Of a stretch of DNA of 64,000 nucleotides, positions 1 through 64,000 are shown in pieces. The notes beneath the pieces are model-generated. The model did not search any database. It was not told where the DNA came from and saw only the letters and a list, made by a program, of their open reading frames with translations. A program made the translations under genes and the position numbers. The DNA comes from Hippea maritima DSM 10411 (GTDB lineage: Bacteria; Campylobacterota_A; Desulfurellia; Desulfurellales; Hippeaceae): NCBI RefSeq assembly GCF_000194135.1, contig NC_015318.1:448501-512500 (forward strand). The letters are read 5' to 3'. Position 1 is the first letter of the stretch; every line of letters starts with the position of its first letter.

Positions 1-18
1 GTATTTCTGGATGCATAA
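1..18 (+). CDS. 3' end of an upstream gene (partial)
   Basis: The first 18 bases read as five sense codons (V-F-L-D-A) followed by TAA, 12 bases before the gmhB ATG. They are probably the tail of an upstream gene of the same operon, perhaps another heptose or LPS gene given the neighbour. Five residues are too few to identify it. Confidence 0.35.
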   Translation, partial: VFLDA

Positions 19-30
19 CAGGTGGAAGTA

Positions 31-558
31 ATGAAGGCTGTGTTTCTGGATAGGGATGGAACGATCATAGAGGATGTTAATTACTTAAGCAGGCTTAAGG
101 ATATAAGGCTTATAGACAAAGCGAAAGAGGCGCTTGAGATATTCAAAGAAAACGGGTTTAAAATTATTGTTGTTTCCAATCAGTCTGGTGTTGGGAGGGG
201 GTATTTTTCCTCAGATTTTGTTAAAGAAGCCAACGATATCATAAATAGGATGGTTGATGGTTTGATTGATGGGTTTTATTTCTGCCCGCATCTGCCTGAG
301 GATAATTGTTCATGCAGAAAACCCAAAACCGGTATGGTCGATGCTGCCATAAGGGATTTTAATCTCTCAAAAGAGGGTTCGTTTGTAATAGGAGATAAAG
401 AAAGTGATGTTGAGTTAGGTATAAATGCAGGCATTGAGCCTGTGCTGATTTTAACTGGCTATGGTAAAAAATATAAAGACTCAACAAAAGCTAACTTAAT
501 TTTTGAAAATATTTATGAGGCTGCAAAATGGATTTGCCAAAAGGGTTCTATGGAATAA
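31..558 (+). CDS. gmhB: D-glycero-D-manno-heptose 1,7-bisphosphate phosphatase
   Basis: HAD-family phosphatase that removes a phosphate from heptose bisphosphate in the cytoplasm, on the way to ADP-heptose for the LPS inner core. The N-terminus has the catalytic DRDGT motif (nucleophile Asp7, acid Asp9). A Cys-X-His plus Cys-X-Cys zinc site (Cys85, His87, Cys93, Cys95) is followed by RKPKTGM, and GDKESD is the late HAD acidic motif. This zinc-loop arrangement is typical of GmhB. ATG at 31 is preferred over the in-frame GTG at 22 because AGGTGG sits just before it. The 3' end overlaps thiE by 31 bases. The 175-residue length is normal. Confidence 0.9.
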   Translation: MKAVFLDRDGTIIEDVNYLSRLKDIRLIDKAKEALEIFKENGFKIIVVSNQSGVGRGYFSSDFVKEANDIINRMVDGLIDGFYFCPHLPEDNCSCRKPKTGMVDAAIRDFNLSKEGSFVIGDKESDVELGINAGIEPVLILTGYGKKYKDSTKANLIFENIYEAAKWICQKGSME

Positions 559-1127
559 TTGATGAGCGTTTTGGTTGTATTGACTCGGCCAAGAAGCTCA
601 TAGATTTTGGCGCTAAAATTATACAATACCGATGTAAAAACAAAACCGATAGACAGATGTTGGAAGAGGCTGAGACGATCAGAAGACTCACGCTGAATGC
701 CGGTGCTGTTTTTATAATAGATGACAGGGTAGATTTGGCACTTCTTGTTGGAGCAGATGGTGTTCATGTTGGGGATAAGGATTTTCCGCCATGCAGAATC
801 AGAAAGCTCGCACCTAAAGGCTTTATTATCGGACTTTCCACACATAGTATTGATGATGTTAGGAATGCCTCATGCTGCGATTACATAGGTGTTGGCCCTG
901 TGTTTGCAACCACAACAAAGGATAAGCCCCATCCCACATTGGGTGTTGAATTGGCTGAGGAGATGGTAAGGCAAAGCCCCTATCCTGCATTTTTGATAGG
1001 GGGCATAGCATTGGATAACATAGAAACCATAAAACACATACCGGCGTGGGGTTTTGTTAGTGTAAGGGATGTTTTGGCTAACGATAAAGCTCATTTTGAA
1101 AGGATGTTGGAAATATGGAACAGCTGA
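528..1127 (+). CDS. thiE: thiamine-phosphate synthase family protein (ThiE/TenI)
   Basis: TIM-barrel enzyme of the ThiE/TenI family. ThiE joins HMP pyrophosphate and thiazole phosphate to make thiamine phosphate. The expected blocks are present: IIQYRCKNK (residues 31-39), FIIDDRVDLAL (62-72), GADGVHVG (75-82), GVGPVFATTTK and the phosphate-binding IGGI near 157-160. At 199 residues it is a normal to slightly short ThiE. TenI (a thiazole tautomerase) has the same fold, and no other thi gene lies nearby, so the exact reaction is less certain than the family. It overlaps gmhB by 31 bases and moaA by 13, so the three are probably cotranscribed. Confidence 0.78.
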   Translation: MDLPKGFYGIIDERFGCIDSAKKLIDFGAKIIQYRCKNKTDRQMLEEAETIRRLTLNAGAVFIIDDRVDLALLVGADGVHVGDKDFPPCRIRKLAPKGFIIGLSTHSIDDVRNASCCDYIGVGPVFATTTKDKPHPTLGVELAEEMVRQSPYPAFLIGGIALDNIETIKHIPAWGFVSVRDVLANDKAHFERMLEIWNS

Positions 1128-2080
1128 TAGATAGGTTTGGCAGGCGCATAAATTATCTGCGCATATCGGTTACGGATAGGTGTAATTTTAGGTGTATCTA
1201 TTGTATGCCTAAGGATGGCATAGGCTGGAAGCCAATGAGTGAGATTCTAACCTATGAGGAAATATCTCTTTTTGTGAAGGCCTCAGCCGAGCTTGGTATA
1301 AACAAAATAAAGCTTACAGGCGGTGAACCTCTTGTTAGAAAAGGCATAGACAGACTTGTTGATATGCTTAAAAACATAGATGGTATAGACGAGATATCCC
1401 TTACAACAAACGGCAGTCTTTTAAAGAAATACGCAAAAGGCCTAAAGGCTGCTGGCCTTGATAGGATAACCATCAGTCTTGATACGCTAAAACCTGACAG
1501 GTTCAAACTGATTACACGGCTTGGCAATATAGAGGATGTGCTTGAAGGTTTTGATGTTTTGGAGGAGGTTGGCTTTGAGAATACAAAGATAAACACCGTT
1601 GTCATGAGAGGGGTAAATGATGATGAGGTGTTAGATTTGATGGAATTTGCCTTGAACAGGGGCGTTGATATAAGGTTTATAGAGTTTATGCCAACCGATG
1701 TTGTTAAGGATTGGCAGCGTTATTTTATAGGGGTGAATAATATAAGGCGTATAATAGAAGCCAGATATACCCTAAAACCGGCTGATAAAAAGAGTAATGG
1801 ACCATCTGTCTACTATAGTGTCGGTGATGGCTTTGTTGGTTTTATAACACCACTTTCTAAGGCTTTCTGTAGTGTATGTAATAGAATTAGACTAACAAGC
1901 GATGGAGTTATTCTTCCATGTTTAGGACATCCAGATAGGATATCCATAAAATCGGCAGCAAGAAGTCGCAATAAGAATGAGATTAAGAGCCTCATAAGGG
2001 AAGCCATTAGGATTAAACCCAAAGAGCATGCCTTGTTAAATGAGAGTATTCATTCAAGTATGTCAGCCGTTGGAGGTTAA
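1115..2080 (+). CDS. moaA: GTP 3',8-cyclase MoaA (molybdopterin synthesis)
   Basis: Radical SAM enzyme that, with MoaC, turns GTP into cyclic pyranopterin monophosphate, the first molybdenum-cofactor step. The N-terminal 4Fe-4S motif is CX3CX2C (Cys23, Cys27, Cys30), followed by TGGEP. The C-terminal substrate-side cluster is Cys252, Cys255 and Cys269 in the pattern CX2CX13C. The protein ends in Gly-Gly, a conserved MoaA tail needed for activity. At 321 residues it is full length. moaC follows after 2 bases, so the two are coupled. The presence of this pathway fits the TorD-type chaperone gene at 58359. Confidence 0.95.
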   Translation: MEQLIDRFGRRINYLRISVTDRCNFRCIYCMPKDGIGWKPMSEILTYEEISLFVKASAELGINKIKLTGGEPLVRKGIDRLVDMLKNIDGIDEISLTTNGSLLKKYAKGLKAAGLDRITISLDTLKPDRFKLITRLGNIEDVLEGFDVLEEVGFENTKINTVVMRGVNDDEVLDLMEFALNRGVDIRFIEFMPTDVVKDWQRYFIGVNNIRRIIEARYTLKPADKKSNGPSVYYSVGDGFVGFITPLSKAFCSVCNRIRLTSDGVILPCLGHPDRISIKSAARSRNKNEIKSLIREAIRIKPKEHALLNESIHSSMSAVGG

Positions 2081-2082
2081 AG

Positions 2083-2574
2083 ATGGATTTTACTCATTTC
2101 AACACTCAAAAAAGGGCTAAGATGGTTGATGTAAGCCATAAGGATTATACATTGCGTATAGCTAAAGCCTATGGTGAGGTGGTTTTATCAAAGGAAGCCT
2201 ATCTTGCCGTTAAAGAGGGCAGGGTAAAAAAGGGTGATGTTTTGGCTGTTGCCCAGGTTGGTGGTATAATGGGTGCAAAACAAACTCCATATCTGATACC
2301 TATGTGCCATCCTTTGACTATAGAAGGTGTAGATATAAGCTTTGAGATGGACGATGAAAATTGCACCATTAAAATATTCTCCGAAGTCAAGATAACCCAC
2401 AAAACAGGTGTTGAGATGGAGGCTTTGACCGCCGTTAGCATTGCTGCCTTAACCATATACGATATGTGTAAAGCCATAGATAGATCCATCCAGATAAAAA
2501 ACATCCATCTGCTTTATAAAGAAGGCGGAAAGAGCGGAACATTCGATAGAGTCGCCTTAAAAGATAGACAATAA
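2083..2574 (+). CDS. moaC: cyclic pyranopterin monophosphate synthase MoaC
   Basis: Works after MoaA: converts the 3',8-cyclo-GTP product to cyclic pyranopterin monophosphate. It shows the MoaC signatures MVDVSHKDYTLRIA near the N-terminus, PMCHPLTIEG, and KTGVEMEALTAVS followed by LTIYDMCKAIDR. At 163 residues it is complete. A GGAGG Shine-Dalgarno inside the end of moaA precedes the ATG. No moaB, moaD, moaE or moeA is present in the window. Confidence 0.95.
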   Translation: MDFTHFNTQKRAKMVDVSHKDYTLRIAKAYGEVVLSKEAYLAVKEGRVKKGDVLAVAQVGGIMGAKQTPYLIPMCHPLTIEGVDISFEMDDENCTIKIFSEVKITHKTGVEMEALTAVSIAALTIYDMCKAIDRSIQIKNIHLLYKEGGKSGTFDRVALKDRQ

Positions 2575-2629
2575 GCAAATTTTTTTATATAAAATATACC
2601 TGTAATAAACTAACAGCAGAGGTGTAAAA

Positions 2630-3001
2630 ATGCGACTTGCTATATTTGTATTTGTTCTGATTTTATGGTCTTTTAATAGTTTTGCATTGACTGTAAGTAA
2701 TATAGAATGTGGCTTGGGTGTTAAGAGTAGAAAGATTATATCAAGGAAGGATAGTTTTAAAGCTGGAGATAGGATTTATTGTCTTTCAACACTTAAAAAT
2801 ATAGACAAACCCTCCTATATCATTCATAGATGGGTTTTGGATAATAGACACTTCGATGTTAAGCTGAAGGTTAAGCCATTTAAAAGATTTAGAACCTGGT
2901 CTTATAAAACGATTTATCCATCAATGATGGGTGTTTGGAAGTTAGAGGTTTTAGATAAAGATGGAAGGCTCCTTAAGGAAAAGATATTTGTTGTGAAATA
3001 A
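2630..3001 (+). CDS. small secreted DUF2914-type protein
   Basis: A 123-residue protein with a clear signal peptide (hydrophobic residues 3-15, likely cleavage after SFA near residue 19). The mature part resembles DUF2914: a single compact domain with HRWVLDNRHFDVKLKV, then RFRTWSYKTI, then G-x-W-K-L-E-V-L-D-K-D-G near the C-terminus. DUF2914 has no established biochemical function; such proteins are exported and look like beta-rich domains. ATG 2630 follows AGAGGTG. A 55-base gap from moaC contains an AT-rich stretch that could hold a promoter, but I cannot define one. The soluble chemoreceptor follows 9 bases later, so the two may share a transcript. Confidence 0.7.
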   Translation: MRLAIFVFVLILWSFNSFALTVSNIECGLGVKSRKIISRKDSFKAGDRIYCLSTLKNIDKPSYIIHRWVLDNRHFDVKLKVKPFKRFRTWSYKTIYPSMMGVWKLEVLDKDGRLLKEKIFVVK

Positions 3002-3010
3002 GGGGGTGTT

Positions 3011-4219
3011 ATGTTTCTGTTTAAAAAAAGCCGGCCTGAAGAGGGGATTGTATCCTCTGAACTTGTTGATAGACTTATTGATGAGGTATTGATTGATAAA
3101 GCAAAAGAACTCCCTGAAGGTTATAAAGAGGTATTGAAAAGTGGCTCTTTTGTAGAAAAGGTAGAAAAGCTTTTGGATATATATTCAACTGATGTTTATT
3201 GTTGGCGTTTTTTTAGAGAGAATTTTTTTGTTATTTTTGCTGTAAGCCCCCAGCGAAGATTTTTGTATTTCAATAAAGCATTTGAGGATATTACTGGATG
3301 GAATCATAGTGAGTTATTCGACATTGACTCTGCTGCTAAAGTTTTATGGCCGGAAGACCCCCAATCCTGCAGCGTTTGTAAACTCGTTGTTGAGAGTATG
3401 CAGAAAAAACAAGTGGTTATAGGAAGAGCTACGATTATGCATAAGGGTGGTGAGAAAATCCCCGTTGCAGTTAATGCTATGCCCATTGTGAAAGACGGGA
3501 ATGTTTTGTATGTTTATGTGATTTTAAGAGACCTAAGAAAGGAAGAGGCAGAAAAGAAGAGGTATCTTGAGGAGAATATTTCGGTTATAAGGGATATTTT
3601 AAATAAAGTTGCAAATGGAGATATAGCAGAAACTATACATATTCCAGAAGATAATGAGCTTAAAAGCTTAGAAAATCCGATTAATGCCATAATAGAAAGT
3701 CTGCAGACTATCGTTAGGGGTGTTAAGGAATCAGCTGAGGTTGTTGATGAAATATCTACCAAAACGGCCGAGGGTGTTAAAAAGATAGATAATTGGAATG
3801 AAAACATATTCCAAGCATCGCAAAATGAACTCGTTAAATTAGCGAAACAGCTTGGCGAGGCAACCAAGAATATAGAAAATATATTGAATCTAATTAGTGA
3901 TATAGCAGACCAGACAAACCTGTTGGCCTTAAATGCAGCAATAGAGGCAGCCAGAGCCGGTGAGGCGGGCAGAGGTTTTGCCGTTGTTGCAGATGAAATC
4001 AGGAATTTGGCAGAGAGAAGCCAAAGGGCAACTGGTGATATAGCAGAGGCTATAAAAGCGATAGAGAAAAGTTCAAATGATATGATTAAAAAGATAGATT
4101 ATAGTTCATCGGAGTCAAAACAGCTTATAGAAGCAATATCTTCACTTAAGGATAATATAGATGCTTTAAACGATCACATAAAAGAGTTGCTTGAAAATAT
4201 ATCGATATTCAACATCTAA
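3011..4219 (+). CDS. soluble PAS-domain methyl-accepting chemotaxis protein
   Basis: Chemoreceptor of 402 residues with no transmembrane segment or signal peptide, so it should be cytoplasmic. Residues about 65-180 look like a PAS sensor ([18 protein letters not shown], then [12 protein letters not shown] and ILRDLRKEE). A coiled coil follows, then the highly conserved MCP hairpin tip with [18 protein letters not shown] and [18 protein letters not shown], which binds CheW and CheA. The signalling helices on each side of the tip are short. Start ATG 3011 follows AGGGGG. No che genes lie nearby, so it must couple to machinery encoded elsewhere. The sensed signal is unknown; redox or energy sensing is only a guess from the PAS fold. 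Confidence 0.85.
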
Positions 4220-4231
4220 TGAGGGGGTTTT

Positions 4232-5506
4232 ATGGGGGGGATGACTATATCGCAAAAAATATTAGCGGCAAAAAGTGGAAACAGTTCTCTTAGGGCAGGG
4301 GATATAGTTTTAGCCGATGTGGATTTGGCCTTTGCAAATGACATTACAGCACCAATATCTATAGACTTTGTCAAAAGGCTTGGAGTTGATGTCTTTGATA
4401 GGGGTAAAATAGCTTTGATTCCTGATCATTTTACACCAAACAAAGACATAAACTCGGCCAATCAATGCAAAATAATGCGGGATTTTGTTAAAGAGAGGGA
4501 TCTACCTTTGTATTGGGAAAGCGGTGAGGTTGGCATAGAGCATGCCCTATTGCCTGAACAGGGGTATATTAAGCCCGGCATGTTGATTGTGGGTGCTGAT
4601 TCACACACCTGCACCCACGGGGCATTAGGCTCCTTTGCAACGGGTATGGGCTCAACCGATGTTGGTTTTGCCTTTGCGACAGGTAAAAGCTGGTTTAGGG
4701 TTCCAGAGAGTATAAAGTTTGTCTATAAAGGAAAAAGAAACAGATGGGTTGTTGGTAAGGATTTAATCTTATATACGATAGGAAAGATAAGCGTTGCAGG
4801 AGCCTTGTATAAATCGATGGAGTTTAGCGGTGAGGCCATCCGTGAGCTTTCGATGGAGGATAGGCTTACCATGTGCAATATGGCTGTTGAGGCCGGTGCG
4901 AAAAACGGTATTGTAGAGCCTGATGAGATAACTATTAAGTATTTAGAGGAGCGGGGCATAAAGGAAGGAGACTATACGATATTTAGAAGCGATGATGATG
5001 CTGAGTACTCCGATATCATTGACATAGACGTTTCACAGATAGAACCGCAGATTGCTTTTCCTCACTTACCATCAAACACTAAGGGGATAAGCCAGATAGA
5101 GAGAGATATAAAAATAGACCAGGCCTTTATCGGTTCATGTACAAATGGAAGAATTTCAGACCTAAGAGAAGCAGCAAGGGTCTTGAAGGGCAATAAGGTC
5201 GCCAAATATGTAAGGCTTATAATAATTCCTGCAACGGTTGAGGTTTATAAACAGGCATTGAAAGAGGGATTATTTGACATTTTTTTGGAAGCCGGTGCTG
5301 TTATTTCAACACCAACTTGTGGTCCATGCCTGGGTGGATATATGGGTATTTTAGCCGACGGTGAGGTGTGCATATCCACATCCAATAGAAACTTTGTAGG
5401 TAGGATGGGCTCAAAAAAGGCCTATGTTTATCTATCATCCCCAGCCGTTGCAGCGGCAAGTGCTGTGGCTGGCAAAATTGTTCATCCTGATGAGGTGGTG
5501 AAATGA
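4232..5506 (+). CDS. leuC: 3-isopropylmalate dehydratase large subunit
   Basis: Aconitase-family 4Fe-4S enzyme. With LeuD it isomerises 2-isopropylmalate to 3-isopropylmalate in leucine synthesis. It carries [21 protein letters not shown] and the cluster cysteines in GSCTNGR and [10 protein letters not shown]. At 424 residues it is the short archaeal/bacterial LeuC2 type, paired with a separate small subunit. That type also includes homoaconitases, but leuD and leuB directly downstream argue for leucine. ATG 4232 has GAGGGGG about five bases upstream; a second in-frame ATG at 4241 is possible but has worse spacing. leuA is not in the window. Confidence 0.92.
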
Positions 5507-5994
5507 AAATAAAGGGAAGGGTTTGGGTTTATCCTGACAATGTGGATACGGATGTAATTATACCTGCAAGGTATCTAAATACATCAGACCCTGCAGAGCT
5601 TGCAAAACACTGCATGGAGGATATTGACGAGAACTTCGCAAAAGAAGTAAAAGAGGGCGATATTATTGTGGCCGGTTATAACTTCGGAAGCGGTTCAAGC
5701 AGGGAACATGCACCCATTGCCATTAAGGCAAGCGGCGTATCTTGTGTTATAGCAAAATCGTTTTCAAGAATATTCTATCGCAATGCCTTTAATATAGGCT
5801 TGCCCATATTGGAAAGCAATGTTGTCGATGAACTCGAAAAAGGCGATGAGATAGAGGTGGACACAAGCGAAGGCAAGATAATGGTATTAAAAAACGGCAA
5901 GGTATTTAAATCCAGCGTTATTCCTGAATTTATGCAACAGCTGATAGAAAGTGGCGGTTTGTTTGGTTATGCCAAAAAATTACTGAATGTTTGA
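5503..5994 (+). CDS. leuD: 3-isopropylmalate dehydratase small subunit
   Basis: Swivel-domain partner of LeuC, 163 residues. It has [14 protein letters not shown] near the N-terminus and the conserved [16 protein letters not shown] loop, followed by [18 protein letters not shown]. The ATG overlaps the leuC stop by four bases (ATGA), so translation is coupled and should give equal subunit amounts. The short length matches the LeuC2/LeuD2 class. Confidence 0.93.
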
Positions 5995-6002
5995 GGTGGG
6001 TT

Positions 6003-7085
6003 ATGGATAAGTTTAGAATAGCGGTTGCTGAGGGTGATGGCATTGGGCCTGAGGTTGTTGCAGAGGCCATAAAAGTTTTGGATGAGATAGCATCGAGGTT
6101 TAATCATGAGTTTGTTTATGAGAAGGTTTATATTGGCGGTATAGCTGTGGATAAATTTGATGACCCATTACCTGATAGCGAAGTTGAAAAGATACTCTCA
6201 TGCGATGCATTGTTTTTTGGTGCCGTAGGTGGGCCTAAATGGGATAATTTGCCTCGTCAAAAGAGACCAGAGACTGGAATGCTCAAGATTAGAAAGGCTT
6301 TGGGCGATTTTGCCAATTTGAGGCCTGCTAAGGTATTTGATGAACTTGTGGATGCAAGCACGTTAAAACCCGAAGTAGTACAGGGTATCGATATTCTGGT
6401 GGTTAGAGAGCTTATAGGTGGTATATACTTTGGCCAACCTAAAGGTATAGTTGAAGAGGATGGTATTAAAAAGGGTATAAACACTATGGTTTATACGGAG
6501 CCTGAGATAGAGCGTATCGTTAGACTTGCCTTTGAGCTTGCCATGCAGAGAAGAAAGAAGCTTACAAGCGTAGATAAGGCCAATGTACTTGATGTAAGTC
6601 AGCTGTGGCGCGATGTAGTAGATAGAGTAGCTAAGGATTATCCTGAGGTTGAGTATAACCACCTGCTTGTTGACAATGCAGCTATGCAGCTTGTAAGAAA
6701 TCCAAAACAATTCGATGTTATTGTAACGGGCAATATATTTGGCGATATTCTATCAGATGAGGCCAGTATGTTAACTGGCTCAATCGGTATGCTTCCGTCT
6801 GCATCAATTGGCGGCAATGTAGGTATGTTTGAGCCTATACACGGCTCGGCCCCTGATATTGCAGGTTTGGGTATAGCAAATCCTATAGCCCAAATAGAAT
6901 CTGCAGCAATGATGCTTAAATATGATTTTAAGCTTGATAAAGAAGCAGAAATCATTGAAAAGGCCGTGGACATGGTGCTTAAAATGGGTTATAGAACCCC
7001 AGATATAATGAGTGAGGGTAAAAGAAAGGTTAATACCCAGCAGATGGGTGATTTGATAGCAAAAACTATAGGCGATGTGGAATGA
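6003..7085 (+). CDS. leuB: 3-isopropylmalate dehydrogenase
   Basis: NAD-dependent oxidative decarboxylase giving 2-oxoisocaproate, the third leucine-specific step. It shows [11 protein letters not shown] at the N-terminus, [32 protein letters not shown] (the LeuB-type loop), and [22 protein letters not shown] with HGSAPDIAG at the end. ATG 6003 is chosen over an upstream TTG at 5991 because GAGGTGGG sits directly upstream. At 360 residues it is full length. It lies 8 bases past leuD and overlaps the next gene by four bases. Confidence 0.95.
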
Positions 7086-7555
7086 AAATTGGTATTATAT
7101 CAGATAGCCACGACAACATAGAGGCCATAGATAGGGCTGTTGAGCTTTTAAATAAAGAGTACGTTCAGCTTACTATCCATTTAGGGGATATTGTTTCGCC
7201 ATTTTGCTTTGATTATTTTAGAAGGCTTAAGAGCGATTTTATTGGAATTTTCGGTAATAACGATGGTGAAGTGTTGTTTTTACAACAAAAAAGCGAGGGT
7301 AAGCTCTTCAAACCCCCTTATGAGATTGAGATTGAAGGTAAAGATTTTATCTTGATGCATGAGCCATTTGGCATTAATAAACTTGCAAACGAGTATGATT
7401 ATGTGCTTTATGGGCACCTTCATAGAATAGATATAAGACAGACGCAGAAAGGTATGATAATAAACCCTGGGGAGTTATGCGGATGCCTAACCAAGAGAAG
7501 AACAATGGCGATTTTAGACACTGCGAAAAACACGGTGAAGCTAATGGATGTCTAA
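7082..7555 (+). CDS. YfcE/MJ0936-type metallophosphoesterase
   Basis: Small calcineurin-like phosphoesterase of 157 residues with the metal-binding motifs in order: D-S-H in [25 protein letters not shown] and YGHLHR. Members of this family hydrolyse phosphodiesters in vitro, and the natural substrate is usually unknown. The ATG overlaps the leuB stop by four bases, and the 3' end overlaps engB by 79 bases. It is probably carried in the leu operon rather than functioning in leucine synthesis. Confidence 0.82.
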
Positions 7556-8124
7556 GCTTTAAAAAGGCTATTTTTGAGGGCAGCTATGAGGATGCAAGGC
7601 TCCTTGGGCTGCCCCAGATTGCCTTTGCTGGTAGGAGTAATGTTGGTAAATCCTCACTTATTAACGCTATTTTGAGCAGAAAAATAGCCTATGTAAGTAA
7701 AAATCCAGGTAAAACCGTAATGATAAACGCTATAAAGGTTAATGATAGGTTTTATTTTATTGATTTGCCAGGATATGGTTACGCCAGACGTTCAAAGCAG
7801 ATGCGCAACAAGTGGAGAAAAACAATTGAAGACTATTTAAAAAATTCGAACCTTCTTTATCATGTGTTTGTTTTAGTAGACTCGAGGCATCTTCCTATGG
7901 ATAACGATATTATGTTTCTTGACTGGCTTAGGTTTTATAAAAAAACATTTAGCGTGGTTTTTACCAAGACCGACAAATCTACCCAAAAGGATATCTCAGC
8001 CAATATATCCTATCTAAAGAAGCAAATTGGGAATTTTAGTTATTTTCTCACATCCTCAAAGAAAAAAAGAGACATAGATAAACTCTGTGATTTTATAGCC
8101 GAAAGGGTGGAGGAATTCCCTTAA
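7477..8124 (+). CDS. engB: ribosome-biogenesis GTPase EngB/YsxC
   Basis: Essential GTPase for assembly of the large ribosomal subunit. It has G1 GRSNVGKS (residues 52-59), G3 DLPGYGYA, G4 TKTDKS and a G5-like TSS. The EngB lead-in [25 protein letters not shown] begins at residue 25. The only in-frame start codons before it are ATG 7477 (with GGGGAG upstream) and ATG 7483, both inside the phosphoesterase gene, so a 73-79 base overlap cannot be avoided. The first 24 residues are probably non-conserved. The 3' end overlaps the convergent hslU by four bases. Confidence 0.9.
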
Positions 8125-9473
8125 AGTATGTAACGGCTTAGGTCTCTATCCTCTACAATACTTGAGAGTTTTTCCCCTACATATTTGGCATCTATTGTTA
8201 TCTCTTTGGGCTCTATATCAGGCGCTTCAAATGAGATGTCTTCTAATAGCTTCTCAAGTAGTGTGTGAAGCCTCCTTGCCCCTATATTTTCTGTTTCTTT
8301 GTTTATTTTTTCAGCAATTTCTGCAATCTTTTCTATTGCATCATCACTAAACTTTATCTCTATACCCTCTGTTTCAAGTAGGGCCTTATACTGTTTTATC
8401 AATGCGTTTTTTGGTTCCCTAAGTATTCTTATAAAGTCGCCCTTCGTCAATGGTCTTAATTCTACCCTTATAGGAAATCTTCCCTGAAGCTCAGGTATCA
8501 TATCGCTGGGTTTTACTTGGTGAAATGCACCAGCTGCAATGAATAATATGTGGTCTGTTTTTATGATTCCGTAACGCGTATTGACACTTGAACCTTCGAC
8601 TATGGGTAGTAAATCACGCTGAACACCCTCTCTTGAGACATCGGGGCCTGAAGTTGATGATGATTTACTTATTATTTTATCTATCTCATCTATAAAAACT
8701 ATTCCATCATTTGATGCTTTTTCTATGGCTTTTTCTTTAACCTTATCTTTATCTATTAGTTTTTGAGCTTCTTCATCTTTGAGTATCTTTAGAGCTTCTT
8801 TTACCGTCACTTTCCTGGTTTTTTTTCTTCCTGGCAATAGATTATCCAGCATGTCTTTTAGGTTGGAATCCAACTCATCAATGGGCGCTGCGGCTACTTC
8901 AATGAATGGAACCATCTGTTCGGGTTTCTGTGGGTTTATCGTTATCTCTATGATCTTTTCGTTCAACTCACCGCTTTTTAATTTCTCTCTGAATTTTTCT
9001 CTTGTCCTTGAAACTCTTTCTTCTTCTTCTGTATCGTAAATGGAGCGTTTCTTTACTGGTGGCACTAAAATATCCAAGACCCTTTCTTCTGCCTCTTTCT
9101 CGGCTTTGTCTTCAACCTTTTTTAGTTCTTGTTGTTTAACCATTTCATAGCTTATGCGTGCTAAATCTCTTATTATAGACTCAACATCCCTTCCAACATA
9201 TCCTACTTCTGTAAACTTGCTCGCTTCAACCTTCACAAACGGAGCATTTGTTATCTTTGCTATTCTTCTTGCTATTTCGGTTTTTCCTACGCCCGTTGGA
9301 CCTATCATGAGTATATTTTTTGGCATTATCTCTTCTTTTATATCGCCTGAGACTTTGTGTCTTCTATAGCGAGTTCTTAGTGCTATTGCTATGGCTTTTT
9401 TGGCTTCCTTTTGTCCAACTATGTATTTATCTAAAAGCTCGACTATCTTTTTGGGCGTAAGTTTATGTTCCAT
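8121..9473 (-). CDS. hslU: HslU ATPase subunit of the HslUV protease
   Basis: AAA+ unfoldase that feeds substrates to HslV. Walker A is GPTGVGKT at residues 58-65, Walker B is IVFIDEID, and the sensor region includes [12 protein letters not shown]. The GYVGRDVES pore motif is present. The C-terminus ends in DLSRYIL, the conserved tail that docks into HslV and activates it. At 450 residues it is normal length. It is the last gene of the tig-clpP-clpX-hslV-hslU operon, four bases after hslV. Confidence 0.96.
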
Positions 9474-9477
9474 GGGC

Positions 9478-10017
9478 TTAATCTCCTAATGTCTCTATGG
9501 TAATATTGTTGTTTGTATATATGCAAATTTCTGAGGCTATTTTTAATGATTCTTTTGCTATTGTTTCTGCATTGAGGGATGTAAATCTGATCATGGCTTT
9601 TGCGGCTGATAAAGCGTAGTTGCCACCTGAGCCTATAGCGCATACATCCTCATCAGGTGATAGGACATCACCATTACCTGATATCAAGTAAATGCTATCT
9701 TTGTCTGCTGCAATGAGCATAGCTTCAAGTCTTCTTAGTATTTTATCCGTGCGCCACTCTTTGGCAAGCTCAACAGCTGCTCGTGTTAGATTACCTGCAT
9801 ATTCATTGAGTTTATCTTCCAATTTTTCAAAAAGTGTGAAAGCGTCGGCCGTTGCCCCAGCAAAGCCAACAGCCACCTTATCGTTGTATAGTTTTCTTAT
9901 TTTTTTTGCATTGGATTTTATTACAGTGCTACCCAATGTTACCTGCCCATCGCCACCGATGGCAACCTGGTTATCTTTTTTTACGCATATAATTGTCGTG
10001 CCTTTAAATTGTTCCAT
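9478..10017 (-). CDS. hslV: HslV peptidase subunit
   Basis: Proteasome-type threonine protease. After MEQFKG the sequence TTI begins, so Thr7 should become the catalytic N-terminal residue after a six-residue propeptide is removed. [26 protein letters not shown] and [13 protein letters not shown] are the conserved blocks. At 179 residues it is complete. It sits between clpX, which ends one base upstream, and hslU, which starts four bases downstream. Confidence 0.96.
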
Positions 10018-11274
10018 TTATGCGCTCTTCTTGCTTTTTATTAGTTTTGGTTGTTTTCCGTAAAGTACCACATTTTCGTCTATTATACACTCTTTTACAT
10101 CTTTCATGGAAGGTATCTTAAACATTAAATCTACCATTATTTCTTCCATAATACTGCGTAACCCTCTAGCCCCGACCTTTCTTTCGATGGCCTTTCTGGC
10201 TATTGCCCTTAGTGCATCATCAGTAATGGTTAATTTTACGTTATCCATACTGAACATTTTGGAATATTGTTTTACAAGGGCATTCTTGGGCTCTGTGAGT
10301 ATTCTAACAAGTTCTTCTTCATTTAATTCGTTAAGCGTTGCGACCACGTGAAGCCTTCCGATAAGCTCAGGAATCAAGCCGTATCTCATTAAATCCTCTG
10401 GTGTAGCCTGCTTTAGTAGGTTGTATTTCTCTTTTTTATCTATGTTTACCGGATTTGTGAATCCTATGGCCTTTTTGTTTATGCGCCTTGCTATGATGTT
10501 TTCGAGCCCTTCAAATGCTCCTCCGCATATAAACAGTATATTTGTTGTGTCTATCTGGATAAACTCCTGCTGAGGATGCTTCCTTCCACCATACGGAGGT
10601 ACATTAACGATACTCCCTTCTATGAGCTTTAATAATGCTTGCTGAACGCCTTCACCTGAGACGTCCCTTGTTATTGAAGGGTTTTCGCTTTTTCTTGAGA
10701 TTTTATCTATCTCGTCTATATAGACTATACCTTTCTGAGCCAAGGCCACATTGTAATCTGTTGCTTGGAGCAATCTTACGAGTATGTTTTCAACATCTTC
10801 GCCCACATAACCAGCCTCTGTTAGGCTTGTTGCATCGGCTATTGCAAATGGTACGTTAAGTATTTTTGCAAGGGTTTTTGCTATAAGCGTTTTACCTGTT
10901 CCAGTTGGACCGATTAGAAGTATATTGCTTTTTTCAAGTTCTACATCGTCTTTTCTCTTTAGGGTTTGAGAATTTATACGTTTGTAGTGGTTGTATGCAG
11001 CTACAGCTAAAACCTTCTTTGCATCATCCTGCGATACTATATACTCATCGAGTCTTTTCTTTATCTCTTCAGGTGTAAGGGATGTTAACTTATCGTCTTT
11101 CTTTTTGTTTAATTCATCATCCTCTGCTAAGATATCTTCACACAACGCTACACACTCATCGCATATATAAACACCGGGACCTGCAATGAGTTTTCTGACC
11201 TCATCCTGGGTTCTGCCGCAAAATGAACATCTTAGAGGACCCCTTGGTAGGTCATTACCGTCCATTGGTTTCAT
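10018..11274 (-). CDS. clpX: ATP-dependent Clp protease ATP-binding subunit ClpX
   Basis: AAA+ unfoldase partner of ClpP. The N-terminal zinc domain is CSFC (Cys16, Cys19) with CDEC (Cys38, Cys41). Walker A is GPTGTGKT, Walker B is IVYIDEID, and the GYVG pore loop and RRIN/RLH sensor regions are present. Start ATG 11274 is preferred over an upstream in-frame codon at 11316 because AGGAG lies six bases before it. This gives a 20-base overlap with clpP and 418 residues, the usual ClpX size. Confidence 0.94.
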
Positions 11275-11872
11275 TCTTTTTCTCCTCTTCTTCTCTTGAA
11301 TAGATGATTTTGTCAATGATGCCGTAAGCTAGTGCTTCCTTTGTATCCATAAAGTAATCCCTTTCGGTGTCTTTTTCAATGGTTTTTAACCTTTTTCCTG
11401 TATGTTTTGCTAATATTTCGTTAAGTAATTTTTTTAACCTTAAAATCTCCTTTGCGTGTATTTCAATTTCTGTTGCTTGTCCCGAAATGCCACCAAGAGG
11501 TTGGTGTATCATTATGCGAGAGTGTGGTAGAGAGTACCTTTTACCTTTGGTTCCACTTGCTAAAAGTAGAGCGCCCATAGACGCAGCAGAACCGATACAG
11601 ATTGTTGTTACATCACATTTTATGTATTGCATTGTATCGTAAATAGCAAGACCAGCTGTTACGCTACCTCCGGGTGAGTTTATGTAAAGGAAGATGTCCT
11701 TTTCTGGATCCTCCGATTCTAAGAATAATAATTGACTTACAATTACATTGGATACATCGTCGTTTATTTCTCCGTTTAACATGATTATTCTGTCTTTTAG
11801 GAGTCTTGAGTATATGTCATAAGCCCTTTCACCTTGAGGTGTTTTTTCTATGACTATTGGTACTAAATTCAT
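11255..11872 (-). CDS. clpP: ATP-dependent Clp protease proteolytic subunit ClpP
   Basis: Serine peptidase forming the double heptameric ring of ClpXP. The catalytic triad is visible as Ser98 ([11 protein letters not shown]), His123 (MIHQPLGG) and Asp172 (TERDYFM), the same spacing as in E. coli. [15 protein letters not shown] is the substrate-binding strand. At 205 residues it is full length. It overlaps the end of tig by four bases and clpX by 20, so it is translationally coupled in the operon. Confidence 0.96.
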
Positions 11873-13215
11873 TCTTTGTCCTCTTTGGTTTCATTTTCTT
11901 TTGCCTCTTTTTGGGCCTCTTGATTTTCTTCTATTATTTTTGCGTTTTTATGTAGCAAATCCAGCGCTTTATCGCCTAATATTTCCATCTGTATTACAGG
12001 TAAAACGCCCTTTTCCTGATATTCTTTGTAAACGTCTTCAAAATTCATCCTTCTTGCATTTGCATCTTGAGCTATAACCTGATTTATTTCTTCATTAGAA
12101 ACATCCAATCTTTCTTTCTTTGCTATCTCAAGTAGTATAAAGGTTGATTTCACCCTCTTTTTTGCCTCTGGCTCAAATCTTTCCCTTAGCTTTTGGGGTT
12201 TAAATTCTTCAGAGCTTACATCCGCGCCTCTGTAATACATCTCTTTTACGTATTCCATTATCATCTGATTTGCCTCTTGATTTACAAGGCTTTCTGGCAA
12301 ATCAAAATCATACTCATCGAGCAGTTTTTTAAGTAACTCGTCTTTTTGTCTTTCTATCTCCTCCCTTTCTTTGTTTTCTTTGAGTTTGTTTCTTATATCT
12401 TCTTTTAGGTCGTCAACATTTTTAAATTCTTTATTTATCTTTTTTGCAAACTCATCGTCTATTTCAGGAAGTTTTTTCTGCTTTAAAGATTTGAGTGTTA
12501 CCTCAAAAACGACATCTTTGCCTTTAAGCGCTCTTAGAGGGTAATCTTTATCGAACGATGCCTCTATCTTTTTGGTTTCGCCAACTTTCATACCTTTTAA
12601 CTGGCTTTCTATTTCTTCTATGAGCTGCTTTTTGCCAAGTTCAACAGGCAAATTTTCACCGCCAAATTCGTTTATTGGGTAGTTAGTTTTTTGGGTAAAA
12701 GTTTTGAGGTCTATAATACCTATATCACCTTCTTCAAATGTGTCGCCATCTTTATCCTCTAATGTTGCGAATGCTTCTCTTAGCTGATTTAGTACGTCGT
12801 TTATTGATTCCTCTGTTATTTCTATTGGTTTTGCAGTAATCTCAATGCCTTTGTATTCTTTTAGTTCAAATTGGGGTTTTACATCAACCATAGCGGTGAA
12901 ACTTAACCCCTTATCTTCATCGTAAACAACCTCTGTGAATACCGGATCAGAAACTGCATCTATTTTATTGTCTTCTATGGCAAATTCGTAACTTTCTGCC
13001 ATCAACTCTCTTTTTATGTTATCCTCTATATCTTGTTTATAGCTCCTTAAGATGATTTCTTTTGGAACTTTACCTTTTCTGAAACCTTTAATTTTTACAG
13101 TCTTTCTTAGATCGTTTACAATCTCGTCTTTTTTCTCTTTAATCCTTTCTGGTTCTACCTTTATGTGAAGTTTTTTTCTTGAAGGTTTAACATCTTCAAC
13201 TGCTACTTCCACCAT
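11869..13215 (-). CDS. tig: trigger factor (ribosome-associated chaperone)
   Basis: Peptidyl-prolyl isomerase and chaperone that binds nascent chains at the ribosome exit. The N-terminal ribosome-binding signature GFRKGKVP is present, followed by a PPIase domain ([13 protein letters not shown] and [18 protein letters not shown]) and a long charged C-terminal helical domain. Start ATG 13215 has AGGAGGA directly upstream; the frame stays open 16 codons further but without a signal. At 448 residues it is typical. It is the first gene of the proteostasis operon. Confidence 0.94.
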
Positions 13216-13242
13216 ACTTCCTCCTACCGTTTTAGTTAGCAG

Positions 13243-13271
13243 AATATACCAAAAGCCAACCAATTTTTCAA
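13243..13271 (-). promoter_or_regulatory. promoter of the tig-clpP-clpX-hslV-hslU operon
   Basis: On the minus strand TTGAAA (13271-13266), 17 bases, then TATATT (13248-13243) form a near-consensus sigma-70-type promoter. The -10 lies 27 bases upstream of the tig ATG, giving a leader of about 20 bases with a strong AGGAGGA. This is an ordinary leadered promoter, unlike the leaderless ones elsewhere in the window. I see no CIRCE-like operator here. Confidence 0.6.
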
Positions 13272-13414
13272 TTTTATTGTTGCTGAAGCTTAGTTTTTTG
13301 GTTGAATTTATCTTTAAACTCTATTTGGTGGCCACACCAAAAGTGTTTATTGTTCTGTTTTTGTGGCTTGCGTAATGGGTTTTTGTAAAAAAATAATATA
13401 ACACAATAAAGATA

Positions 13415-13442
13415 TTGACTTTTTCGAAAAGTTGTGTATAAA
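13415..13442 (+). promoter_or_regulatory. promoter of tRNA-Phe
   Basis: TTGACT (13415-13420), 16 bases, then TATAAA (13437-13442). Transcription would start about five bases before the mature tRNA 5' end at 13454. Confidence 0.55.
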
Positions 13443-13453
13443 TTTCAGCGGTT

Positions 13454-13529
13454 GCCGAGATAGCTCAGTCGGTAGAGCAAGGGACTGAAAATCCCTGTGT
13501 CCGTGGTTCGATTCCACGTCTCGGCACCA
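13454..13529 (+). tRNA. tRNA-Phe (anticodon GAA)
   Basis: A 76-base tRNA with all arms paired. The acceptor stem is GCCGAGA with TCTCGGC, the D stem GCTC with GAGC, the anticodon stem AGGGA with TCCCT around the loop CTGAAAA (GAA at positions 34-36), and the T arm CGTGG-TTCGATT-CCACG. The discriminator A and CCA are encoded. It stands alone between tig and an SDR gene, with its own promoter and terminator. Confidence 0.97.
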
Positions 13530-13548
13530 TTAAAAGACTTATTATTAT

Positions 13549-13583
13549 GCCGATTCTGACAACTGTTGGAATCGGCTTTTTTT
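13549..13583 (+). terminator. intrinsic terminator after tRNA-Phe
   Basis: GCCGATTC (13549-13556) pairs with GAATCGGC (13569-13576) over a 12-base loop and is followed by seven T residues. It lies 19 bases after the tRNA CCA, so it should end the tRNA transcript. Confidence 0.85.
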
Positions 13584-13609
13584 ATAGATACGTTATTTAT
13601 TGCTTTGGG

Positions 13610-13682
13610 TGTAATTTTATTAGGCTTAGGGATCATAACCATATAGTTTAAATTTTATTAGTCTCGGCTAAAGCGGCAGCAA
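13610..13682 (+). repeat. interspersed repeat, block 1, copy A
   Basis: This stretch resembles 16998-17062: both start TGTAATTT-TATTAGG, pass through a CATATAG segment and end TTAGTCTCGG-TAAAGCGG-AGC-AA, with a few small indels in the middle. It lies in the gene-free region between the tRNA terminator and the SDR gene. I cannot tell whether it is a decayed mobile element, a decayed gene or a structured RNA. Confidence 0.6.
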
Positions 13683-13892
13683 TGCAATAAACCTCTCAAA
13701 AAGCCTACTAACTCAACTTATTACTTTAACTATGCCATTTATTTGAAAAAGTCAAAAGAAAATAGATCTAAATATATAGAGGATGCATTATTGCCATACT
13801 TTGAGAGCGCAAGAATAGCAGTCAAAGGGGCTTTGTAGGAAAGCAAGTATGAAAGGTATAAATTCTGTAAAAAATCGGGTAAAATTATTTAA
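13663..13892 (+). pseudogene. possible decayed gene fragment in the gene-free stretch
   Basis: The frame that passes through repeat block 2 stays open for roughly 58 codons, is then broken by TAG at 13836-13838, and continues for 17 more codons to TAA at 13890-13892. The peptide looks protein-like, with segments such as YFNYAIYLKKSKENRSKYI and ALLPYFESARIAVKGAL, then ESKYERYKFCKKSGKII after the stop. It has no ATG and no Shine-Dalgarno. I do not recognise the family. A chance open frame in AT-rich DNA is the alternative. Confidence 0.25.
13711..13763 (+). repeat. interspersed repeat, block 2, copy A
   Basis: It matches 17260-17313: 41 of the first 45 bases are identical, and three of the four differences are C/T changes. 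In the frame reading S-T-Y-x-F-N-Y-A-I-Y-L-K-K-S, three of the four differences are synonymous, which hints at former coding. It is 28 bases from block 1 here but about 200 bases from it in copy B. Confidence 0.7.
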
Positions 13893-13919
13893 GTGGTAGT
13901 TGGAAATAGGGGGTGTTTT

Positions 13920-14732
13920 ATGGCCTATACGTTGATAACCGGCGCAACCGATGGTGTAGGATTAAGGGCTACCTTTGAGCTTGCAAGAAGGGGTGAAAAC
14001 TTAATAATACATGGCAGAGATGAGTTCAAGCTAAAGAAGACAGTTGAAGAATTAAAAAAGATGAATCCATCTGTTGATGTTAAAACTGTTTTGTGTGATT
14101 TTTCCGATCTTGTACAGGTAAAAGAGACATTTAGTAAAATAAAAAATGAAAACATAAGGGTTTTAATAAACAATGCAGGTTGTTTTGATTCAAAGGGCAT
14201 TATAACAAAGGATGGCTTTGGCCTTACTTATCAGGTAAACCATTTATCCCATTTTCTTCTAACTCATATCTTGCTTCAATCTCTGATTAAGAACTCTCCT
14301 TCTAAAGTTATTGTTATCTCTTCAATGGCTCATGCATCGAGTGTAGATTTTAAGGCTTTAGAGCAGAAGAGATTTGGTTATTCATATTCAGCATATTCGT
14401 GCTCAAAGTTATGCAATATTCTTTTTGCCTTCAAGTTTTCTAAGATGTTAAAAGATAAAGGCGTTTCTGTAAATTGCCTGCATCCTGGTGTAATAAACAC
14501 CAAGCTTTTAATGGAAGGATGGGGAGCATGTGGGGCTGATATCTCAAAAGCCCATCAGATGTTAATGTATGCTTATGACTTACCCGAAGATATAAATGGC
14601 GAATATCTAAAGGATTTTAGTGTCTCTAAAGCTACTGATTTTGCTTATAATGAGAAAAATCAGGATGAATGCTATAGGATTAGCATGAAGCATTTAGAAG
14701 CTTACCTCAATCTTACGAATGCGAACCCGTAA
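13920..14732 (+). CDS. short-chain dehydrogenase/reductase (SDR)
   Basis: A 270-residue NAD(P)-dependent oxidoreductase. The nucleotide motif is TGATDGVG near residue 8, then NNAG, then an SSM serine and the catalytic YSYSAYSCSK (Tyr-X3-Lys). HPGVINTKL follows the active site. The overall pattern resembles retinol-dehydrogenase-like SDRs, but the substrate cannot be read from sequence. ATG 13920 follows AGGGGGTG and is preferred over an in-frame start at 13893. The last 31 bases overlap the convergent pcm gene. Confidence 0.83.
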   Translation: MAYTLITGATDGVGLRATFELARRGENLIIHGRDEFKLKKTVEELKKMNPSVDVKTVLCDFSDLVQVKETFSKIKNENIRVLINNAGCFDSKGIITKDGFGLTYQVNHLSHFLLTHILLQSLIKNSPSKVIVISSMAHASSVDFKALEQKRFGYSYSAYSCSKLCNILFAFKFSKMLKDKGVSVNCLHPGVINTKLLMEGWGACGADISKAHQMLMYAYDLPEDINGEYLKDFSVSKATDFAYNEKNQDECYRISMKHLEAYLNLTNANP

Positions 14733-15304
14733 TGCTCTTGCATTTTAATTTTATTGTTCTGTTTTTCTATTAGAAAAATGGATGATTGCACAGGTATAAC
14801 CATTCTGCCACCTTCTTTTAATGCGTTCAGGAGTTCTTCTGGAAGCCTTTCTGCTGCTGCTGAGACTAAAATCCTATCGAATTTACTCTTTGTAGGTGGC
14901 AACTTATCTGCGTTGTAGATTTCTATATTATTGAAGTCATATTTTCTTAGATTGCTTTTGCAAAACTCTACGAGTTTTTTGTCTATTTCCACTCCTACCA
15001 CCTTGCCTTTTTTTGCAATCTTAGCAAGTAGAGCCGTAGTATAGCAACTTCCACACCCAACATCTAAGATATGACTATCTTCTTTTGGTTGCAATAGTTC
15101 TAACATGAAGGCTACAGTATAGGGTTGTGATATGGTTTGAGAGTTTCCTATAGGAAGGGGATAGTTTTGGTAAGCTTCTCTTTTGTATCCCTCTCTTACA
15201 AAATCAGTCCTGTCTATTGACCTGAATGCCTCTATTATTGCCGGTGTTTTAAGAATGCCTATGGATTTTTCGAGGTAATCTATAAGTTCATCATTTGTCT
15301 TCAT
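14702..15304 (-). CDS. pcm: protein-L-isoaspartate O-methyltransferase
   Basis: Repairs isoaspartyl residues in aged proteins using SAM. It has the family signatures YQNYPLPIGNSQTISQPYTVA and LDVGCGSCYTTALLA (SAM-binding motif I), and ends with the GGRMVIPV block. At 200 residues it is slightly short; the 3' end lies inside the convergent SDR gene. No Shine-Dalgarno precedes the ATG, and the -10 ends seven bases before it, so a leaderless mRNA is predicted (see the promoter entry). Confidence 0.9.
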   Translation of the reverse strand: MKTNDELIDYLEKSIGILKTPAIIEAFRSIDRTDFVREGYKREAYQNYPLPIGNSQTISQPYTVAFMLELLQPKEDSHILDVGCGSCYTTALLAKIAKKGKVVGVEIDKKLVEFCKSNLRKYDFNNIEIYNADKLPPTKSKFDRILVSAAAERLPEELLNALKEGGRMVIPVQSSIFLIEKQNNKIKMQEHYGFAFVRLR

Positions 15305-15311
15305 ATAATTA

Positions 15312-15339
15312 AGTTTAGCTTAAAAATTCATATGGTCAA
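15312..15339 (-). promoter_or_regulatory. leaderless-type promoter of pcm
   Basis: On the minus strand TTGACC (15339-15334), 16 bases, then TAAACT (15317-15312) ends seven bases before the pcm ATG at 15304. Transcription should start at or next to the ATG. The -35 shares the palindrome TCAACGTTGA (15336-15345) with the divergent pyk -35. Confidence 0.6.
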
Positions 15340-15341
15340 CG

Positions 15342-15370
15342 TTGATGTTTTGCAAAAACTGCATTATTAT
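15342..15370 (+). promoter_or_regulatory. promoter of pyk
   Basis: TTGATG (15342-15347), 17 bases, then TATTAT (15365-15370). The leader is about 25 bases and carries a strong AAAGGAGG Shine-Dalgarno before the ATG at 15402. It is back to back with the pcm promoter. Confidence 0.5.
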
Positions 15371-15401
15371 TGATTGTATTACAGATAAAGGAGGATATAA
15401 G

Positions 15402-16793
15402 ATGAAAAGGGTAAAGATAGTGGCAACAGTTGGACCTTCTACTGACTCAGAAGAGGCTATAGAGGAGTTGATAAAGGCCGGGGTTGATGTTTTTAGACTG
15501 AATTTTTCTCATGGCGATCACGACACCCATAAGAAAACTATAGAGGCAATAAGAAAATGCTCAAAAAAGCTATCGAAACCCACTGCAATTTTGCAGGATA
15601 TAAGCGGTCCGAAGATTCGTATAGGACAGATAAATGGGGTATTGGAGTTGAAGAAAGGGGATATATTGATACTTGCAAAGAAAAAGTTGAACAATGATAG
15701 ATATACTGTATCTGTGAGTCATCCAGAGATTGTTGATTTTATAAAAGAGGGGGAGAGCGTATTTTTTGCAGACGGCAGTATAAGAACCACGGCTTTGAAA
15801 AAATACAGAGACTACATTGAGCTTGTTGTTGAAAACGAGGGTGTTTTATCATCAAGAAAAGGTTTAAATCTACCCAATTCCAATATAAAAATATCGGCTA
15901 TTACCCCAAAAGATGAAAGGGATTTGGAATTTGGAGCAAAAGAGGGCGTTGACGTTGTTGCTGTCTCCTTCGTGAATTCAAAAGAAGATATACTAAAGGC
16001 CAAAGAAATACTAAAATCCTATAGAGCAAGTCCAAAGATTGTTGCCAAGATAGAGACGAAAAAGGGAGTTGAAAATATTGGAGAGATTCTAAGCGAGAGT
16101 GACGGATTGATGGTGGCGAGAGGGGATTTAGGTATAGAGGTTGGTCTTGAGAAGGTTCCTGTAATCCAAAAAAGGCTAATAAAAAAAGCAAATGCCCATG
16201 CAAAACCTGTGATAGTGGCAACCCAGATGCTTTTGAGTATGGTAAACTCACCTTATCCGACAAGGGCTGAGGTTAGTGATATAGCCAATGCTCTTTTGGA
16301 TGGTGCTGATGCTGTTATGTTAAGCGATGAAACAACAATTGGTAAGTATCCCATAAAGGCTGTTGAGACACTTGTTAGGGTTATATTAGAAACTCAAGGG
16401 ATATACCTGTATTATAAAAAATACGATGCTTACAATGATGACGCTATAGCTGCAAGTGTTGCTGATTTGTGCAAGGGGATGAGTCCAAGGGCTATAATTA
16501 GTTTCACAGCATCCGGCACAACGGCGAAAAATATAGCAAAATATAGACCTGATGTGCCCATATATGCCATTACAAATTCCGAGGATGTTTTGAGGTGGTT
16601 ATCGCTTGTATGGGGTGTTGAACCTTTTTGTGTAATGAAGGGTGTGAAAGACCCTGAGACCTATATAGAGAAGCTAAAAGAGATAATAACTCAAAAAAAT
16701 ATGTTTGAAAAAGGAGATAAACTTATACTAACAATGGGTAGCATTATTGGAAGGGAAGGCTCAACCAATATGATTAGGATTTTTGAGGTCTAA
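15402..16793 (+). CDS. pyk: pyruvate kinase
   Basis: Makes pyruvate and ATP from phosphoenolpyruvate. The N-terminus KIVATVGPSTDS, FRLNFSHGDHDTH, the catalytic KIETKKGVENI, MVARGDLGIEVG and the adenine/cation site ATQMLLSMV with MLSDETTIGKYP are all present, with a C-terminal allosteric domain. ATG 15402 follows AAAGGAGG; the frame stays open upstream to 15342 but those codons look non-coding. At 463 residues it is normal length. It is followed by the longest gene-free stretch in the window, with no clear terminator. Confidence 0.95.
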   Translation: MKRVKIVATVGPSTDSEEAIEELIKAGVDVFRLNFSHGDHDTHKKTIEAIRKCSKKLSKPTAILQDISGPKIRIGQINGVLELKKGDILILAKKKLNNDRYTVSVSHPEIVDFIKEGESVFFADGSIRTTALKKYRDYIELVVENEGVLSSRKGLNLPNSNIKISAITPKDERDLEFGAKEGVDVVAVSFVNSKEDILKAKEILKSYRASPKIVAKIETKKGVENIGEILSESDGLMVARGDLGIEVGLEKVPVIQKRLIKKANAHAKPVIVATQMLLSMVNSPYPTRAEVSDIANALLDGADAVMLSDETTIGKYPIKAVETLVRVILETQGIYLYYKKYDAYNDDAIAASVADLCKGMSPRAIISFTASGTTAKNIAKYRPDVPIYAITNSEDVLRWLSLVWGVEPFCVMKGVKDPETYIEKLKEIITQKNMFEKGDKLILTMGSIIGREGSTNMIRIFEV

Positions 16794-16928
16794 TTATTAT
16801 TTAAGAAAAGTTTATATGCATAAAACCCTTTGATATAACAACTGGAATAATGCAGACTGACTCTTTCTGAGAATAAGGTAAAGTTGATAGGGAATAGGGT
16901 AAGAGGCTTTCGTCATAATTCCCTTCTT

Positions 16929-16970
16929 GCAAAAGTTTTCCTTAAAGTAAGTCATAATGGAAAACTTTGC
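16929..16970. repeat. long imperfect inverted repeat (hairpin)
   Basis: AAAGTTTTCC (16932-16941) is the exact reverse complement of GGAAAACTTT (16959-16968). The match extends by GC at both outer ends if one A is bulged. The loop is 17 bases and no T-run follows, so it is not a standard terminator. It could be the end structure of a miniature element or a structured RNA. Confidence 0.55.
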
Positions 16971-16997
16971 ACCGAGATTGATGACTTAACCTTTGAA

Positions 16998-17062
16998 TGT
17001 AATTTATTAGGTCTAATAACATATAGATTATCTCTATTAGTCTCGGTTAAAGCGGGAGCGAA
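16998..17062 (+). repeat. interspersed repeat, block 1, copy B
   Basis: Counterpart of 13610-13682, sharing the TGTAATTT-TATTAGG start and the TTAGTCTCGG-TAAAGCGG-AGC-AA end. A third, shorter version of the CTCGG-TAAAGCG-GAG motif occurs at 17241-17260. Confidence 0.6.
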
Positions 17063-17240
17063 CAAAGATTATGAATTATGAGTTTTGAATCGCTATCGAC
17101 TAACGACCCTCAATCCAAAGGCTAATCCATAATCCAAAATTTCTAAAGGCATTCCCTTCAACCGAAGCCGTTTCATTAATCCTTTTACTAATAGAACAAG
17201 GCGAAGCAAACCGAACGTGTTGCTCTTCCAAAGTTAACGG

Positions 17241-17313
17241 CTCGGTAAAAGCGAGAGTAATTCAACTTATTCCTTTAACTACGCCATTTATCTGAAAAAG
17301 TCAAGAAAAAAAT
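17241..17313 (+). repeat. interspersed repeat, block 2, copy B
   Basis: Bases 17241-17260 repeat the end of block 1 (CTCGGTAAAAGCGAGAGTAA, which also contains a CTCG/CGAG inverted pair), and 17260-17313 matches 13711-13763. Compared with copy A, copy B carries about 180 additional bases between two versions of the CTCGG motif, as if something had inserted or been duplicated there. Confidence 0.65.
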
Positions 17314-17548
17314 GAACCTACAAAATCTATACAGAAAACTTTGTTAGGTAAGAATTTATAGATTTGAAAAAATGGAGATAGATTGTCCGGTTTTGATGAT
17401 ATTTATCCATCTAAAAAACTAAATGCGAAGCTGGTATTAATAAACTATTTTTGGAATTTTCTTTGTTTGGTTTTTTATTTCATTTGTTTAAAATGTCAGA
17501 TGGCTTGCTGATATACGTGTAAATTAGTATTCTATATTCTTGATATTC

Positions 17549-17577
17549 TTGTTAAACAGCAATAAATTATGTATGAT
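17549..17577 (+). promoter_or_regulatory. leaderless-type promoter of the lptB-rpoN operon
   Basis: TTGTTA (17549-17554), 17 bases, then TATGAT (17572-17577) ends six bases before the lptB ATG at 17584. There is no room for a Shine-Dalgarno, so the first gene of this long operon is predicted to be translated from a leaderless end. Confidence 0.55.
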
Positions 17578-17583
17578 TAAGGT

Positions 17584-18300
17584 ATGATAGAGTGCAGTGG
17601 ATTGGTTAAAAGCTATAGGAAGAGGATTGTTGTTAATAATGTAAATATAAATGCAAACGAGGGTGAAATTGTTGGGCTTTTGGGGCCCAACGGTGCGGGA
17701 AAGACCACAACATTCTATATGATAGCCGGTCTTATTAAGCCAGATAAGGGTAGCGTTGTTATAAATGATGAAGATATAACGCATTTGCCTATGTATAAAA
17801 GAGCACAAAAAGGTCTTTCATATTTACCTCAAGAGCCTTCTGTTTTCAGGGGCATGACAGTTGAGGAAAATATTGATGCTATTTTGGAGTTTCTATATCC
17901 GGACATAAAAACACGTAAGCTTGTGCTTGAAAAGTTGCTCAATGATTTGAATATAGCGCACATAAGAAACACAAAGGCCTATGCTGTAAGTGGCGGCGAG
18001 AGACGTAGGGTTGAGGTTGCAAGAGCGTTGGCGACGAAGCCAAAGTTTATTCTTTTAGATGAGCCATTTGCTGGTATTGATCCGATTATTGTAGATGAAC
18101 TTAAAATGATTATAAAGGATTTGAAAAATAGAGGAATAGGCATAATTATAACCGACCATAACGTTAGAGAAATTCTGGACATAGTTGATAGGGCGTATCT
18201 TTTGTTTGATGGTAAGATAGTCAGGGAAGGAAAGCCGGATGAGCTTGTCAGAGATGAAGAGGTTATAGATATGTATCTGGGTAAAAGGTTTTGCCTATGA
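17584..18300 (+). CDS. lptB: LPS export ABC transporter ATP-binding protein LptB
   Basis: Cytoplasmic ATPase that powers LPS extraction from the inner membrane with LptFG. Walker A GPNGAGKT is at residues 34-41, the signature AVSGGERRRVEVARAL carries the double-Arg typical of the LptB subgroup, and Walker B is FILLDEPFAGIDP. LSYLPQEPSVFRGMTVEENI is the LptB-type Q-loop region. At 238 residues it is full length. rpoN starts inside its stop codon. The usual lptC-lptA genes are not upstream. Confidence 0.93.
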   Translation: MIECSGLVKSYRKRIVVNNVNINANEGEIVGLLGPNGAGKTTTFYMIAGLIKPDKGSVVINDEDITHLPMYKRAQKGLSYLPQEPSVFRGMTVEENIDAILEFLYPDIKTRKLVLEKLLNDLNIAHIRNTKAYAVSGGERRRVEVARALATKPKFILLDEPFAGIDPIIVDELKMIIKDLKNRGIGIIITDHNVREILDIVDRAYLLFDGKIVREGKPDELVRDEEVIDMYLGKRFCL

Positions 18301-19634
18301 TAGAGTTAAAGACTACTCTTGATGTGAACTTAGGTCTTATACTCACGCCGAGACTCGATTTATCACTTAAAATATTGGCAATGAATGTTACCCAGATAGA
18401 GGAACATCTAAAGAAGATTATGACCGAAAACCCATTAGTTAAATTAGACGAAGGTATAAAGGTTGAAAAACGGCCGCTGCCTGAGGATAAGTTTAAGGAA
18501 ATAGAGGAATCGTACAGACAGCATTTCGATGGTGAGGATTTTGTATCTGATATAATTGAGGTTACAGTGTCAAAGGAGGAAACATTAGAAGACAAACTTC
18601 TTTTGCAACTTAGGCATGAATTGAGCTTAACTGGCCATGATGAAGAGATAGCAAGGCATATTATTTATAACATAAATGAAAAAGGTTTTTTAGCTTTAAA
18701 TCCCCAAGATATAGCAGATAAACTAAAGGTTTCTATTGATAGGGTGGAGTTTTTAAGAAGGCAGGTTATGAATCTTGAGCCTTTAGGGTGCGGCTGTTTG
18801 GATTCTAAGGAATTTCTGCTTCTTCAGGCCGAGTCAGAGAAGGATGTTGGCCTAAGAAAGCGCTTGATGGAGCTTATAGATACTTTAGAAGGCATTAAAA
18901 AACCCAATTTAAAAAAGATAAGGGATATATTAGGTTGGCCTGAGGATTTATTCAGAGAAGTTATTGAAAGATTTAGAGGTTTTATGCTTTATCCGCTTGA
19001 ATATTATACCTCATCTGAATATAGGGACTATATCGAACCGGATATATATGTAAAAAGGGTAAACTCTGAGCTTGTTGCAATACTCAACGATAGAGGGTTG
19101 AGTGGCGTTAGCATTGATGAGGAGATGTTGAATGTATATTTAAAGGATGGAAATGCAGAGGAGTTCATAAAGGAGAAATACAAGCAGATTAAAGAATTCA
19201 TGCTTGCCGTTTCAAATAGAAATAAAACGCTTTTGAAAACTGTAAATGTAATCCTAAAAAGGCAAAGGAAGTTTTTTGAAGATGGCACTATAATGCCTCT
19301 AACGCGTAAAGAAATAGCTGCTATATTGGGATTTAATGTTTCAACAATAACCAGAGCTGTTGCCAATAAATACTTAGAGTTTGAAGGAAAGATTTTGCCA
19401 CTTAGTAAGTTTTTCTCAAGTGGTATATCTGAAAGTGTTTCAAAAGATTATGTCAAGGATTTAATAGAAAAGATGATAAAGGATGAGGATAAGCTAAATC
19501 CGTTAAGTGATGATCAAATAAAAGAAGAGCTTGGAAAAATGGGGATAAATCTTACACGTAGAACGATAACAAAATACAGAAAAGAGATGAATATACCAAG
19601 CAGTAGGGAAAGAAAATGTCAAGATATGCTATAG
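18297..19634 (+). CDS. rpoN: RNA polymerase sigma-54 factor
   Basis: Alternative sigma factor that needs enhancer-binding ATPases. Region I is at the N-terminus (LSLKILAMNVTQIEEHLKK followed by ENPLV). The core-binding middle region is followed by an HTH (TRKEIAAILGFNVSTITRAV) and the RpoN box TRRTITKYR near the C-terminus. ATG 18297 overlaps the lptB TGA. At 445 residues it is complete. No enhancer-binding protein is encoded in the window. The hpf-ptsN-rapZ genes that usually follow it are about 40 kb away. Confidence 0.95.
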   Translation: MIELKTTLDVNLGLILTPRLDLSLKILAMNVTQIEEHLKKIMTENPLVKLDEGIKVEKRPLPEDKFKEIEESYRQHFDGEDFVSDIIEVTVSKEETLEDKLLLQLRHELSLTGHDEEIARHIIYNINEKGFLALNPQDIADKLKVSIDRVEFLRRQVMNLEPLGCGCLDSKEFLLLQAESEKDVGLRKRLMELIDTLEGIKKPNLKKIRDILGWPEDLFREVIERFRGFMLYPLEYYTSSEYRDYIEPDIYVKRVNSELVAILNDRGLSGVSIDEEMLNVYLKDGNAEEFIKEKYKQIKEFMLAVSNRNKTLLKTVNVILKRQRKFFEDGTIMPLTRKEIAAILGFNVSTITRAVANKYLEFEGKILPLSKFFSSGISESVSKDYVKDLIEKMIKDEDKLNPLSDDQIKEELGKMGINLTRRTITKYRKEMNIPSSRERKCQDML

Positions 19635-21685
19635 CTATTTTAAACTTTTTGTCGGCAAAAGACTATAAACCGTTAAGCGGCTCTGAGTTGCGTAAGGCTT
19701 TGGGTGTTTCTAAAAAAAGGAAAACGGCCTTTTATAAGGAACTAAGAAGACTAAAAAAAGAAGGAAAGATAAAAAAAATATCAAAAAGTAGATATGTCAT
19801 AGCTTTAAAAAAATCTCAAACGCCCCTTCTTAAGGGAACTCTTCTTAAAAGAAGTGGATTTTTCTATTTAAGAAAAGGGGAAGATGAAGTTAAACTGCCC
19901 CAACTTATTAATACCGTAAATGCAACAGAGGGCGATGAAATAATAGTTAAACTGCAAAAAAGCAATATAGGAATAACATCCAAGGTTGTAAAGGTACTAA
20001 AACGCAGGCTTAAGAACGTCATAGGTTACCTGGTAAAAACCCCCAGAGGATGGATTGTTAATCCTACAGATAGGAAAGTACCCTTTGTTATTAGCGTAGG
20101 GAAGATAGATAAGAAGCTAAAAGAAGGGTGGCTGGTATTAGTTGAGATTATATCTTTTGTTGAGGGCAAACATACAACTGTTAAAGGCAAAATAGTTAAA
20201 GTTTACGGTGATCCTTATCAGTTAAAGATAGATAAAGAGGTTGTTATAGATAAATTTGGCCTGCCTTATGAATTCTCAACAGAGGTTGAAAGAGAACTTG
20301 AGATGATAGCAGAACCAACAGAGGATGAATTTAGAAAAAGAACTGATTTTAGGAACTTGCCTACAATAACCATAGACGGTGAAGATGCGCGGGACTTTGA
20401 TGATGCTATAGATGTCGAAAGGACACAAACAGGCTATAGGCTTTATGTTCATATAGCCGATGTATCTAATTATGTAAAAAAAGGCATGAGTCTTGATAAG
20501 GAAGCCCTTCAGAGAGGTTTTAGTGTATACTTTCCCGAAGCTGTTATACCTATGCTGCCGTTTAAGCTGTCAAATGATGTCTGCTCATTGGTTCCTGATG
20601 AAGATAGGCTTAGTGTTAGTGTTATCATGGAAATTTCAAAAAAAGGTGTTATTAAAAGCTATGATATCAAAGAGAGTGTAATAAGAAACAAGCGGAGGAT
20701 GACATATAAGGGTGTTCAAGGCATTCTTGATGGCCAAATCAAAGATGAGCAGTGGCTAAAAGATAGGCTTGTGATTATGCGTGAGCTTGCTAAAACCTTA
20801 CGCAGTAGAAGATTTAAAAAGGGGAGCCTTGATTTGGATATACCCGAACCCAAGGTGATAGTAGAGGACGATAAGATTATTGAAATAAAAGAAAGGGAGC
20901 ACTTGTTTTCACATTCTATTATTGAAGAGTTCATGCTTGCGGCTAATCTGTGTGTTGCCGATTTTTTAAGTAGGCATTATGAAAAATATATTCGTAGGGT
21001 GCATGATGACCCAGATCCGGTAAAGTTGAGTGTTCTTATTGCTTTTTTGAGGAAGATGGGCGTAAAATTCGAATTGCAGGATGAAATTACATCAAAGGAG
21101 CTTCAGAAAATTTTAAAATCCATAAAGGATGAAAAGCTTAAGAAAATTGTATCTCAACTCATGCTAAGGTCTTTAAAAAGGGCCGAATACTCAACTCAAA
21201 GCAAAGGGCATTTTGCGCTCCATTTTGAAAATTACACGCATTTTACCTCACCTATAAGACGCTACCCAGATCTTGTAGTTCACAGAATGATTAAGGCTGT
21301 TTTAGAGAAGAAAAGGGAATCATTTGATAATCTTGAAGATATAACATCAACTATAAAAGAGAGAGAGCTTACAACGGAAAATGCTATGTTCTATATGAAC
21401 GATATAAAGGCGGCGCATTTTATGAGACAATACATAGGTGAGGTTTTTGATGCGACTATAACAACTATAATTCCAAGCGGTTTTTTTGTGAGATTAAAAG
21501 AGCATTTCGTTGAGGGGTTTGTGGCAGTCTCAAGCCTGAAGGATGACTATTATGAATATGTTGAGTATATGTATGCAATGGTTGGCAAGAGAAAAAAGAA
21601 GATATTTAGGTTAGGTGACGATGTGAGGGTGATGGTGGTTAATGTAGATAAATTTGCAGGTGAAATAGACTTTACGGTTGCTTAA
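19616..21685 (+). CDS. rnr: ribonuclease R
   Basis: 3'-5' exoribonuclease of the RNB family. Residues 1-65 form a winged helix (LSGSELRKALGVSKKRKTAF), followed by cold-shock-like domains. The RNB domain carries DGEDARDFDDAIDVE with its metal-binding aspartates, then HYTHF-type FTSPIRRYPDLVVHR, and an S1 domain ends the protein. At 689 residues it is short of the E. coli enzyme because it lacks the long basic C-terminal tail. It overlaps rpoN by 19 bases. Confidence 0.92.
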   Translation: MSRYAIAILNFLSAKDYKPLSGSELRKALGVSKKRKTAFYKELRRLKKEGKIKKISKSRYVIALKKSQTPLLKGTLLKRSGFFYLRKGEDEVKLPQLINTVNATEGDEIIVKLQKSNIGITSKVVKVLKRRLKNVIGYLVKTPRGWIVNPTDRKVPFVISVGKIDKKLKEGWLVLVEIISFVEGKHTTVKGKIVKVYGDPYQLKIDKEVVIDKFGLPYEFSTEVERELEMIAEPTEDEFRKRTDFRNLPTITIDGEDARDFDDAIDVERTQTGYRLYVHIADVSNYVKKGMSLDKEALQRGFSVYFPEAVIPMLPFKLSNDVCSLVPDEDRLSVSVIMEISKKGVIKSYDIKESVIRNKRRMTYKGVQGILDGQIKDEQWLKDRLVIMRELAKTLRSRRFKKGSLDLDIPEPKVIVEDDKIIEIKEREHLFSHSIIEEFMLAANLCVADFLSRHYEKYIRRVHDDPDPVKLSVLIAFLRKMGVKFELQDEITSKELQKILKSIKDEKLKKIVSQLMLRSLKRAEYSTQSKGHFALHFENYTHFTSPIRRYPDLVVHRMIKAVLEKKRESFDNLEDITSTIKERELTTENAMFYMNDIKAAHFMRQYIGEVFDATITTIIPSGFFVRLKEHFVEGFVAVSSLKDDYYEYVEYMYAMVGKRKKKIFRLGDDVRVMVVNVDKFAGEIDFTVA

Positions 21686-21686
21686 A

Positions 21687-21920
21687 ATGGGGGTTGTTAA
21701 TATAGGTTTCGGTAATTTTGTTAATACTGACAGGATTGTTGCGATAGTCAATCCAGCATCGGCTCCTATAAAAAGACTTAGAGAGCAGCTAGAAAAAGAA
21801 GGCAAAGTTATAGACGCAACTCAGGGTAGGAAAACAAGGGCTATAGTAATTATGGATTCTGGTCATGTTGTGCTTTCTGGAATTGCTGTTAACACATTAG
21901 CTGAAAGGGTAGGTCAATGA
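21687..21920 (+). CDS. DUF370/RemA-like regulatory protein
   Basis: A 77-residue protein of the DUF370 family, starting MGVVNIGFGNFVNTDRIVAIV, with IDATQGRKTRAIVIMDSGHVVLS as the conserved core. In Bacillus, RemA is a DNA-binding regulator of matrix genes; outside Firmicutes the role is unproven. A position next to gmk is common for this family. ATG 21687 is one base after the rnr stop. The frame also reaches TTG 21678. It overlaps gmk by four bases. Confidence 0.82.
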   Translation: MGVVNIGFGNFVNTDRIVAIVNPASAPIKRLREQLEKEGKVIDATQGRKTRAIVIMDSGHVVLSGIAVNTLAERVGQ

Positions 21921-22567
21921 AGGGTGTTATATTTGTTGTTTCATCCCCAACAGGCGCAGGGAAAACGACCATTTGCGATGCTATAAGAAAAAAGAGGGAT
22001 GATGTTGAACGGGTTATAACCCATACTACAAGGAGCCCAAGAGACGGAGAAAAAAATGGCGTTGATTACTACTTTGTTAGTATAGAAGAGTTTAAGAATA
22101 AGTTAAAAAAGGGGGAATTCATAGAGTATGCTACTGTGCATGGGCATTTCTATGGAACAACAAAGGGTGCTCTGGATGATGTTATAAGTTCCGGGAAGCA
22201 TCCTCTACTTGCAATAGATGTACAAGGTGCTAAAAATGTGATGAATACATTTGACAGAGTTGTCAGTATATTTATACTTCCACCGTCGTTCGATGAGTGG
22301 ATTAGACGTATCAAGAACGACAAAAAGAGGGATAATCTCGAGGTGAGGCTTAAGACAGCTCTGAGAGAGCTGGTAAGCCTTGAAGGTTTTGACTATTGCA
22401 TTATTAATGATAAGCTTGAGGGTGCTGTTGAGGCTTTGAATAATATAATAGATTCATCCTTGCTTAAGATGGACTTTTTTAAGGATAACTACTTAAAACT
22501 TGCCGATGATTTGAGATTGGAAATAGAAAAATACATGGAGGTGAACGATGGAGATATTTATACCTGA
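21917..22567 (+). CDS. gmk: guanylate kinase
   Basis: Phosphorylates GMP to GDP. The P-loop SPTGAGKT is at residues 10-17, followed by HTTRSPRDGEKNGVDYYFV, the GMP-binding region, and EYATVHGHFYGT. At 216 residues it is slightly longer than usual. In the common gmk-rpoZ-spoT arrangement it links guanine nucleotide supply to ppGpp control. It overlaps rpoZ by 20 bases. Confidence 0.95.
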   Translation: MKGVIFVVSSPTGAGKTTICDAIRKKRDDVERVITHTTRSPRDGEKNGVDYYFVSIEEFKNKLKKGEFIEYATVHGHFYGTTKGALDDVISSGKHPLLAIDVQGAKNVMNTFDRVVSIFILPPSFDEWIRRIKNDKKRDNLEVRLKTALRELVSLEGFDYCIINDKLEGAVEALNNIIDSSLLKMDFFKDNYLKLADDLRLEIEKYMEVNDGDIYT

Positions 22568-22751
22568 AATAATAAATGGGGCATTAAGACATTTTCCAAG
22601 TAGGTATGAGCTTGTTAGGGTTGCTGCAATTAGAGCTAATTCGCTATTCAGAGGAGACAAGCCTTTAATAAGCAATAGTTTCGCATCTGCTCATAAAAAC
22701 ACTATTGTTAGCCTTATGGAGATTAAAGAGGGATTGTGGAAGAAAAAATAG
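22548..22751 (+). CDS. rpoZ: RNA polymerase omega subunit
   Basis: Small subunit of 67 residues that helps assemble RNA polymerase and, in many bacteria, forms part of a ppGpp site. It shows the omega pattern SRYELVRVAAIRANSL with a downstream NPLI/KPLI-like segment and K-N-T-I-V-S-L-M-E-I-K-E-G. Its position between gmk and spoT is classical. GGAGG precedes the ATG, and the 3' end overlaps spoT by 16 bases. Confidence 0.85.
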   Translation: MEIFIPEIINGALRHFPSRYELVRVAAIRANSLFRGDKPLISNSFASAHKNTIVSLMEIKEGLWKKK

Positions 22752-24904
22752 ATCCTCAAATTCAGAAGCTTTATGATGAGTTTAAGAAAGAGATAAAGAT
22801 AGATTTTGATGAAAAGCGGTTAGATAAGGCTTTTCTTTATGCCTATCAGAAGCATAAAAATCAAAAAAGGGCATCCGGTGAAAGCTATATAATCCATCCT
22901 ATACATGTTGCCAGGATAGTTAATCAGTTTTACCTGGATGAAAATAGCCTTATAGCTGCTCTTCTGCATGATGTTTTGGAAGATACAGAAGCCACGGTAG
23001 ATGATATAAATAACTTTTTTGGTGATGATGTTCTGTTTTTAGTAGAAGCTTTAACAAAAATAAGCAAGGTTAGATATAAAAGCAGCGAAGAGAACCAAGC
23101 CGACAATTTTAGGAAAATGATTGTGGCCATGGCAAGTGATTTGAGGGTTATACTTATAAAGCTTGCCGATAGGCTGCATAATATGCGCACAATTTGTTAC
23201 TTAAAAGAAGAGAAACAGAAACGAATAGCTAAAGAAACATTGGATATCTATGCCCCTATAGCTCATAGGCTCGGTATTTACTGGCTTAAGTCCGAACTTG
23301 AAGATTTGAGCTTTAAATACCTCTACCCGAAGGAATATGAAGAGATAGAGAAAAAGGTAAAAGAGACGATTCAAAAAAAGCAAGAAGTAATAAAATTTGT
23401 CGAGAATAAGATAAAACAGGACATGGAAGAAGCGTCTATAAAATGCGAGGTCTCAGGCAGACTTAAGCATCTTTATAGTATCTATACAAAAATGCAAAGA
23501 AAAAGGGTAGACTTTGATGGTATTTATGATCTACTTGCCGTTAGAATAATTACAGAGTCAGAGAAAGATTGCTATGCTGCTTTGGGTATTATTCATAAGA
23601 ACTACAAGCCGTTGCCTGGTAGATTTAAGGACTACATAGCCCTACCCAAGCAAAACATGTATCAATCTTTACACACTACCGTTTTTGGCCCCAGCGATAT
23701 AGTTGTTGAGATACAGATAAGAACTAAGCGAATGCATGAGATTGCAGAAGAAGGAATCGCGGCTCACTATAAATACAAAGAGAATAAGGTTAGTATAATA
23801 GACAAGCATGATAAACAATTTCTGTGGCTCAGACATTTGCTTAAATGGCAAAAAGAGGTTAGAAACCCCAAAGAGTTTCTGAATACGGTTAAGGTTGACT
23901 TATTCAGGGGTGAGGTCTATGTATTTACGCCTGCTGGAGATTTGAAGGTTTTGCCTAGGGGCGCTACTCCTGTAGATTTTGCTTATGCTATACATACAGA
24001 GGTAGGCAATAGATGTGTAGGCGCAAGAGTTAATGGCAGAATTGTGCCTTTGAATTATAAACTTTCCAATGGCGATATTGTTGAGATATTTACACAAGCC
24101 AACCATTCACCAAGTAAGGATTGGCTTAAGTTTGTTGTTACCAGTAAAGCAAGAAGTAGAATAAAGCAAAAGGTAAGAGAGAAGGAGAAAGCTGAGGCTA
24201 TTGAGATAGGCAAAGGGATACTCTCAAAAGAGTTATCCAAGATAAACAAAGGGCTTCAGAATTTTCTTAAGGAAGAGAAATTGCAGGAATCTCTGTCTTA
24301 TTTTGGCTGCAATAGTATAGATAATCTATTTGAAAAGATTGGATTTTTAAAAATCCATCCGTCAAGTGTTATTTCAAGGGTATACCCTACAGAGAAGAAA
24401 AAGTCTAAAAAAGCTCTTGTAAAAAGCGATGTTTATAAGATAAAAGTGAATGGTTCGGATGACATAGTTTTTAAACTTGCCAAGTGCTGTAATCCTGTAT
24501 ATGGAGATGAGATAGTAGGCTATATTACCAGAAATAGGGGTATAATAATACACAGACTTGACTGCGAAAATGTAAAAAGAATAGGCTATGATAGTGATAG
24601 ACTTGTTGAAGTTGAATGGGACGGCTCAATAAAACATAATATGCCAGTCAAGTTCAGGGTGAAAGTAAAGAATAAAAAGGGTATTTTGGCAAGGATTACC
24701 AATGTACTCTACAACATGGATATTGACTTAAATAATCTCAAAGTTATATTTTTAGACAAGGCCCATACAACCGTGATCTTCGACATGGATATAGATGTTT
24801 CGAGTAAATTTGAGTTAGAAAGACTTATAGAGACGCTTAAAAAGGATGAGGATGTGATAGATATAGAAAGAGGTAAAACTTATTATAGAAAGAATAGGCG
24901 GTGA
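22736..24904 (+). CDS. spoT: bifunctional (p)ppGpp synthetase/hydrolase
   Basis: Long RSH protein of 722 residues. The hydrolase domain has His78-Asp79 in LLHDVLEDTEA, so hydrolysis is expected. The synthetase domain has RFKDYIALPKQNMYQSLHTT; the basic RFKD motif is typical of bifunctional enzymes. The usual NGYQSLH is NMYQSLH here, a small oddity. A TGS domain (VYVFTPAGDLKVLPRGATP) and a C-terminal ACT domain follow. The start is GTG 22736 with AGAGGG upstream; no ATG exists near the N-terminus. Confidence 0.92.
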   Translation: MEEKIDPQIQKLYDEFKKEIKIDFDEKRLDKAFLYAYQKHKNQKRASGESYIIHPIHVARIVNQFYLDENSLIAALLHDVLEDTEATVDDINNFFGDDVLFLVEALTKISKVRYKSSEENQADNFRKMIVAMASDLRVILIKLADRLHNMRTICYLKEEKQKRIAKETLDIYAPIAHRLGIYWLKSELEDLSFKYLYPKEYEEIEKKVKETIQKKQEVIKFVENKIKQDMEEASIKCEVSGRLKHLYSIYTKMQRKRVDFDGIYDLLAVRIITESEKDCYAALGIIHKNYKPLPGRFKDYIALPKQNMYQSLHTTVFGPSDIVVEIQIRTKRMHEIAEEGIAAHYKYKENKVSIIDKHDKQFLWLRHLLKWQKEVRNPKEFLNTVKVDLFRGEVYVFTPAGDLKVLPRGATPVDFAYAIHTEVGNRCVGARVNGRIVPLNYKLSNGDIVEIFTQANHSPSKDWLKFVVTSKARSRIKQKVREKEKAEAIEIGKGILSKELSKINKGLQNFLKEEKLQESLSYFGCNSIDNLFEKIGFLKIHPSSVISRVYPTEKKKSKKALVKSDVYKIKVNGSDDIVFKLAKCCNPVYGDEIVGYITRNRGIIIHRLDCENVKRIGYDSDRLVEVEWDGSIKHNMPVKFRVKVKNKKGILARITNVLYNMDIDLNNLKVIFLDKAHTTVIFDMDIDVSSKFELERLIETLKKDEDVIDIERGKTYYRKNRR

Positions 24905-24909
24905 TAAAG

Positions 24910-25953
24910 ATGTTCAAGTCGTTGATTAACTATTTTTCTAATGATTTGGCTGTAGATTTGGGTACTGCAAACACGCTTGTGTATGTTAAAGGTAGAGGGA
25001 TAGTTTTAAATGAACCTAGTGTTGTTGCCGTAAAAACCGACTCAAAGGGTTCAAAGAAAGTCTTAAGCGTTGGTAAAGAAGCCAAAGAGATGGTTGGAAG
25101 AACACCTGGTAACATAGAGGCTATAAAGCCGCTGAAAGATGGTGTTATAGCTGATTTTGAAGTTACAGAAAGAATGTTAAGGTATTTTATTAAGAAATCA
25201 AAGAATAAACGCAGTATTTTTAAGCCTCGCATAATTATAGCTGTACCTCATGGAATAACTCAGGTTGAAAAAAAGGCCGTAAAGGAGTCGGCTATAGATG
25301 CTGGAGCCAGAGAGGTTTATTTAGTAGAAGAGCCTATGGCAGCTGCAATAGGGGCAGATTTACCAGTGCAGGATGCCGTGGGTAGCATGGTAGTTGATAT
25401 AGGCGGAGGCACAACTGAGGTTGCCGTTATCTCGCTTGGTGGTATAGTTCACAGTGTTTCTGTCAGGGTAGGTGGCGACAAGATGGACACGGCTATAGTT
25501 AATTATATAAAAAAACAATATAGCATACTAATAGGTGAAAGTACAGCTGAGGCGATAAAGATAGAGTTTGGTAGCGTTTATCCTTCTGAAGATGAAGAGG
25601 AGGATAACGAGCCCATAATTGTCAAGGGTATTGACTTGATAACAGGTGTTCCAACGTCCATAGAGGTTACCATTGATGAGATAAGAAAAGCATTAAGGGA
25701 GCCTGTGAATGTTATAGTGGCTTCCGTTAAAGATGCCTTGGAAAAAACACCACCTGAACTTGCAAGTGACATAGTAGATAACGGCATCATGTTAACTGGT
25801 GGTGGTGCATTGATAAAAGGATTGGATAAGCTAATACATAAAGAAACTGGTCTGACTGTGAAGGTATTCGATGAGGCTTTATTTGCCGTTGTTAAGGGTG
25901 TTGGTATGATATTGGACAATATAGATTTGCTGGGTGAAGTTACCATAGATTGA
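24910..25953 (+). CDS. mreB: rod-shape actin homologue MreB
   Basis: Bacterial actin that directs lateral-wall synthesis. The phosphate-binding motifs LAVDLGTANTLVYVKG near the N-terminus and VVDIGGGTTEVAVISLGG are present, followed by LTGGGALIKGLD. Start ATG 24910 has GGCGGTG five bases upstream; GTG 24901 in the same frame overlaps the spoT stop and is the alternative. The length is 347 residues. First gene of mreB-mreC-mreD-mrdA. Confidence 0.95.
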   Translation: MFKSLINYFSNDLAVDLGTANTLVYVKGRGIVLNEPSVVAVKTDSKGSKKVLSVGKEAKEMVGRTPGNIEAIKPLKDGVIADFEVTERMLRYFIKKSKNKRSIFKPRIIIAVPHGITQVEKKAVKESAIDAGAREVYLVEEPMAAAIGADLPVQDAVGSMVVDIGGGTTEVAVISLGGIVHSVSVRVGGDKMDTAIVNYIKKQYSILIGESTAEAIKIEFGSVYPSEDEEEDNEPIIVKGIDLITGVPTSIEVTIDEIRKALREPVNVIVASVKDALEKTPPELASDIVDNGIMLTGGGALIKGLDKLIHKETGLTVKVFDEALFAVVKGVGMILDNIDLLGEVTID

Positions 25954-26726
25954 TGAGATGGATTTTAATATACATAGTTGTTGCCTTTTTATTGAATGTC
26001 ACCGTAAATGTTTACCCCCCGGCGGCCAATTTTTTACAAAAAGGGGTTTTTAGTGTTTTAATGGGATTATCCTATCCCATATCCAAGGGCTTGAGCGTTG
26101 TTCAGGAAGGAATTAATAAATACCTGGTTTTGATTTCTACAGAGGAGGAAAATAGAAGCCTAAAATTTCAACTTTCCAAATGTATTTTGATAAACAAAGA
26201 GCTTACGAAATTTAGGTTTATAAAATCTTCAGATATACCTCAAGACAATCTTTTGGAAGCTACATTTTCATTTAAAGGCAACTTTAGAAGCGATGAAATA
26301 TATCTATATATTAACAAAAAGCTTAATTTAAATAAGAACTACTGTTTTGTATTATCAGATAAACTGTCTTTAGTTGGTATAATAAAAGATAATATAAGGG
26401 GTGATATATACTCTGCCGAGACGGTCTTTAACCCTTCTTTTGTTGCTGATGTATTTATAAAGTCGGATAACTCTACATACAAAGCTCTTTTTATAGGTTC
26501 TGAATATTCCCCTAAGGTTGAGTTTTTGGATCCAAATGTTAAGGTAAAACAGGGGGATAAGGTGTTTACTACAGGAGCTTTGAATATATACCCTTATGGC
26601 CTGTTTATAGGAAGGGTTATCTCGATTGATGATGTGAACGGCTATTATAAAGTGGCGCATCTTAAGATAGATAGGAGCTTTTTTAACAATTGGAAGGTGT
26701 TTGTTTTATGCAGAAAGAAATTTTAA
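25953..26726 (+). CDS. mreC: rod-shape protein MreC
   Basis: Inner-membrane protein with one N-terminal transmembrane segment (residues about 4-18, WILIYIVVAFLLNV) and a periplasmic part. A short coiled coil near residues 60-90 is followed by two beta domains; VKQGDKVFTTGALNIYPYGLFIGRV is the recognisable MreC block. At 257 residues it is slightly short. Its ATG overlaps the last base of the mreB stop codon. It scaffolds the elongasome between MreB and PBP2. Confidence 0.9.
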   Translation: MRWILIYIVVAFLLNVTVNVYPPAANFLQKGVFSVLMGLSYPISKGLSVVQEGINKYLVLISTEEENRSLKFQLSKCILINKELTKFRFIKSSDIPQDNLLEATFSFKGNFRSDEIYLYINKKLNLNKNYCFVLSDKLSLVGIIKDNIRGDIYSAETVFNPSFVADVFIKSDNSTYKALFIGSEYSPKVEFLDPNVKVKQGDKVFTTGALNIYPYGLFIGRVISIDDVNGYYKVAHLKIDRSFFNNWKVFVLCRKKF

Positions 26727-27187
26727 GCCCAAACCCGCTTGTAGGTTTTCTTCTCGTATTTGTATTTGCTTTATTTGGGGCTCAAATCATTAATTTTATA
26801 TATATAACACCTTTTATTTTGCCGTTTTTATTGCTTTTGTTTAGTGTAGATTTTGCTTTGAGGTTAGAGAAGCCCGAGGGATTTCATCTCGGAGGGTTTA
26901 TTTTTGGTTTTATATCTGATGTATTGATATTTAAGCACTTTTTTATTCTTTGTGTTTTATTTCCTGTGGGTATATCCTTAACTGCCCGTCTTATAGAGTA
27001 TCTTCAGTTTAATAGAAATCATGTGTTTTTAGGTTTATCCCTTGTGTATGCCTTGTTTGTTTATTATATTGGCAGTCCAATTGCCGTTTCTGTATTTTCT
27101 GCTTTGATGAGCCTGTTTTTTGTGTTTATTCTGGATTTTATATTTTTAAAGATTATGAAAAAAGGTATAAATGCCGAGGCGAGATAG
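26708..27187 (+). CDS. mreD: rod-shape protein MreD
   Basis: A 159-residue integral membrane protein with about five hydrophobic segments and few charged residues, in the canonical place between mreC and mrdA. Sequence conservation of MreD is low, so the call rests on topology, length and position. ATG 26708 is chosen because AAGGTG precedes it, giving a 19-base overlap with mreC. It overlaps mrdA by 17 bases. Confidence 0.85.
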   Translation: MQKEILSPNPLVGFLLVFVFALFGAQIINFIYITPFILPFLLLLFSVDFALRLEKPEGFHLGGFIFGFISDVLIFKHFFILCVLFPVGISLTARLIEYLQFNRNHVFLGLSLVYALFVYYIGSPIAVSVFSALMSLFFVFILDFIFLKIMKKGINAEAR

Positions 27188-28967
27188 ATTTTTAGGCAAA
27201 ATAGAGCAAATAAAAAAGAACATCTACTATCTCTTTGCTGTTGTAGTTTTATCTTTTGTTATACTTGTTTTGAGACTTTTTTATCTTCAAATCGTTAAAG
27301 GGAATTATTTTTACTCATTAGCTAAGAGAAACTCTATAAGGCTCATAGGTATTGCCCCTCCAAGAGGCGACATAAAAACCTCAGATGGTGTATTCTACGC
27401 AAAAAACGTTCCCTCTTTCAGTGTTTATCTCTACAAGTCAAAAAACCTTGACCTTGATAGGTTAAATACGATTTCTCAGTTGCTTAACCTGGATGCTTTT
27501 TCTTTAAAGGAAAAGCTTAAGTTGATTCCTTATTATAGAAGCTTGCCCATAAAGCGCAATGTGGAAAAAAGCACGGTATTTAAGTTGTTGTTTAATGAAG
27601 ATATATCTCCTTTTGTTAATATAGAGGTTACGCCTAAGAGGGTTTATCCTTCAAATCCTTATGCTTACGCAAATATAGTTGGGTATATATCTGAGGTTTC
27701 AGTAGATGATTTGAGAAGAAACCCATCTTTTCGCGTTGGTGAGCTTATTGGAAGAAAAGGTGTAGAAAAGAAATATGACTCTGTTTTAAGGGGTAGATGG
27801 GGTTATAAAGAAGTTGAGGTATCCTCAAAAGGCGCTATTGTTAAGGTTATATCAACTACCCCTCCTAAAAAGGGAAAAAATATTACTTTAACGATAAATT
27901 CAAAGTTGCAGTCGTTTATCTATCAGCAATTAAAAAAGAATAATCTCAAAGGGGCAGTGGTGGTTCAAAGGCCAAATGGTGCTATACTTGCGTTGGTTGA
28001 TAGCGATAGTTTCAATCCCAATTTTTTTGTCGAAGGACTCTCGAAAAAAGAATGGAATAATCTAAAAAAAAGCGGATTGTTAAATCTATTTGACATATCA
28101 GTTCAGGGAGCTTTTCCTCCAGGCTCGCTTATTAAGCCCTTTATGGCTCTGGCTACACTTCAAGAGGATATCATAACGCCAAACACAATTGTATTTTGCC
28201 CCTATGCTATAAAGATAGGTAAATACACATACAGAGACTGGAAAGCAGGCGGGTTTGGTAATATAAATCTCTACAGAGCTATAGAGAGCTCCTCAGATGT
28301 TTTCTTTTATCAAATGGGTATGAAGCTTGGCATAGATAAGATAGACTATTATCTGTCTAAATTTGGCTTCGGTAGATCACCAGGGCTTTTCTCTTACTGC
28401 ACAAAGGGAAACCTACCTTCCCGTACATGGAAGTACAAAAAATACTCCCAAGGTTGGTATATAGGAGACACAATATCGACATCAATAGGGCAGGGTTTTT
28501 TCTTGGCAAGTCCATTGCAAGTTGCTCTAGCTTTTTCCATTATAGCAAACGATGGTGTCGGGTATAGACCTTTTTTGGTTGAGGGTGTGAAGCCATTTCC
28601 TTTGTATGTGTTTAAAAGCAAATACTACGAAGATATAAAGAAAGCTCTGTGGCTTGTTGTTAATGGGTCTTACGGTACGGCTAAAAAGGCTCAGATTGAG
28701 GGGCTTAATATTTGCGGTAAAACAGGAACTAGCCAGGTTGTGTCAAGTTCGGTCTACAAAAAGATAAAAAAGAAAGTTAGAGAGGGTAGAATGCCCATAA
28801 AGAAGGCACTGAAGTACTACCCCCACGCCTGGTTTGCCTCATTTGCACCAAAGGATAAGCCAAAAGTCGTAGTGGTGGTATTTTTGGAACATGGAGAATC
28901 CAGTGCCAACGCTGCAGCATTTGCCAAATTGGTCTATGAAAAGCTCATCGAATTAGGACTTATTTGA
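27171..28967 (+). CDS. mrdA: penicillin-binding protein 2 (elongasome transpeptidase)
   Basis: A 598-residue class B PBP. One N-terminal transmembrane helix (about residues 20-38) is followed by a pedestal domain with PPRGDIKTSDG and a transpeptidase domain. The catalytic Ser319-X-X-Lys322 lies in PPGSLIKPF, the second motif reads SSSDVFFYQMG (Ser-X-Asp as in other PBP2 proteins), and KTGTS is present. It completes the mre cluster; rodA is not next to it. The last eight bases overlap the convergent pilC. Confidence 0.93.
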   Translation: MPRRDRFLGKIEQIKKNIYYLFAVVVLSFVILVLRLFYLQIVKGNYFYSLAKRNSIRLIGIAPPRGDIKTSDGVFYAKNVPSFSVYLYKSKNLDLDRLNTISQLLNLDAFSLKEKLKLIPYYRSLPIKRNVEKSTVFKLLFNEDISPFVNIEVTPKRVYPSNPYAYANIVGYISEVSVDDLRRNPSFRVGELIGRKGVEKKYDSVLRGRWGYKEVEVSSKGAIVKVISTTPPKKGKNITLTINSKLQSFIYQQLKKNNLKGAVVVQRPNGAILALVDSDSFNPNFFVEGLSKKEWNNLKKSGLLNLFDISVQGAFPPGSLIKPFMALATLQEDIITPNTIVFCPYAIKIGKYTYRDWKAGGFGNINLYRAIESSSDVFFYQMGMKLGIDKIDYYLSKFGFGRSPGLFSYCTKGNLPSRTWKYKKYSQGWYIGDTISTSIGQGFFLASPLQVALAFSIIANDGVGYRPFLVEGVKPFPLYVFKSKYYEDIKKALWLVVNGSYGTAKKAQIEGLNICGKTGTSQVVSSSVYKKIKKKVREGRMPIKKALKYYPHAWFASFAPKDKPKVVVVVFLEHGESSANAAAFAKLVYEKLIELGLI

Positions 28968-30165
28968 TTGTTTCACCCATCTTGAATATTGGAAGATACA
29001 TAGATACAACTAAAAATCCTATTATGCCGCCAAGAACGATTATAAGTATAGGTTCTATCATAGAAGTTAGGTTTTTTACTGCATTATCTACTTCTTCTTC
29101 GTAGTATTGGGATATTTTCTGCATCATTTCATCCAAAGTTCCCGTCTCCTCGCCTACGGCCGCCATCTGTATGACCATGTCAGGAAATTCTCCGCTTGAG
29201 GCCATAGAGAAGGAGAGGTTTTCTCCTTTTTTAACCATATCTTTAACTTCTGTAAGCGTTTCCTCCATAATAAGGTTGCCAGCTGTTTTGGCACTTATGC
29301 TTAGGGCGTCTAATATATCAACGCCGCTTGAGCTTAAGGAGGCAAGAATTGTTGTAAAGTTCGCAATAGAACCCTTTCTTGCAAGTTCTCCAAAGATGGG
29401 TAGGTTGAGCAGAACTTTATCCATAAACCTTCTCATAGCATAGCTTTTTTTATACCCTATTCTTAATGCAATCAATAGGGCTATAAATATAATAAGCATA
29501 GTTAGAAAGTATTTCTTCATAAATAAACTTACGTTTATAACTATCTGGGTTGGTAATGGTAGGTGCATGCCGCTTGAGGAATACATATCGGCAAATGTTG
29601 GTATGACAAAAGTCATAATAAGTGCTATAACACCAACAGCAACAATTGTTACCATAGTTGGATATATTAGTGCTCCTTTTATCTTTCTCTTTAAAGTAAT
29701 GTGTTTTTCCATCATTTCGGACAATCTTTTTAGAACCCCGTCAAGGTTACCCGTTTGTTCTCCAGCGTTAACCATGTGAATATACATGGGTGAGAATACA
29801 TCTTTATGATCACTTAAAGCTTGAGATAAGCTCGCCCCACTTTCTACCCTTTGCTTTACTGAGTATAACACCTCACCCATTTTTTTTGTTTCTGCTTGTT
29901 CTGCCATTATATTTAAAGATTCATCCAGCGGAAGACCGCTTGAGAGCATGCTGGCGAGCTGCTTTGTTACTATCATCAATTCCTTGTCTTTTATTTTTGA
30001 TTTTAGAAAAGGAAGTTCTATGTCTTTTGGGGCCGGCTTCACATTGATAACCGATATCCTTTTAGACTTGAGCTTGGCCATGGCCTCGCCCTTTGAAGAC
30101 GCTATTATCTCTCCCTTTCTAACCCTTCCCTTTATATCCTTACCTTTCCATCTAAAATAAGGCAT
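28960..30165 (-). CDS. pilC: type IV pilus inner-membrane platform protein PilC
   Basis: GspF/PilC family protein of 401 residues with two repeated cytoplasmic T2SSF domains and three hydrophobic segments (around residues 170-190, 220-240 and 375-395). Family blocks include LASMLSSGLPLDESLNIMAEQ, NAGEQTGNLDGVLKRLSE and GEETGTLDEMM. Together with PilB and PilT just upstream it forms the pilus motor platform. Pilins and the secretin are elsewhere. Confidence 0.92.
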   Translation of the reverse strand: MPYFRWKGKDIKGRVRKGEIIASSKGEAMAKLKSKRISVINVKPAPKDIELPFLKSKIKDKELMIVTKQLASMLSSGLPLDESLNIMAEQAETKKMGEVLYSVKQRVESGASLSQALSDHKDVFSPMYIHMVNAGEQTGNLDGVLKRLSEMMEKHITLKRKIKGALIYPTMVTIVAVGVIALIMTFVIPTFADMYSSSGMHLPLPTQIVINVSLFMKKYFLTMLIIFIALLIALRIGYKKSYAMRRFMDKVLLNLPIFGELARKGSIANFTTILASLSSSGVDILDALSISAKTAGNLIMEETLTEVKDMVKKGENLSFSMASSGEFPDMVIQMAAVGEETGTLDEMMQKISQYYEEEVDNAVKNLTSMIEPILIIVLGGIIGFLVVSMYLPIFKMGETIK

Positions 30166-30168
30166 ACT

Positions 30169-31263
30169 TTACCCCTTTGCGTATCTTATTTTATCAAGCT
30201 CCCTTTGAATTGCCTTTTTATCATTGCTTGCCTCGATAGCTGCTTCGTAGCTTATGAATCCTTTTTTATAAAGACTAATTATTGATTGATTCATGGTCAT
30301 CATCCCTGTTTCTGTTTGGCCCATTTGCATCGATGAGTAAATTTGAGGTATCTTGTTTTCTCTTATGAGGTTTCTAATGGCTGAGTTTGGTATCATTATT
30401 TCCATGGCCAATACCCTGCCTTTGCCATCTTTTCTTTTGATGAGGGTTTGGGATGCAACCCCTTGGAGTGCAACAGATAGCTGCGTTCTGACCTGTTCTT
30501 GCTGATTGGGTGGGAATACATCTATTATTCTGTTTATTGTTTCTGGAGCTGAATTTGTGTGAAGTGTTGCAAAGACCAAATGTCCTGTTTCGGCAACGGT
30601 TAAAGCTGCCTGTATTGTTTCAAGGTCTCTCATCTCACCAATAAGGATTACATCAGGGTCTTGGCGAAGTATATGCTTTAGGGCTGAGGCAAAGCTCTTT
30701 ACATCACTTCCAACCTCCCTTTGGTCTATAAGGGCTAATTTGTGCGAATATGTGAACTCTATTGGATCCTCTATTGTAATTATATGCACCTTTCTTTCTG
30801 CGTTAATTTTATCCAACAACGCAGCAAGTGTAGTTGATTTTCCACTTCCTGTTGGTCCTGTAACCAATACTATTCCTTTTTTTAAGTGGGCAAATTGCTG
30901 TACTACAGGTGGTATGCCTAATTTATCAAACTGGGGTATCTCAAATGGTATCATTCTAAAGGCGCCTGCTATTGTACCCCTTTGTATATAAACATTTGCC
31001 CTGAAGCGGGATAGTTTTGGGATTCCGAATGAAAAGTCAACATCAAAATCTTCCTCTAATGTTTTTTTCTGTAGTTCTGTCATTACGCTGTAGCAGAGGT
31101 TTTGGGCATCGGCTGGGGAGAGCTCGTCGTATTCTTCCATGTCCATAAGTTCACTGTCCACTCTTACCTTTGGTCTTGCGCCGGCTGTTATATGTAAATC
31201 CGATGCCTGAATGCTTATCATCTTTTCCAGTAGCTCTACTAAATCTTGAGCCTTTTTACCCAT
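30169..31263 (-). CDS. pilT: type IV pilus retraction ATPase PilT
   Basis: Hexameric ATPase of 364 residues that retracts pili and drives twitching motility. It starts with the PilT-type lead SDLHITAGARPKVRVD, has Walker A GPTGSGKST, an Asp box, Walker B LIGEMRD and His box TLHTN. The retraction-specific AIRNLIRE motif near residue 305 separates it from PilB-type ATPases. It lies between pilB and pilC with 3-22 base gaps. Confidence 0.95.
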   Translation of the reverse strand: MGKKAQDLVELLEKMISIQASDLHITAGARPKVRVDSELMDMEEYDELSPADAQNLCYSVMTELQKKTLEEDFDVDFSFGIPKLSRFRANVYIQRGTIAGAFRMIPFEIPQFDKLGIPPVVQQFAHLKKGIVLVTGPTGSGKSTTLAALLDKINAERKVHIITIEDPIEFTYSHKLALIDQREVGSDVKSFASALKHILRQDPDVILIGEMRDLETIQAALTVAETGHLVFATLHTNSAPETINRIIDVFPPNQQEQVRTQLSVALQGVASQTLIKRKDGKGRVLAMEIMIPNSAIRNLIRENKIPQIYSSMQMGQTETGMMTMNQSIISLYKKGFISYEAAIEASNDKKAIQRELDKIRYAKG

Positions 31264-31285
31264 CTTATCTCCCCTCTTTGTTATC

Positions 31286-32983
31286 TTAGTTAAAAGTTAC
31301 GTTCATTACCTCTTCAATGGTTGTTACACCCTCTTTAATCTTTTTAAGTCCACTCATCCTTAAGGTTGCCATTCCTTCTTCGATAGCTTGTTTTCTTATT
31401 TCCTCAACACTTGCACTCTCTAGTATCATTCTTCTAATTTTTTCTGAAATTGGCATGACCTCATACAAAGCTACTCTACCTTTGTATCCGGTTTCGTTGC
31501 AATAATCACATCCTTCGCCTTTATACACCTTTACAGTTTTTGCTTCCTCCTTCGAAAACCCTATTTCCTCCAAAGCTTCAGGGGGTACATCTAATTGCTT
31601 TTTGCAATATGGGCATATCTTTCTTACGAGCCTTTGGGCTAAAACCAAGATCAAGGAAGATGCTATGAGGTAACGCTCTATTCCCATATCAACAAGCCTC
31701 ATTACTGTGGAGGGAGCATCGTTGGTATGGAGGGTAGAGAAGACCAAATGTCCTGTTAAGGCAGCCCTTATTGCTATCTCTGCTGTTTCTGAATCCCTTA
31801 TTTCACCGACCATTATTATATCTGGATCTTGGCGTAGGAACGATCTTAACGCAGATGCAAATGTTAAGCCTATATCCTCTTTTACATGAACTTGATTTAT
31901 TCCGTCAAGGTTGTATTCAACCGGGTCTTCAACGGTCATTATATTGACATCATCTTTATTTATCTTGTTTAAAGAAGCATATAGAGTTGTGGATTTTCCA
32001 CTTCCTGTTGGGCCTGTTACCAATATCATTCCGTATGGTTTTTGTATGGCTTTTAGGTATCTCGTTAAATCATCATCTTCGAATCCTAATTTTTCTAAGT
32101 CGACTCGTACATTACTTCTGTCTAATATTCTCATAACAACCTTTTCGCCGTATACCGTAGGAAGCGTGGATACACGGAGATCTATGTCTTTTCCTGAAAC
32201 TTTTATTCTTATTCTACCGTCTTGTGGTAATCTTTTTTCTGCTATGTTTAGTTTTGACATAATCTTGATGCGTGATGTTAGCTTTGGAGCCATACTTCTT
32301 GCGAATGTCATGATTGTTTTTAATTTACCGTCTATTCTATATCTTATTCTTAGTTCATTTTCGTAAGGCTCTATGTGTATATCGCTTGCCCCGCTTACTA
32401 CAGCTCTTGATAGTATTGTATTGGCAAGTTTTATAATGGGTTCATCTTCTGCAGACCTTTCTAAATCTTTTACATCTTCGGCCTCTTCCTCTTCCTTTAT
32501 TACGTTTACATCAGATGAAAATTCTGCTATTTCATCTGCAATTTCTTCAAGTTCTGTTGATGTTCCATAATATTTGTCTATAGCCCTTAAAATTGAGCGT
32601 TCGTTTGAAAACAATGGAATAACATTCATGCCTGTGACGAATCTTACTTCATCTAAAGCAAATATATTTGTTGGGTCTGATATGGCTACTTTTATCTTGT
32701 TTTTTTCTATAGCTACAGGTATTAATGTATACTTTTTTGCTATTTGAGGCGGAACTTTTTTTATTACGTCTTTCGATATATCTATAGAATTTAGGTCTAC
32801 ACTTTCTACACCGTATTGTTTGCTTAAAAAATCATTCAGTATTTTTTCATCTACGAATCCCTTTTCTATAAGTATAGTCCCAAGCTTTTTTTTGCTTTTT
32901 TTCTGTTCCTCTAAGGCTTCATCAAGTTGCTGTTGAGTTATAACATTATTCCATAATAAAAGTTGGCCTAATAAAGTTGTCAT
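31286..32983 (-). CDS. pilB: type IV pilus assembly ATPase PilB
   Basis: Extension ATPase of 565 residues. An N-terminal T2SSE-N domain (residues about 1-150) is followed by a linker and a AAA-like core: Walker A GPTGSGKSTT, Walker B MVGEIRD, His box TLHTNDA. A four-cysteine zinc site (CPYC and CDYC) is present and is typical of PilB and GspE. It overlaps the aroE stop by four bases. The absence of other general-secretion genes and the adjacent PilT favour a pilus role over type II secretion. Confidence 0.93.
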   Translation of the reverse strand: MTTLLGQLLLWNNVITQQQLDEALEEQKKSKKKLGTILIEKGFVDEKILNDFLSKQYGVESVDLNSIDISKDVIKKVPPQIAKKYTLIPVAIEKNKIKVAISDPTNIFALDEVRFVTGMNVIPLFSNERSILRAIDKYYGTSTELEEIADEIAEFSSDVNVIKEEEEAEDVKDLERSAEDEPIIKLANTILSRAVVSGASDIHIEPYENELRIRYRIDGKLKTIMTFARSMAPKLTSRIKIMSKLNIAEKRLPQDGRIRIKVSGKDIDLRVSTLPTVYGEKVVMRILDRSNVRVDLEKLGFEDDDLTRYLKAIQKPYGMILVTGPTGSGKSTTLYASLNKINKDDVNIMTVEDPVEYNLDGINQVHVKEDIGLTFASALRSFLRQDPDIIMVGEIRDSETAEIAIRAALTGHLVFSTLHTNDAPSTVMRLVDMGIERYLIASSLILVLAQRLVRKICPYCKKQLDVPPEALEEIGFSKEEAKTVKVYKGEGCDYCNETGYKGRVALYEVMPISEKIRRMILESASVEEIRKQAIEEGMATLRMSGLKKIKEGVTTIEEVMNVTFN

Positions 32984-33801
32984 AGCTCCATATCTCCCAG
33001 TAGATTTTGTGCCGCTTCTTTGCTAAAATCGATACCTGTCCATATTTTAAATGCATAGTAAGCTTGTCCAATAAACATATCCATACCATTTATGGTTGTC
33101 AACCCTTTTTGTTTTGCCGCCTTTAGGAGGGGTGTGTCAAAATAGATGACATCTACGACAATAGACTCATTTATCCAATTGGTATTTATTGGTGTTTCGT
33201 TACCCTTTAAACCAACCGATGTGCAGTTTATAATTACATCGGCTTTGTTTATGATCTCCTTATCATTTAAATTGCCAACTTCTATCTCTATTTTGTCGTT
33301 GAACTTTTTTTGAATATTTTTTGCTTTTGTTATATCCCGGTTTAAGAGAAATATTCTTTTTATGCCCAATTTATAGAGTGCATAAATGACAGATACCGAC
33401 ACTCCGCCGGCCCCAAGCACAACTACAACATCTTCTTCACTATAAAACTTTGTGTATTCCATAAACATATCTTTAAAACCCAAAAAATCTGTATTGTAGC
33501 CGTATAATTTGCCGTTTATGTTTTTTATAGTGTTTATTGATTGAAGGAAGCTTGAATCCTCGTCTGTTTCATCTATAAGTTCAAATGCTTTGTTTTTAAA
33601 GGGAACAGTAATGTTTGCGCCTTTTATGCCCAGAGCTTTTATTCCTTCTATAGCTTCTTTTATATGTTGAACCTCGAAAGCTACATAAACAGCATTTATA
33701 CCGTAATATTCAAACATAAATGTATGAAGTATGGGGGAGAGGCTGTGTCTTACTGGATTTCCTATAACGCAGTAGACATCTGTATCAGCTTGAATGTACA
33801 T
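32980..33801 (-). CDS. aroE: shikimate dehydrogenase
   Basis: NADPH-dependent reduction of dehydroshikimate in aromatic amino-acid synthesis. The substrate site SLSPILH (Ser20-Ser22) and catalytic Lys69 in NITVPFKNKAFELID are visible, with NTDFLGF and the nucleotide motif VLGAGGVS. At 273 residues it is normal. It overlaps tsaE by 17 bases and pilB by four; the link to pili is probably positional only. Confidence 0.93.
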   Translation of the reverse strand: MYIQADTDVYCVIGNPVRHSLSPILHTFMFEYYGINAVYVAFEVQHIKEAIEGIKALGIKGANITVPFKNKAFELIDETDEDSSFLQSINTIKNINGKLYGYNTDFLGFKDMFMEYTKFYSEEDVVVVLGAGGVSVSVIYALYKLGIKRIFLLNRDITKAKNIQKKFNDKIEIEVGNLNDKEIINKADVIINCTSVGLKGNETPINTNWINESIVVDVIYFDTPLLKAAKQKGLTTINGMDMFIGQAYYAFKIWTGIDFSKEAAQNLLGDMEL

Positions 33802-34207
33802 TTATTATTCTTCCTCCGTTTTTGTCCTTAAACTCTATTACAATATCGGGTTTTATTTTTAATTTATCTGGCCATTCGATGAAAAATATGCCTTCGTTCG
33901 AGAAATAATCGTAAATTCCTGAGTTTATGAGCTCTTCATCGCTTGTTATTCTATATAAATCCATATGAAAAATACCCTCTTTATACTCGTTTACCAGTGT
34001 AAAGCTTGGACTGCCCTCAAATTCATCGTCTTTTAAACCCAAAGCCTCCAAAGCAAATCTCACAAAGGTTGTTTTTCCGCTCCCTAAGTCCCCCTTTAAA
34101 AAAACTACACACCTTTTTTTATTTGATATAAGATTTTTTACTATTTCCTTTGCTATCTTTTTAGTTTCATTTTCACTTTTGCTTACATAACTTTTGTTGT
34201 TAATCAT
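33785..34207 (-). CDS. tsaE: tRNA t6A biosynthesis ATPase TsaE
   Basis: Works with TsaB and TsaD to install the t6A modification on ANN-decoding tRNAs. The P-loop GDLGSGKT is at residues 39-46, then SPSFTLVNEY and HMDLYRI, and a C-terminal FFIEWPDKL; all are family hallmarks. At 140 residues it is typical. It starts the tsaE-aroE-pilB-pilT-pilC unit. No Shine-Dalgarno is present and the -10 ends seven bases from the ATG, so a leaderless mRNA is likely. Confidence 0.93.
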   Translation of the reverse strand: MINNKSYVSKSENETKKIAKEIVKNLISNKKRCVVFLKGDLGSGKTTFVRFALEALGLKDDEFEGSPSFTLVNEYKEGIFHMDLYRITSDEELINSGIYDYFSNEGIFFIEWPDKLKIKPDIVIEFKDKNGGRIINVHSS

Positions 34208-34214
34208 ATTTTAA

Positions 34215-34243
34215 GTTATACTATTAATAGCTTTACAATTCAA
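34215..34243 (-). promoter_or_regulatory. leaderless-type promoter of tsaE-aroE-pilBTC
   Basis: On the minus strand TTGAAT (34243-34238), 17 bases, then TATAAC (34220-34215) ends seven bases before the tsaE ATG. It physically overlaps the divergent heptosyltransferase promoter (34232-34259), so the two should not be occupied by polymerase at once. Confidence 0.55.
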
Positions 34244-34259
34244 GCTTTAAAGATATAAT
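34232..34259 (+). promoter_or_regulatory. leaderless-type promoter of the heptosyltransferase gene
   Basis: TTTACA (34232-34237), 16 bases, then the consensus TATAAT (34254-34259), ending eight bases before the ATG at 34268. No Shine-Dalgarno fits in the space. Confidence 0.65.
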
Positions 34260-34267
34260 TGTATCCG

Positions 34268-35248
34268 ATGAAAATTCTTGTTATTCAGATAAGGCAATTG
34301 GGAGATGTGCTTTTATCTTCTCCTTTGGCTGAAGCTATAAAAGTCTTTGACTCATCTTACGAGGTTCATTTTTTAACATCCAAAGTAGCTTATCCCATAT
34401 TAAGTGAAAACCCATTTATAGATGATATAGTTGTTCTGGAAGATGGCTTAATTGGGGAGTTTAAAGTTGCAAAGGTTATAAGAGCTAACCACTACGATGC
34501 TGTTTTAGATATTCAAAGAACGGGTCGCTCAAAGAGGCTAACCTTTTTGTCTTCTGCAAAAATAAGGGCAGCCTTTGACAGAAAAGGCAATAATTTTTAT
34601 TACAATACGTTGATAAAGAAAAAAACCAGAGGTTATACACCTTTTGAAAGACTGGATTTACTTAAAGCTGTTGGTATAGAAAATCCAAAAAGGGCCATGC
34701 CCAAGCTGTTTTTCTCCGATACTGTAGAAAGAAGTGTGCTTGAGTATCTAAAGGGTAAGGATATAGATAATTATTTCGTAGTTGCGCCAGCAGCGAGAAA
34801 AAAAACCAAGATGTGGGATGCAGAAAAATTTGGTATGCTTGCCAGCAAGTTATCAAAGCATTTTGGTCTAAAAGCTATTGTGGTTTATGGTTCAGAGGCA
34901 GAAAGGGAAATTGGAATAAAGTGTTCATCGTTTATCAAAGATGCCCATTTAATAGAAAAACCGTTTGACATAAAAAGCTTTGCAGCACTTATAAAAAATG
35001 CAAGTTTTATGATAGGAAATGATTCGTTTGCTTCTCATGTGGGTGTGAGTCAAAATACAAAGACAGTGGTTGTATGCGGTCCAACAAGTGGGTGGTTTTT
35101 GGAGAACAATAACACATTACTTGTTTATAAAGGTTTAAAATGCCAGCCGTGCAATAACCCATCAGGCTGTAGGTTTAACTTTGCTTGTTATAAAGAATTA
35201 GATGTTGATTTTGTTTTAGAAAAAAGCCTTGCTTTTTTATCTGAGTAG
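34268..35248 (+). CDS. GT9-family glycosyltransferase (heptosyltransferase-like)
   Basis: A 326-residue GT-B enzyme of glycosyltransferase family 9, the LPS heptosyltransferase family. The N-terminus ILVIQIRQLGDVLLSSPLAEAI is diagnostic, and the C-terminal half has VVYGSEAEREIG, FMIGNDSFASHVG and VVCGPTSGW. The late CX2C pairs (KCQPCNN and further Cys) are common in WaaF/WaaQ-like members. It fits with gmhB and kdsA at the window edges. The exact acceptor (heptose I, II or III) cannot be assigned. It is monocistronic, and its end overlaps the convergent HD-GYP gene by 12 bases. Confidence 0.85.
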   Translation: MKILVIQIRQLGDVLLSSPLAEAIKVFDSSYEVHFLTSKVAYPILSENPFIDDIVVLEDGLIGEFKVAKVIRANHYDAVLDIQRTGRSKRLTFLSSAKIRAAFDRKGNNFYYNTLIKKKTRGYTPFERLDLLKAVGIENPKRAMPKLFFSDTVERSVLEYLKGKDIDNYFVVAPAARKKTKMWDAEKFGMLASKLSKHFGLKAIVVYGSEAEREIGIKCSSFIKDAHLIEKPFDIKSFAALIKNASFMIGNDSFASHVGVSQNTKTVVVCGPTSGWFLENNNTLLVYKGLKCQPCNNPSGCRFNFACYKELDVDFVLEKSLAFLSE

Positions 35249-36754
35249 ACTTTTTATAAGAAGTTCACTGGATTTTGATAGCTTTTTGGCTTCCTTTTTG
35301 AAAAGAACGCATATCTCTGATTCATCTAATACTATGCGGTATATTAAGCCATTTTCTGTTCTTAGACTGCGGCTACCTTCTAGAATGATTTTATTTAGTG
35401 CTTCTAAAGGTATTTTGCCTACTAATTCTTTGATTGAGCCATTTTCTATGACTGCTATACCTTCAATTTTTTCTGAATCTTTTATAAATTCATAGATTGT
35501 ATTGAGTTTGGATTTTTTTTCTTTACCGTCTGAAACAACCTTACCTTTTAATTCAAATAAGAGTTTTTCGTAATTCTTTTGGGTTGCCTCTATTATTTTT
35601 TTGTACACTTTTATTTGGTGTTCTAAGCCTTTATTCTCGTTTTTTAGTTGAACCAATTGCCCAAAAATATCATTTCCCGTTTGTGCGTATTTTATAGATT
35701 TTTCCTTTTTAGATGATAATTTTTTTATTATCCAGAAGGTATCTGATGTTATTAATTTTTCAGCAGCATTGATTATGTTCTGCGGAAGTTTTCCTTCAAA
35801 CTGCCTTATTTCTGCTATGAGTTTTTTATATCCTGTTTTATTTTTGTATGTCCTTGCGGATTGTACAGCATCAAGTATGTCCGCCATTGCAATTATAGCG
35901 GTTGTATCGCTTAATTTGGTTGTTCCATCAGGATAGCCACTTCCATCTATCTTTTCATGATGATGCAAAACAGCATCTAATATTTCCTCTTTGAAACCCA
36001 ATGCTCTAAGTATTTCATGCCCTTTAATTACATGCATTTTTATGGCTTCAAATTCCTCTTTTGATAATTTGTCGTTCTTTTTTAACACATCAAACGGGAG
36101 AAATAGTTTGCCTATGTCATGCAACATGGCAGATAGTGCTATATCTTTTATCTTATCTTCAGGCGTGTTTAATATTTTTGCCAATTGCACTGCGTATTTT
36201 CTGACCCTGAATGAATGCATATAGGTTTCCTTGTCAAACCTATAAAGTATCTCAATAAGAAGTCTTAATAAAGAAAATGCATTTGATTTACTTGTGAGTT
36301 TTGCAAGTTCTATTTTTTCATCCAGTATAGCAATGACCGTATGTATTAGCTTTACTCTGTAAGGCTTTGTTTTGCTGTTTATGGCTACAACTATGTATTC
36401 ATCACTGCATTGTAGTTTTCTAAGGATAAAATTGGATAAACCTTCGTTTTTAAATATCTTTTTTGCTACTACCGGACTATTGAAAATTTCACCGTGCTTT
36501 AATAGATTTTTTATATTTATTGAGTATAGTCCATTTTGAGGAAAACCTAACTTAACTTTGCCGCTTTTATCTACTATATGTATAGAATCAACGTTCAATT
36601 TAACAAGTGGTTTTATTAAAGAGAGTCTTATCTGGCTTTGTGTTGTTTCTTTTAAATCTATATCTTTCAAGAGTATCCCACTTATTTGCATTATATCTTG
36701 CGTTATGTCTTGTAAATCTTTGCTTAGATCTTTTACTAATTCATTTATCTTCAT
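35237..36754 (-). CDS. HD-GYP domain cyclic-di-GMP phosphodiesterase-like protein
   Basis: A 505-residue cytoplasmic protein. Residues about 1-165 form an uncharacterised helical/PAS-like sensor. Residues about 170-335 are an HD-GYP domain with HSFRVRKYA, MLHDIGKLFLP, HVIKGHEIL, HHHEKIDGSGYPDG and MADILDA, so the metal ligands and the GYP signature are intact. A coiled coil (about 370-400) and a small C-terminal domain follow. HD-GYP enzymes hydrolyse c-di-GMP; activity here is inferred. It overlaps the upstream HDOD gene by four bases, so the two are coupled. Confidence 0.85.
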   Translation of the reverse strand: MKINELVKDLSKDLQDITQDIMQISGILLKDIDLKETTQSQIRLSLIKPLVKLNVDSIHIVDKSGKVKLGFPQNGLYSINIKNLLKHGEIFNSPVVAKKIFKNEGLSNFILRKLQCSDEYIVVAINSKTKPYRVKLIHTVIAILDEKIELAKLTSKSNAFSLLRLLIEILYRFDKETYMHSFRVRKYAVQLAKILNTPEDKIKDIALSAMLHDIGKLFLPFDVLKKNDKLSKEEFEAIKMHVIKGHEILRALGFKEEILDAVLHHHEKIDGSGYPDGTTKLSDTTAIIAMADILDAVQSARTYKNKTGYKKLIAEIRQFEGKLPQNIINAAEKLITSDTFWIIKKLSSKKEKSIKYAQTGNDIFGQLVQLKNENKGLEHQIKVYKKIIEATQKNYEKLLFELKGKVVSDGKEKKSKLNTIYEFIKDSEKIEGIAVIENGSIKELVGKIPLEALNKIILEGSRSLRTENGLIYRIVLDESEICVLFKKEAKKLSKSSELLIKSLLR

Positions 36755-38601
36755 GATAGGATATAAACCATATCGTTTATTTTTTCTTCTATTGTTTCCC
36801 TATGTTTTTCGAACATTGTTAATAGGTTAACCTTAAATTTATTTAAAAATAAGTTGTATGTGTGGTAGTTTAGATTATCTATGGAGTAGTTGCCATAGAA
36901 ATAGCCCAATGCCTTTGCTATGACGCTCGATGCGTGTATTAGATGCAGGGCTGAATCCATCTTTGACTTAACAGCAGGGTAGAGGTAGTATTTTATGGTC
37001 TTCCTAATGCGTTTTGGCAAGTTCCAGAGTATAGCCAATTCATAGCCTACATTTACACTTGCTGCTGGTAAAAATTTCAATTCTGCAACCTCGTAGGGTA
37101 TTTTTTCCTCTTCTATGTAATCTATGAACCTTTTGTACTCATCTGGATGATATTGTGCATAAAACATATCACCTATGGAATGGATTACGCTTGCAAGTGT
37201 TGCACCTGTGTTTATGTCTGCTTGTTCTTCTATAAATTTTGATATTGATAGGCAGGCTATTGAATATTTGTATAGCTTTTTTGTATAAGATGAATTGAAG
37301 AAATTTAAATATGATATGCTTAGGGATATTCCTAATATTTCTTCTGTTCCAAGCATAATAGCCGCTTTTTCTATACTTTTGATTTCTCTTTTTAGCCCAA
37401 AGAATGCCGAGTTTGCAAATTTTAATATTTTTGTTGTAATTGCGGCGTCTTTCTGTATTTCGTTTATGATCTTTTTGAACGGTGCTTCTTCGTTTATCAG
37501 CATAATAATATTGGATTGGACCTCAGGTAAGCTAAAAAGTTGAATATTGGATGTCAGGGTGCTTAAAAATTCGTTTTTTCTGTTTTTATCGTAAAATTTA
37601 CCTATATCTTTTAGATTTTCTATGAACTTTTCTTTTGCTTTTTCTATGCTAACTGCAGAGGCTTTTCCTTTGAGTTGTGCTATCCTTCTTGCACTTTTTA
37701 GATTTATAAATGGACTTACTATTTTCCTGAACTCAGGATCGTAGTAAAGATGGGCGACCGTTTCCTCATTTAGCGTTTCAATAGCTGAGTTTACTATAAA
37801 TGGCAACATTAATAACTCTTCTAAACTTGTATATTGGGTTTGAGTCTGGGGCTTTAGGTATTTTGCTATGTCTTCTTTGGCTTTTATGTTTTCTGTAATA
37901 CTATTCAGACTGTCTTTTGAAGGGTTGAATTCAACTATTCCCAAAAAAGATAGCTTTACTTTCATTTCATCAGTTTTGTTTTCTTTGATAAATGACTCTA
38001 TCTTTTTTAAAAGTATTTCTATTCCCCTTGTTTCATTCTGGTTATAAGGTATCACAATAAAACCAAAGTTTTCTATAATCAAGAAACCGTCAGCTCGTTT
38101 AAGGTTATTGTATACGCTTTTTAGAATAGGTGCCATCGAGAGTATATTTTCATCTGAGAAGTTTTCAAAACGGAATACCAATATTCTTATCCTATTTTTG
38201 TATTGTCTGAGTATTTTTTCTGCCGATTCCTGGCTGTTTATGGGTACATCCAACTTTGGTTTTTCCTTTTGTTTGCTCAGAACTCCTAACACCATAGACG
38301 GACTTTTAGCTATATAGTCAACACCTGATTTTTCCCAAAATGCGAAATTCTGAGAAGATATGGCTATAAAATAAGCCTTGTTTAGGTGGCGTTTGAGTTT
38401 TTCTATGGTTTTGGTTATGCCCGTTAAAGGTTTTTTGAATAAGAATATAACGGCCGCTGCATCTTTGTTTATTTTATCTACGAGTAGATTGCTTAGTTTG
38501 AAGCTGTTTGTTTTGAAGCCGCTCTCTTGAAGTTTTTTAATTATTGCAAACCCTCTGAGGGGATCATCAAATATAATTATAATCTCTTTTTCTTTACTCA
38601 T
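36751..38601 (-). CDS. HDOD-domain signalling protein
   Basis: A 616-residue protein. The N-terminus (IIIIFDDPLRGFAIIKKLQESG) looks like a receiver-type fold without the full phospho-acceptor set, and residues about 130-250 resemble a strongly diverged GGDEF-like fold. An HDOD domain occupies about residues 355-560 (LPEVQSNIIMLINEEA, then DAAITTKILKFANSAFFG). HDOD proteins are regulatory relatives of HD hydrolases and usually lack catalysis. Its neighbour is an HD-GYP protein in the same unit. A TATAAT -10-like sequence lies at 38624-38629 on the minus strand. Confidence 0.72.
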   Translation of the reverse strand: MSKEKEIIIIFDDPLRGFAIIKKLQESGFKTNSFKLSNLLVDKINKDAAAVIFLFKKPLTGITKTIEKLKRHLNKAYFIAISSQNFAFWEKSGVDYIAKSPSMVLGVLSKQKEKPKLDVPINSQESAEKILRQYKNRIRILVFRFENFSDENILSMAPILKSVYNNLKRADGFLIIENFGFIVIPYNQNETRGIEILLKKIESFIKENKTDEMKVKLSFLGIVEFNPSKDSLNSITENIKAKEDIAKYLKPQTQTQYTSLEELLMLPFIVNSAIETLNEETVAHLYYDPEFRKIVSPFINLKSARRIAQLKGKASAVSIEKAKEKFIENLKDIGKFYDKNRKNEFLSTLTSNIQLFSLPEVQSNIIMLINEEAPFKKIINEIQKDAAITTKILKFANSAFFGLKREIKSIEKAAIMLGTEEILGISLSISYLNFFNSSYTKKLYKYSIACLSISKFIEEQADINTGATLASVIHSIGDMFYAQYHPDEYKRFIDYIEEEKIPYEVAELKFLPAASVNVGYELAILWNLPKRIRKTIKYYLYPAVKSKMDSALHLIHASSVIAKALGYFYGNYSIDNLNYHTYNLFLNKFKVNLLTMFEKHRETIEEKINDMVYILS

Positions 38602-38748
38602 ACTCTATTTTTCTATTTTAACTATTATACTCTAGACTTATTCATAATTTCCTTGCTGTTTAATATTACTTTCATTTTTTAATATTAACTGACTCATTCT
38701 AAAATGTAAAGTTTAAATTTTAGGAAAAATTTATAAATAATTTGTGCT

Positions 38749-39168
38749 CTATATGAATTGTTTGCTTAACTCATCTTTTATGTAATTTTTTATTTCATCT
38801 CTAACCTTTCTAAAAGCTTTGAGTATTTCTTTTCTATCACCTTTTACCTTAGCTGGGTCTTTAAAGCTTTTATGAATTAACTTTGTTTTTTTAAGATAAG
38901 CTGGGCATTTTTCGTTTGCATCGTCGCATAGAGTTATAACTACATCGAAATTTATATCATCGAGTTCTGAAAGTGTTTTTGAGTAGAGGTCTTTTGTGTT
39001 CAATCCCTCTTCTTCTAAGACTTCTATGGTGTATGGATTTACACCGTGTTTTTCTGTCCCTGCTGAGTAAATTTCAAATATATCACTTAGATATAGCTTG
39101 CCATATGCCTCAGCCATCTGGCTTCTGCATGAATTGCCTGTACACAAAAATAGGAGTTTCTTTTTCAT
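38749..39168 (-). CDS. arsC: thioredoxin-type arsenate reductase / low-MW phosphatase family
   Basis: A 139-residue protein with the P-loop CTGNSCRSQMAEA at the N-terminus (Cys9 to Arg15, counted from ATG 39168), a second redox pair in TLCDDANEKCPAY (Cys81 and Cys88), and the catalytic KDPAKVKG. The three-cysteine arrangement (about 9/81/88) matches thioredoxin-coupled ArsC rather than ordinary tyrosine phosphatases. No arsB, arsM or arsR is adjacent. ATG 39168 has GGGGGTG upstream; GTG 39174 is the in-frame alternative. It is divergent from hrcA. Confidence 0.85.
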   Translation of the reverse strand: MKKKLLFLCTGNSCRSQMAEAYGKLYLSDIFEIYSAGTEKHGVNPYTIEVLEEEGLNTKDLYSKTLSELDDINFDVVITLCDDANEKCPAYLKKTKLIHKSFKDPAKVKGDRKEILKAFRKVRDEIKNYIKDELSKQFI

Positions 39169-39192
39169 CTCCACACCCCCTGAATTTTTAAA

Positions 39193-39198
39193 ATTATA
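39193..39198 (-). promoter_or_regulatory. -10 element upstream of arsC
   Basis: TATAAT on the minus strand, 24 bases before the arsC ATG. The matching -35 is poor, so only the -10 is called. A leader of about 17 bases with GGGGGTG would follow. Confidence 0.4.
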
Positions 39199-39248
39199 CC
39201 GATTGAATTATTACTGTGTAGTTTTTTAAAAAAATCATATACTATAGC

Positions 39249-39276
39249 TTGACAAAAATCATTTTTTGATTATTTT
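39249..39276 (+). promoter_or_regulatory. promoter of hrcA-grpE-dnaK
   Basis: Consensus TTGACA (39249-39254), 16 bases, then TATTTT (39271-39276). The predicted start near 39283 lies within the CIRCE-like operator. Confidence 0.65.
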
Positions 39277-39277
39277 G

Positions 39278-39304
39278 TTAGCAGACAGTTGAGGTGAGTG
39301 CTAA
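39278..39304 (+). promoter_or_regulatory. CIRCE-like operator (HrcA binding site)
   Basis: TTAGCAGAC, nine bases, then GAGTGCTAA. The right half matches the CIRCE consensus perfectly and the left half matches at TTAGCA and the last C. The nine-base spacing is exactly canonical. The right half covers the hrcA Shine-Dalgarno edge and its final base is the A of the hrcA ATG at 39304. Known CIRCE elements are bound by HrcA and repress heat-shock genes, so autoregulation of hrcA-grpE-dnaK is expected. Confidence 0.8.
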
Positions 39305-40314
39305 TGAGTAGATTGGACGAAAGAAAGGTGCTGGTTTTGAGCATAATAGTAGATAACTACATAAAGCATAAACAAGCAGCCGGCTCAAGGGTTTTAACAA
39401 AGAGATACAATCTAAATTTCTCGCCTGCTACAATGAGGAATGTAATGTTAGATTTAGAGGAGATGGGCTATCTTACTCATACACACACATCTGGTGGTAA
39501 AATACCCACTCCTAAAGGTATAAAATTTTATATAGACATGATAATGCAGAACTTTAGCCCTAAGCTTAAAAGTGAATTTGAAAGGATACCATTGAACGAT
39601 ACCTTTGGAAGTTTAGATGATAAGATGAATAAGATTTTAGATACAATGTCTTCTTTGAGTGAAGTTGTGAGTGTTCTTACAATGCCTGATTTCTCAAAAA
39701 CAAAAATTAAAAACATCCAGTTTATTAGGATAGGTGATGGCAAGATTCTATGCGTTTTGGTTTCTGATAGCAATATTATGGAGACAAAGGTTGTGTCTGT
39801 TGAAAAAACACCAACCGATACAGAATTGAAGGAGTTCTCTGAATTTATCAGTGAGAAGTATAAAGGGTATTCGTTAGAAGAGATTGCAGATGAGCTAAGG
39901 GGTTATTTAGAAGGAGAAAGACGGCAATGTGAAACACTTATATATAATCTTAAGAAAGAAGCCCAAAAACCCAAGGTTATGGTTGATGGTATTGAAAATA
40001 TCTTTAAGTATCCGGAATTTCAGAGAGACTTAGAAAAACTCAAGAAGCTTGTAAAAACACTTGAAGATAGAAAAACCTTGCTTGAGCTTATAAGAAGTGC
40101 GATAAAGAGTGAACGTTTTATCTTAATAGGAGATGAGTTACCTTTACCTGGATTGGATGAGTTAGGATTTGTGTCTTCAGCTTATAAATATTTAGATAAA
40201 AATATTGGTGTAGTAGGTGTTGTTGGTCCTATTAATATGGATTATACAGAAATGATGAACATTATAGAATCAGCCAAAAAGAAAATAAATGACATTTTAA
40301 ATATCGGAGGATAA
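39304..40314 (+). CDS. hrcA: heat-inducible transcription repressor HrcA
   Basis: Represses heat-shock operons by binding CIRCE. The N-terminal winged helix includes RKVLVLSIIVDNYIKHKQAAG and SPATMRNVMLDLEEMGYLTH, and the C-terminal domain ends with the conserved IGVVGPINMDYTEMM block. At 336 residues it is full length. ATG 39304 is chosen with GAGGTGAG upstream; GTG 39298 is also in frame. It is the first gene of the chaperone operon. Confidence 0.95.
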   Translation: MSRLDERKVLVLSIIVDNYIKHKQAAGSRVLTKRYNLNFSPATMRNVMLDLEEMGYLTHTHTSGGKIPTPKGIKFYIDMIMQNFSPKLKSEFERIPLNDTFGSLDDKMNKILDTMSSLSEVVSVLTMPDFSKTKIKNIQFIRIGDGKILCVLVSDSNIMETKVVSVEKTPTDTELKEFSEFISEKYKGYSLEEIADELRGYLEGERRQCETLIYNLKKEAQKPKVMVDGIENIFKYPEFQRDLEKLKKLVKTLEDRKTLLELIRSAIKSERFILIGDELPLPGLDELGFVSSAYKYLDKNIGVVGVVGPINMDYTEMMNIIESAKKKINDILNIGG

Positions 40315-40316
40315 GA

Positions 40317-40877
40317 ATGGAAAAGCCAAAGGATAGGCAGAATGAGGAACTCAAGGATACAAAAAATAGTCAACCTAAAGAGCAAAAAGAAACCGAGCAG
40401 AAGGACTATCAGGAGGAGTACAATAAGTTAAAAGAGGAATATTTAAGACTTTATGCCGAATTTGATAATTACAGAAAAAGGATCCTGAAAGAGATAGAGG
40501 ATGCAAAAGAATCTGCAAAACGTTCTGTTATAAATGACTTCTTAACGATACTTGACAACCTTGAAAAGGCCATTGAGATGGCTTATCAGCACAAGGATGC
40601 CATTATTGAGGGAATTGAGCTTTCTATTAAATCATTTAAAGATATGCTCAAAAAGCATGGGGTTGAGGAGATCAGTCCTGAGAAAGAAAACTTTGACCCA
40701 AATCTTCACGATGCCTTAATGACACAACCATCAGATGAGCTGCCTAAGGATACGGTTATTCAAACGGTTCAAAAGGGTTATATTTACAAAGATAAACTTA
40801 TAAGACCTGCAAAGGTTATAGTCAGCGCAGGTTCAGCTAACAATGAAAATCAAAATAACAATGATAAGGAGGAATAA
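40317..40877 (+). CDS. grpE: nucleotide exchange factor GrpE
   Basis: Releases ADP from DnaK. A charged, disordered N-terminus of about 30 residues is followed by a long helix with LYAEFDNYRKRILKEIEDAK, then FLTILDNLEKAIEMA and the beta domain with FDPNLHDALMTQPSD and VIQTVQKGYIYKDKLIRPAKVIVS. At 186 residues it is typical. It sits two bases after hrcA and three before dnaK. Confidence 0.95.
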   Translation: MEKPKDRQNEELKDTKNSQPKEQKETEQKDYQEEYNKLKEEYLRLYAEFDNYRKRILKEIEDAKESAKRSVINDFLTILDNLEKAIEMAYQHKDAIIEGIELSIKSFKDMLKKHGVEEISPEKENFDPNLHDALMTQPSDELPKDTVIQTVQKGYIYKDKLIRPAKVIVSAGSANNENQNNNDKEE

Positions 40878-40880
40878 ACG

Positions 40881-42797
40881 ATGGGAAAGGTTTTAGGAAT
40901 CGATTTAGGAACAACGAACTCTTGTATGGCTATCATAGAGGGAGGTAAGCCAAGGGTAATACCCAATGCTGAAGGTACAAATACAACGCCAAGCGTTGTG
41001 GCATTTACCGATAAAGGTGAAATTTTAGTTGGGCATGCCGCAAAAAGACAAGCTATAACAAACCCAACAAGGACAATATTTTCAGTAAAGAGGCTTATAG
41101 GTAGAAGATTTGGCTCAAAGGAAGCTCAGGAGGCTATAAGCAGGCTGCCTTACAAGGTTGTTGAAGGGCCAAACGGTGATTGTCGTATACAGATAGATGG
41201 CAAGGAATATACACCACAGGAGATTTCTGCAAAAATATTACAGAAGCTAAAAAGTGATGCCGAGGCTTTCTTAGGTGAAAAAATCACGGATGTTGTAATT
41301 ACCGTTCCGGCATACTTTGATGATTCTCAGAGAAAGGCAACCAAGGATGCTGGAAAAATTGCAGGTTTGAATGTTTTGAGAATCATTAATGAGCCTACAG
41401 CTTCTTCATTGGCATTCGGTCTTGATAGAGAAAAAGAAGGTAAAATAGCTGTTTATGATTTGGGTGGTGGAACATTCGATATATCCATACTTGAGATAGG
41501 CGATGGTGTATTCGAGGTTAAATCCACAAACGGTGACACATACCTTGGCGGTGATGATTTTGATAAGGCTTTAATAGATTATGTAGCCGATGAATTCCAA
41601 AAGGAAAATGGCATAGATTTAAGAAAAGACGCAATGGCTTTGCAGAGACTTAAAGAGGCGTGTGAAAAGGCAAAGATCGAGCTATCCAGTGCTTTGGAGA
41701 CAGAGATCAACTTGCCATTTATAACAGCCGATTCAAGTGGTCCAAAACACCTTGTTATGAAGATAACAAGGTCTAAATTCGAGCAACTTGTTATGCCTTT
41801 AATAGAAAGGACACTTGAGCCATGTAGACTAGCTTTAAAGGATGCTGGTCTGCAACCAAGCGACATCGACCATGTTATCTTGGTCGGTGGTATGACAAGA
41901 ATGCCCAAGATTAGGGAGGTTGTTAAAGAGTTCTTTGGCAAAGAGCCAAGAAAAGATATAAACCCGGATGAGGCAGTAGCCTTAGGTGCTGCTATCCAGG
42001 GTGGCGTTTTGAAAGGCGATGTTAAGGATGTATTGTTGCTTGATGTAACGCCTCTGTCTTTAGGTATAGAGACATTGGGCGGCGTGATGACAAAGATAAT
42101 ACCAAGGAATACCACTATTCCAACAAGGAAGAGTCAGATATTCACAACAGCTGAGGATAACCAAACAGCCGTTACGATACATGTATTACAGGGTGAAAGG
42201 GAGCTTGCAAAGGATAACAAGACGCTCGGTAAGTTTGAGCTTGTGGGTATTCCACCAGCCCCAAGGGGCATACCTCAGATAGAGGTTACATTCGATATAG
42301 ATGCAAACGGAATACTCAATGTTACAGCTAAAGATAAAGCTACCGGCAAAGAGCAGGCAATTAGGATTACAGCATCAAGTGGCCTAACAGAGGAAGAGAT
42401 AGAGAAAATGGTAAAAGAGGCAGAAGCCCACGCAGAAGAGGATAGAAGAAGAAGGGAGCTTATTGAAACCAAGAATAAGGCAGACTCCTTGATATACTCC
42501 ACTGAAAAGAGCTTGAAGGACTTTGGCGATAAGGTTAGCGATGAGGAAAAGAAACAGATTCAGGAAGCTATAGACAATCTCAAGAAGGCAATGGAGAGCG
42601 ACTCAAAAGAGGAGATAGAAAAGGCCATGGAGGAGTTGGCCAGGAAATCCCATAAGCTGGCTGAGGAGGCCTACAAGAAAGCGCAGGCAGAATCCAAGGA
42701 AGGCCAGACTGAAGATCAAACCCAAGCAAACTCCTCTAACAAGGATGAAGAAGAGGTTGTAGAGGCTGAGGTTGAAGAGGACAACACCTCTAAATAA
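40881..42797 (+). CDS. dnaK: chaperone DnaK (Hsp70)
   Basis: ATP-dependent chaperone of 638 residues. It begins [17 protein letters not shown], has [36 protein letters not shown], the linker [20 protein letters not shown] and a full substrate-binding domain with a charged tail ending in [15 protein letters not shown]-like residues. AAGGAGG precedes the ATG. An intrinsic terminator follows, so dnaK levels can exceed those of dnaJ. Confidence 0.98.
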
Positions 42798-42820
42798 TAA
42801 AAAAGAATGCAGAATTTGAC

Positions 42821-42862
42821 AAAAAGGGGGTTGAAGAAATTCAATCCCCTTTTTATTATTTA
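42821..42862 (+). terminator. intrinsic terminator between dnaK and dnaJ
   Basis: AAAAAGGGGGTTGAA pairs with TTCAATCCCCTTTTT over a GAAA tetraloop (one G-T pair), a stem of about 15 pairs followed by a T/A-rich tail. It lies 24 bases after the dnaK stop. It should end most transcripts and let some pass into dnaJ. Confidence 0.88.
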
Positions 42863-42900
42863 TGGGCCTGTGGGCTTAACTTTTTTGTGAGGGGTTGTCC

Positions 42901-43998
42901 ATGAAGGATTACTATGAAATTTTAGGTCTCTCAAGAGATGCATCTCAGGAGGAGATAAAGAAACGTTTTAGGGAACTTGCCATAAAATATCACCCGGATA
43001 GGAATCCAGATAGCGAAGAGGCTGAAGAAAAATTCAAAGAGATTAACGAGGCTTATTCTGTACTATCCGACCCCAAAAAAAGAGCACAATACGATCAGTT
43101 TGGAAGGGTGGATGAATCCGATTCAGGTTTTGAGGGTGGCTTTAACTTTTCAAGCGCCTTTGATGATTTGTTTGCAGACCTATCCAGCATGTTTGGCGAT
43201 TTGTTTGGTGACTATCGCCAAGAAAGAAGAAGGCCTCAAAAGGGTGATGATATAGGGGTTAATTTAGAGATTGATTTTAAAGAGGCCGTATTTGGCGCAA
43301 AGAAAGAAATCACTATAAAAAGGAGACAGATTTGTCCTGAATGTAAGGGTACAGGTGCAGCTAAAGATGGAATGAAGAGTTGCCCATATTGTAGAGGAAT
43401 GGGAGAGATATCCTATTCGCAGGGCTTTTTTTCTTTTACAAAAACATGCCCTAAGTGTGGCGGAACGGGTAAGATTATAACTAAGAAATGTCCACATTGC
43501 GGTGGTGTTGGTTATGTCTATGAAGAAGAGCGTTTAGAGGTTAATATTAAGCAGGGAATAGATGACGGCAATATTATCCGTATTCAAGGCAAAGGTAATC
43601 CAGGGAAATACGGCGGTCCAGACGGTGATTTATACATCTATATTCACGTAAAAGAACATGAGTTTTTCAAGCGCAAGGGTAGGGATATATACGTTGAAAT
43701 TCCTATTTCACTAACCCAGGCTACTTTAGGTGCTACATTAAAAATACCCACTATATGGGGAGAAAGTGAACTTATAATACCACCTGGAACCCAGAATGGA
43801 CATATTTTTACACTTAAACATAAAGGGGTTGAGTTAAACGGCATAAAGGGTAATCAAGTGGTTAAAGTTAGGGTTGTGATACCTACAAATCTGACAAAAC
43901 GCCAAAGAGAGTTACTTGAGGAATTTGCAAAAGAATCTGGAGAGGATTTAACATATAAAGACTCCATACTAGACAAATTTAGGAACCTGTTTAAATGA
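42901..43998 (+). CDS. dnaJ: chaperone DnaJ (Hsp40)
   Basis: DnaK co-chaperone of 365 residues. The J domain (residues 1-65) carries HPD in [10 protein letters not shown], then a Gly/Phe-rich linker, four zinc-finger CXXCXGXG repeats ([32 protein letters not shown]) and the C-terminal substrate domains. ATG 42901 follows GAGGGG; TTG 42895 is the in-frame extension. It overlaps the DUF445 gene by four bases. Confidence 0.97.
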
Positions 43999-45272
43999 GT
44001 TGGGACGTAGTTACCCTTCCACTTGTGGGTGCTTTTATAGGTTATTCTACCAATTATGTTGCGATAAAGATGCTGTTCCACCCTAAGAAACCGTATTATC
44101 TTGGCCGTTTTAGAGTTCCATTTACTCCAGGTCTTATACCGAAACAGAAGGATAAGCTTGTTGAAAAGATATCAGATGTGGTTGCACAAAAGGTTATAAA
44201 TAAAAAGGAGCTCACGCGTTTCATATACTCAAAGAATAACAGGGGTTTTCTGTATCAATACACCCAACAGATATTCGATGAGGTTTTGAGTAAAAAACTT
44301 TCATCAGTAGGGTTACCGTATAATAAAGTAGAAAATTATATATTTCAGTTACTTGATGAAAAAGCAGATAAGATTGTTAGGCAAAAAATAGATGAAATTG
44401 ATTTGAATATAGATTATCTTGCCTATAATGCTTTGGGGTTGGTTGATAAAAGTAAAACTATAGCCGAATATCTTAAGGATGATACCATAAAAAGGATAAA
44501 TCAAACATTAGAACTTGTGACTTCTCAATTTTTGGCAAACCTCTCTGATGAGCTAGATGATAGAAAAACTAAAGAGTTGATAAGAAAAAAATTATCAGAA
44601 GCACTTGAGGAGTATGCAGAGGATTCGAATATATTGACGGCAAGTTTTGTTTCTATGATTGCTCCTTTAATTGAAGAAAACGATAGGGTTGTAGACACTA
44701 TTGTTGATAAGCTAAAAGCGTTTATGAGTGATAAGCAGATAAAAAACAAGATTTGCAATGGTATAAAACAGGCCGTGAAGAATGAGTTGTTATCCTTAAA
44801 ATTAGATGAATTACTTCTGAGGTTCACTTCAAAAGACTTTGACCAACTAAGGGTAGACCTATCAAAAAAAGCCAAAGGGTTGATGGAATCTCTAAATGTT
44901 AAGGAGAAGATTTCAGAGGCTGTTATCGCATCGATAGACAAAAGGGCTATATCAAAAAAAGCGGTGGCTTTGATAAGGTTGAATCTAAACAGATACACCT
45001 TCTATGATGTTATAGAGTTCATACTTCCTCAATTGAGAAAAAAACTCAATAGATTTATTGTGAATAACCTTTTAATTTTAATAAAGCGCCAGAGCGATAG
45101 AATATTTGATTTTGACATAAAGAAAAATGCTAAAGAGAAGCTTCAAAAATTGGATATAGGCCAAATAGAGGAAATAATTCTAAGTATAAGTAAGGAGCAA
45201 TTTGGTTATATAAATATGTTTGGTGGTATATTGGGGTTTCTAATAGGATTGATAGAGGTGCTTATAAGATGA
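43995..45272 (+). CDS. DUF445 family membrane-associated protein
   Basis: A 425-residue protein starting [21 protein letters not shown], with [20 protein letters not shown] shortly after: the signature of DUF445. The N-terminal segment is a probable membrane helix, the middle is a long alpha-helical charged region, and a second hydrophobic segment ends the protein ([19 protein letters not shown]). Its function is unknown; the family is widespread and membrane-linked. The ATG overlaps the dnaJ stop (ATGA) and its stop overlaps mazG, so it is translated from the dnaJ transcript. Confidence 0.8.
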
Positions 45273-46048
45273 GTGAGGCTTTTGATAGGCTTGTAAATAC
45301 GATAAAAAGACTTAGGGCTCCTGATGGTTGCCCTTGGGATAGAAAACAGACACTTTACTCTTTAAAGCAAAATGTGATAGAGGAGGTTTTTGAATTTATA
45401 GATGCATTGGATAGGAAGGATATAGAAAACATTAAAGAAGAATTGGGTGATATGCTTTTGCATGTAATTTTTCACTCTATTATTGCTCAAGAGGATGGGT
45501 TATTTAATCTTGATGATGTAATAAATGGGGTAAATGAAAAGCTCATTAGACGTCATCCCCATGTGTTTGGCGATTTGAAGGTTGAAGATGTTGATGAGGT
45601 TCTAAAAAACTGGGAGCAGATAAAACTATCAGAGAAGAATAAGAAGCCCACTCATCTGCTTGATGGTCTTCCGAGAGGCCTTCCGCCCATTGAAAGGGCT
45701 TATAAAATTCAAAAGAAGGTAAGCAAGGTTGGTTTTGATTTTGAAAGCCCTGATGATGCGTTTGATAAGGTTGAAGAGGAATTTTTGGAGCTAAAAAGGG
45801 CTTTTGAAATTGGTAAAAAGGAAGAGTTAGAAAATGAAGTTGGCGATTTGATATTTGCTGTTTTGAATTTTGCGAGGATGTGCGGTATAAATGCATCAGA
45901 AGCCCTAAGAAAGACCTCTTTGAGGTTTGAGGATAGATTTAACTGCATAGAGGATAAATTAAAATCATTGGGTTTGAGTTTTGAGGATGTTAATTTGGAG
46001 CAGATGGATAATTTATGGGATGAGTGCAAGGGTCAGCTGAAAGGTTGA
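45269..46048 (+). CDS. mazG: nucleoside triphosphate pyrophosphohydrolase MazG
   Basis: Hydrolyses NTPs to NMP and pyrophosphate, helping clear damaged nucleotides. Two tandem MazG domains are visible: the first with LRAPDGCPWDRKQT, EEVFEFIDAL and EELGDMLLHVIF, the second with EEEFLELKRAF and ENEVGDLIFAVLNFARM. At 259 residues it is the standard two-domain form. Its stop is immediately next to that of the convergent MaoC gene. Confidence 0.94.
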   Translation: MSEAFDRLVNTIKRLRAPDGCPWDRKQTLYSLKQNVIEEVFEFIDALDRKDIENIKEELGDMLLHVIFHSIIAQEDGLFNLDDVINGVNEKLIRRHPHVFGDLKVEDVDEVLKNWEQIKLSEKNKKPTHLLDGLPRGLPPIERAYKIQKKVSKVGFDFESPDDAFDKVEEEFLELKRAFEIGKKEELENEVGDLIFAVLNFARMCGINASEALRKTSLRFEDRFNCIEDKLKSLGLSFEDVNLEQMDNLWDECKGQLKG

Positions 46049-46522
46049 TTAGTAGAGCCTTACAATCTGCTCGGCTACACAGGCTGGTTTTTCTTCATCT
46101 TTTATTTCAACGGTTATTTTATAGATTATTTCAACCCCGTTATCTATCCTTTTCACACTTATTGGCATCATTTTTGCCCTGATAGATGAGTTCACTTTAA
46201 CAGGTGAGGGAAATCTTACTCTATTTAGCCCATAATTTATTCTCAAGCTCATTTCTGGATAGTTTTTTTGAAAGTATTCTTTTGAATTACTCTTAGTTAG
46301 GTATGGAATCATAGATAGGGTTAAAAACCCATGGGCTATAGTGGTTTTATATGGGGATAAAATTTTAGCTTTTTCTGGGTCTGTGTGTATCCATTGTTTA
46401 TCACCTGTAACTTTGGCAAAATTATCTATTCTATCTTGTGTTATCTTCACCCATTCGCCTGTATAGATTGTTTTGTTTAGCTTGTCTCTGTATATCTGGA
46501 TAAGCCTATCGTATTTGTCCAT
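46049..46522 (-). CDS. MaoC-like (R)-specific enoyl-CoA hydratase
   Basis: A 157-residue hot-dog-fold protein. The hydratase motif is VTGDKQWIHTDPEKA (catalytic Asp and His), followed by IAHGFLTLSMIPYL, and GLNRVRFPSPVKVNS matches MaoC/NodN-type dehydratases. The substrate is probably an acyl-CoA, but chain length and direction cannot be read. It overlaps the end of the EAL gene by 17 bases and has no fatty-acid genes nearby. Confidence 0.85.
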   Translation of the reverse strand: MDKYDRLIQIYRDKLNKTIYTGEWVKITQDRIDNFAKVTGDKQWIHTDPEKAKILSPYKTTIAHGFLTLSMIPYLTKSNSKEYFQKNYPEMSLRINYGLNRVRFPSPVKVNSSIRAKMMPISVKRIDNGVEIIYKITVEIKDEEKPACVAEQIVRLY

Positions 46523-49259
46523 TCTTTCTTTCCATTAATAGACTTTTGAAATCACTTTCTGGCATGGGTCTGTAAAATAGATATCCCTGAAAACAGCTAC
46601 ACCCCATCTCCTTAAGTATATCAAACTGTTCTTTTGTTTCCACTCCTTCTGCAATTGTCTGTATATTTAGCTCTTTTGCTAAGAATATTATTGATCTTAC
46701 TATGTTTCTTGTTTTTTCGTCACTTAATGCTCGAATAAAGGACATATCTATTTTTAAAAAGTCCACAGGCAATTTTGCAAGATACGACAAAGAAGAATAG
46801 CCTGTACCAAAATCATCCACAGAAAATGAAATACCCTTTTCTCTAAACCTGAGTATAAGTTTATTTAGGTGTTCAAACTTTTCCAAAAATGCTCTTTCAA
46901 CAATTTCAAACTTTAGGTATCTTGTATCTATCTTGTTTTGCTTTATCTTTAATATAACCCTCTCAAAAAGGTCTTTGCTGTTTAAGGACTTAATCGAAAG
47001 GTTGATTGCAATAGGATAGGGAGGTATACCTTCTTTCTTTGTTTGGCTTATAAAACTCACTACACTCTCTATAAACTTATCTTCTACTTTTATTATAAGT
47101 TCTGATTGTTCGAGTTGTGATATAAACTCAGATGGCGGAATGATTTTATCATTTTTTATCCATCTTATTAATGCCTCTGCACCCATTATTAAGCCGTTTC
47201 TGTCAACACATGGCTGGTAATAGGGTTTAAACTCATTGTTATGTAAAGCAGACTCAAGTTCAGCCTTAAGTTTTATTAGTTTTGTTGCCTTTGTTTCAAA
47301 GTTCTTTCTAAAAAAGCCTATTCTATCTTCTCCTCTCGATCTTGCATCCGCTAATGCAATTTGAGCCTTATTTAGAAGCTCTTTTGTTGATGTTCCATCC
47401 TTTGGGTATAAACTTAAGCCTATGTTGAATGAAAGAATAATATTTGAATTATTTATTCTGTATGGTTTTGCTAGTTCTTTGAGTATTCTCTCTAAAGCGA
47501 TTAATGAGTCTTCTTCTTTTTTTAAATCTTTTAAAATTATACCAAACCTATCGGATTCAAGTTTTGCCACTATATCGTAATTGAATGTAGCGCTTTTTAA
47601 CCTCTGGGCAACTTGAGTGAGTATTTGATTACCTGTCTCAAAACCAAATGCTTCATTTATATTTTTGAATGATAGAGGGTTTATTACGGCTATTGCACCG
47701 ATTAGTTCCTCTTTTTTCGCCCTTATAAGGAATTTTTCTATAGATTCTACAAACGCTTTTGAATTTAAAAGTCCCGTTAATGAATCGTAATGTAGTAGTT
47801 TATTTAGCTCATTTAATAAGTCGTTCTCTGGGGTTATTTGTTTGCCTACTCCTATAAAATATTCCACGGAGTCGTTTTCTTTATGTGGGGTTATTGTGGC
47901 TAAGAAACTCTCTAGTTTGCCATCTTTTTTTCTATATGTTATGGCTTTTGATATAGACTCACCCGTTTTTAATTTGGTTATAAGGTTTTTTATGGAATCT
48001 TTATCCTCATCTTTTACTAGAAAGTCAATAAGGGATTTGTTTATTACATCTTTGTTTGAATATCCAGAGACCTTTTTTAAAGAATCATTGATATACACGA
48101 ATTTTAAGTTTTTATCCACTATGAAAACAAACTCGAATCCTATATTTATAGCTGTTAGGACTATGTTGAGAAACCTTTCTTTATCTATTTTACCTAAGGT
48201 GACCTCTATCTGTTTTGCTACAGTGTTGACTAATTCAAATAACTTTTTGTCAAATATATTTTTTTGGGTCGATACAAGAACTAAAGCTGCCTCTGTTTTT
48301 CCTTTTTCTTTTATAGGGATGGAGCAGCAAGAACCTATGCCATATATAGTTGCTATTTCGCTTATAGGTTTCAATTTTTCATCCATTGCATTGTTTTGTA
48401 TATAAACCCTGCCATTTTTTAGTGTTTTTAGGGCTGGTATGGCTAATAGAGGGTTGTTGTTTATTATAACTTGAAGTTTCTTTGTCATATCTTTATATTT
48501 CCTATTTTTTGCGGTGGTGTTGGTTATGATTATTTTGTTGTTATGAACCTTTATCATAAATGAGATGTTTATTTGGGCGAATTTTACAAAAAGTTTTGTT
48601 AGTTTTTTGAGGTATTCTCGTTTCGATTTTATCTGAGTTGATATATTTGTTAGATGAAACAATATATTATACAAGCTTGATTGAAACTTTAGCCTTTCTG
48701 AGTAGATAACTTCTTTTGTTATGTTTCTGGATAAATCTACAAATCTATAAACTTCCCCATTGTGAAGTATGGGTGTTATGAGTGAGTCTAAATAAAAAAT
48801 CGAGCCATTTTTGGTTTTGTTTGTGAATTTTGCAGAGAATGTTTTTCCTGATAATATTGTATTCCAAAGGTTTTCATAAAATTTTTTATCATGGTAGCCT
48901 GATTTAAATATATTTGGCTTTTTGCCTAAAAGTTCGTTTCTTGAGTATCCTGAAATATCGCTTACAGCTTTGTTCGCTTTTAATATAACACCATCTCTGT
49001 TGGTTATTATTGCCCATTCATGCGTTTTTTCTAACGCTTCATTGAATAATGCCATATCCTTTTGATTCTGGATCTTTTCTAAAGCAAATGACAGGTTAAG
49101 CTGCAATCTTTCTAAAAGTTCCATATGGTTTTCATCAAATGCATAAGGTGTTGTATCAAGAAGAATTATAATATACTCAACCCTTTCATTTTTGATTATC
49201 GGGATTGAGCATGCTGAGTGTATATTGAAATTAATGTAAAACTCATTCCAGTAGGCCAT
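46506..49259 (-). CDS. GAF/PAS/GGDEF/EAL signalling protein, C-terminal part of a frameshifted gene
   Basis: From ATG 49259 this reads 917 residues: the end of a GAF domain, a PAS domain (about 65-180), a second GAF, a second PAS (about 370-480), a degenerate GGDEF domain (LESDRF at the active site) and a full EAL domain. The EAL domain keeps AEALIRW, NLSIKS, EIVER, DDFGTGYSS, LKIDMSF and AEGVET, so c-di-GMP hydrolysis is expected. The frame is open for about 104 further codons upstream (to about 49571) without any start codon, continuing the GAF domain. The PAS ORF at 49556-49942 is therefore the natural N-terminus, separated by a -1 frameshift. Confidence 0.8.
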   Translation of the reverse strand: MAYWNEFYINFNIHSACSIPIIKNERVEYIIILLDTTPYAFDENHMELLERLQLNLSFALEKIQNQKDMALFNEALEKTHEWAIITNRDGVILKANKAVSDISGYSRNELLGKKPNIFKSGYHDKKFYENLWNTILSGKTFSAKFTNKTKNGSIFYLDSLITPILHNGEVYRFVDLSRNITKEVIYSERLKFQSSLYNILFHLTNISTQIKSKREYLKKLTKLFVKFAQINISFMIKVHNNKIIITNTTAKNRKYKDMTKKLQVIINNNPLLAIPALKTLKNGRVYIQNNAMDEKLKPISEIATIYGIGSCCSIPIKEKGKTEAALVLVSTQKNIFDKKLFELVNTVAKQIEVTLGKIDKERFLNIVLTAINIGFEFVFIVDKNLKFVYINDSLKKVSGYSNKDVINKSLIDFLVKDEDKDSIKNLITKLKTGESISKAITYRKKDGKLESFLATITPHKENDSVEYFIGVGKQITPENDLLNELNKLLHYDSLTGLLNSKAFVESIEKFLIRAKKEELIGAIAVINPLSFKNINEAFGFETGNQILTQVAQRLKSATFNYDIVAKLESDRFGIILKDLKKEEDSLIALERILKELAKPYRINNSNIILSFNIGLSLYPKDGTSTKELLNKAQIALADARSRGEDRIGFFRKNFETKATKLIKLKAELESALHNNEFKPYYQPCVDRNGLIMGAEALIRWIKNDKIIPPSEFISQLEQSELIIKVEDKFIESVVSFISQTKKEGIPPYPIAINLSIKSLNSKDLFERVILKIKQNKIDTRYLKFEIVERAFLEKFEHLNKLILRFREKGISFSVDDFGTGYSSLSYLAKLPVDFLKIDMSFIRALSDEKTRNIVRSIIFLAKELNIQTIAEGVETKEQFDILKEMGCSCFQGYLFYRPMPESDFKSLLMERKNGQIR

Positions 49260-49555
49260 ATTTGGATTTGTTTTAACCTCAGGAATAAGAATGACCTTTT
49301 TGGATTGATACGCTTTTGAAGCTGAACCTCTACCATACGGTTTTTCAGGATCAACACCTATAAGGTGTTTTTTTGTGAGTTTCTCTGCTTCCTTTAATTT
49401 TGCCCTTATAAATAATTTATCTATGAGCTTTGTCTCTTCATCTACCTTTCCAACAATGCATTCGGTATATCCTATTTTATCTACTATAAGATTGGCTAGT
49501 TTTCTGAAAAGTTCAAGCTCATCATTCTCTGTGAGTATGAGTTCATTTATCTGGC

Positions 49556-49942
49556 TTAGGGCAAAAATAGCTTTTCGTATGCTTTTTCTTGTGTTTTGTC
49601 TATAACCATAACGAGGCCAAAAGGTTTGCCAAGATGAGTTATGGTATGGGCAAAGACTATAGCTGGTTTTAAAAATCCTTCTTTTGTTTTGAAGTGGATT
49701 TCTGAATATTTTGATGAGAATCTTTTTCCCTTTAAGCGTTCGGCTATGTTGTATAAAGCAAGTTTTTTTTCTGGTCCTTCTATTAAATCGGCTGCAACTT
49801 TACCAATTAGTTCTTCTTCTGTATAACCTGTGAGTTTTTTGAAGGTTTCATTAACAAATATAATTTTTCCTTTTTCTTCGTATACATAAATTCCTATTAT
49901 AGTTGAATCTTTTATAGCGTTTACTATTTCACTATTTTGCAT
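49556..49942 (-). CDS. PAS domain, N-terminal part of the frameshifted GGDEF/EAL gene
   Basis: A 128-residue PAS domain (GIYVYEEKGKIIFVNETFKK, then LTGYTEEELIGK and GFLKPAIVFAHTI) that stops three codons after the point where the next frame takes over with AIFALSQINELIL. Restoring one base, probably an A in the run GAAAAG near 49572-49577, would join it to the downstream part as one protein of about 1145 residues. The break may be a real mutation, an assembly error or recoding. Confidence 0.7.
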   Translation of the reverse strand: MQNSEIVNAIKDSTIIGIYVYEEKGKIIFVNETFKKLTGYTEEELIGKVAADLIEGPEKKLALYNIAERLKGKRFSSKYSEIHFKTKEGFLKPAIVFAHTITHLGKPFGLVMVIDKTQEKAYEKLFLP

Positions 49943-50111
49943 TTTATCACTTAATCTTTCTGGGAACCCTTTCTAAAATACCCTATATACTCATATGTAT
50001 TGTATTTTTAAACATTTAATTTGTCAAAACTATTATTTGTCTATAAAATTTATTTATTTAAATGCACGAGTGTGAAAAGCTGTTTTTTTAGAAGTTTTTA
50101 TGTGCTATGTG

Positions 50112-51020
50112 TTAAAAAACCCTTAAATTTTCATAAATTCCATTAAAAAGCCTTTCTCTTGATTCAACGCTTGCCCAAGCAATATGCGGTGTTAAAATAA
50201 TTCTATCTTTAAATTTTAGTAGAGGATTTTCTGGGGTGATTGGTTCTTTCTCAAAAACATCCAATCCAACATAGATGTTTTTTGTCTTGAGAATTCTTGC
50301 AAGGTCTTTTTCGTTAATTATACCACCTCTTCCAACATTTATTAAGACTGAATTGTCTCTTAAAAGTGATAATCGCTCGAAATTTAAAAGATTTTTCGTA
50401 TTTTTATTAAGAGGAGCATGGATAGAAATAATGTCTGATGAGCTCAATAATTCATTTAAATCTACTCTTCTAAATTCGTTTGAAAAGTTTTTGCCAGAAG
50501 TTGAATAATAGATTACACTTGCACCAAAACATTTTGCTATATTAGCTACTTTTTTGCCAATATTTCCTAATCATATAATTCCCCACGTTTTACCTGTGAT
50601 TTCCCACCAGTTTTGAATGTGGGTAAATATATTACTTTTTGGATAGTCTTTTTGAACATAATTATCAAAATATTTAATTTTACAGATTAAAGAAAGTGCA
50701 ATAGCGAAAGTTACCTGAACAACTGAGTCTGTCGAGTAGCCAACAACATTTTTTACGATTATTCCTTTACTTTTTGCATAGTCGATGTCAACATTATCCG
50801 TGCCTGTTGCAGCTACCTGAATCAATTTTAACTTATTAGCATTATCTATAACATTTTTATCAATTTTAACTTTATTTGTAATGATAACTTCAGCATCTTT
50901 AACCCGTCCTATAACTTCATTGGCAGTTGTAGTATTAAAAACTTCCAATTCCCCAAATTCTTCTAATCTTTTCCAGTTTACATTACCCAATGTTAATGCA
51001 TCTAAAACCACTATTTTCAT
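50112..51020 (-). pseudogene. D-2-hydroxyacid dehydrogenase with an in-frame UGA
   Basis: Two open parts in the same frame (51020-50571 and 50568-50112) encode one 302-residue NAD-dependent D-2-hydroxyacid dehydrogenase. Part 1 ends TGKTWGII, then TGA at 50573-50571, then LGNIGKKV. The TGA replaces the first Gly of the Rossmann GXGXXG motif (GGA to TGA is one change). Catalytic Arg (NVGRGGIIN), Glu (DVFEKEP) and His (TPHIAWAS) are intact. Glycerate- or lactate-type substrates are possible. Every other UGA in the window behaves as a stop, so this is a nonsense mutation or a sequence error rather than recoding. Confidence 0.85.
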
Positions 51021-51037
51021 AAAGCCTCCCCAAGAAA

Positions 51038-51066
51038 AGATTAAATAACCGTATTGGTTTTGTCAA
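51038..51066 (-). promoter_or_regulatory. promoter of the 2-hydroxyacid dehydrogenase
   Basis: On the minus strand TTGACA (51066-51061), 17 bases, then TAATCT (51043-51038). A short leader with GGGGAGG precedes the ATG at 51020. A good promoter and Shine-Dalgarno suggest the gene was recently functional. Confidence 0.6.
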
Positions 51067-51090
51067 ATTATTTGATGGCATTTTGTTTTT

Positions 51091-51846
51091 CTATCTTGTT
51101 AAGTAATTCAGAAGCATGGGTAACGTTTTTTCAGCATTGCCAATAATTACATCATCTGCAAACATCGAAATGGCTGAATATTCTGCATTAAACTCAACCA
51201 CATATTTACCCATTCGCTGGGCTATTTTTGGTAGTCCTGCAGCGGGTTGTACCCCACCGCTTGTACCTACAGATATAAAAACATCACAACTGGCAGCAAG
51301 TGCCATTGCTTTTTTGATTAGTTCAACATCTAAGCTCTCACCAAACCAAACTACATTGGGTCGTGTTCTTATACTCTGGCAGTATTTACATTTTGGTGGG
51401 AGTTGATCATCCTTGTAGATTGTCTGATCATGGTATATTTTGTTACATATCAGACATTTAACTTCAAATATATTGCCGTGTAACTCATAGACCGATTTAT
51501 TTCCTGCTTTTGTATGGAGATTGTCTATATTTTGGGTTATAAGAGCAAATCCATCTTTAAATATCCTTTCAAGCTCAACAAGAACATAATGCGCTTTGTT
51601 GGGTTCTGCTTGCTTTATGAGTTTTTTCCTGTAGTTGTACCACTGCCAGACCTTTTTAGGATCTTTATGAAATGCCTCTAAAGTTGCAAACTCACTAATA
51701 GAGTATTTACCCCAAAGCCCATCTTCGCCTCTAAATGTTGGTATGCCGCTTGCTTTGGATATACCTGCGCCTGTAAGTATGGTGATCCTTTTTGCTTTTT
51801 TTATTTTATCTGCTGCTTTCTTTATCCTTTCAATCACCTTCAACAC
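51091..51846 (-). CDS. cobB: NAD-dependent protein deacetylase (sirtuin)
   Basis: Sir2-family enzyme of 251 residues that removes acetyl or acyl groups from lysines using NAD. Motifs: TGAGISKASGIPTFR (residues 25-39), TQNIDNLH (104-111), catalytic His123 in ELHGN, zinc cysteines Cys131, Cys134, Cys153 and Cys156, PNVVWFGES and SVGTSGGVQPAAG. It is the last gene of the long minus-strand run and overlaps the aldolase by 17 bases. Confidence 0.93.
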   Translation of the reverse strand: MLKVIERIKKAADKIKKAKRITILTGAGISKASGIPTFRGEDGLWGKYSISEFATLEAFHKDPKKVWQWYNYRKKLIKQAEPNKAHYVLVELERIFKDGFALITQNIDNLHTKAGNKSVYELHGNIFEVKCLICNKIYHDQTIYKDDQLPPKCKYCQSIRTRPNVVWFGESLDVELIKKAMALAASCDVFISVGTSGGVQPAAGLPKIAQRMGKYVVEFNAEYSAISMFADDVIIGNAEKTLPMLLNYLTR

Positions 51847-52381
51847 CCAAGATTATTTTTGATGAATTCTCCAGAGCACTTATTAGCTGTAGTGCTCCAA
51901 AAAGTGTATCGGAATAGGCAAAAACACCATGTCCTTTAGCTACAACTATCTGTTTTTGGGTTTCTTTTAAGTATTGCGGAATAATCTCTTTTGCTGTTTG
52001 CCAGTTATTGTAGGGTATATCCAGGATGTCTACACTCTTTAAAAACAAGCTTCCTTCATAGTCTATTGGTTCTATTGTTTTATATCCCTTGAGGGAAAGG
52101 ATGATGGTAGATATAGAGTGAGCATGCAGGATAGCCTTGGATTTTTTGTTTAATTTGTAAATATTTATATGAATTTCAACCTCACTTGATGCAGCATTCC
52201 ATCTTACATCCCTCTCAAAACCAATCTTTACTATGTCTTTGCCTCTTAAGTTGTACAGGCTCTTTCCCGTCTTTGTTATCCATACTCCATCTTTTGCCTT
52301 AAAACTCATATTGCCGCTTGATGCATCCACAAGGCCTGAAAGAAACATCATATTCCCTATACGTCTAAATTCCCCTATCAT
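51830..52381 (-). CDS. class II aldolase/adducin family protein
   Basis: A 183-residue member of the class II aldolase fold. It has [12 protein letters not shown] (substrate phosphate loop), KTGKSLYNL, a zinc-binding HAHS and a later KGHGVFAYS. The family includes L-fuculose-phosphate aldolase, ribulose-phosphate epimerase and MtnB; at 183 residues this one is shorter than typical. The reaction cannot be assigned. It overlaps both dedA and sir2 by 17 bases, so it is in the operon. Confidence 0.78.
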
Positions 52382-52979
52382 TGCCTCTTCTCCTTTGGAT
52401 ATACAAATAAACTGTTATTAACACCAAAGAAAACGCCACTATATATGTGTATGTGTGATGAAGCATTCTCTTTACCATTTCTGGATTATTGCCCACACTA
52501 AAGCCTATAAACGCCAATATTCCTACCCAGATTCCAGCGCCTAAAAACGTAAAAATACTAAATTTTACCAGATTCATCCTTGCAATACCTGCAGGTAAGG
52601 AGATGTACTGTCTAATACCGGGCAATAATCTTCCAATAAAAGTGCTGATTTCCCCGTGTTTATTGAAATAGTCATCAACCTTTTTAAGGGTTTTTTCGCC
52701 CAAGCCTACATATTTTCCGTATTTTGCTAAAAATGGATGACCGAGTTTTATAGAGATAAAATAGTTAAATAACGCCCCTGCAAGGCTCCCAAGAATAGAT
52801 GATACTATAACAATCCATAAATCCATTTGGCCTTTGGCAGCAAGATAAGCAGCAGGTGGCACAACAACCTCACTTGGAAAGGGAAAGAAAGAGCTTTCTA
52901 AAAACATCAATATAAAAATTCCTCCATATCCTCCATATCCTATAGCGGATACTATAAATTCAACTATCTTGCCAAGCAC
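52365..52979 (-). CDS. DedA family inner-membrane protein
   Basis: A 204-residue polytopic protein with [19 protein letters not shown] at the N-terminus, [17 protein letters not shown], and [22 protein letters not shown]: the DedA/SNARE-associated (VTT) signature. DedA proteins are now linked to lipid flipping, including undecaprenyl phosphate recycling in some subgroups; the substrate here is not known. It overlaps dnaG by 20 bases. Confidence 0.88.
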
Positions 52980-54648
52980 TTAACACCTCTTTTATTTCGC
53001 TAAAAGTTTTATTGTATTCTTCAAAGAATTCGCTTTTTGGGTTTTCTTGAATTTTTTGCTGAATAATTCTTAGTTGTTTTTTTAATTTATCTAACTTGAA
53101 CTGAGCTAAAAGATACAAAAGCACCTTTCTTCTTTGGTATCTTTCATTTATGTCGGTTTGCGGTAGGGAGATGAGTTTGTAGAATAATTTTTTCTGGCTA
53201 TCGGATAGGTTTTTTTCAAATGCCTCTATGCTAAATTCTTCGCCACTTAAATAAAACCTTACTGCGTTTAAGTAAAGCTCTTTTTGTAGCCCCTCAAATT
53301 CATCTTTAAAGTCATCTAAATCCTCAATCCATGCCATCAATTCTATATCCCTTAGAATGATACTGAGAAGTGCCTCTTGTTTTGTTATTGATGATAAAAA
53401 TTCAAATGATGCTGTTTTAGCTAAGAATGCATCCTCTGAAACATTAAACACCCTTGAGGCTTTTGATGTGTATGCTGCCTTGAGTATAGGTTCCTGAACA
53501 CTTAGGATTATGGGTTTTAACTCTTCTATTGCTCTCATCTTTTCCGATGGGTGTTCTATGTCGTATTTGTTTTTTATAAAGTCTATTATATAGCTAAAAT
53601 AATCCTTAGCCGACGATAGTTTTTTAATATAAGCCTCTTTTGAGTTATTTCTTATAAAGCTATCCGGGTCCTCGCCTTTATCCAATATTACAACAAAGGG
53701 TTTCATCTCGCTGCTCAATATTGTGGGGGCGCTTCTTAGAATTGCTCTGAAACCTGCATCGTCAGCATCGTAGTTCATGTAGATTTTATCTGCCATTCTC
53801 TTTAATATGTTTATATGAAACCTCGATAGAGCTGTTCCTAATGTAGCTGTAGAATTTTTTATGCCACTTATCTGTAGCCTTAAGCAATCCATATAGCCTT
53901 CTGTAACTATAACCTCTTTTGTTTTTCTTATTTCATCTTTTGCTAAATTCAGGCCGAAAAGCACCTTCTGTTTTGAGAATATGGGCGTTTCGGGTGAATT
54001 TAGATATTTGGCTTTGGTTTTGTCGTCGTTTAGTATCCTTCCACCAAAGGCTATCGTTTGCCCGTGTTCGTTTTTTATTGGAAATATTATGCGATTAGAG
54101 AACCTATTAAACACTCCCCTGCTGCCTTGGATAAATATTCCAGAATTTATTAGTTCTTTTTCCTTAAAACCCTCTTTTTTTAGTATTTTTTCAAGTTCTG
54201 AGCTTTCAGGTGCAAAGCCTATTTTGAAAAGCTCTATTGCATCATCGTTTATCTGTCTATTTTTTAAATAGTCCAAAGCTGTTTTATTTAACTTGAGTTT
54301 TTCAAAAAAGTATTTCTCAGCTATTGAGTGAATTTCAAAGAGTGCATCGTTTTTTGAACGTTCTTTTATGTGAATAGGTATGTTATATCGCTTTGCAAGT
54401 TCTCTTATGGCTTCTTTGAAGTCTAAGTTCTCTATTTTCATTAAAAATGTAATGACATCTCCACTCTCTCCACAGCCAAAACAGTGATAGAATCCACCTT
54501 TTGGATTTACGGAGAATGATGGTGTTTTTTCGTGGTGGAATGGGCATAGACCGAAATAGTTTGAGCCGCGTTTCTTTAGTGAAACATAGCCCGATATAAA
54601 ATCCACTATATCAACCCTTTTTTTTATTTCTTCTACTATGTCTTTCAT
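52960..54648 (-). CDS. dnaG: DNA primase
   Basis: Makes RNA primers at the replication fork. The N-terminal CHC2 zinc finger is Cys35-X2-His38 and Cys56-X2-Cys59. The central Toprim core has [18 protein letters not shown] and [10 protein letters not shown], and the C-terminal part is the helicase-binding region. At 562 residues it is full length. It is not next to rpoD or rpsU, which often flank it. It overlaps mutS2 by four bases. Confidence 0.94.
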
Positions 54649-56903
54649 TTAAGTTCCACTATAGTTGCCCCATCTCCACCTTCATGGGGTGGGGCAGGGT
54701 GAAATTCTTTTACATGGGGTAGTTGTTTTAAAGTCTCTCTTACCATATCTTTTAATATTCCATTACCTATGCCGTGAACTATGCGGGCAGTTTTTATAGA
54801 TTGCAAAGAGAGTGAATCTATAAATTTCACAAGATCGAAATAAGCCTCATCCCTGCGCTTGCCTATAAGATTTAACTCTAAAGAAACATCGGATAATTTT
54901 GTATTTACCTTTATTTGTTTTTCTTCTTTTTTATGTTCTATTTTGCTTAGACTTGATAGTTTAACGTTTAAGAGTTTTCCCTCTATTTCAACGGTAGCTT
55001 TATCTGATTTTATCGATGTTATCGTGCCTTTTAAACCGTTAAATAAAACAGCTTCACCAACCCTAAATAAAGGAACTTCTTGTTTTTGTTTTTCATCTTT
55101 GAATAAATTTTTTGATTGTTGTTTTATTTGGTTTATCTTTTTGTGGGCTTTCGATATATTTTTCGTTTTGAGTAATTGGGATATTTCATTCTTTAAAGAT
55201 TCCAATAACTTTTCGTACTCCTTTTGCTTTTGATACTGCTCCTCTTTTAGTTTCTGTATGAGCTCTTCTTTTTCCTTCTTTTCATTTTCGATTAGATTTA
55301 TGTATCTTTCTTTGGTTTTGGCAAGTGCATTTTTGGCTTTTGTGTAATGTTCAATGGTTTTCTGAAGCTGACCTTCAAGTTTGTTGAATATGCTTGCCTG
55401 ATTTGAGTAGAATTCATGCGCTTCATTTGTTATTTGCTTATCTACATTTAATGTTTTTAATATTTCAATGCCGTAGCTTTTTCCTATTCTATCGTATGTC
55501 AGTTTGTATGTGGGTTTTAATGTTTTTGTGTTAAACTCAAATGCTGCTACTCTAAACCCCTCGGATTCTAAAATATAGGCCAATTTTTTATAGTGAGTAG
55601 TAGCGCATACAGGGCATTTTTTAGCTGTATTTTTTATAATTGAGTATGCCACGGCTTCGCCCTCATCTGGAGAAGTGCCCGAACCTATTTCATCTATAAG
55701 CATCATTGTATTTGATGTGGCTTTTTTGAAAGCCTCTCTGAATGCAACAATTTTTGAAGAGAATCCGCTCAACGATTCAAATATATCTTGTTCATCACCT
55801 ATAATAGCAAAAACATTATCAAAACTCCCTATAGTTAGTTGTTCTGCATTAGGCGGTATTGCTGAAAAAATTCCAACTATTAAAAGTCCTATAGTTTTTA
55901 GGAATACAGTTTTACCACCCGTATTGGGTCCTGTGATTATAAGTTTCCTGTTTGTAGATAAATCTATATCAACAGGTATTGTTTTTTCCTTTATTGCTGC
56001 AAGTATAGGGTGTTTTGCTCTTTTTGCTTTAATTATTGGATCTGAGCTAAACTCGATATCGCACTCCGGTAAGTTTTTCGAGTAATGATATTTGGCAACA
56101 ATGACATCAAAAACTCCTAATTTTTTTTCATTGTGCCTTAATCTGTTGGCATTTTCTCTTACTTGATGGGTTAGATTTGTTAAAATCCTTCTCCTTTCTG
56201 CTTCCTCTTGAGCTGTAATATCTTCTAAATGTGAATTTTCTTTAAATACGGCATCCGGTTCTACAAAAAAACCGCCGCTTTTTCCTATGTCTATTATGCG
56301 ACCCGATATATATTCTTTATAATTTGGTTTAAGAAGTAGTGTGTATCGGGAGCGTTTAAGAAAGATAGCCGTATCTAAAAGAATATCCCTTAAACGACCA
56401 TGCATTAGATTTTTTAAAATTCTTGTAATGTTCTGAGATATTTGCTGTTTTTGTTGTCTTATTTCGAATAAGTGTGCTGTTGCTGAATCCTTTAAAAAGC
56501 CGTAATCGTCAATAGTTTTGTTTATCTCATCGAGTAGGCTTAGGGGTATGTCAAAGTTTATATATTCTTCGTATAGCTCTGGATTGTTTTGTTCTATTTC
56601 CTCTTTTATGTACAGTAGTAGAGAGATGAAGTTGCCTATACTTTTTAGTTCTTTTTCATCAAGCATACCATTAAATGAATCTTCAATGATTGATTTTATA
56701 AAAACATCGTCAAGTACTAATGCTCCCCATTTGGTAAAGTGTTCAAAAAATTCATTGAGCATTTGAAAATTACTTTTTGCTAATTCTATATCAAATATAG
56801 GCTTTAGTTTTTTTAGCTGCTCTTTACCGTATTCCGTTTGTATATGTTTTTGAATTAAATCCTTTAACTTGTTGTACTGCAGAATCTCTAATGTATCTTT
56901 CAT
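54645..56903 (-). CDS. mutS2: MutS2 family DNA-binding ATPase
   Basis: A 752-residue MutS2. The ATPase has GPNTGGKTVFLKTIGL (Walker A), LIDEIGSGTSPDEGEAVA and a Ser/Ala-rich region before it; a long coiled coil (about 510-590) and a KOW-like segment precede the C-terminal Smr domain. The Smr entry motif, usually LDLRG, reads LNLIGKRRDEAY, and HGKGTG reads HGIGNG. MutS2 proteins act in recombination control and in rescue of collided ribosomes. It overlaps the HD-GYP gene by four bases. Confidence 0.92.
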   Translation of the reverse strand: MKDTLEILQYNKLKDLIQKHIQTEYGKEQLKKLKPIFDIELAKSNFQMLNEFFEHFTKWGALVLDDVFIKSIIEDSFNGMLDEKELKSIGNFISLLLYIKEEIEQNNPELYEEYINFDIPLSLLDEINKTIDDYGFLKDSATAHLFEIRQQKQQISQNITRILKNLMHGRLRDILLDTAIFLKRSRYTLLLKPNYKEYISGRIIDIGKSGGFFVEPDAVFKENSHLEDITAQEEAERRRILTNLTHQVRENANRLRHNEKKLGVFDVIVAKYHYSKNLPECDIEFSSDPIIKAKRAKHPILAAIKEKTIPVDIDLSTNRKLIITGPNTGGKTVFLKTIGLLIVGIFSAIPPNAEQLTIGSFDNVFAIIGDEQDIFESLSGFSSKIVAFREAFKKATSNTMMLIDEIGSGTSPDEGEAVAYSIIKNTAKKCPVCATTHYKKLAYILESEGFRVAAFEFNTKTLKPTYKLTYDRIGKSYGIEILKTLNVDKQITNEAHEFYSNQASIFNKLEGQLQKTIEHYTKAKNALAKTKERYINLIENEKKEKEELIQKLKEEQYQKQKEYEKLLESLKNEISQLLKTKNISKAHKKINQIKQQSKNLFKDEKQKQEVPLFRVGEAVLFNGLKGTITSIKSDKATVEIEGKLLNVKLSSLSKIEHKKEEKQIKVNTKLSDVSLELNLIGKRRDEAYFDLVKFIDSLSLQSIKTARIVHGIGNGILKDMVRETLKQLPHVKEFHPAPPHEGGDGATIVELK

Positions 56904-57844
56904 ATTACTACGCTAAAACATTTTACGAAGTTTTCATATATATCTTTTCCGAACTCGCTCACAAAGAAGTCTATATTGTCTTTTAGAGCTTCAAATGTTG
57001 TTTTTGGGTTTTCGTCTTTATATTCCCTCTTTGATGTTATAGCATCGAATATGTCACATATAGAACATATTTTAGCAAAAATGTTTATATCTGTTTTGCC
57101 ATAAGGATAACCCGATCCATCTTTTCTTTCATGGTGTTCAAGTATGATTCTTTCAATAATTGGAGAGCGAATCTTTAGGTCGTTTCTAATTATTTCAACA
57201 CCGTAAATTGTATGTTTTTTTATCTCCTCATATTCTTCTTTTGAGTATTTACCTTTTTTTAGTAAAATTTCTGGGTCTATTTTTAACATGCCTATATCGT
57301 GTAAAAAATAGCCCTTCGAGATTTCCTCAAGTTTTTGTGTGGATAAGTCTGTAAACATCTTTTTTGTTAGCATCGAAGCGTATATTCCTACGTTGAACAT
57401 ATGAACGGCTAAGTTGTGCACGTCGCTCTTTATGAATGACAGAAAAATCGCCATGGCTTTTTCGTCGTTTATTGCGTTGGCTATAAAGAGTGATATATTT
57501 TTTGATATATCTCTTGCTATGTTTAAATCCCTGTTGTTTACCAGGTTTTCCAAGTTATCTATTAGTGAGATGTATATGGCGTACATTTTATTCTTTTTTG
57601 ACATTAATGGGTCTTTTAAAATATCATCTATATTTTTGCATATGTATTTTTTGTATTCCTTTAATTGAGAGATAGGAATATAGGCTATAAAATTTGAATT
57701 GTATTTTAATGCAGGATTATCCTTATCAAATGGTTTGTCTTTGCTAAGCAAAAGTACAGGCTTAGTTTCCTCTAAAATATATATATCAAAATCTCTCTTT
57801 TGCGATGGCTTTATAAGTTTTAGTCTTATGGGGGTAAACTTCAT
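56900..57844 (-). CDS. HD-GYP domain protein
   Basis: A 314-residue protein with an N-terminal domain of about 140 residues that I do not recognise and a C-terminal HD-GYP domain (about 140-310): HNLAVHMFNVGIYAS, FLHDIGMLKIDPEILLK, HTIYGVEII, LEHHERKDGSGYPYG and CSICDIFDAITSKREYK. Metal ligands and GYP are intact, so c-di-GMP hydrolysis is plausible. It lies in the operon between cobO and mutS2. Confidence 0.83.
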   Translation of the reverse strand: MKFTPIRLKLIKPSQKRDFDIYILEETKPVLLLSKDKPFDKDNPALKYNSNFIAYIPISQLKEYKKYICKNIDDILKDPLMSKKNKMYAIYISLIDNLENLVNNRDLNIARDISKNISLFIANAINDEKAMAIFLSFIKSDVHNLAVHMFNVGIYASMLTKKMFTDLSTQKLEEISKGYFLHDIGMLKIDPEILLKKGKYSKEEYEEIKKHTIYGVEIIRNDLKIRSPIIERIILEHHERKDGSGYPYGKTDINIFAKICSICDIFDAITSKREYKDENPKTTFEALKDNIDFFVSEFGKDIYENFVKCFSVVI

Positions 57845-57850
57845 AGCTGT

Positions 57851-58369
57851 TTACTTTTCTATACCTTCTCTTGCCTCAACCCCTTTTTTGTAATAGTGTT
57901 TTACTTCTCTCATTTCAGTAACCAAGTCTGCTTTTTCTATAACCTTTTCTGTTGCATATCTGCCCGTTATTATAAGTTCGGTGTTCTGTGGTTTTTTATC
58001 CATTAATTCTATCAAATCCTCTTCGCTGAATAATTTGAAAAACACGGCTATATTTGCCTCATCCAATATAACAACATCGTATAGGTTTTCTTTGAATGCT
58101 TTTAATACAAATTCATAGCCTTCTTTAGCTTTTTTTATGTCTTCTTGTGATGGTTTTGAATGTATAAATCCGGGCCTTCCAAACTGTTTTATGGTTATGT
58201 TTTCAAATTGCTTGAGTGCTTTATGTTCACTGTAAAATTGACCTTTGACGAATTGGACAAACAAAACCTTTAGCCCAGCACCCACAGCCCTTACGGCCAA
58301 TCCTATGGCGGCTGTAGTTTTGCCCTTTCCGTTGCCTGTGTAAATTTGAATATAGCCCTTAGTTTTCAT
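57851..58369 (-). CDS. cobO: corrinoid adenosyltransferase
   Basis: CobA/CobO/BtuR family, which transfers the adenosyl group of ATP to cob(I)alamin to make coenzyme B12. The P-loop GNGKGKTT is at residues 12-19, followed by VQFVKGQFYSEH, VVILDEANIA and LIITGRYATEKVIEKADLVTEM. At 172 residues it is normal. No other cobalamin gene and no B12 riboswitch are visible nearby, so salvage or adenosylation is its likely local role. It overlaps the TorD-like gene by 11 bases. Confidence 0.93.
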   Translation of the reverse strand: MKTKGYIQIYTGNGKGKTTAAIGLAVRAVGAGLKVLFVQFVKGQFYSEHKALKQFENITIKQFGRPGFIHSKPSQEDIKKAKEGYEFVLKAFKENLYDVVILDEANIAVFFKLFSEEDLIELMDKKPQNTELIITGRYATEKVIEKADLVTEMREVKHYYKKGVEAREGIEK

Positions 58370-58967
58370 TTAGAAGCTCCTTAAGAACTTTCTGCTCCTT
58401 TGTTAGAAAGGTAGTTCCAATTTGAGATAGGCTTCTGTAAAACAGCGGAACCTTTTTGTCCTTGTTTAGGTCGTCAAAGAAATTAAATACCCAGCTAAAC
58501 AGATGGTCAAAGAAAAATTCAGCAAACGCTGGCTTACAAGCCTCTTCATTTTCAAGCAGGAAAGCCCCAAACTCAAGTTCAAACGGTAGATAGTCTGGAA
58601 ACTCCCTTTCGTCGAATATCTCAAGTCCACAGCTTTTGTATACCTCATTTAACTGATCAGAGACCTCTCCCCCTACAAGACCGTCTTTGTAGAACGATTC
58701 ATATGGATGAAAAGGTGTTTTTGGAAAATTTGCAATAAAAAGGCCGGTATATACCCCCTGCCACTGGTGAAGTGATAACTTTTCCATCTCTTTAAGTCCT
58801 TGTTTTAGGTTTCTTATGCCGGTTAGTTTGTATCCGTTTTCGTTTAGGTTTGTATATGATTGTTTTATCATCTGAATCGCCTTTTGAATAACCTCTGAGA
58901 AATTTTCTTCAGGATATGTAAAACAGATACTTAGAAATCGATACATTGCTATTCTGTCATCTTTCAT
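58359..58967 (-). CDS. TorD/DmsD-type molybdoenzyme chaperone
   Basis: All-helical redox enzyme maturation protein of 202 residues. The motif YTGLFIANFPKTPFHPYES matches the Y-X-X-L-F...P..PYES signature, and FPDYLPFELEF corresponds to the conserved PDHLXXELEF. Such chaperones guard the apo-form and Tat signal of DMSO-reductase-family enzymes. No molybdoenzyme subunit is in the window, so the client is unknown. ATG 58967 with AGGGGAGAAGC upstream is preferred over the start at 58991. Confidence 0.82.
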   Translation of the reverse strand: MKDDRIAMYRFLSICFTYPEENFSEVIQKAIQMIKQSYTNLNENGYKLTGIRNLKQGLKEMEKLSLHQWQGVYTGLFIANFPKTPFHPYESFYKDGLVGGEVSDQLNEVYKSCGLEIFDEREFPDYLPFELEFGAFLLENEEACKPAFAEFFFDHLFSWVFNFFDDLNKDKKVPLFYRSLSQIGTTFLTKEQKVLKELLNEN

Positions 58968-58978
58968 AGCTTCTCCCC

Positions 58979-59860
58979 TTAGAGTAGGCAAAATTCAAAT
59001 ATGGCCATTCTTGCGAATACGCCATTTTCAACTTGTTTTGTTATTAGGATTTTTTCATGTTTATCCATTAAAGCTGAGCTTAATTCAACGTTTCTGTTTA
59101 CCGGTCCTGGATGCATTATGTAAGCATTAGGCATATTTTTTTCGCCTATTCCAAAAAACCTTGAGTACTCCTTTAATGATGGTATGTTTTGACCACTTTT
59201 TCTTTCAAGTTGTATGCGCAGCAGTATGATAAAATCTTTATCAGATAAGGCTTCTTGCAGGTTTGGTTCTATTTTTACACCGTCAAGCCATTCCTGTTTT
59301 GGCAGCATTGTCTTTGGTCCATAGAAGCTTAGCTTCCAATCAAAAAGTTTTGCCATCCACATATGGCTTTTTGCAACCCTACTGTTTGATATATCCCCGA
59401 TTATGCAAACATTGAGATTGTCGAGTTTGCCCTTTGCTTCAAACATGGTTATTGCATCTAAAATGGCTTGTGATGGGTGTTCATTTGTGCCGTCTCCAGC
59501 ATTTATTACCGGTATATTGGTGAACTTGCTTAAAAATTCAGGATAGCCGGACTGGTAATGTCTTATGACGAATGCGTCAGGCCTCATTGCTGATAAGTTA
59601 ATTATAGTATCGTAATCTGTTTCACCCTTTTTTAAACTTGATTGATTGTGGTCTATGTTTACAACTTCTGCGCCCATGTTTTTAGCTGCTATCTCAAATG
59701 AGGTGCGTGTACGTGTGCTATTCTCAAAAAAGAGTGTTACAATAGTTTTGTCCTTTAATTTACCTTTAAAAAGGTTAGACTCTTTGAATTTTAAAGCCCT
59801 TTTTATGATAAGTTCTATGTTTTCCTTCGATAAGTCTTTAATAGAAACAAAATGCTTCAT
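58979..59860 (-). CDS. pyrB: aspartate carbamoyltransferase catalytic subunit
   Basis: Joins carbamoyl phosphate and aspartate in pyrimidine synthesis. The carbamoyl-phosphate loop FFENSTRTRTSFE (STRTR at 48-52), QSSLKKGE, NAGDGTNEHPSQAILD and MHPGPVNR are all present. At 293 residues it is slightly short. No pyrI or pyrC is adjacent, so regulation through PyrI cannot be inferred. Confidence 0.94.
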   Translation of the reverse strand: MKHFVSIKDLSKENIELIIKRALKFKESNLFKGKLKDKTIVTLFFENSTRTRTSFEIAAKNMGAEVVNIDHNQSSLKKGETDYDTIINLSAMRPDAFVIRHYQSGYPEFLSKFTNIPVINAGDGTNEHPSQAILDAITMFEAKGKLDNLNVCIIGDISNSRVAKSHMWMAKLFDWKLSFYGPKTMLPKQEWLDGVKIEPNLQEALSDKDFIILLRIQLERKSGQNIPSLKEYSRFFGIGEKNMPNAYIMHPGPVNRNVELSSALMDKHEKILITKQVENGVFARMAIFEFCLL

Positions 59861-59870
59861 ACCTACAACC

Positions 59871-60725
59871 TCATTTCTCTATATCTCTATGCAAAATTTC
59901 AACCTCAAAGCCCTTTTTAATCAAGTATTCCTTTATATACTCCACGATTGCTACCGATCTATGCTTGCCGCCCGTGCATCCTATGGATATAGTTAGATAG
60001 CTTTTGCCCTCTTTTATGTAATGCGGTATAAATGCATCTAAAAAGCCTCTTAGATAGTCTAAAAACTCATTGGTCTGGCTTTGATTCATTACAAAGTCAT
60101 ATGTTTTTTTGTCAAGACCGGTTGTATCTTTTAACTCATCAATGAAGTATGGGTTCGGTAAAAACCTCACATCAAAAACGTTATCTGACTCTATGGGTAT
60201 TCCATATTTAAACCCAAACGATATAAGCTGGATTATTAATCTCTTATCCTGCTTTAAAAACTTTTCATACACCAACCTTCTGAGTTGATTAACGTTAAGT
60301 TGTGTTGTGTCTATGATGAAATCTGCTATCTTTTTTATAGGTTCTATAGCTTCTTTTTCTTCTTTGATTGCTTTAGATAGTGGAATCTTTCTGAGTAGGC
60401 TTAACGGGTGGGATCTCCTTGTTTGTTCAAATCTTTTGATTAATGTTTTATCATCTGATTCAAAGAATATAATTTTGTATTCTATCTTAGAATGGTCAAG
60501 CCACTCTTTAATTTCTTTTATTTCTTCAGTTAGGTTGGGGTCTCTGATATCGCAAACGCCCGCTATCTTGTTTATCTGACTGTTTGATAGTTCTATTATG
60601 TCTATGAATTTTTTAAGCAAAGAGAGCGGCAGGTTGTCTATGCAAAAATAACCACTATCTTCGAACGCTTTCAAGGCTGTGGTTTTACCGCTTCCAGATA
60701 ATCCACTGATAAAGACAATTTCCAC
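59871..60725 (-). CDS. rapZ: RapZ/YvcJ nucleotide-binding RNase adapter
   Basis: A 284-residue protein with P-loop GLSGSGKT (residues 8-15), FFESDDKTLIKRFEQTRRSHPL and the C-terminal sensor domain with SFGFKYGIP, DVRFLPNPY and IGCTGGKHRSVAI. In E. coli RapZ guides RNase E to the GlmZ small RNA and senses glucosamine-6-phosphate; outside enterics the target is not established. It follows ptsN by one base, the usual order. Confidence 0.93.
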   Translation of the reverse strand: MEIVFISGLSGSGKTTALKAFEDSGYFCIDNLPLSLLKKFIDIIELSNSQINKIAGVCDIRDPNLTEEIKEIKEWLDHSKIEYKIIFFESDDKTLIKRFEQTRRSHPLSLLRKIPLSKAIKEEKEAIEPIKKIADFIIDTTQLNVNQLRRLVYEKFLKQDKRLIIQLISFGFKYGIPIESDNVFDVRFLPNPYFIDELKDTTGLDKKTYDFVMNQSQTNEFLDYLRGFLDAFIPHYIKEGKSYLTISIGCTGGKHRSVAIVEYIKEYLIKKGFEVEILHRDIEK

Positions 60726-60726
60726 C

Positions 60727-61197
60727 TTAGCCCTTCTTTAGCTCTTCCTCTTTGTTCTTTATAAATTCTATGACTTTTTCCTTATCCTTTTCCGATATGA
60801 TGCGCTCTTTCAGCTGGTTGTCTTTAAATATTTTGGCAGCTTTAGCAAGTGCTTTAAGTAGTATGGATGGTTTTGAGCTTGGCGCAAGTACAACCAGAAA
60901 TATCTGCGATGGTACGCCATCCAATGAGCCAAAATCTATGGGTTCCTCGGTGGTAAATATGCCACATATTAATTTGCTTAGGGAATCCATTTTGGCATGT
61001 GGGAGAGCAAAGTAGCCTCCCACAGCCGTGGAGCCGAATTTTTCCCTGGCCATTAAAAGAGAAAAAACATCTTCGCTATTTAGATTGTTTTCCTTGGCTA
61101 AATACTCAGCCATCTTTTTTAAACATTCGAATTTTTCCTTGCAGTTAATGTTAAGCTTTACCGTATTAATAAAGTCTGTAATTCTGTTTTCTTTCAT
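60727..61197 (-). CDS. ptsN: PTS EIIA-type nitrogen-regulatory protein PtsN
   Basis: A 156-residue EIIA-Ntr domain. The phospho-accepting His67 lies in GGYFALPHAKM, and IFTTEEPIDFGSLDGVPSQIFLVVLAPS follows. No sugar transporter domain is fused or adjacent, so it should act as a regulator (potassium, nitrogen or envelope signals in other bacteria). Its ATG overlaps the hpf stop by four bases. Confidence 0.92.
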   Translation of the reverse strand: MKENRITDFINTVKLNINCKEKFECLKKMAEYLAKENNLNSEDVFSLLMAREKFGSTAVGGYFALPHAKMDSLSKLICGIFTTEEPIDFGSLDGVPSQIFLVVLAPSSKPSILLKALAKAAKIFKDNQLKERIISEKDKEKVIEFIKNKEEELKKG

Positions 61198-61706
61198 CTT
61201 GTTACTATATATCCATAATCGCCATTTTTCTTTTTATAGATAACACAAACCTTTCCGTTCTCTGAGTTGTTGAATACAACAAAATGCTTGTCTTCTTCAT
61301 TTAGTTTCATTATGGCTTCTTCTACAGTTAATGGTTTTGGTATGAACTCCTCTTCCACGACCACAGGCTCTCTTTCACCTGCCTCATATTGATACTGTTC
61401 GGCCTGAGATGCCCTTCTTTTTGATTTATAGAGTTTGTCTTTCATTTTTTCTATCTGTTTTTCTAATACTTCATAAACAAGGTCAATCGATGAATACATG
61501 TCCTTGGATGATTCTGTTGCTTTTATTATCTCTCCCTCTATATTTAGTTTTACATCTGCTATGTGTCTGTATTTTTCTACGCTCAATACTACATCTGCTG
61601 TAGTTGCACCGTCTATTTTTCTTTGAAGCCTGCCGATTTTTTTCTCCACATACCCTTTGATTGCCGGCGTGAGCTCTGTGTTTTTTGCACTGATTGTGAT
61701 TTTCAT
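61194..61706 (-). CDS. hpf: long-form ribosome hibernation promoting factor
   Basis: A 170-residue protein: an N-terminal ribosome-binding domain (MKITISAKNTELTPAIKGYV, then ADVVLSVEKYRHIADVKL), a variable linker, and a C-terminal dimerisation domain (KPLTVEEAIMKL, HFVVFNNSENGKVCVIYKKK, YGYIVTR). The C-terminal domain marks the long form, which makes 100S ribosome dimers without RMF. It starts the hpf-ptsN-rapZ block and follows AAAGGAGGGG. Confidence 0.93.
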   Translation of the reverse strand: MKITISAKNTELTPAIKGYVEKKIGRLQRKIDGATTADVVLSVEKYRHIADVKLNIEGEIIKATESSKDMYSSIDLVYEVLEKQIEKMKDKLYKSKRRASQAEQYQYEAGEREPVVVEEEFIPKPLTVEEAIMKLNEEDKHFVVFNNSENGKVCVIYKKKNGDYGYIVTR

Positions 61707-61727
61707 AACCCCTCCTTTTTAAAAATA

Positions 61728-62090
61728 TTAATGGTGGTGCCCGTGGTGGTGTTCGTGATCACACACCTCTTGATACGATAAATCCAATCTATTAGCTATA
61801 AAGTCCTCTATTAGCTCTCTTGCATCTTTAGGTATTGCATTGCTTATTACCTTTATGCCAAAGCTTTCAAATAGTTCTTTAGCCTTTGGTCCTATTCCAG
61901 CCACAATTACAGCATCTGCGCCTTTTTCTTTTATCCACTGAGGAAATGAGCCTTCATAATGCTCGGGTGATGGCTCTATCTGGGTTGATGTCACTTTTCC
62001 ATCCTCTATATCGAAAAATGCAAATTTGGGTGCATGACCAAAGTGTTCGCACAGTCTATCATCCTCTATAGGCATCGCAACCCTTATCAT
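61728..62090 (-). CDS. NifX/NafY-type dinitrogenase cofactor domain protein
   Basis: A 120-residue single-domain member of the family of iron-molybdenum cofactor carriers (PF02579 type). It starts IRVAMPIEDDRLCEHFGHAPKF and has DAVIVAGIGPKAKELFESFGI. The C-terminus is a histidine cluster (HEHHHGHHH), suggesting metal binding. Stand-alone members are common in anaerobes without nitrogenase, and their role is poorly known. ATG 62090 follows AGGAGG; the TTG one codon upstream is less likely. Confidence 0.85.
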   Translation of the reverse strand: MIRVAMPIEDDRLCEHFGHAPKFAFFDIEDGKVTSTQIEPSPEHYEGSFPQWIKEKGADAVIVAGIGPKAKELFESFGIKVISNAIPKDARELIEDFIANRLDLSYQEVCDHEHHHGHHH

Positions 62091-62102
62091 CAAGCTACCT
62101 CC

Positions 62103-62447
62103 TTAAAAGAATCTATTTTTCCAATAGGAATAATAATCGGCGGTTTTTCTTTCTATAGCGTACTCTTTTTCTAACTCCTCTAATTCGTCTTCGCTTATAG
62201 TTAAAAATTTTGCATTTTCTACATCAAAGTCTTTTTTGGTTAAAATCATATATGCTGTGTTTATGTCCCTGAATAGTTCTTCACTTTTCTTGTTTATATC
62301 TGGATGATACTTCTTGGCTAATTTTAGATAATTATTCCTTATTATCCATTCTGGGTCGTCTTCATTTACACCAAGCAGTTTTCTTGCAGCTATTTCATAT
62401 CTTTTTATCTTTGTAAACCTATTCTGAAACGAAAAATCGTATATCAT
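62103..62447 (-). CDS. small J-domain protein
   Basis: A 114-residue protein. Residues about 20-75 form a J domain (AARKLLGVNEDDPEWIIRNN, then YLKLAKKYHPDINKKSEELF, with His-Pro-Asp). The C-terminal 35 residues are charged and helical. It lacks the zinc and substrate domains of DnaJ, so it is a specialised DnaK partner with an unknown client. Its ATG overlaps the stop of an upstream 38-codon ORF by four bases. Confidence 0.82.
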   Translation of the reverse strand: MIYDFSFQNRFTKIKRYEIAARKLLGVNEDDPEWIIRNNYLKLAKKYHPDINKKSEELFRDINTAYMILTKKDFDVENAKFLTISEDELEELEKEYAIERKTADYYSYWKNRFF

Positions 62448-62560
62448 CCTAATACCCCCTTTAGGGTAAAAAACAACCCATTACGCTCCATGTTGAAATA
62501 ATATGCTTTTTTGAGCTTTTCATCAACAAGTTTTAAGAATTTATGCCTCAGTTGCTTCAT
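62444..62560 (-). CDS. candidate 38-residue small protein upstream of the J-domain gene
   Basis: An ORF of 38 codons, MKQLRHKFLKLVDEKLKKAY then YFNMERNGLFFTLKGVLG, ends TGA in the ATGA overlap with the J-protein start, as in coupled genes of this genome. The first half is a basic amphipathic helix. It has no Shine-Dalgarno, but a promoter-like pair ends six bases before its ATG, as in the leaderless genes. I recognise no family. The alternative is that it is only a leader of the J-protein mRNA. Confidence 0.45.
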   Translation of the reverse strand: MKQLRHKFLKLVDEKLKKAYYFNMERNGLFFTLKGVLG

Positions 62561-62566
62561 AATAAT

Positions 62567-62594
62567 AGTTTAACAAAAAACTCTGCCTTGTAAA
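62567..62594 (-). promoter_or_regulatory. leaderless-type promoter of the long minus-strand operon
   Basis: On the minus strand TTTACA (62594-62589), 16 bases, then TAAACT (62572-62567) ends six bases before the ATG of the 38-codon ORF. It would drive the run from the J-protein down to sir2. Confidence 0.45.
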
Positions 62595-62608
62595 GCTCTC
62601 TTGATTCT

Positions 62609-62637
62609 TTGACAATAGAAGTTCTATATTTTAAAAT
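62609..62637 (+). promoter_or_regulatory. leaderless-type promoter of radA
   Basis: Consensus TTGACA (62609-62614), 17 bases, then TAAAAT (62632-62637) ends six bases before the radA ATG at 62644. No Shine-Dalgarno is possible. This is the best-scoring of the leaderless candidates. Confidence 0.7.
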
Positions 62638-62643
62638 TGCAAT

Positions 62644-63924
62644 ATGGTCAAAAAAACATCAATTTATGTCTGTTCCAATTGCGGTTATACATCCTCAAAG
62701 TGGTACGGAAGGTGTCCAAATTGTGGTGAGTGGGGCACATTTGAGGAGAAAACTGGCAATGATAAGAAAAAATCCCGCGCTTTGGATTATAAAAAACCTG
62801 TGAAGATAAGCCAGGTTAATTACAGTGAGAGTTTTTTGTCCTTTGATGGTGATTTCAGTTCTCTGTTTAATAATAAACTCTCTTTGGGTGGCGTTTATTT
62901 GATTTCTGGGACCCCAGGGGTGGGTAAATCAACGCTACTTTTACAACTTGCTGGCTCTTTATCTAAAAATGGAAGGGTTGTGTATATTTCCGCTGAAGAA
63001 TCTTTAGGGCAGATTGCATCAAGGGGTGAAAGATTATCGGTAGGTGATGTAGAGCTTGTCTCAGAAAACGAACTCAATAGAATAATCGCCATGCTTGAGG
63101 TTGAAAGACCAACTATTGCTATTGTTGATTCTGTGCATACGATTTTTGATAGTGACCTCGATTATACAACAGGAGGAATTCAGCAGGTTAGGCACTGTGC
63201 GGAAAAATTAACGGAAGCTGCAAAAAGATTTTCTATAACACTTTTTATTGTTGCACACATTACAAAATCTGGTGCGATAGCAGGACCTAAAACATTGGAA
63301 CATATGGTTGATAGTGTTCTTTTACTTCAAGCTGAATCGAAGAGTGGCTTCAGGGTTTTGAAATTTCTTAAAAATCGATTTGGGTCTACAGATGAGGCTC
63401 TCATTCTTCAGATGACGGAAAAGGGTTTAGTTGAAGTAAAAGATCCTACCATTAAATTTATAGATGGGTTTAATCTAACCGATGGTGTATGCTATGGAGC
63501 TATAGCTGAGGGCAAACATCCTATTTTGATTGAGGTTCAAGCTTTATGTGTTCAAACCCCACTTGCCATACCGAGGCGTATAAGTGTAGGCTTTGATATA
63601 AACAGACTGAATATGCTTATAGCTGTCATAGAAAAGAGGGTTAATCTTCCTATGTTTAAGTATGATGTTTATGTGAATATTACAGGAGGAATTAAGGTAT
63701 CATCCACATTAATGGATGCCGCTGTTGTGGGTGCTATTTTTTCTTCGTTTAAGAAAAAGAGTTTCTTAGAGAAGAGTGTTGTTTTTTCTGAGATTGACTT
63801 GTCTGGTAGGCTCAGGCTTTTTGAGAGTGATAAGGCCATAGTTGATAAGCTTAAAGCGAGTGGCTTTAGTGTGATGTCGGCTTTGAATACAAAGGATGTA
63901 AAACGGCTTTACGATTCAGTTTAG
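62644..63924 (+). CDS. radA: DNA repair protein RadA (Sms)
   Basis: Helicase-like recombination mediator of 426 residues. A zinc finger (Cys10, Cys13, Cys24, Cys27) is followed by a RecA-like ATPase with GTPGVGKST starting near residue 89, the RadA-specific KNRFG motif, and a C-terminal Lon-protease-like domain (ITGGIKVSSTLMDAAVVGAI). It is the first gene of a plus-strand unit and is followed 18 bases later by kdsA. Confidence 0.95.
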   Translation: MVKKTSIYVCSNCGYTSSKWYGRCPNCGEWGTFEEKTGNDKKKSRALDYKKPVKISQVNYSESFLSFDGDFSSLFNNKLSLGGVYLISGTPGVGKSTLLLQLAGSLSKNGRVVYISAEESLGQIASRGERLSVGDVELVSENELNRIIAMLEVERPTIAIVDSVHTIFDSDLDYTTGGIQQVRHCAEKLTEAAKRFSITLFIVAHITKSGAIAGPKTLEHMVDSVLLLQAESKSGFRVLKFLKNRFGSTDEALILQMTEKGLVEVKDPTIKFIDGFNLTDGVCYGAIAEGKHPILIEVQALCVQTPLAIPRRISVGFDINRLNMLIAVIEKRVNLPMFKYDVYVNITGGIKVSSTLMDAAVVGAIFSSFKKKSFLEKSVVFSEIDLSGRLRLFESDKAIVDKLKASGFSVMSALNTKDVKRLYDSV

Positions 63925-63942
63925 GTAATGTAGAATATAATT

Positions 63943-64000
63943 ATGAATGAGCATTTTTTTATTGCTGGGCCTTGTGTTATAGAAAGTGAATTGATTATAA
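63943..64000 (+). CDS. kdsA: 2-dehydro-3-deoxyphosphooctonate aldolase (KDO-8-P synthase), partial
   Basis: The last 58 bases encode a start matching KdsA: FFIAGPCVIESELI, the conserved N-terminal strand and active-site loop of KDO-8-phosphate synthase. The gene runs off the window. DAHP synthases share the fold, but the AGPCVIES wording favours KdsA and fits the LPS genes in the window. A TATAAT at 63936-63941 lies too close to the ATG to be its own start signal. Confidence 0.75.
   Translation, partial: MNEHFFIAGPCVIESELII

Follow-up and report, generated by a model that had tools for sequence, protein, structure and literature searches.

Interlocked divergent promoters with predicted leaderless transcripts between tsaE and a GT9-family gene of Hippea maritima

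How are two divergent genes expressed when only 60 bp separate their start codons, and does packing their signals into so short a gap make the expression of one depend on the other? We asked this of a locus in the hot-vent bacterium Hippea maritima (published genome of strain MH2T, 1,694,430 bases; PMC3156395), working within a stretch of 64,000 nucleotides, hereafter the window, whose numbering is used throughout. The gap lies between ATG 34207 of tsaE on the minus strand and ATG 34268 of a glycosyltransferase family 9 (GT9) gene on the plus strand, in the following setting:

28960-33801, minus strand: aroE, pilB (with an MshEN domain), pilT and a pilC-like gene, downstream of tsaE
33785-34207, minus strand: tsaE, heading the tsaE-aroE-pilB-pilT-pilC run and passing its NCBIfam cut-off
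34215-34220, minus strand (read 34220-34215): predicted -10 element of tsaE, TATAAC, 7 nt from the ATG (6-7 nt in relatives)
34231-34244, no strand assigned: 14-mer CTTTACAATTCAAG, comprising two abutting -35 hexamers and one flanking base on each side
34232-34237, plus strand: predicted -35 element of the GT9 gene, TTTACA
34238-34243, minus strand (read 34243-34238): predicted -35 element of tsaE, TTGAAT, invariant in all eight genus members with the gene pair
34254-34259, plus strand: predicted -10 element of the GT9 gene, TATAAT, invariant wherever the pair occurs (10 of 10 genomes)
34268-35248, plus strand: GT9-family (heptosyltransferase-like) gene by Pfam, starting at ATG 34268

The minus-strand run of tsaE, aroE, pilB, pilT-family and pilC-like genes fits the tRNA modification and pilus functions that had been read from the window sequence alone. 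Its gene ends overlap or are closely spaced, and the four downstream genes are probably co-transcribed with tsaE. pilB passes its NCBIfam cut-off, and its c-di-GMP-binding MshEN domain likewise scores above its own (31286-32983). For tsaE, ATG 34207 is the only plausible start codon, with an in-frame TAA two codons upstream; a misplaced start was rejected on account of this stop and because, on reading by eye, no in-frame ATG, GTG or TTG occurs before the Walker A motif. An in-frame stop no more than 2-3 codons upstream fixes the tsaE start in six genomes (G000, G001, G002, G004, G005 and G009), and its closeness leaves no space for a Shine-Dalgarno (SD) sequence downstream of the -10 element.

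The plus-strand gene had been taken for an LPS core heptosyltransferase. Its GT9 family match stands, but in profile comparison it falls far below every specific NCBIfam heptosyltransferase cut-off, and a role in LPS core synthesis is plausible from its sequence but not established. Two further GT9 genes adjoin each other elsewhere in the H. maritima genome. TTG 34259 was discarded as an alternative start, as it overlaps the -10 element and is not conserved in relatives. At its far end the GT9 gene meets the next minus-strand gene in a tail-to-tail overlap; that gene is by eye HD-GYP-like and is followed by an HDOD-like gene (35237-38601). The same order, with pilus genes on one side of the GT9 gene and HD-GYP-like and HDOD-like genes on the other, is seen in genome G001. 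The MshEN domain of pilB and the HD-GYP-like neighbor together place the GT9 gene between pilus and possible c-di-GMP genes.

Within the gap, the minus strand reads TTGAAT-17-TATAAC-7-ATG into tsaE, and the plus strand reads TTTACA-16-TATAAT-8-ATG into the GT9 gene, the latter with 6-9 nt between the -10 element and the start codon in relatives. These opposed -35/-10 sets share 12 bp (34232-34243), with the two -35 hexamers abutting and each lying inside the spacer of the opposite promoter; the predicted transcription starts are ~59 bp apart. The original prediction of two overlapping divergent promoters within 60 bases was therefore correct in its elements and spacings, which relatives also keep. 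Its "crossed" -35 elements are interlocked in the sense that the promoters share DNA, but the hexamers themselves do not overlap in sequence. The footprint of RNA polymerase is far larger than this 12-bp overlap, and mutually exclusive polymerase occupancy is therefore very likely, judging from the geometry.

Consensus matching alone proves nothing in this AT-rich region: a sigma-70-like scan of 2.5 kb found 9 sites where shuffled sequences gave 9.9. The plus-strand promoter is the best of these nine (11/12 match), and the tsaE promoter is missing from the list because its -10 element lacks the final T. Dinucleotide shuffling of these 60 bp yields leaderless-distance promoters on both sides in 0.05% of cases, by criteria set post hoc. 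A 464-kb sample of the genome contains 33 divergent gene pairs with gaps of no more than 250 bp. Three of these pairs show interlocked promoters, against 0.35 in shuffles, and among those three only the tsaE/GT9 site has both -10 elements at leaderless distance. We regard conservation as stronger evidence for the promoters than these shuffle statistics.

Eight of the nine genus genomes keep the divergent tsaE/GT9 pair, as do two genomes from a second genus. In the eight, the 14-mer and both -10 cores are invariant and free of insertions or deletions, with unchanged spacing between them, while the proteins encoded on either side are only ~58-66% identical to those of H. maritima. Counted over seven distinct genus members, invariant columns comprise 14/14 positions of the 14-mer, 6/6 of the plus-strand -10 element and 5/6 of the minus-strand one, compared with 4/19 in the spacers and 0/15 in the leaders. 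All 10 genomes that have the pair place the start codon 6-9 nt from the -10 element; the codon itself is GTG for tsaE in four relatives and for the plus-strand gene in one. Its persistence across the genus argues that the arrangement is real.

The interlock, by contrast, is not kept everywhere. In the neighboring genus g4, both genes retain -10 elements at leaderless distance, but the plus-strand -35 element has moved out of the overlap, leaving the promoters side by side. In G001, a congener, a 277-aa gene is inserted between tsaE and the heptosyltransferase-like gene; the altered sequence starts immediately upstream of the tsaE -35 element, such that the tsaE promoter is whole and the heptosyltransferase -10 element is lost. 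The inserted gene (L088:3605-4753) appears to encode a membrane-spanning protein with no NCBIfam match, VKOR/thioredoxin-like by eye. It carries G+C-rich inverted repeats near both ends, and the intact tsaE promoter lies directly beside one of them.

The tsaE promoter is also found on its own. The pattern TTGAAW-17-TATAAV, 6 or 7 nt from the start codon, lies upstream of tsaE in 14 genomes of the family (four genera), including G001, G009, G010 and G013, in which no heptosyltransferase gene was found next door (in the last three, tsaE lies <500 bases from a contig end and adjacency is only partly visible). Within its -10 element TATAA is invariant, and the sixth base (window position 34215) is A, G or C and never T in all 14 genomes, reading TATAAC in H. 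maritima and TATAAA or TATAAG in relatives; the canonical final T occurs only at the plus-strand gene. An alternative minus-strand frame with a hexamer ending in T was rejected by inspection, as it is not conserved. It is as if the tsaE promoter were held below consensus, and this base together with the stronger plus-strand match would be consistent with a stronger promoter lying next to a weak one at tsaE.

Several observations point to leaderless transcripts on both sides. The -10 elements lie 7 nt (tsaE) and 8 nt (plus-strand gene) from the start codons, within a 5-9 nt leaderless criterion, and neither gene is preceded by an SD match of four or more bases in a genome where SD motifs peak 4-9 nt before starts. 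Relatives that have the pair likewise show no SD sequence close to either start. The comparative evidence and the absence of SD sequences thus lend strong support to the prediction of leaderless promoters at both genes; the literature we searched held no mapped transcription start sites for Hippea.

This character does not extend to the genome at large. In our 464-kb sample, which includes 20 stretches of 20 kb and holds 435 genes called by a simple ORF and codon-usage script (with approximate starts), SD motifs dominate, and general leaderlessness was rejected accordingly. The 157 genes that lack a clear SD sequence, however, show a peak of promoter-like pairs 6-9 nt before the start, with nine in the 5-9 nt bin where 1.6 are expected. 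Relatives also keep a leaderless arrangement at folE2 (most Desulfurellales genomes checked) and at aroK (most of the genus), and more weakly at radA. The peak, together with the conservation at folE2 and aroK, indicates a leaderless class that is small but real. Candidate members, which lack a strong SD sequence and have their -10 element 6-9 nt before the start, are radA (window position 62644), a queE-like gene (L064:3862-4497), aroK (L068:3853-4353) and, by eye, a feoA-like gene (L079:9985-10212). Upstream of folE2 (L079:17586-17677; G000:C1 near 1,397,600), the leaderless-distance promoter interlocks with that of a divergent gene whose product begins with a signal-peptide-like sequence.

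Together, these findings make it highly probable that the gap holds two functional sigma-70-type promoters, pointing in opposite directions with interlocked -35 elements and yielding leaderless or near-leaderless transcripts, and that this layout is mainly compact packing. Two sigma-70-type promoters would fire outward from the 60-bp gap, their -35 elements abutting in each other's spacers, with transcription predicted to start at, or within ~3 nt of, each start codon. The leftward mRNA would carry tsaE with aroE, pilB, pilT and pilC, and the rightward mRNA the GT9 glycosyltransferase; translation of each would begin on its 5′-terminal start codon without an SD sequence. One polymerase at a time would occupy the shared DNA, and this exclusion would probably have little effect at ordinary firing rates, leaving two separately maintained promoters that happen to be compactly packed. 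Against this explanation count the tsaE -10 element without a final T in 14 of 14 genomes, the GTG starts in some relatives, and the chance-level outcome of the regional consensus scan.

The overlap could instead be under selection as a regulatory device, with polymerase competition setting tsaE and the pilus genes against the glycosyltransferase. We know of no functional link between the products of the tsaE side and of the GT9 gene. A point in favor of such a device is the invariance of the -35 junction (14/14), compared with a mean pairwise identity of 67% for the chosen -35 elements of folE2 and aroK in the same genus, and the excess of interlocked pairs over shuffles in the sample is consistent with it. 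Yet adjacency is lost in G001, the promoters of g4 are not interlocked, and the tsaE -35 element (TTGAAW) is almost as well kept where there is no interlock, such that its conservation needs no overlap. Bidirectional promoters of E. coli can compete when one direction is strongly activated, but their basal activity is too low for this and shows no measurable competition (PMC12825309). On these grounds we consider a regulatory role for the interlock unlikely; the original proposal that tRNA modification and pilus genes are coupled to LPS core synthesis in opposite senses finds no support, given the split locus in G001, the side-by-side promoters in g4 and the E. coli precedent. Still more doubtful is its strongest form, an evolutionarily locked polymerase-competition switch in which the exactly abutting -35 pair would make expression of the leaderless type IV pilus/tsaE operon come at the cost of the leaderless surface-sugar transferase and vice versa, the tsaE -10 element being kept sub-consensus to set the balance.

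A further reading, that the 14-mer is or includes a transcription-factor binding site controlling both genes, appears improbable. It would account for the invariance of both flanking bases and for a partial dyad symmetry, CTTnAnnnnTnAAG, visible on inspection of the sequence, but back-to-back -35 elements give such symmetry anyway, and the tsaE half (CTTGAA) is also retained by itself elsewhere. Each genome has a single exact copy of the 14-mer, which therefore marks no regulon. Copies with one mismatch are few, and those inspected lie in other contexts; one that recurs in four genomes was set aside because it belongs to another promoter, upstream of a gene with an SD sequence of its own. That ordinary leaders run from real promoters further upstream inside the opposite genes, the near -10-like boxes being AT-rich coincidences, is very improbable: AT-rich DNA does yield many promoter-like matches and the tsaE -10 element is imperfect, but conservation is specific to the elements beside unconserved leaders, SD sequences are absent near both starts in every relative with the pair, and the 6-9 nt distance is conserved.

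Compact packing of two predicted leaderless promoters resembles several known systems in part. As in the bidirectional promoters described by Warman et al. (PMC12825309, PMC10268837), one stretch of DNA would bind polymerase in either orientation, one at a time. The definition of those promoters requires start sites separated by 7-25 bp and reciprocally overlapping -10 elements (PMC10268837); the ~59-bp separation of the predicted H. maritima starts is outside this range. The -10 elements here (34215-34220 and 34254-34259) are likewise separate, and only the -35 sides interlock. Closer are the classical overlapping back-to-back promoters of divergent operons, with divergent genes, overlapping core promoters and a short intergenic region; the present site differs in its predicted leaderless transcripts on both sides, its exactly abutting -35 elements and its lack of an evident shared regulator site. 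For leaderless mRNAs, the precedent is Campylobacter jejuni and Helicobacter pylori, in which a gnTAnaAT-N5-9-ATG arrangement is established (PMC3847290). The H. maritima genes are similar in having a TAnaAT-type -10 element at 5-9 nt, that of tsaE lacking the final T, and no SD sequence, as a small minority in an SD-dominated genome. However, all reported C. jejuni leaderless genes start with ATG, and leaderless genes of these species are reported to show little conservation between them (PMC3847290), whereas most of the family keeps the arrangement at tsaE, with GTG starts in some relatives. The site thus matches two known kinds, leaderless genes and overlapping back-to-back divergent promoters, combined with unusual exactness.

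For the family, tsaE in four genera and the leaderless-type upstream region of folE2 in most Desulfurellales genomes checked provide a clear comparative case for persistent leaderless promoters in bacteria. If competition at the -35 elements does occur, the tsaE/GT9 gap would be a minimal natural setting for testing polymerase interference with no regulator involved; without such competition, it would be a neat case of compact genome design.
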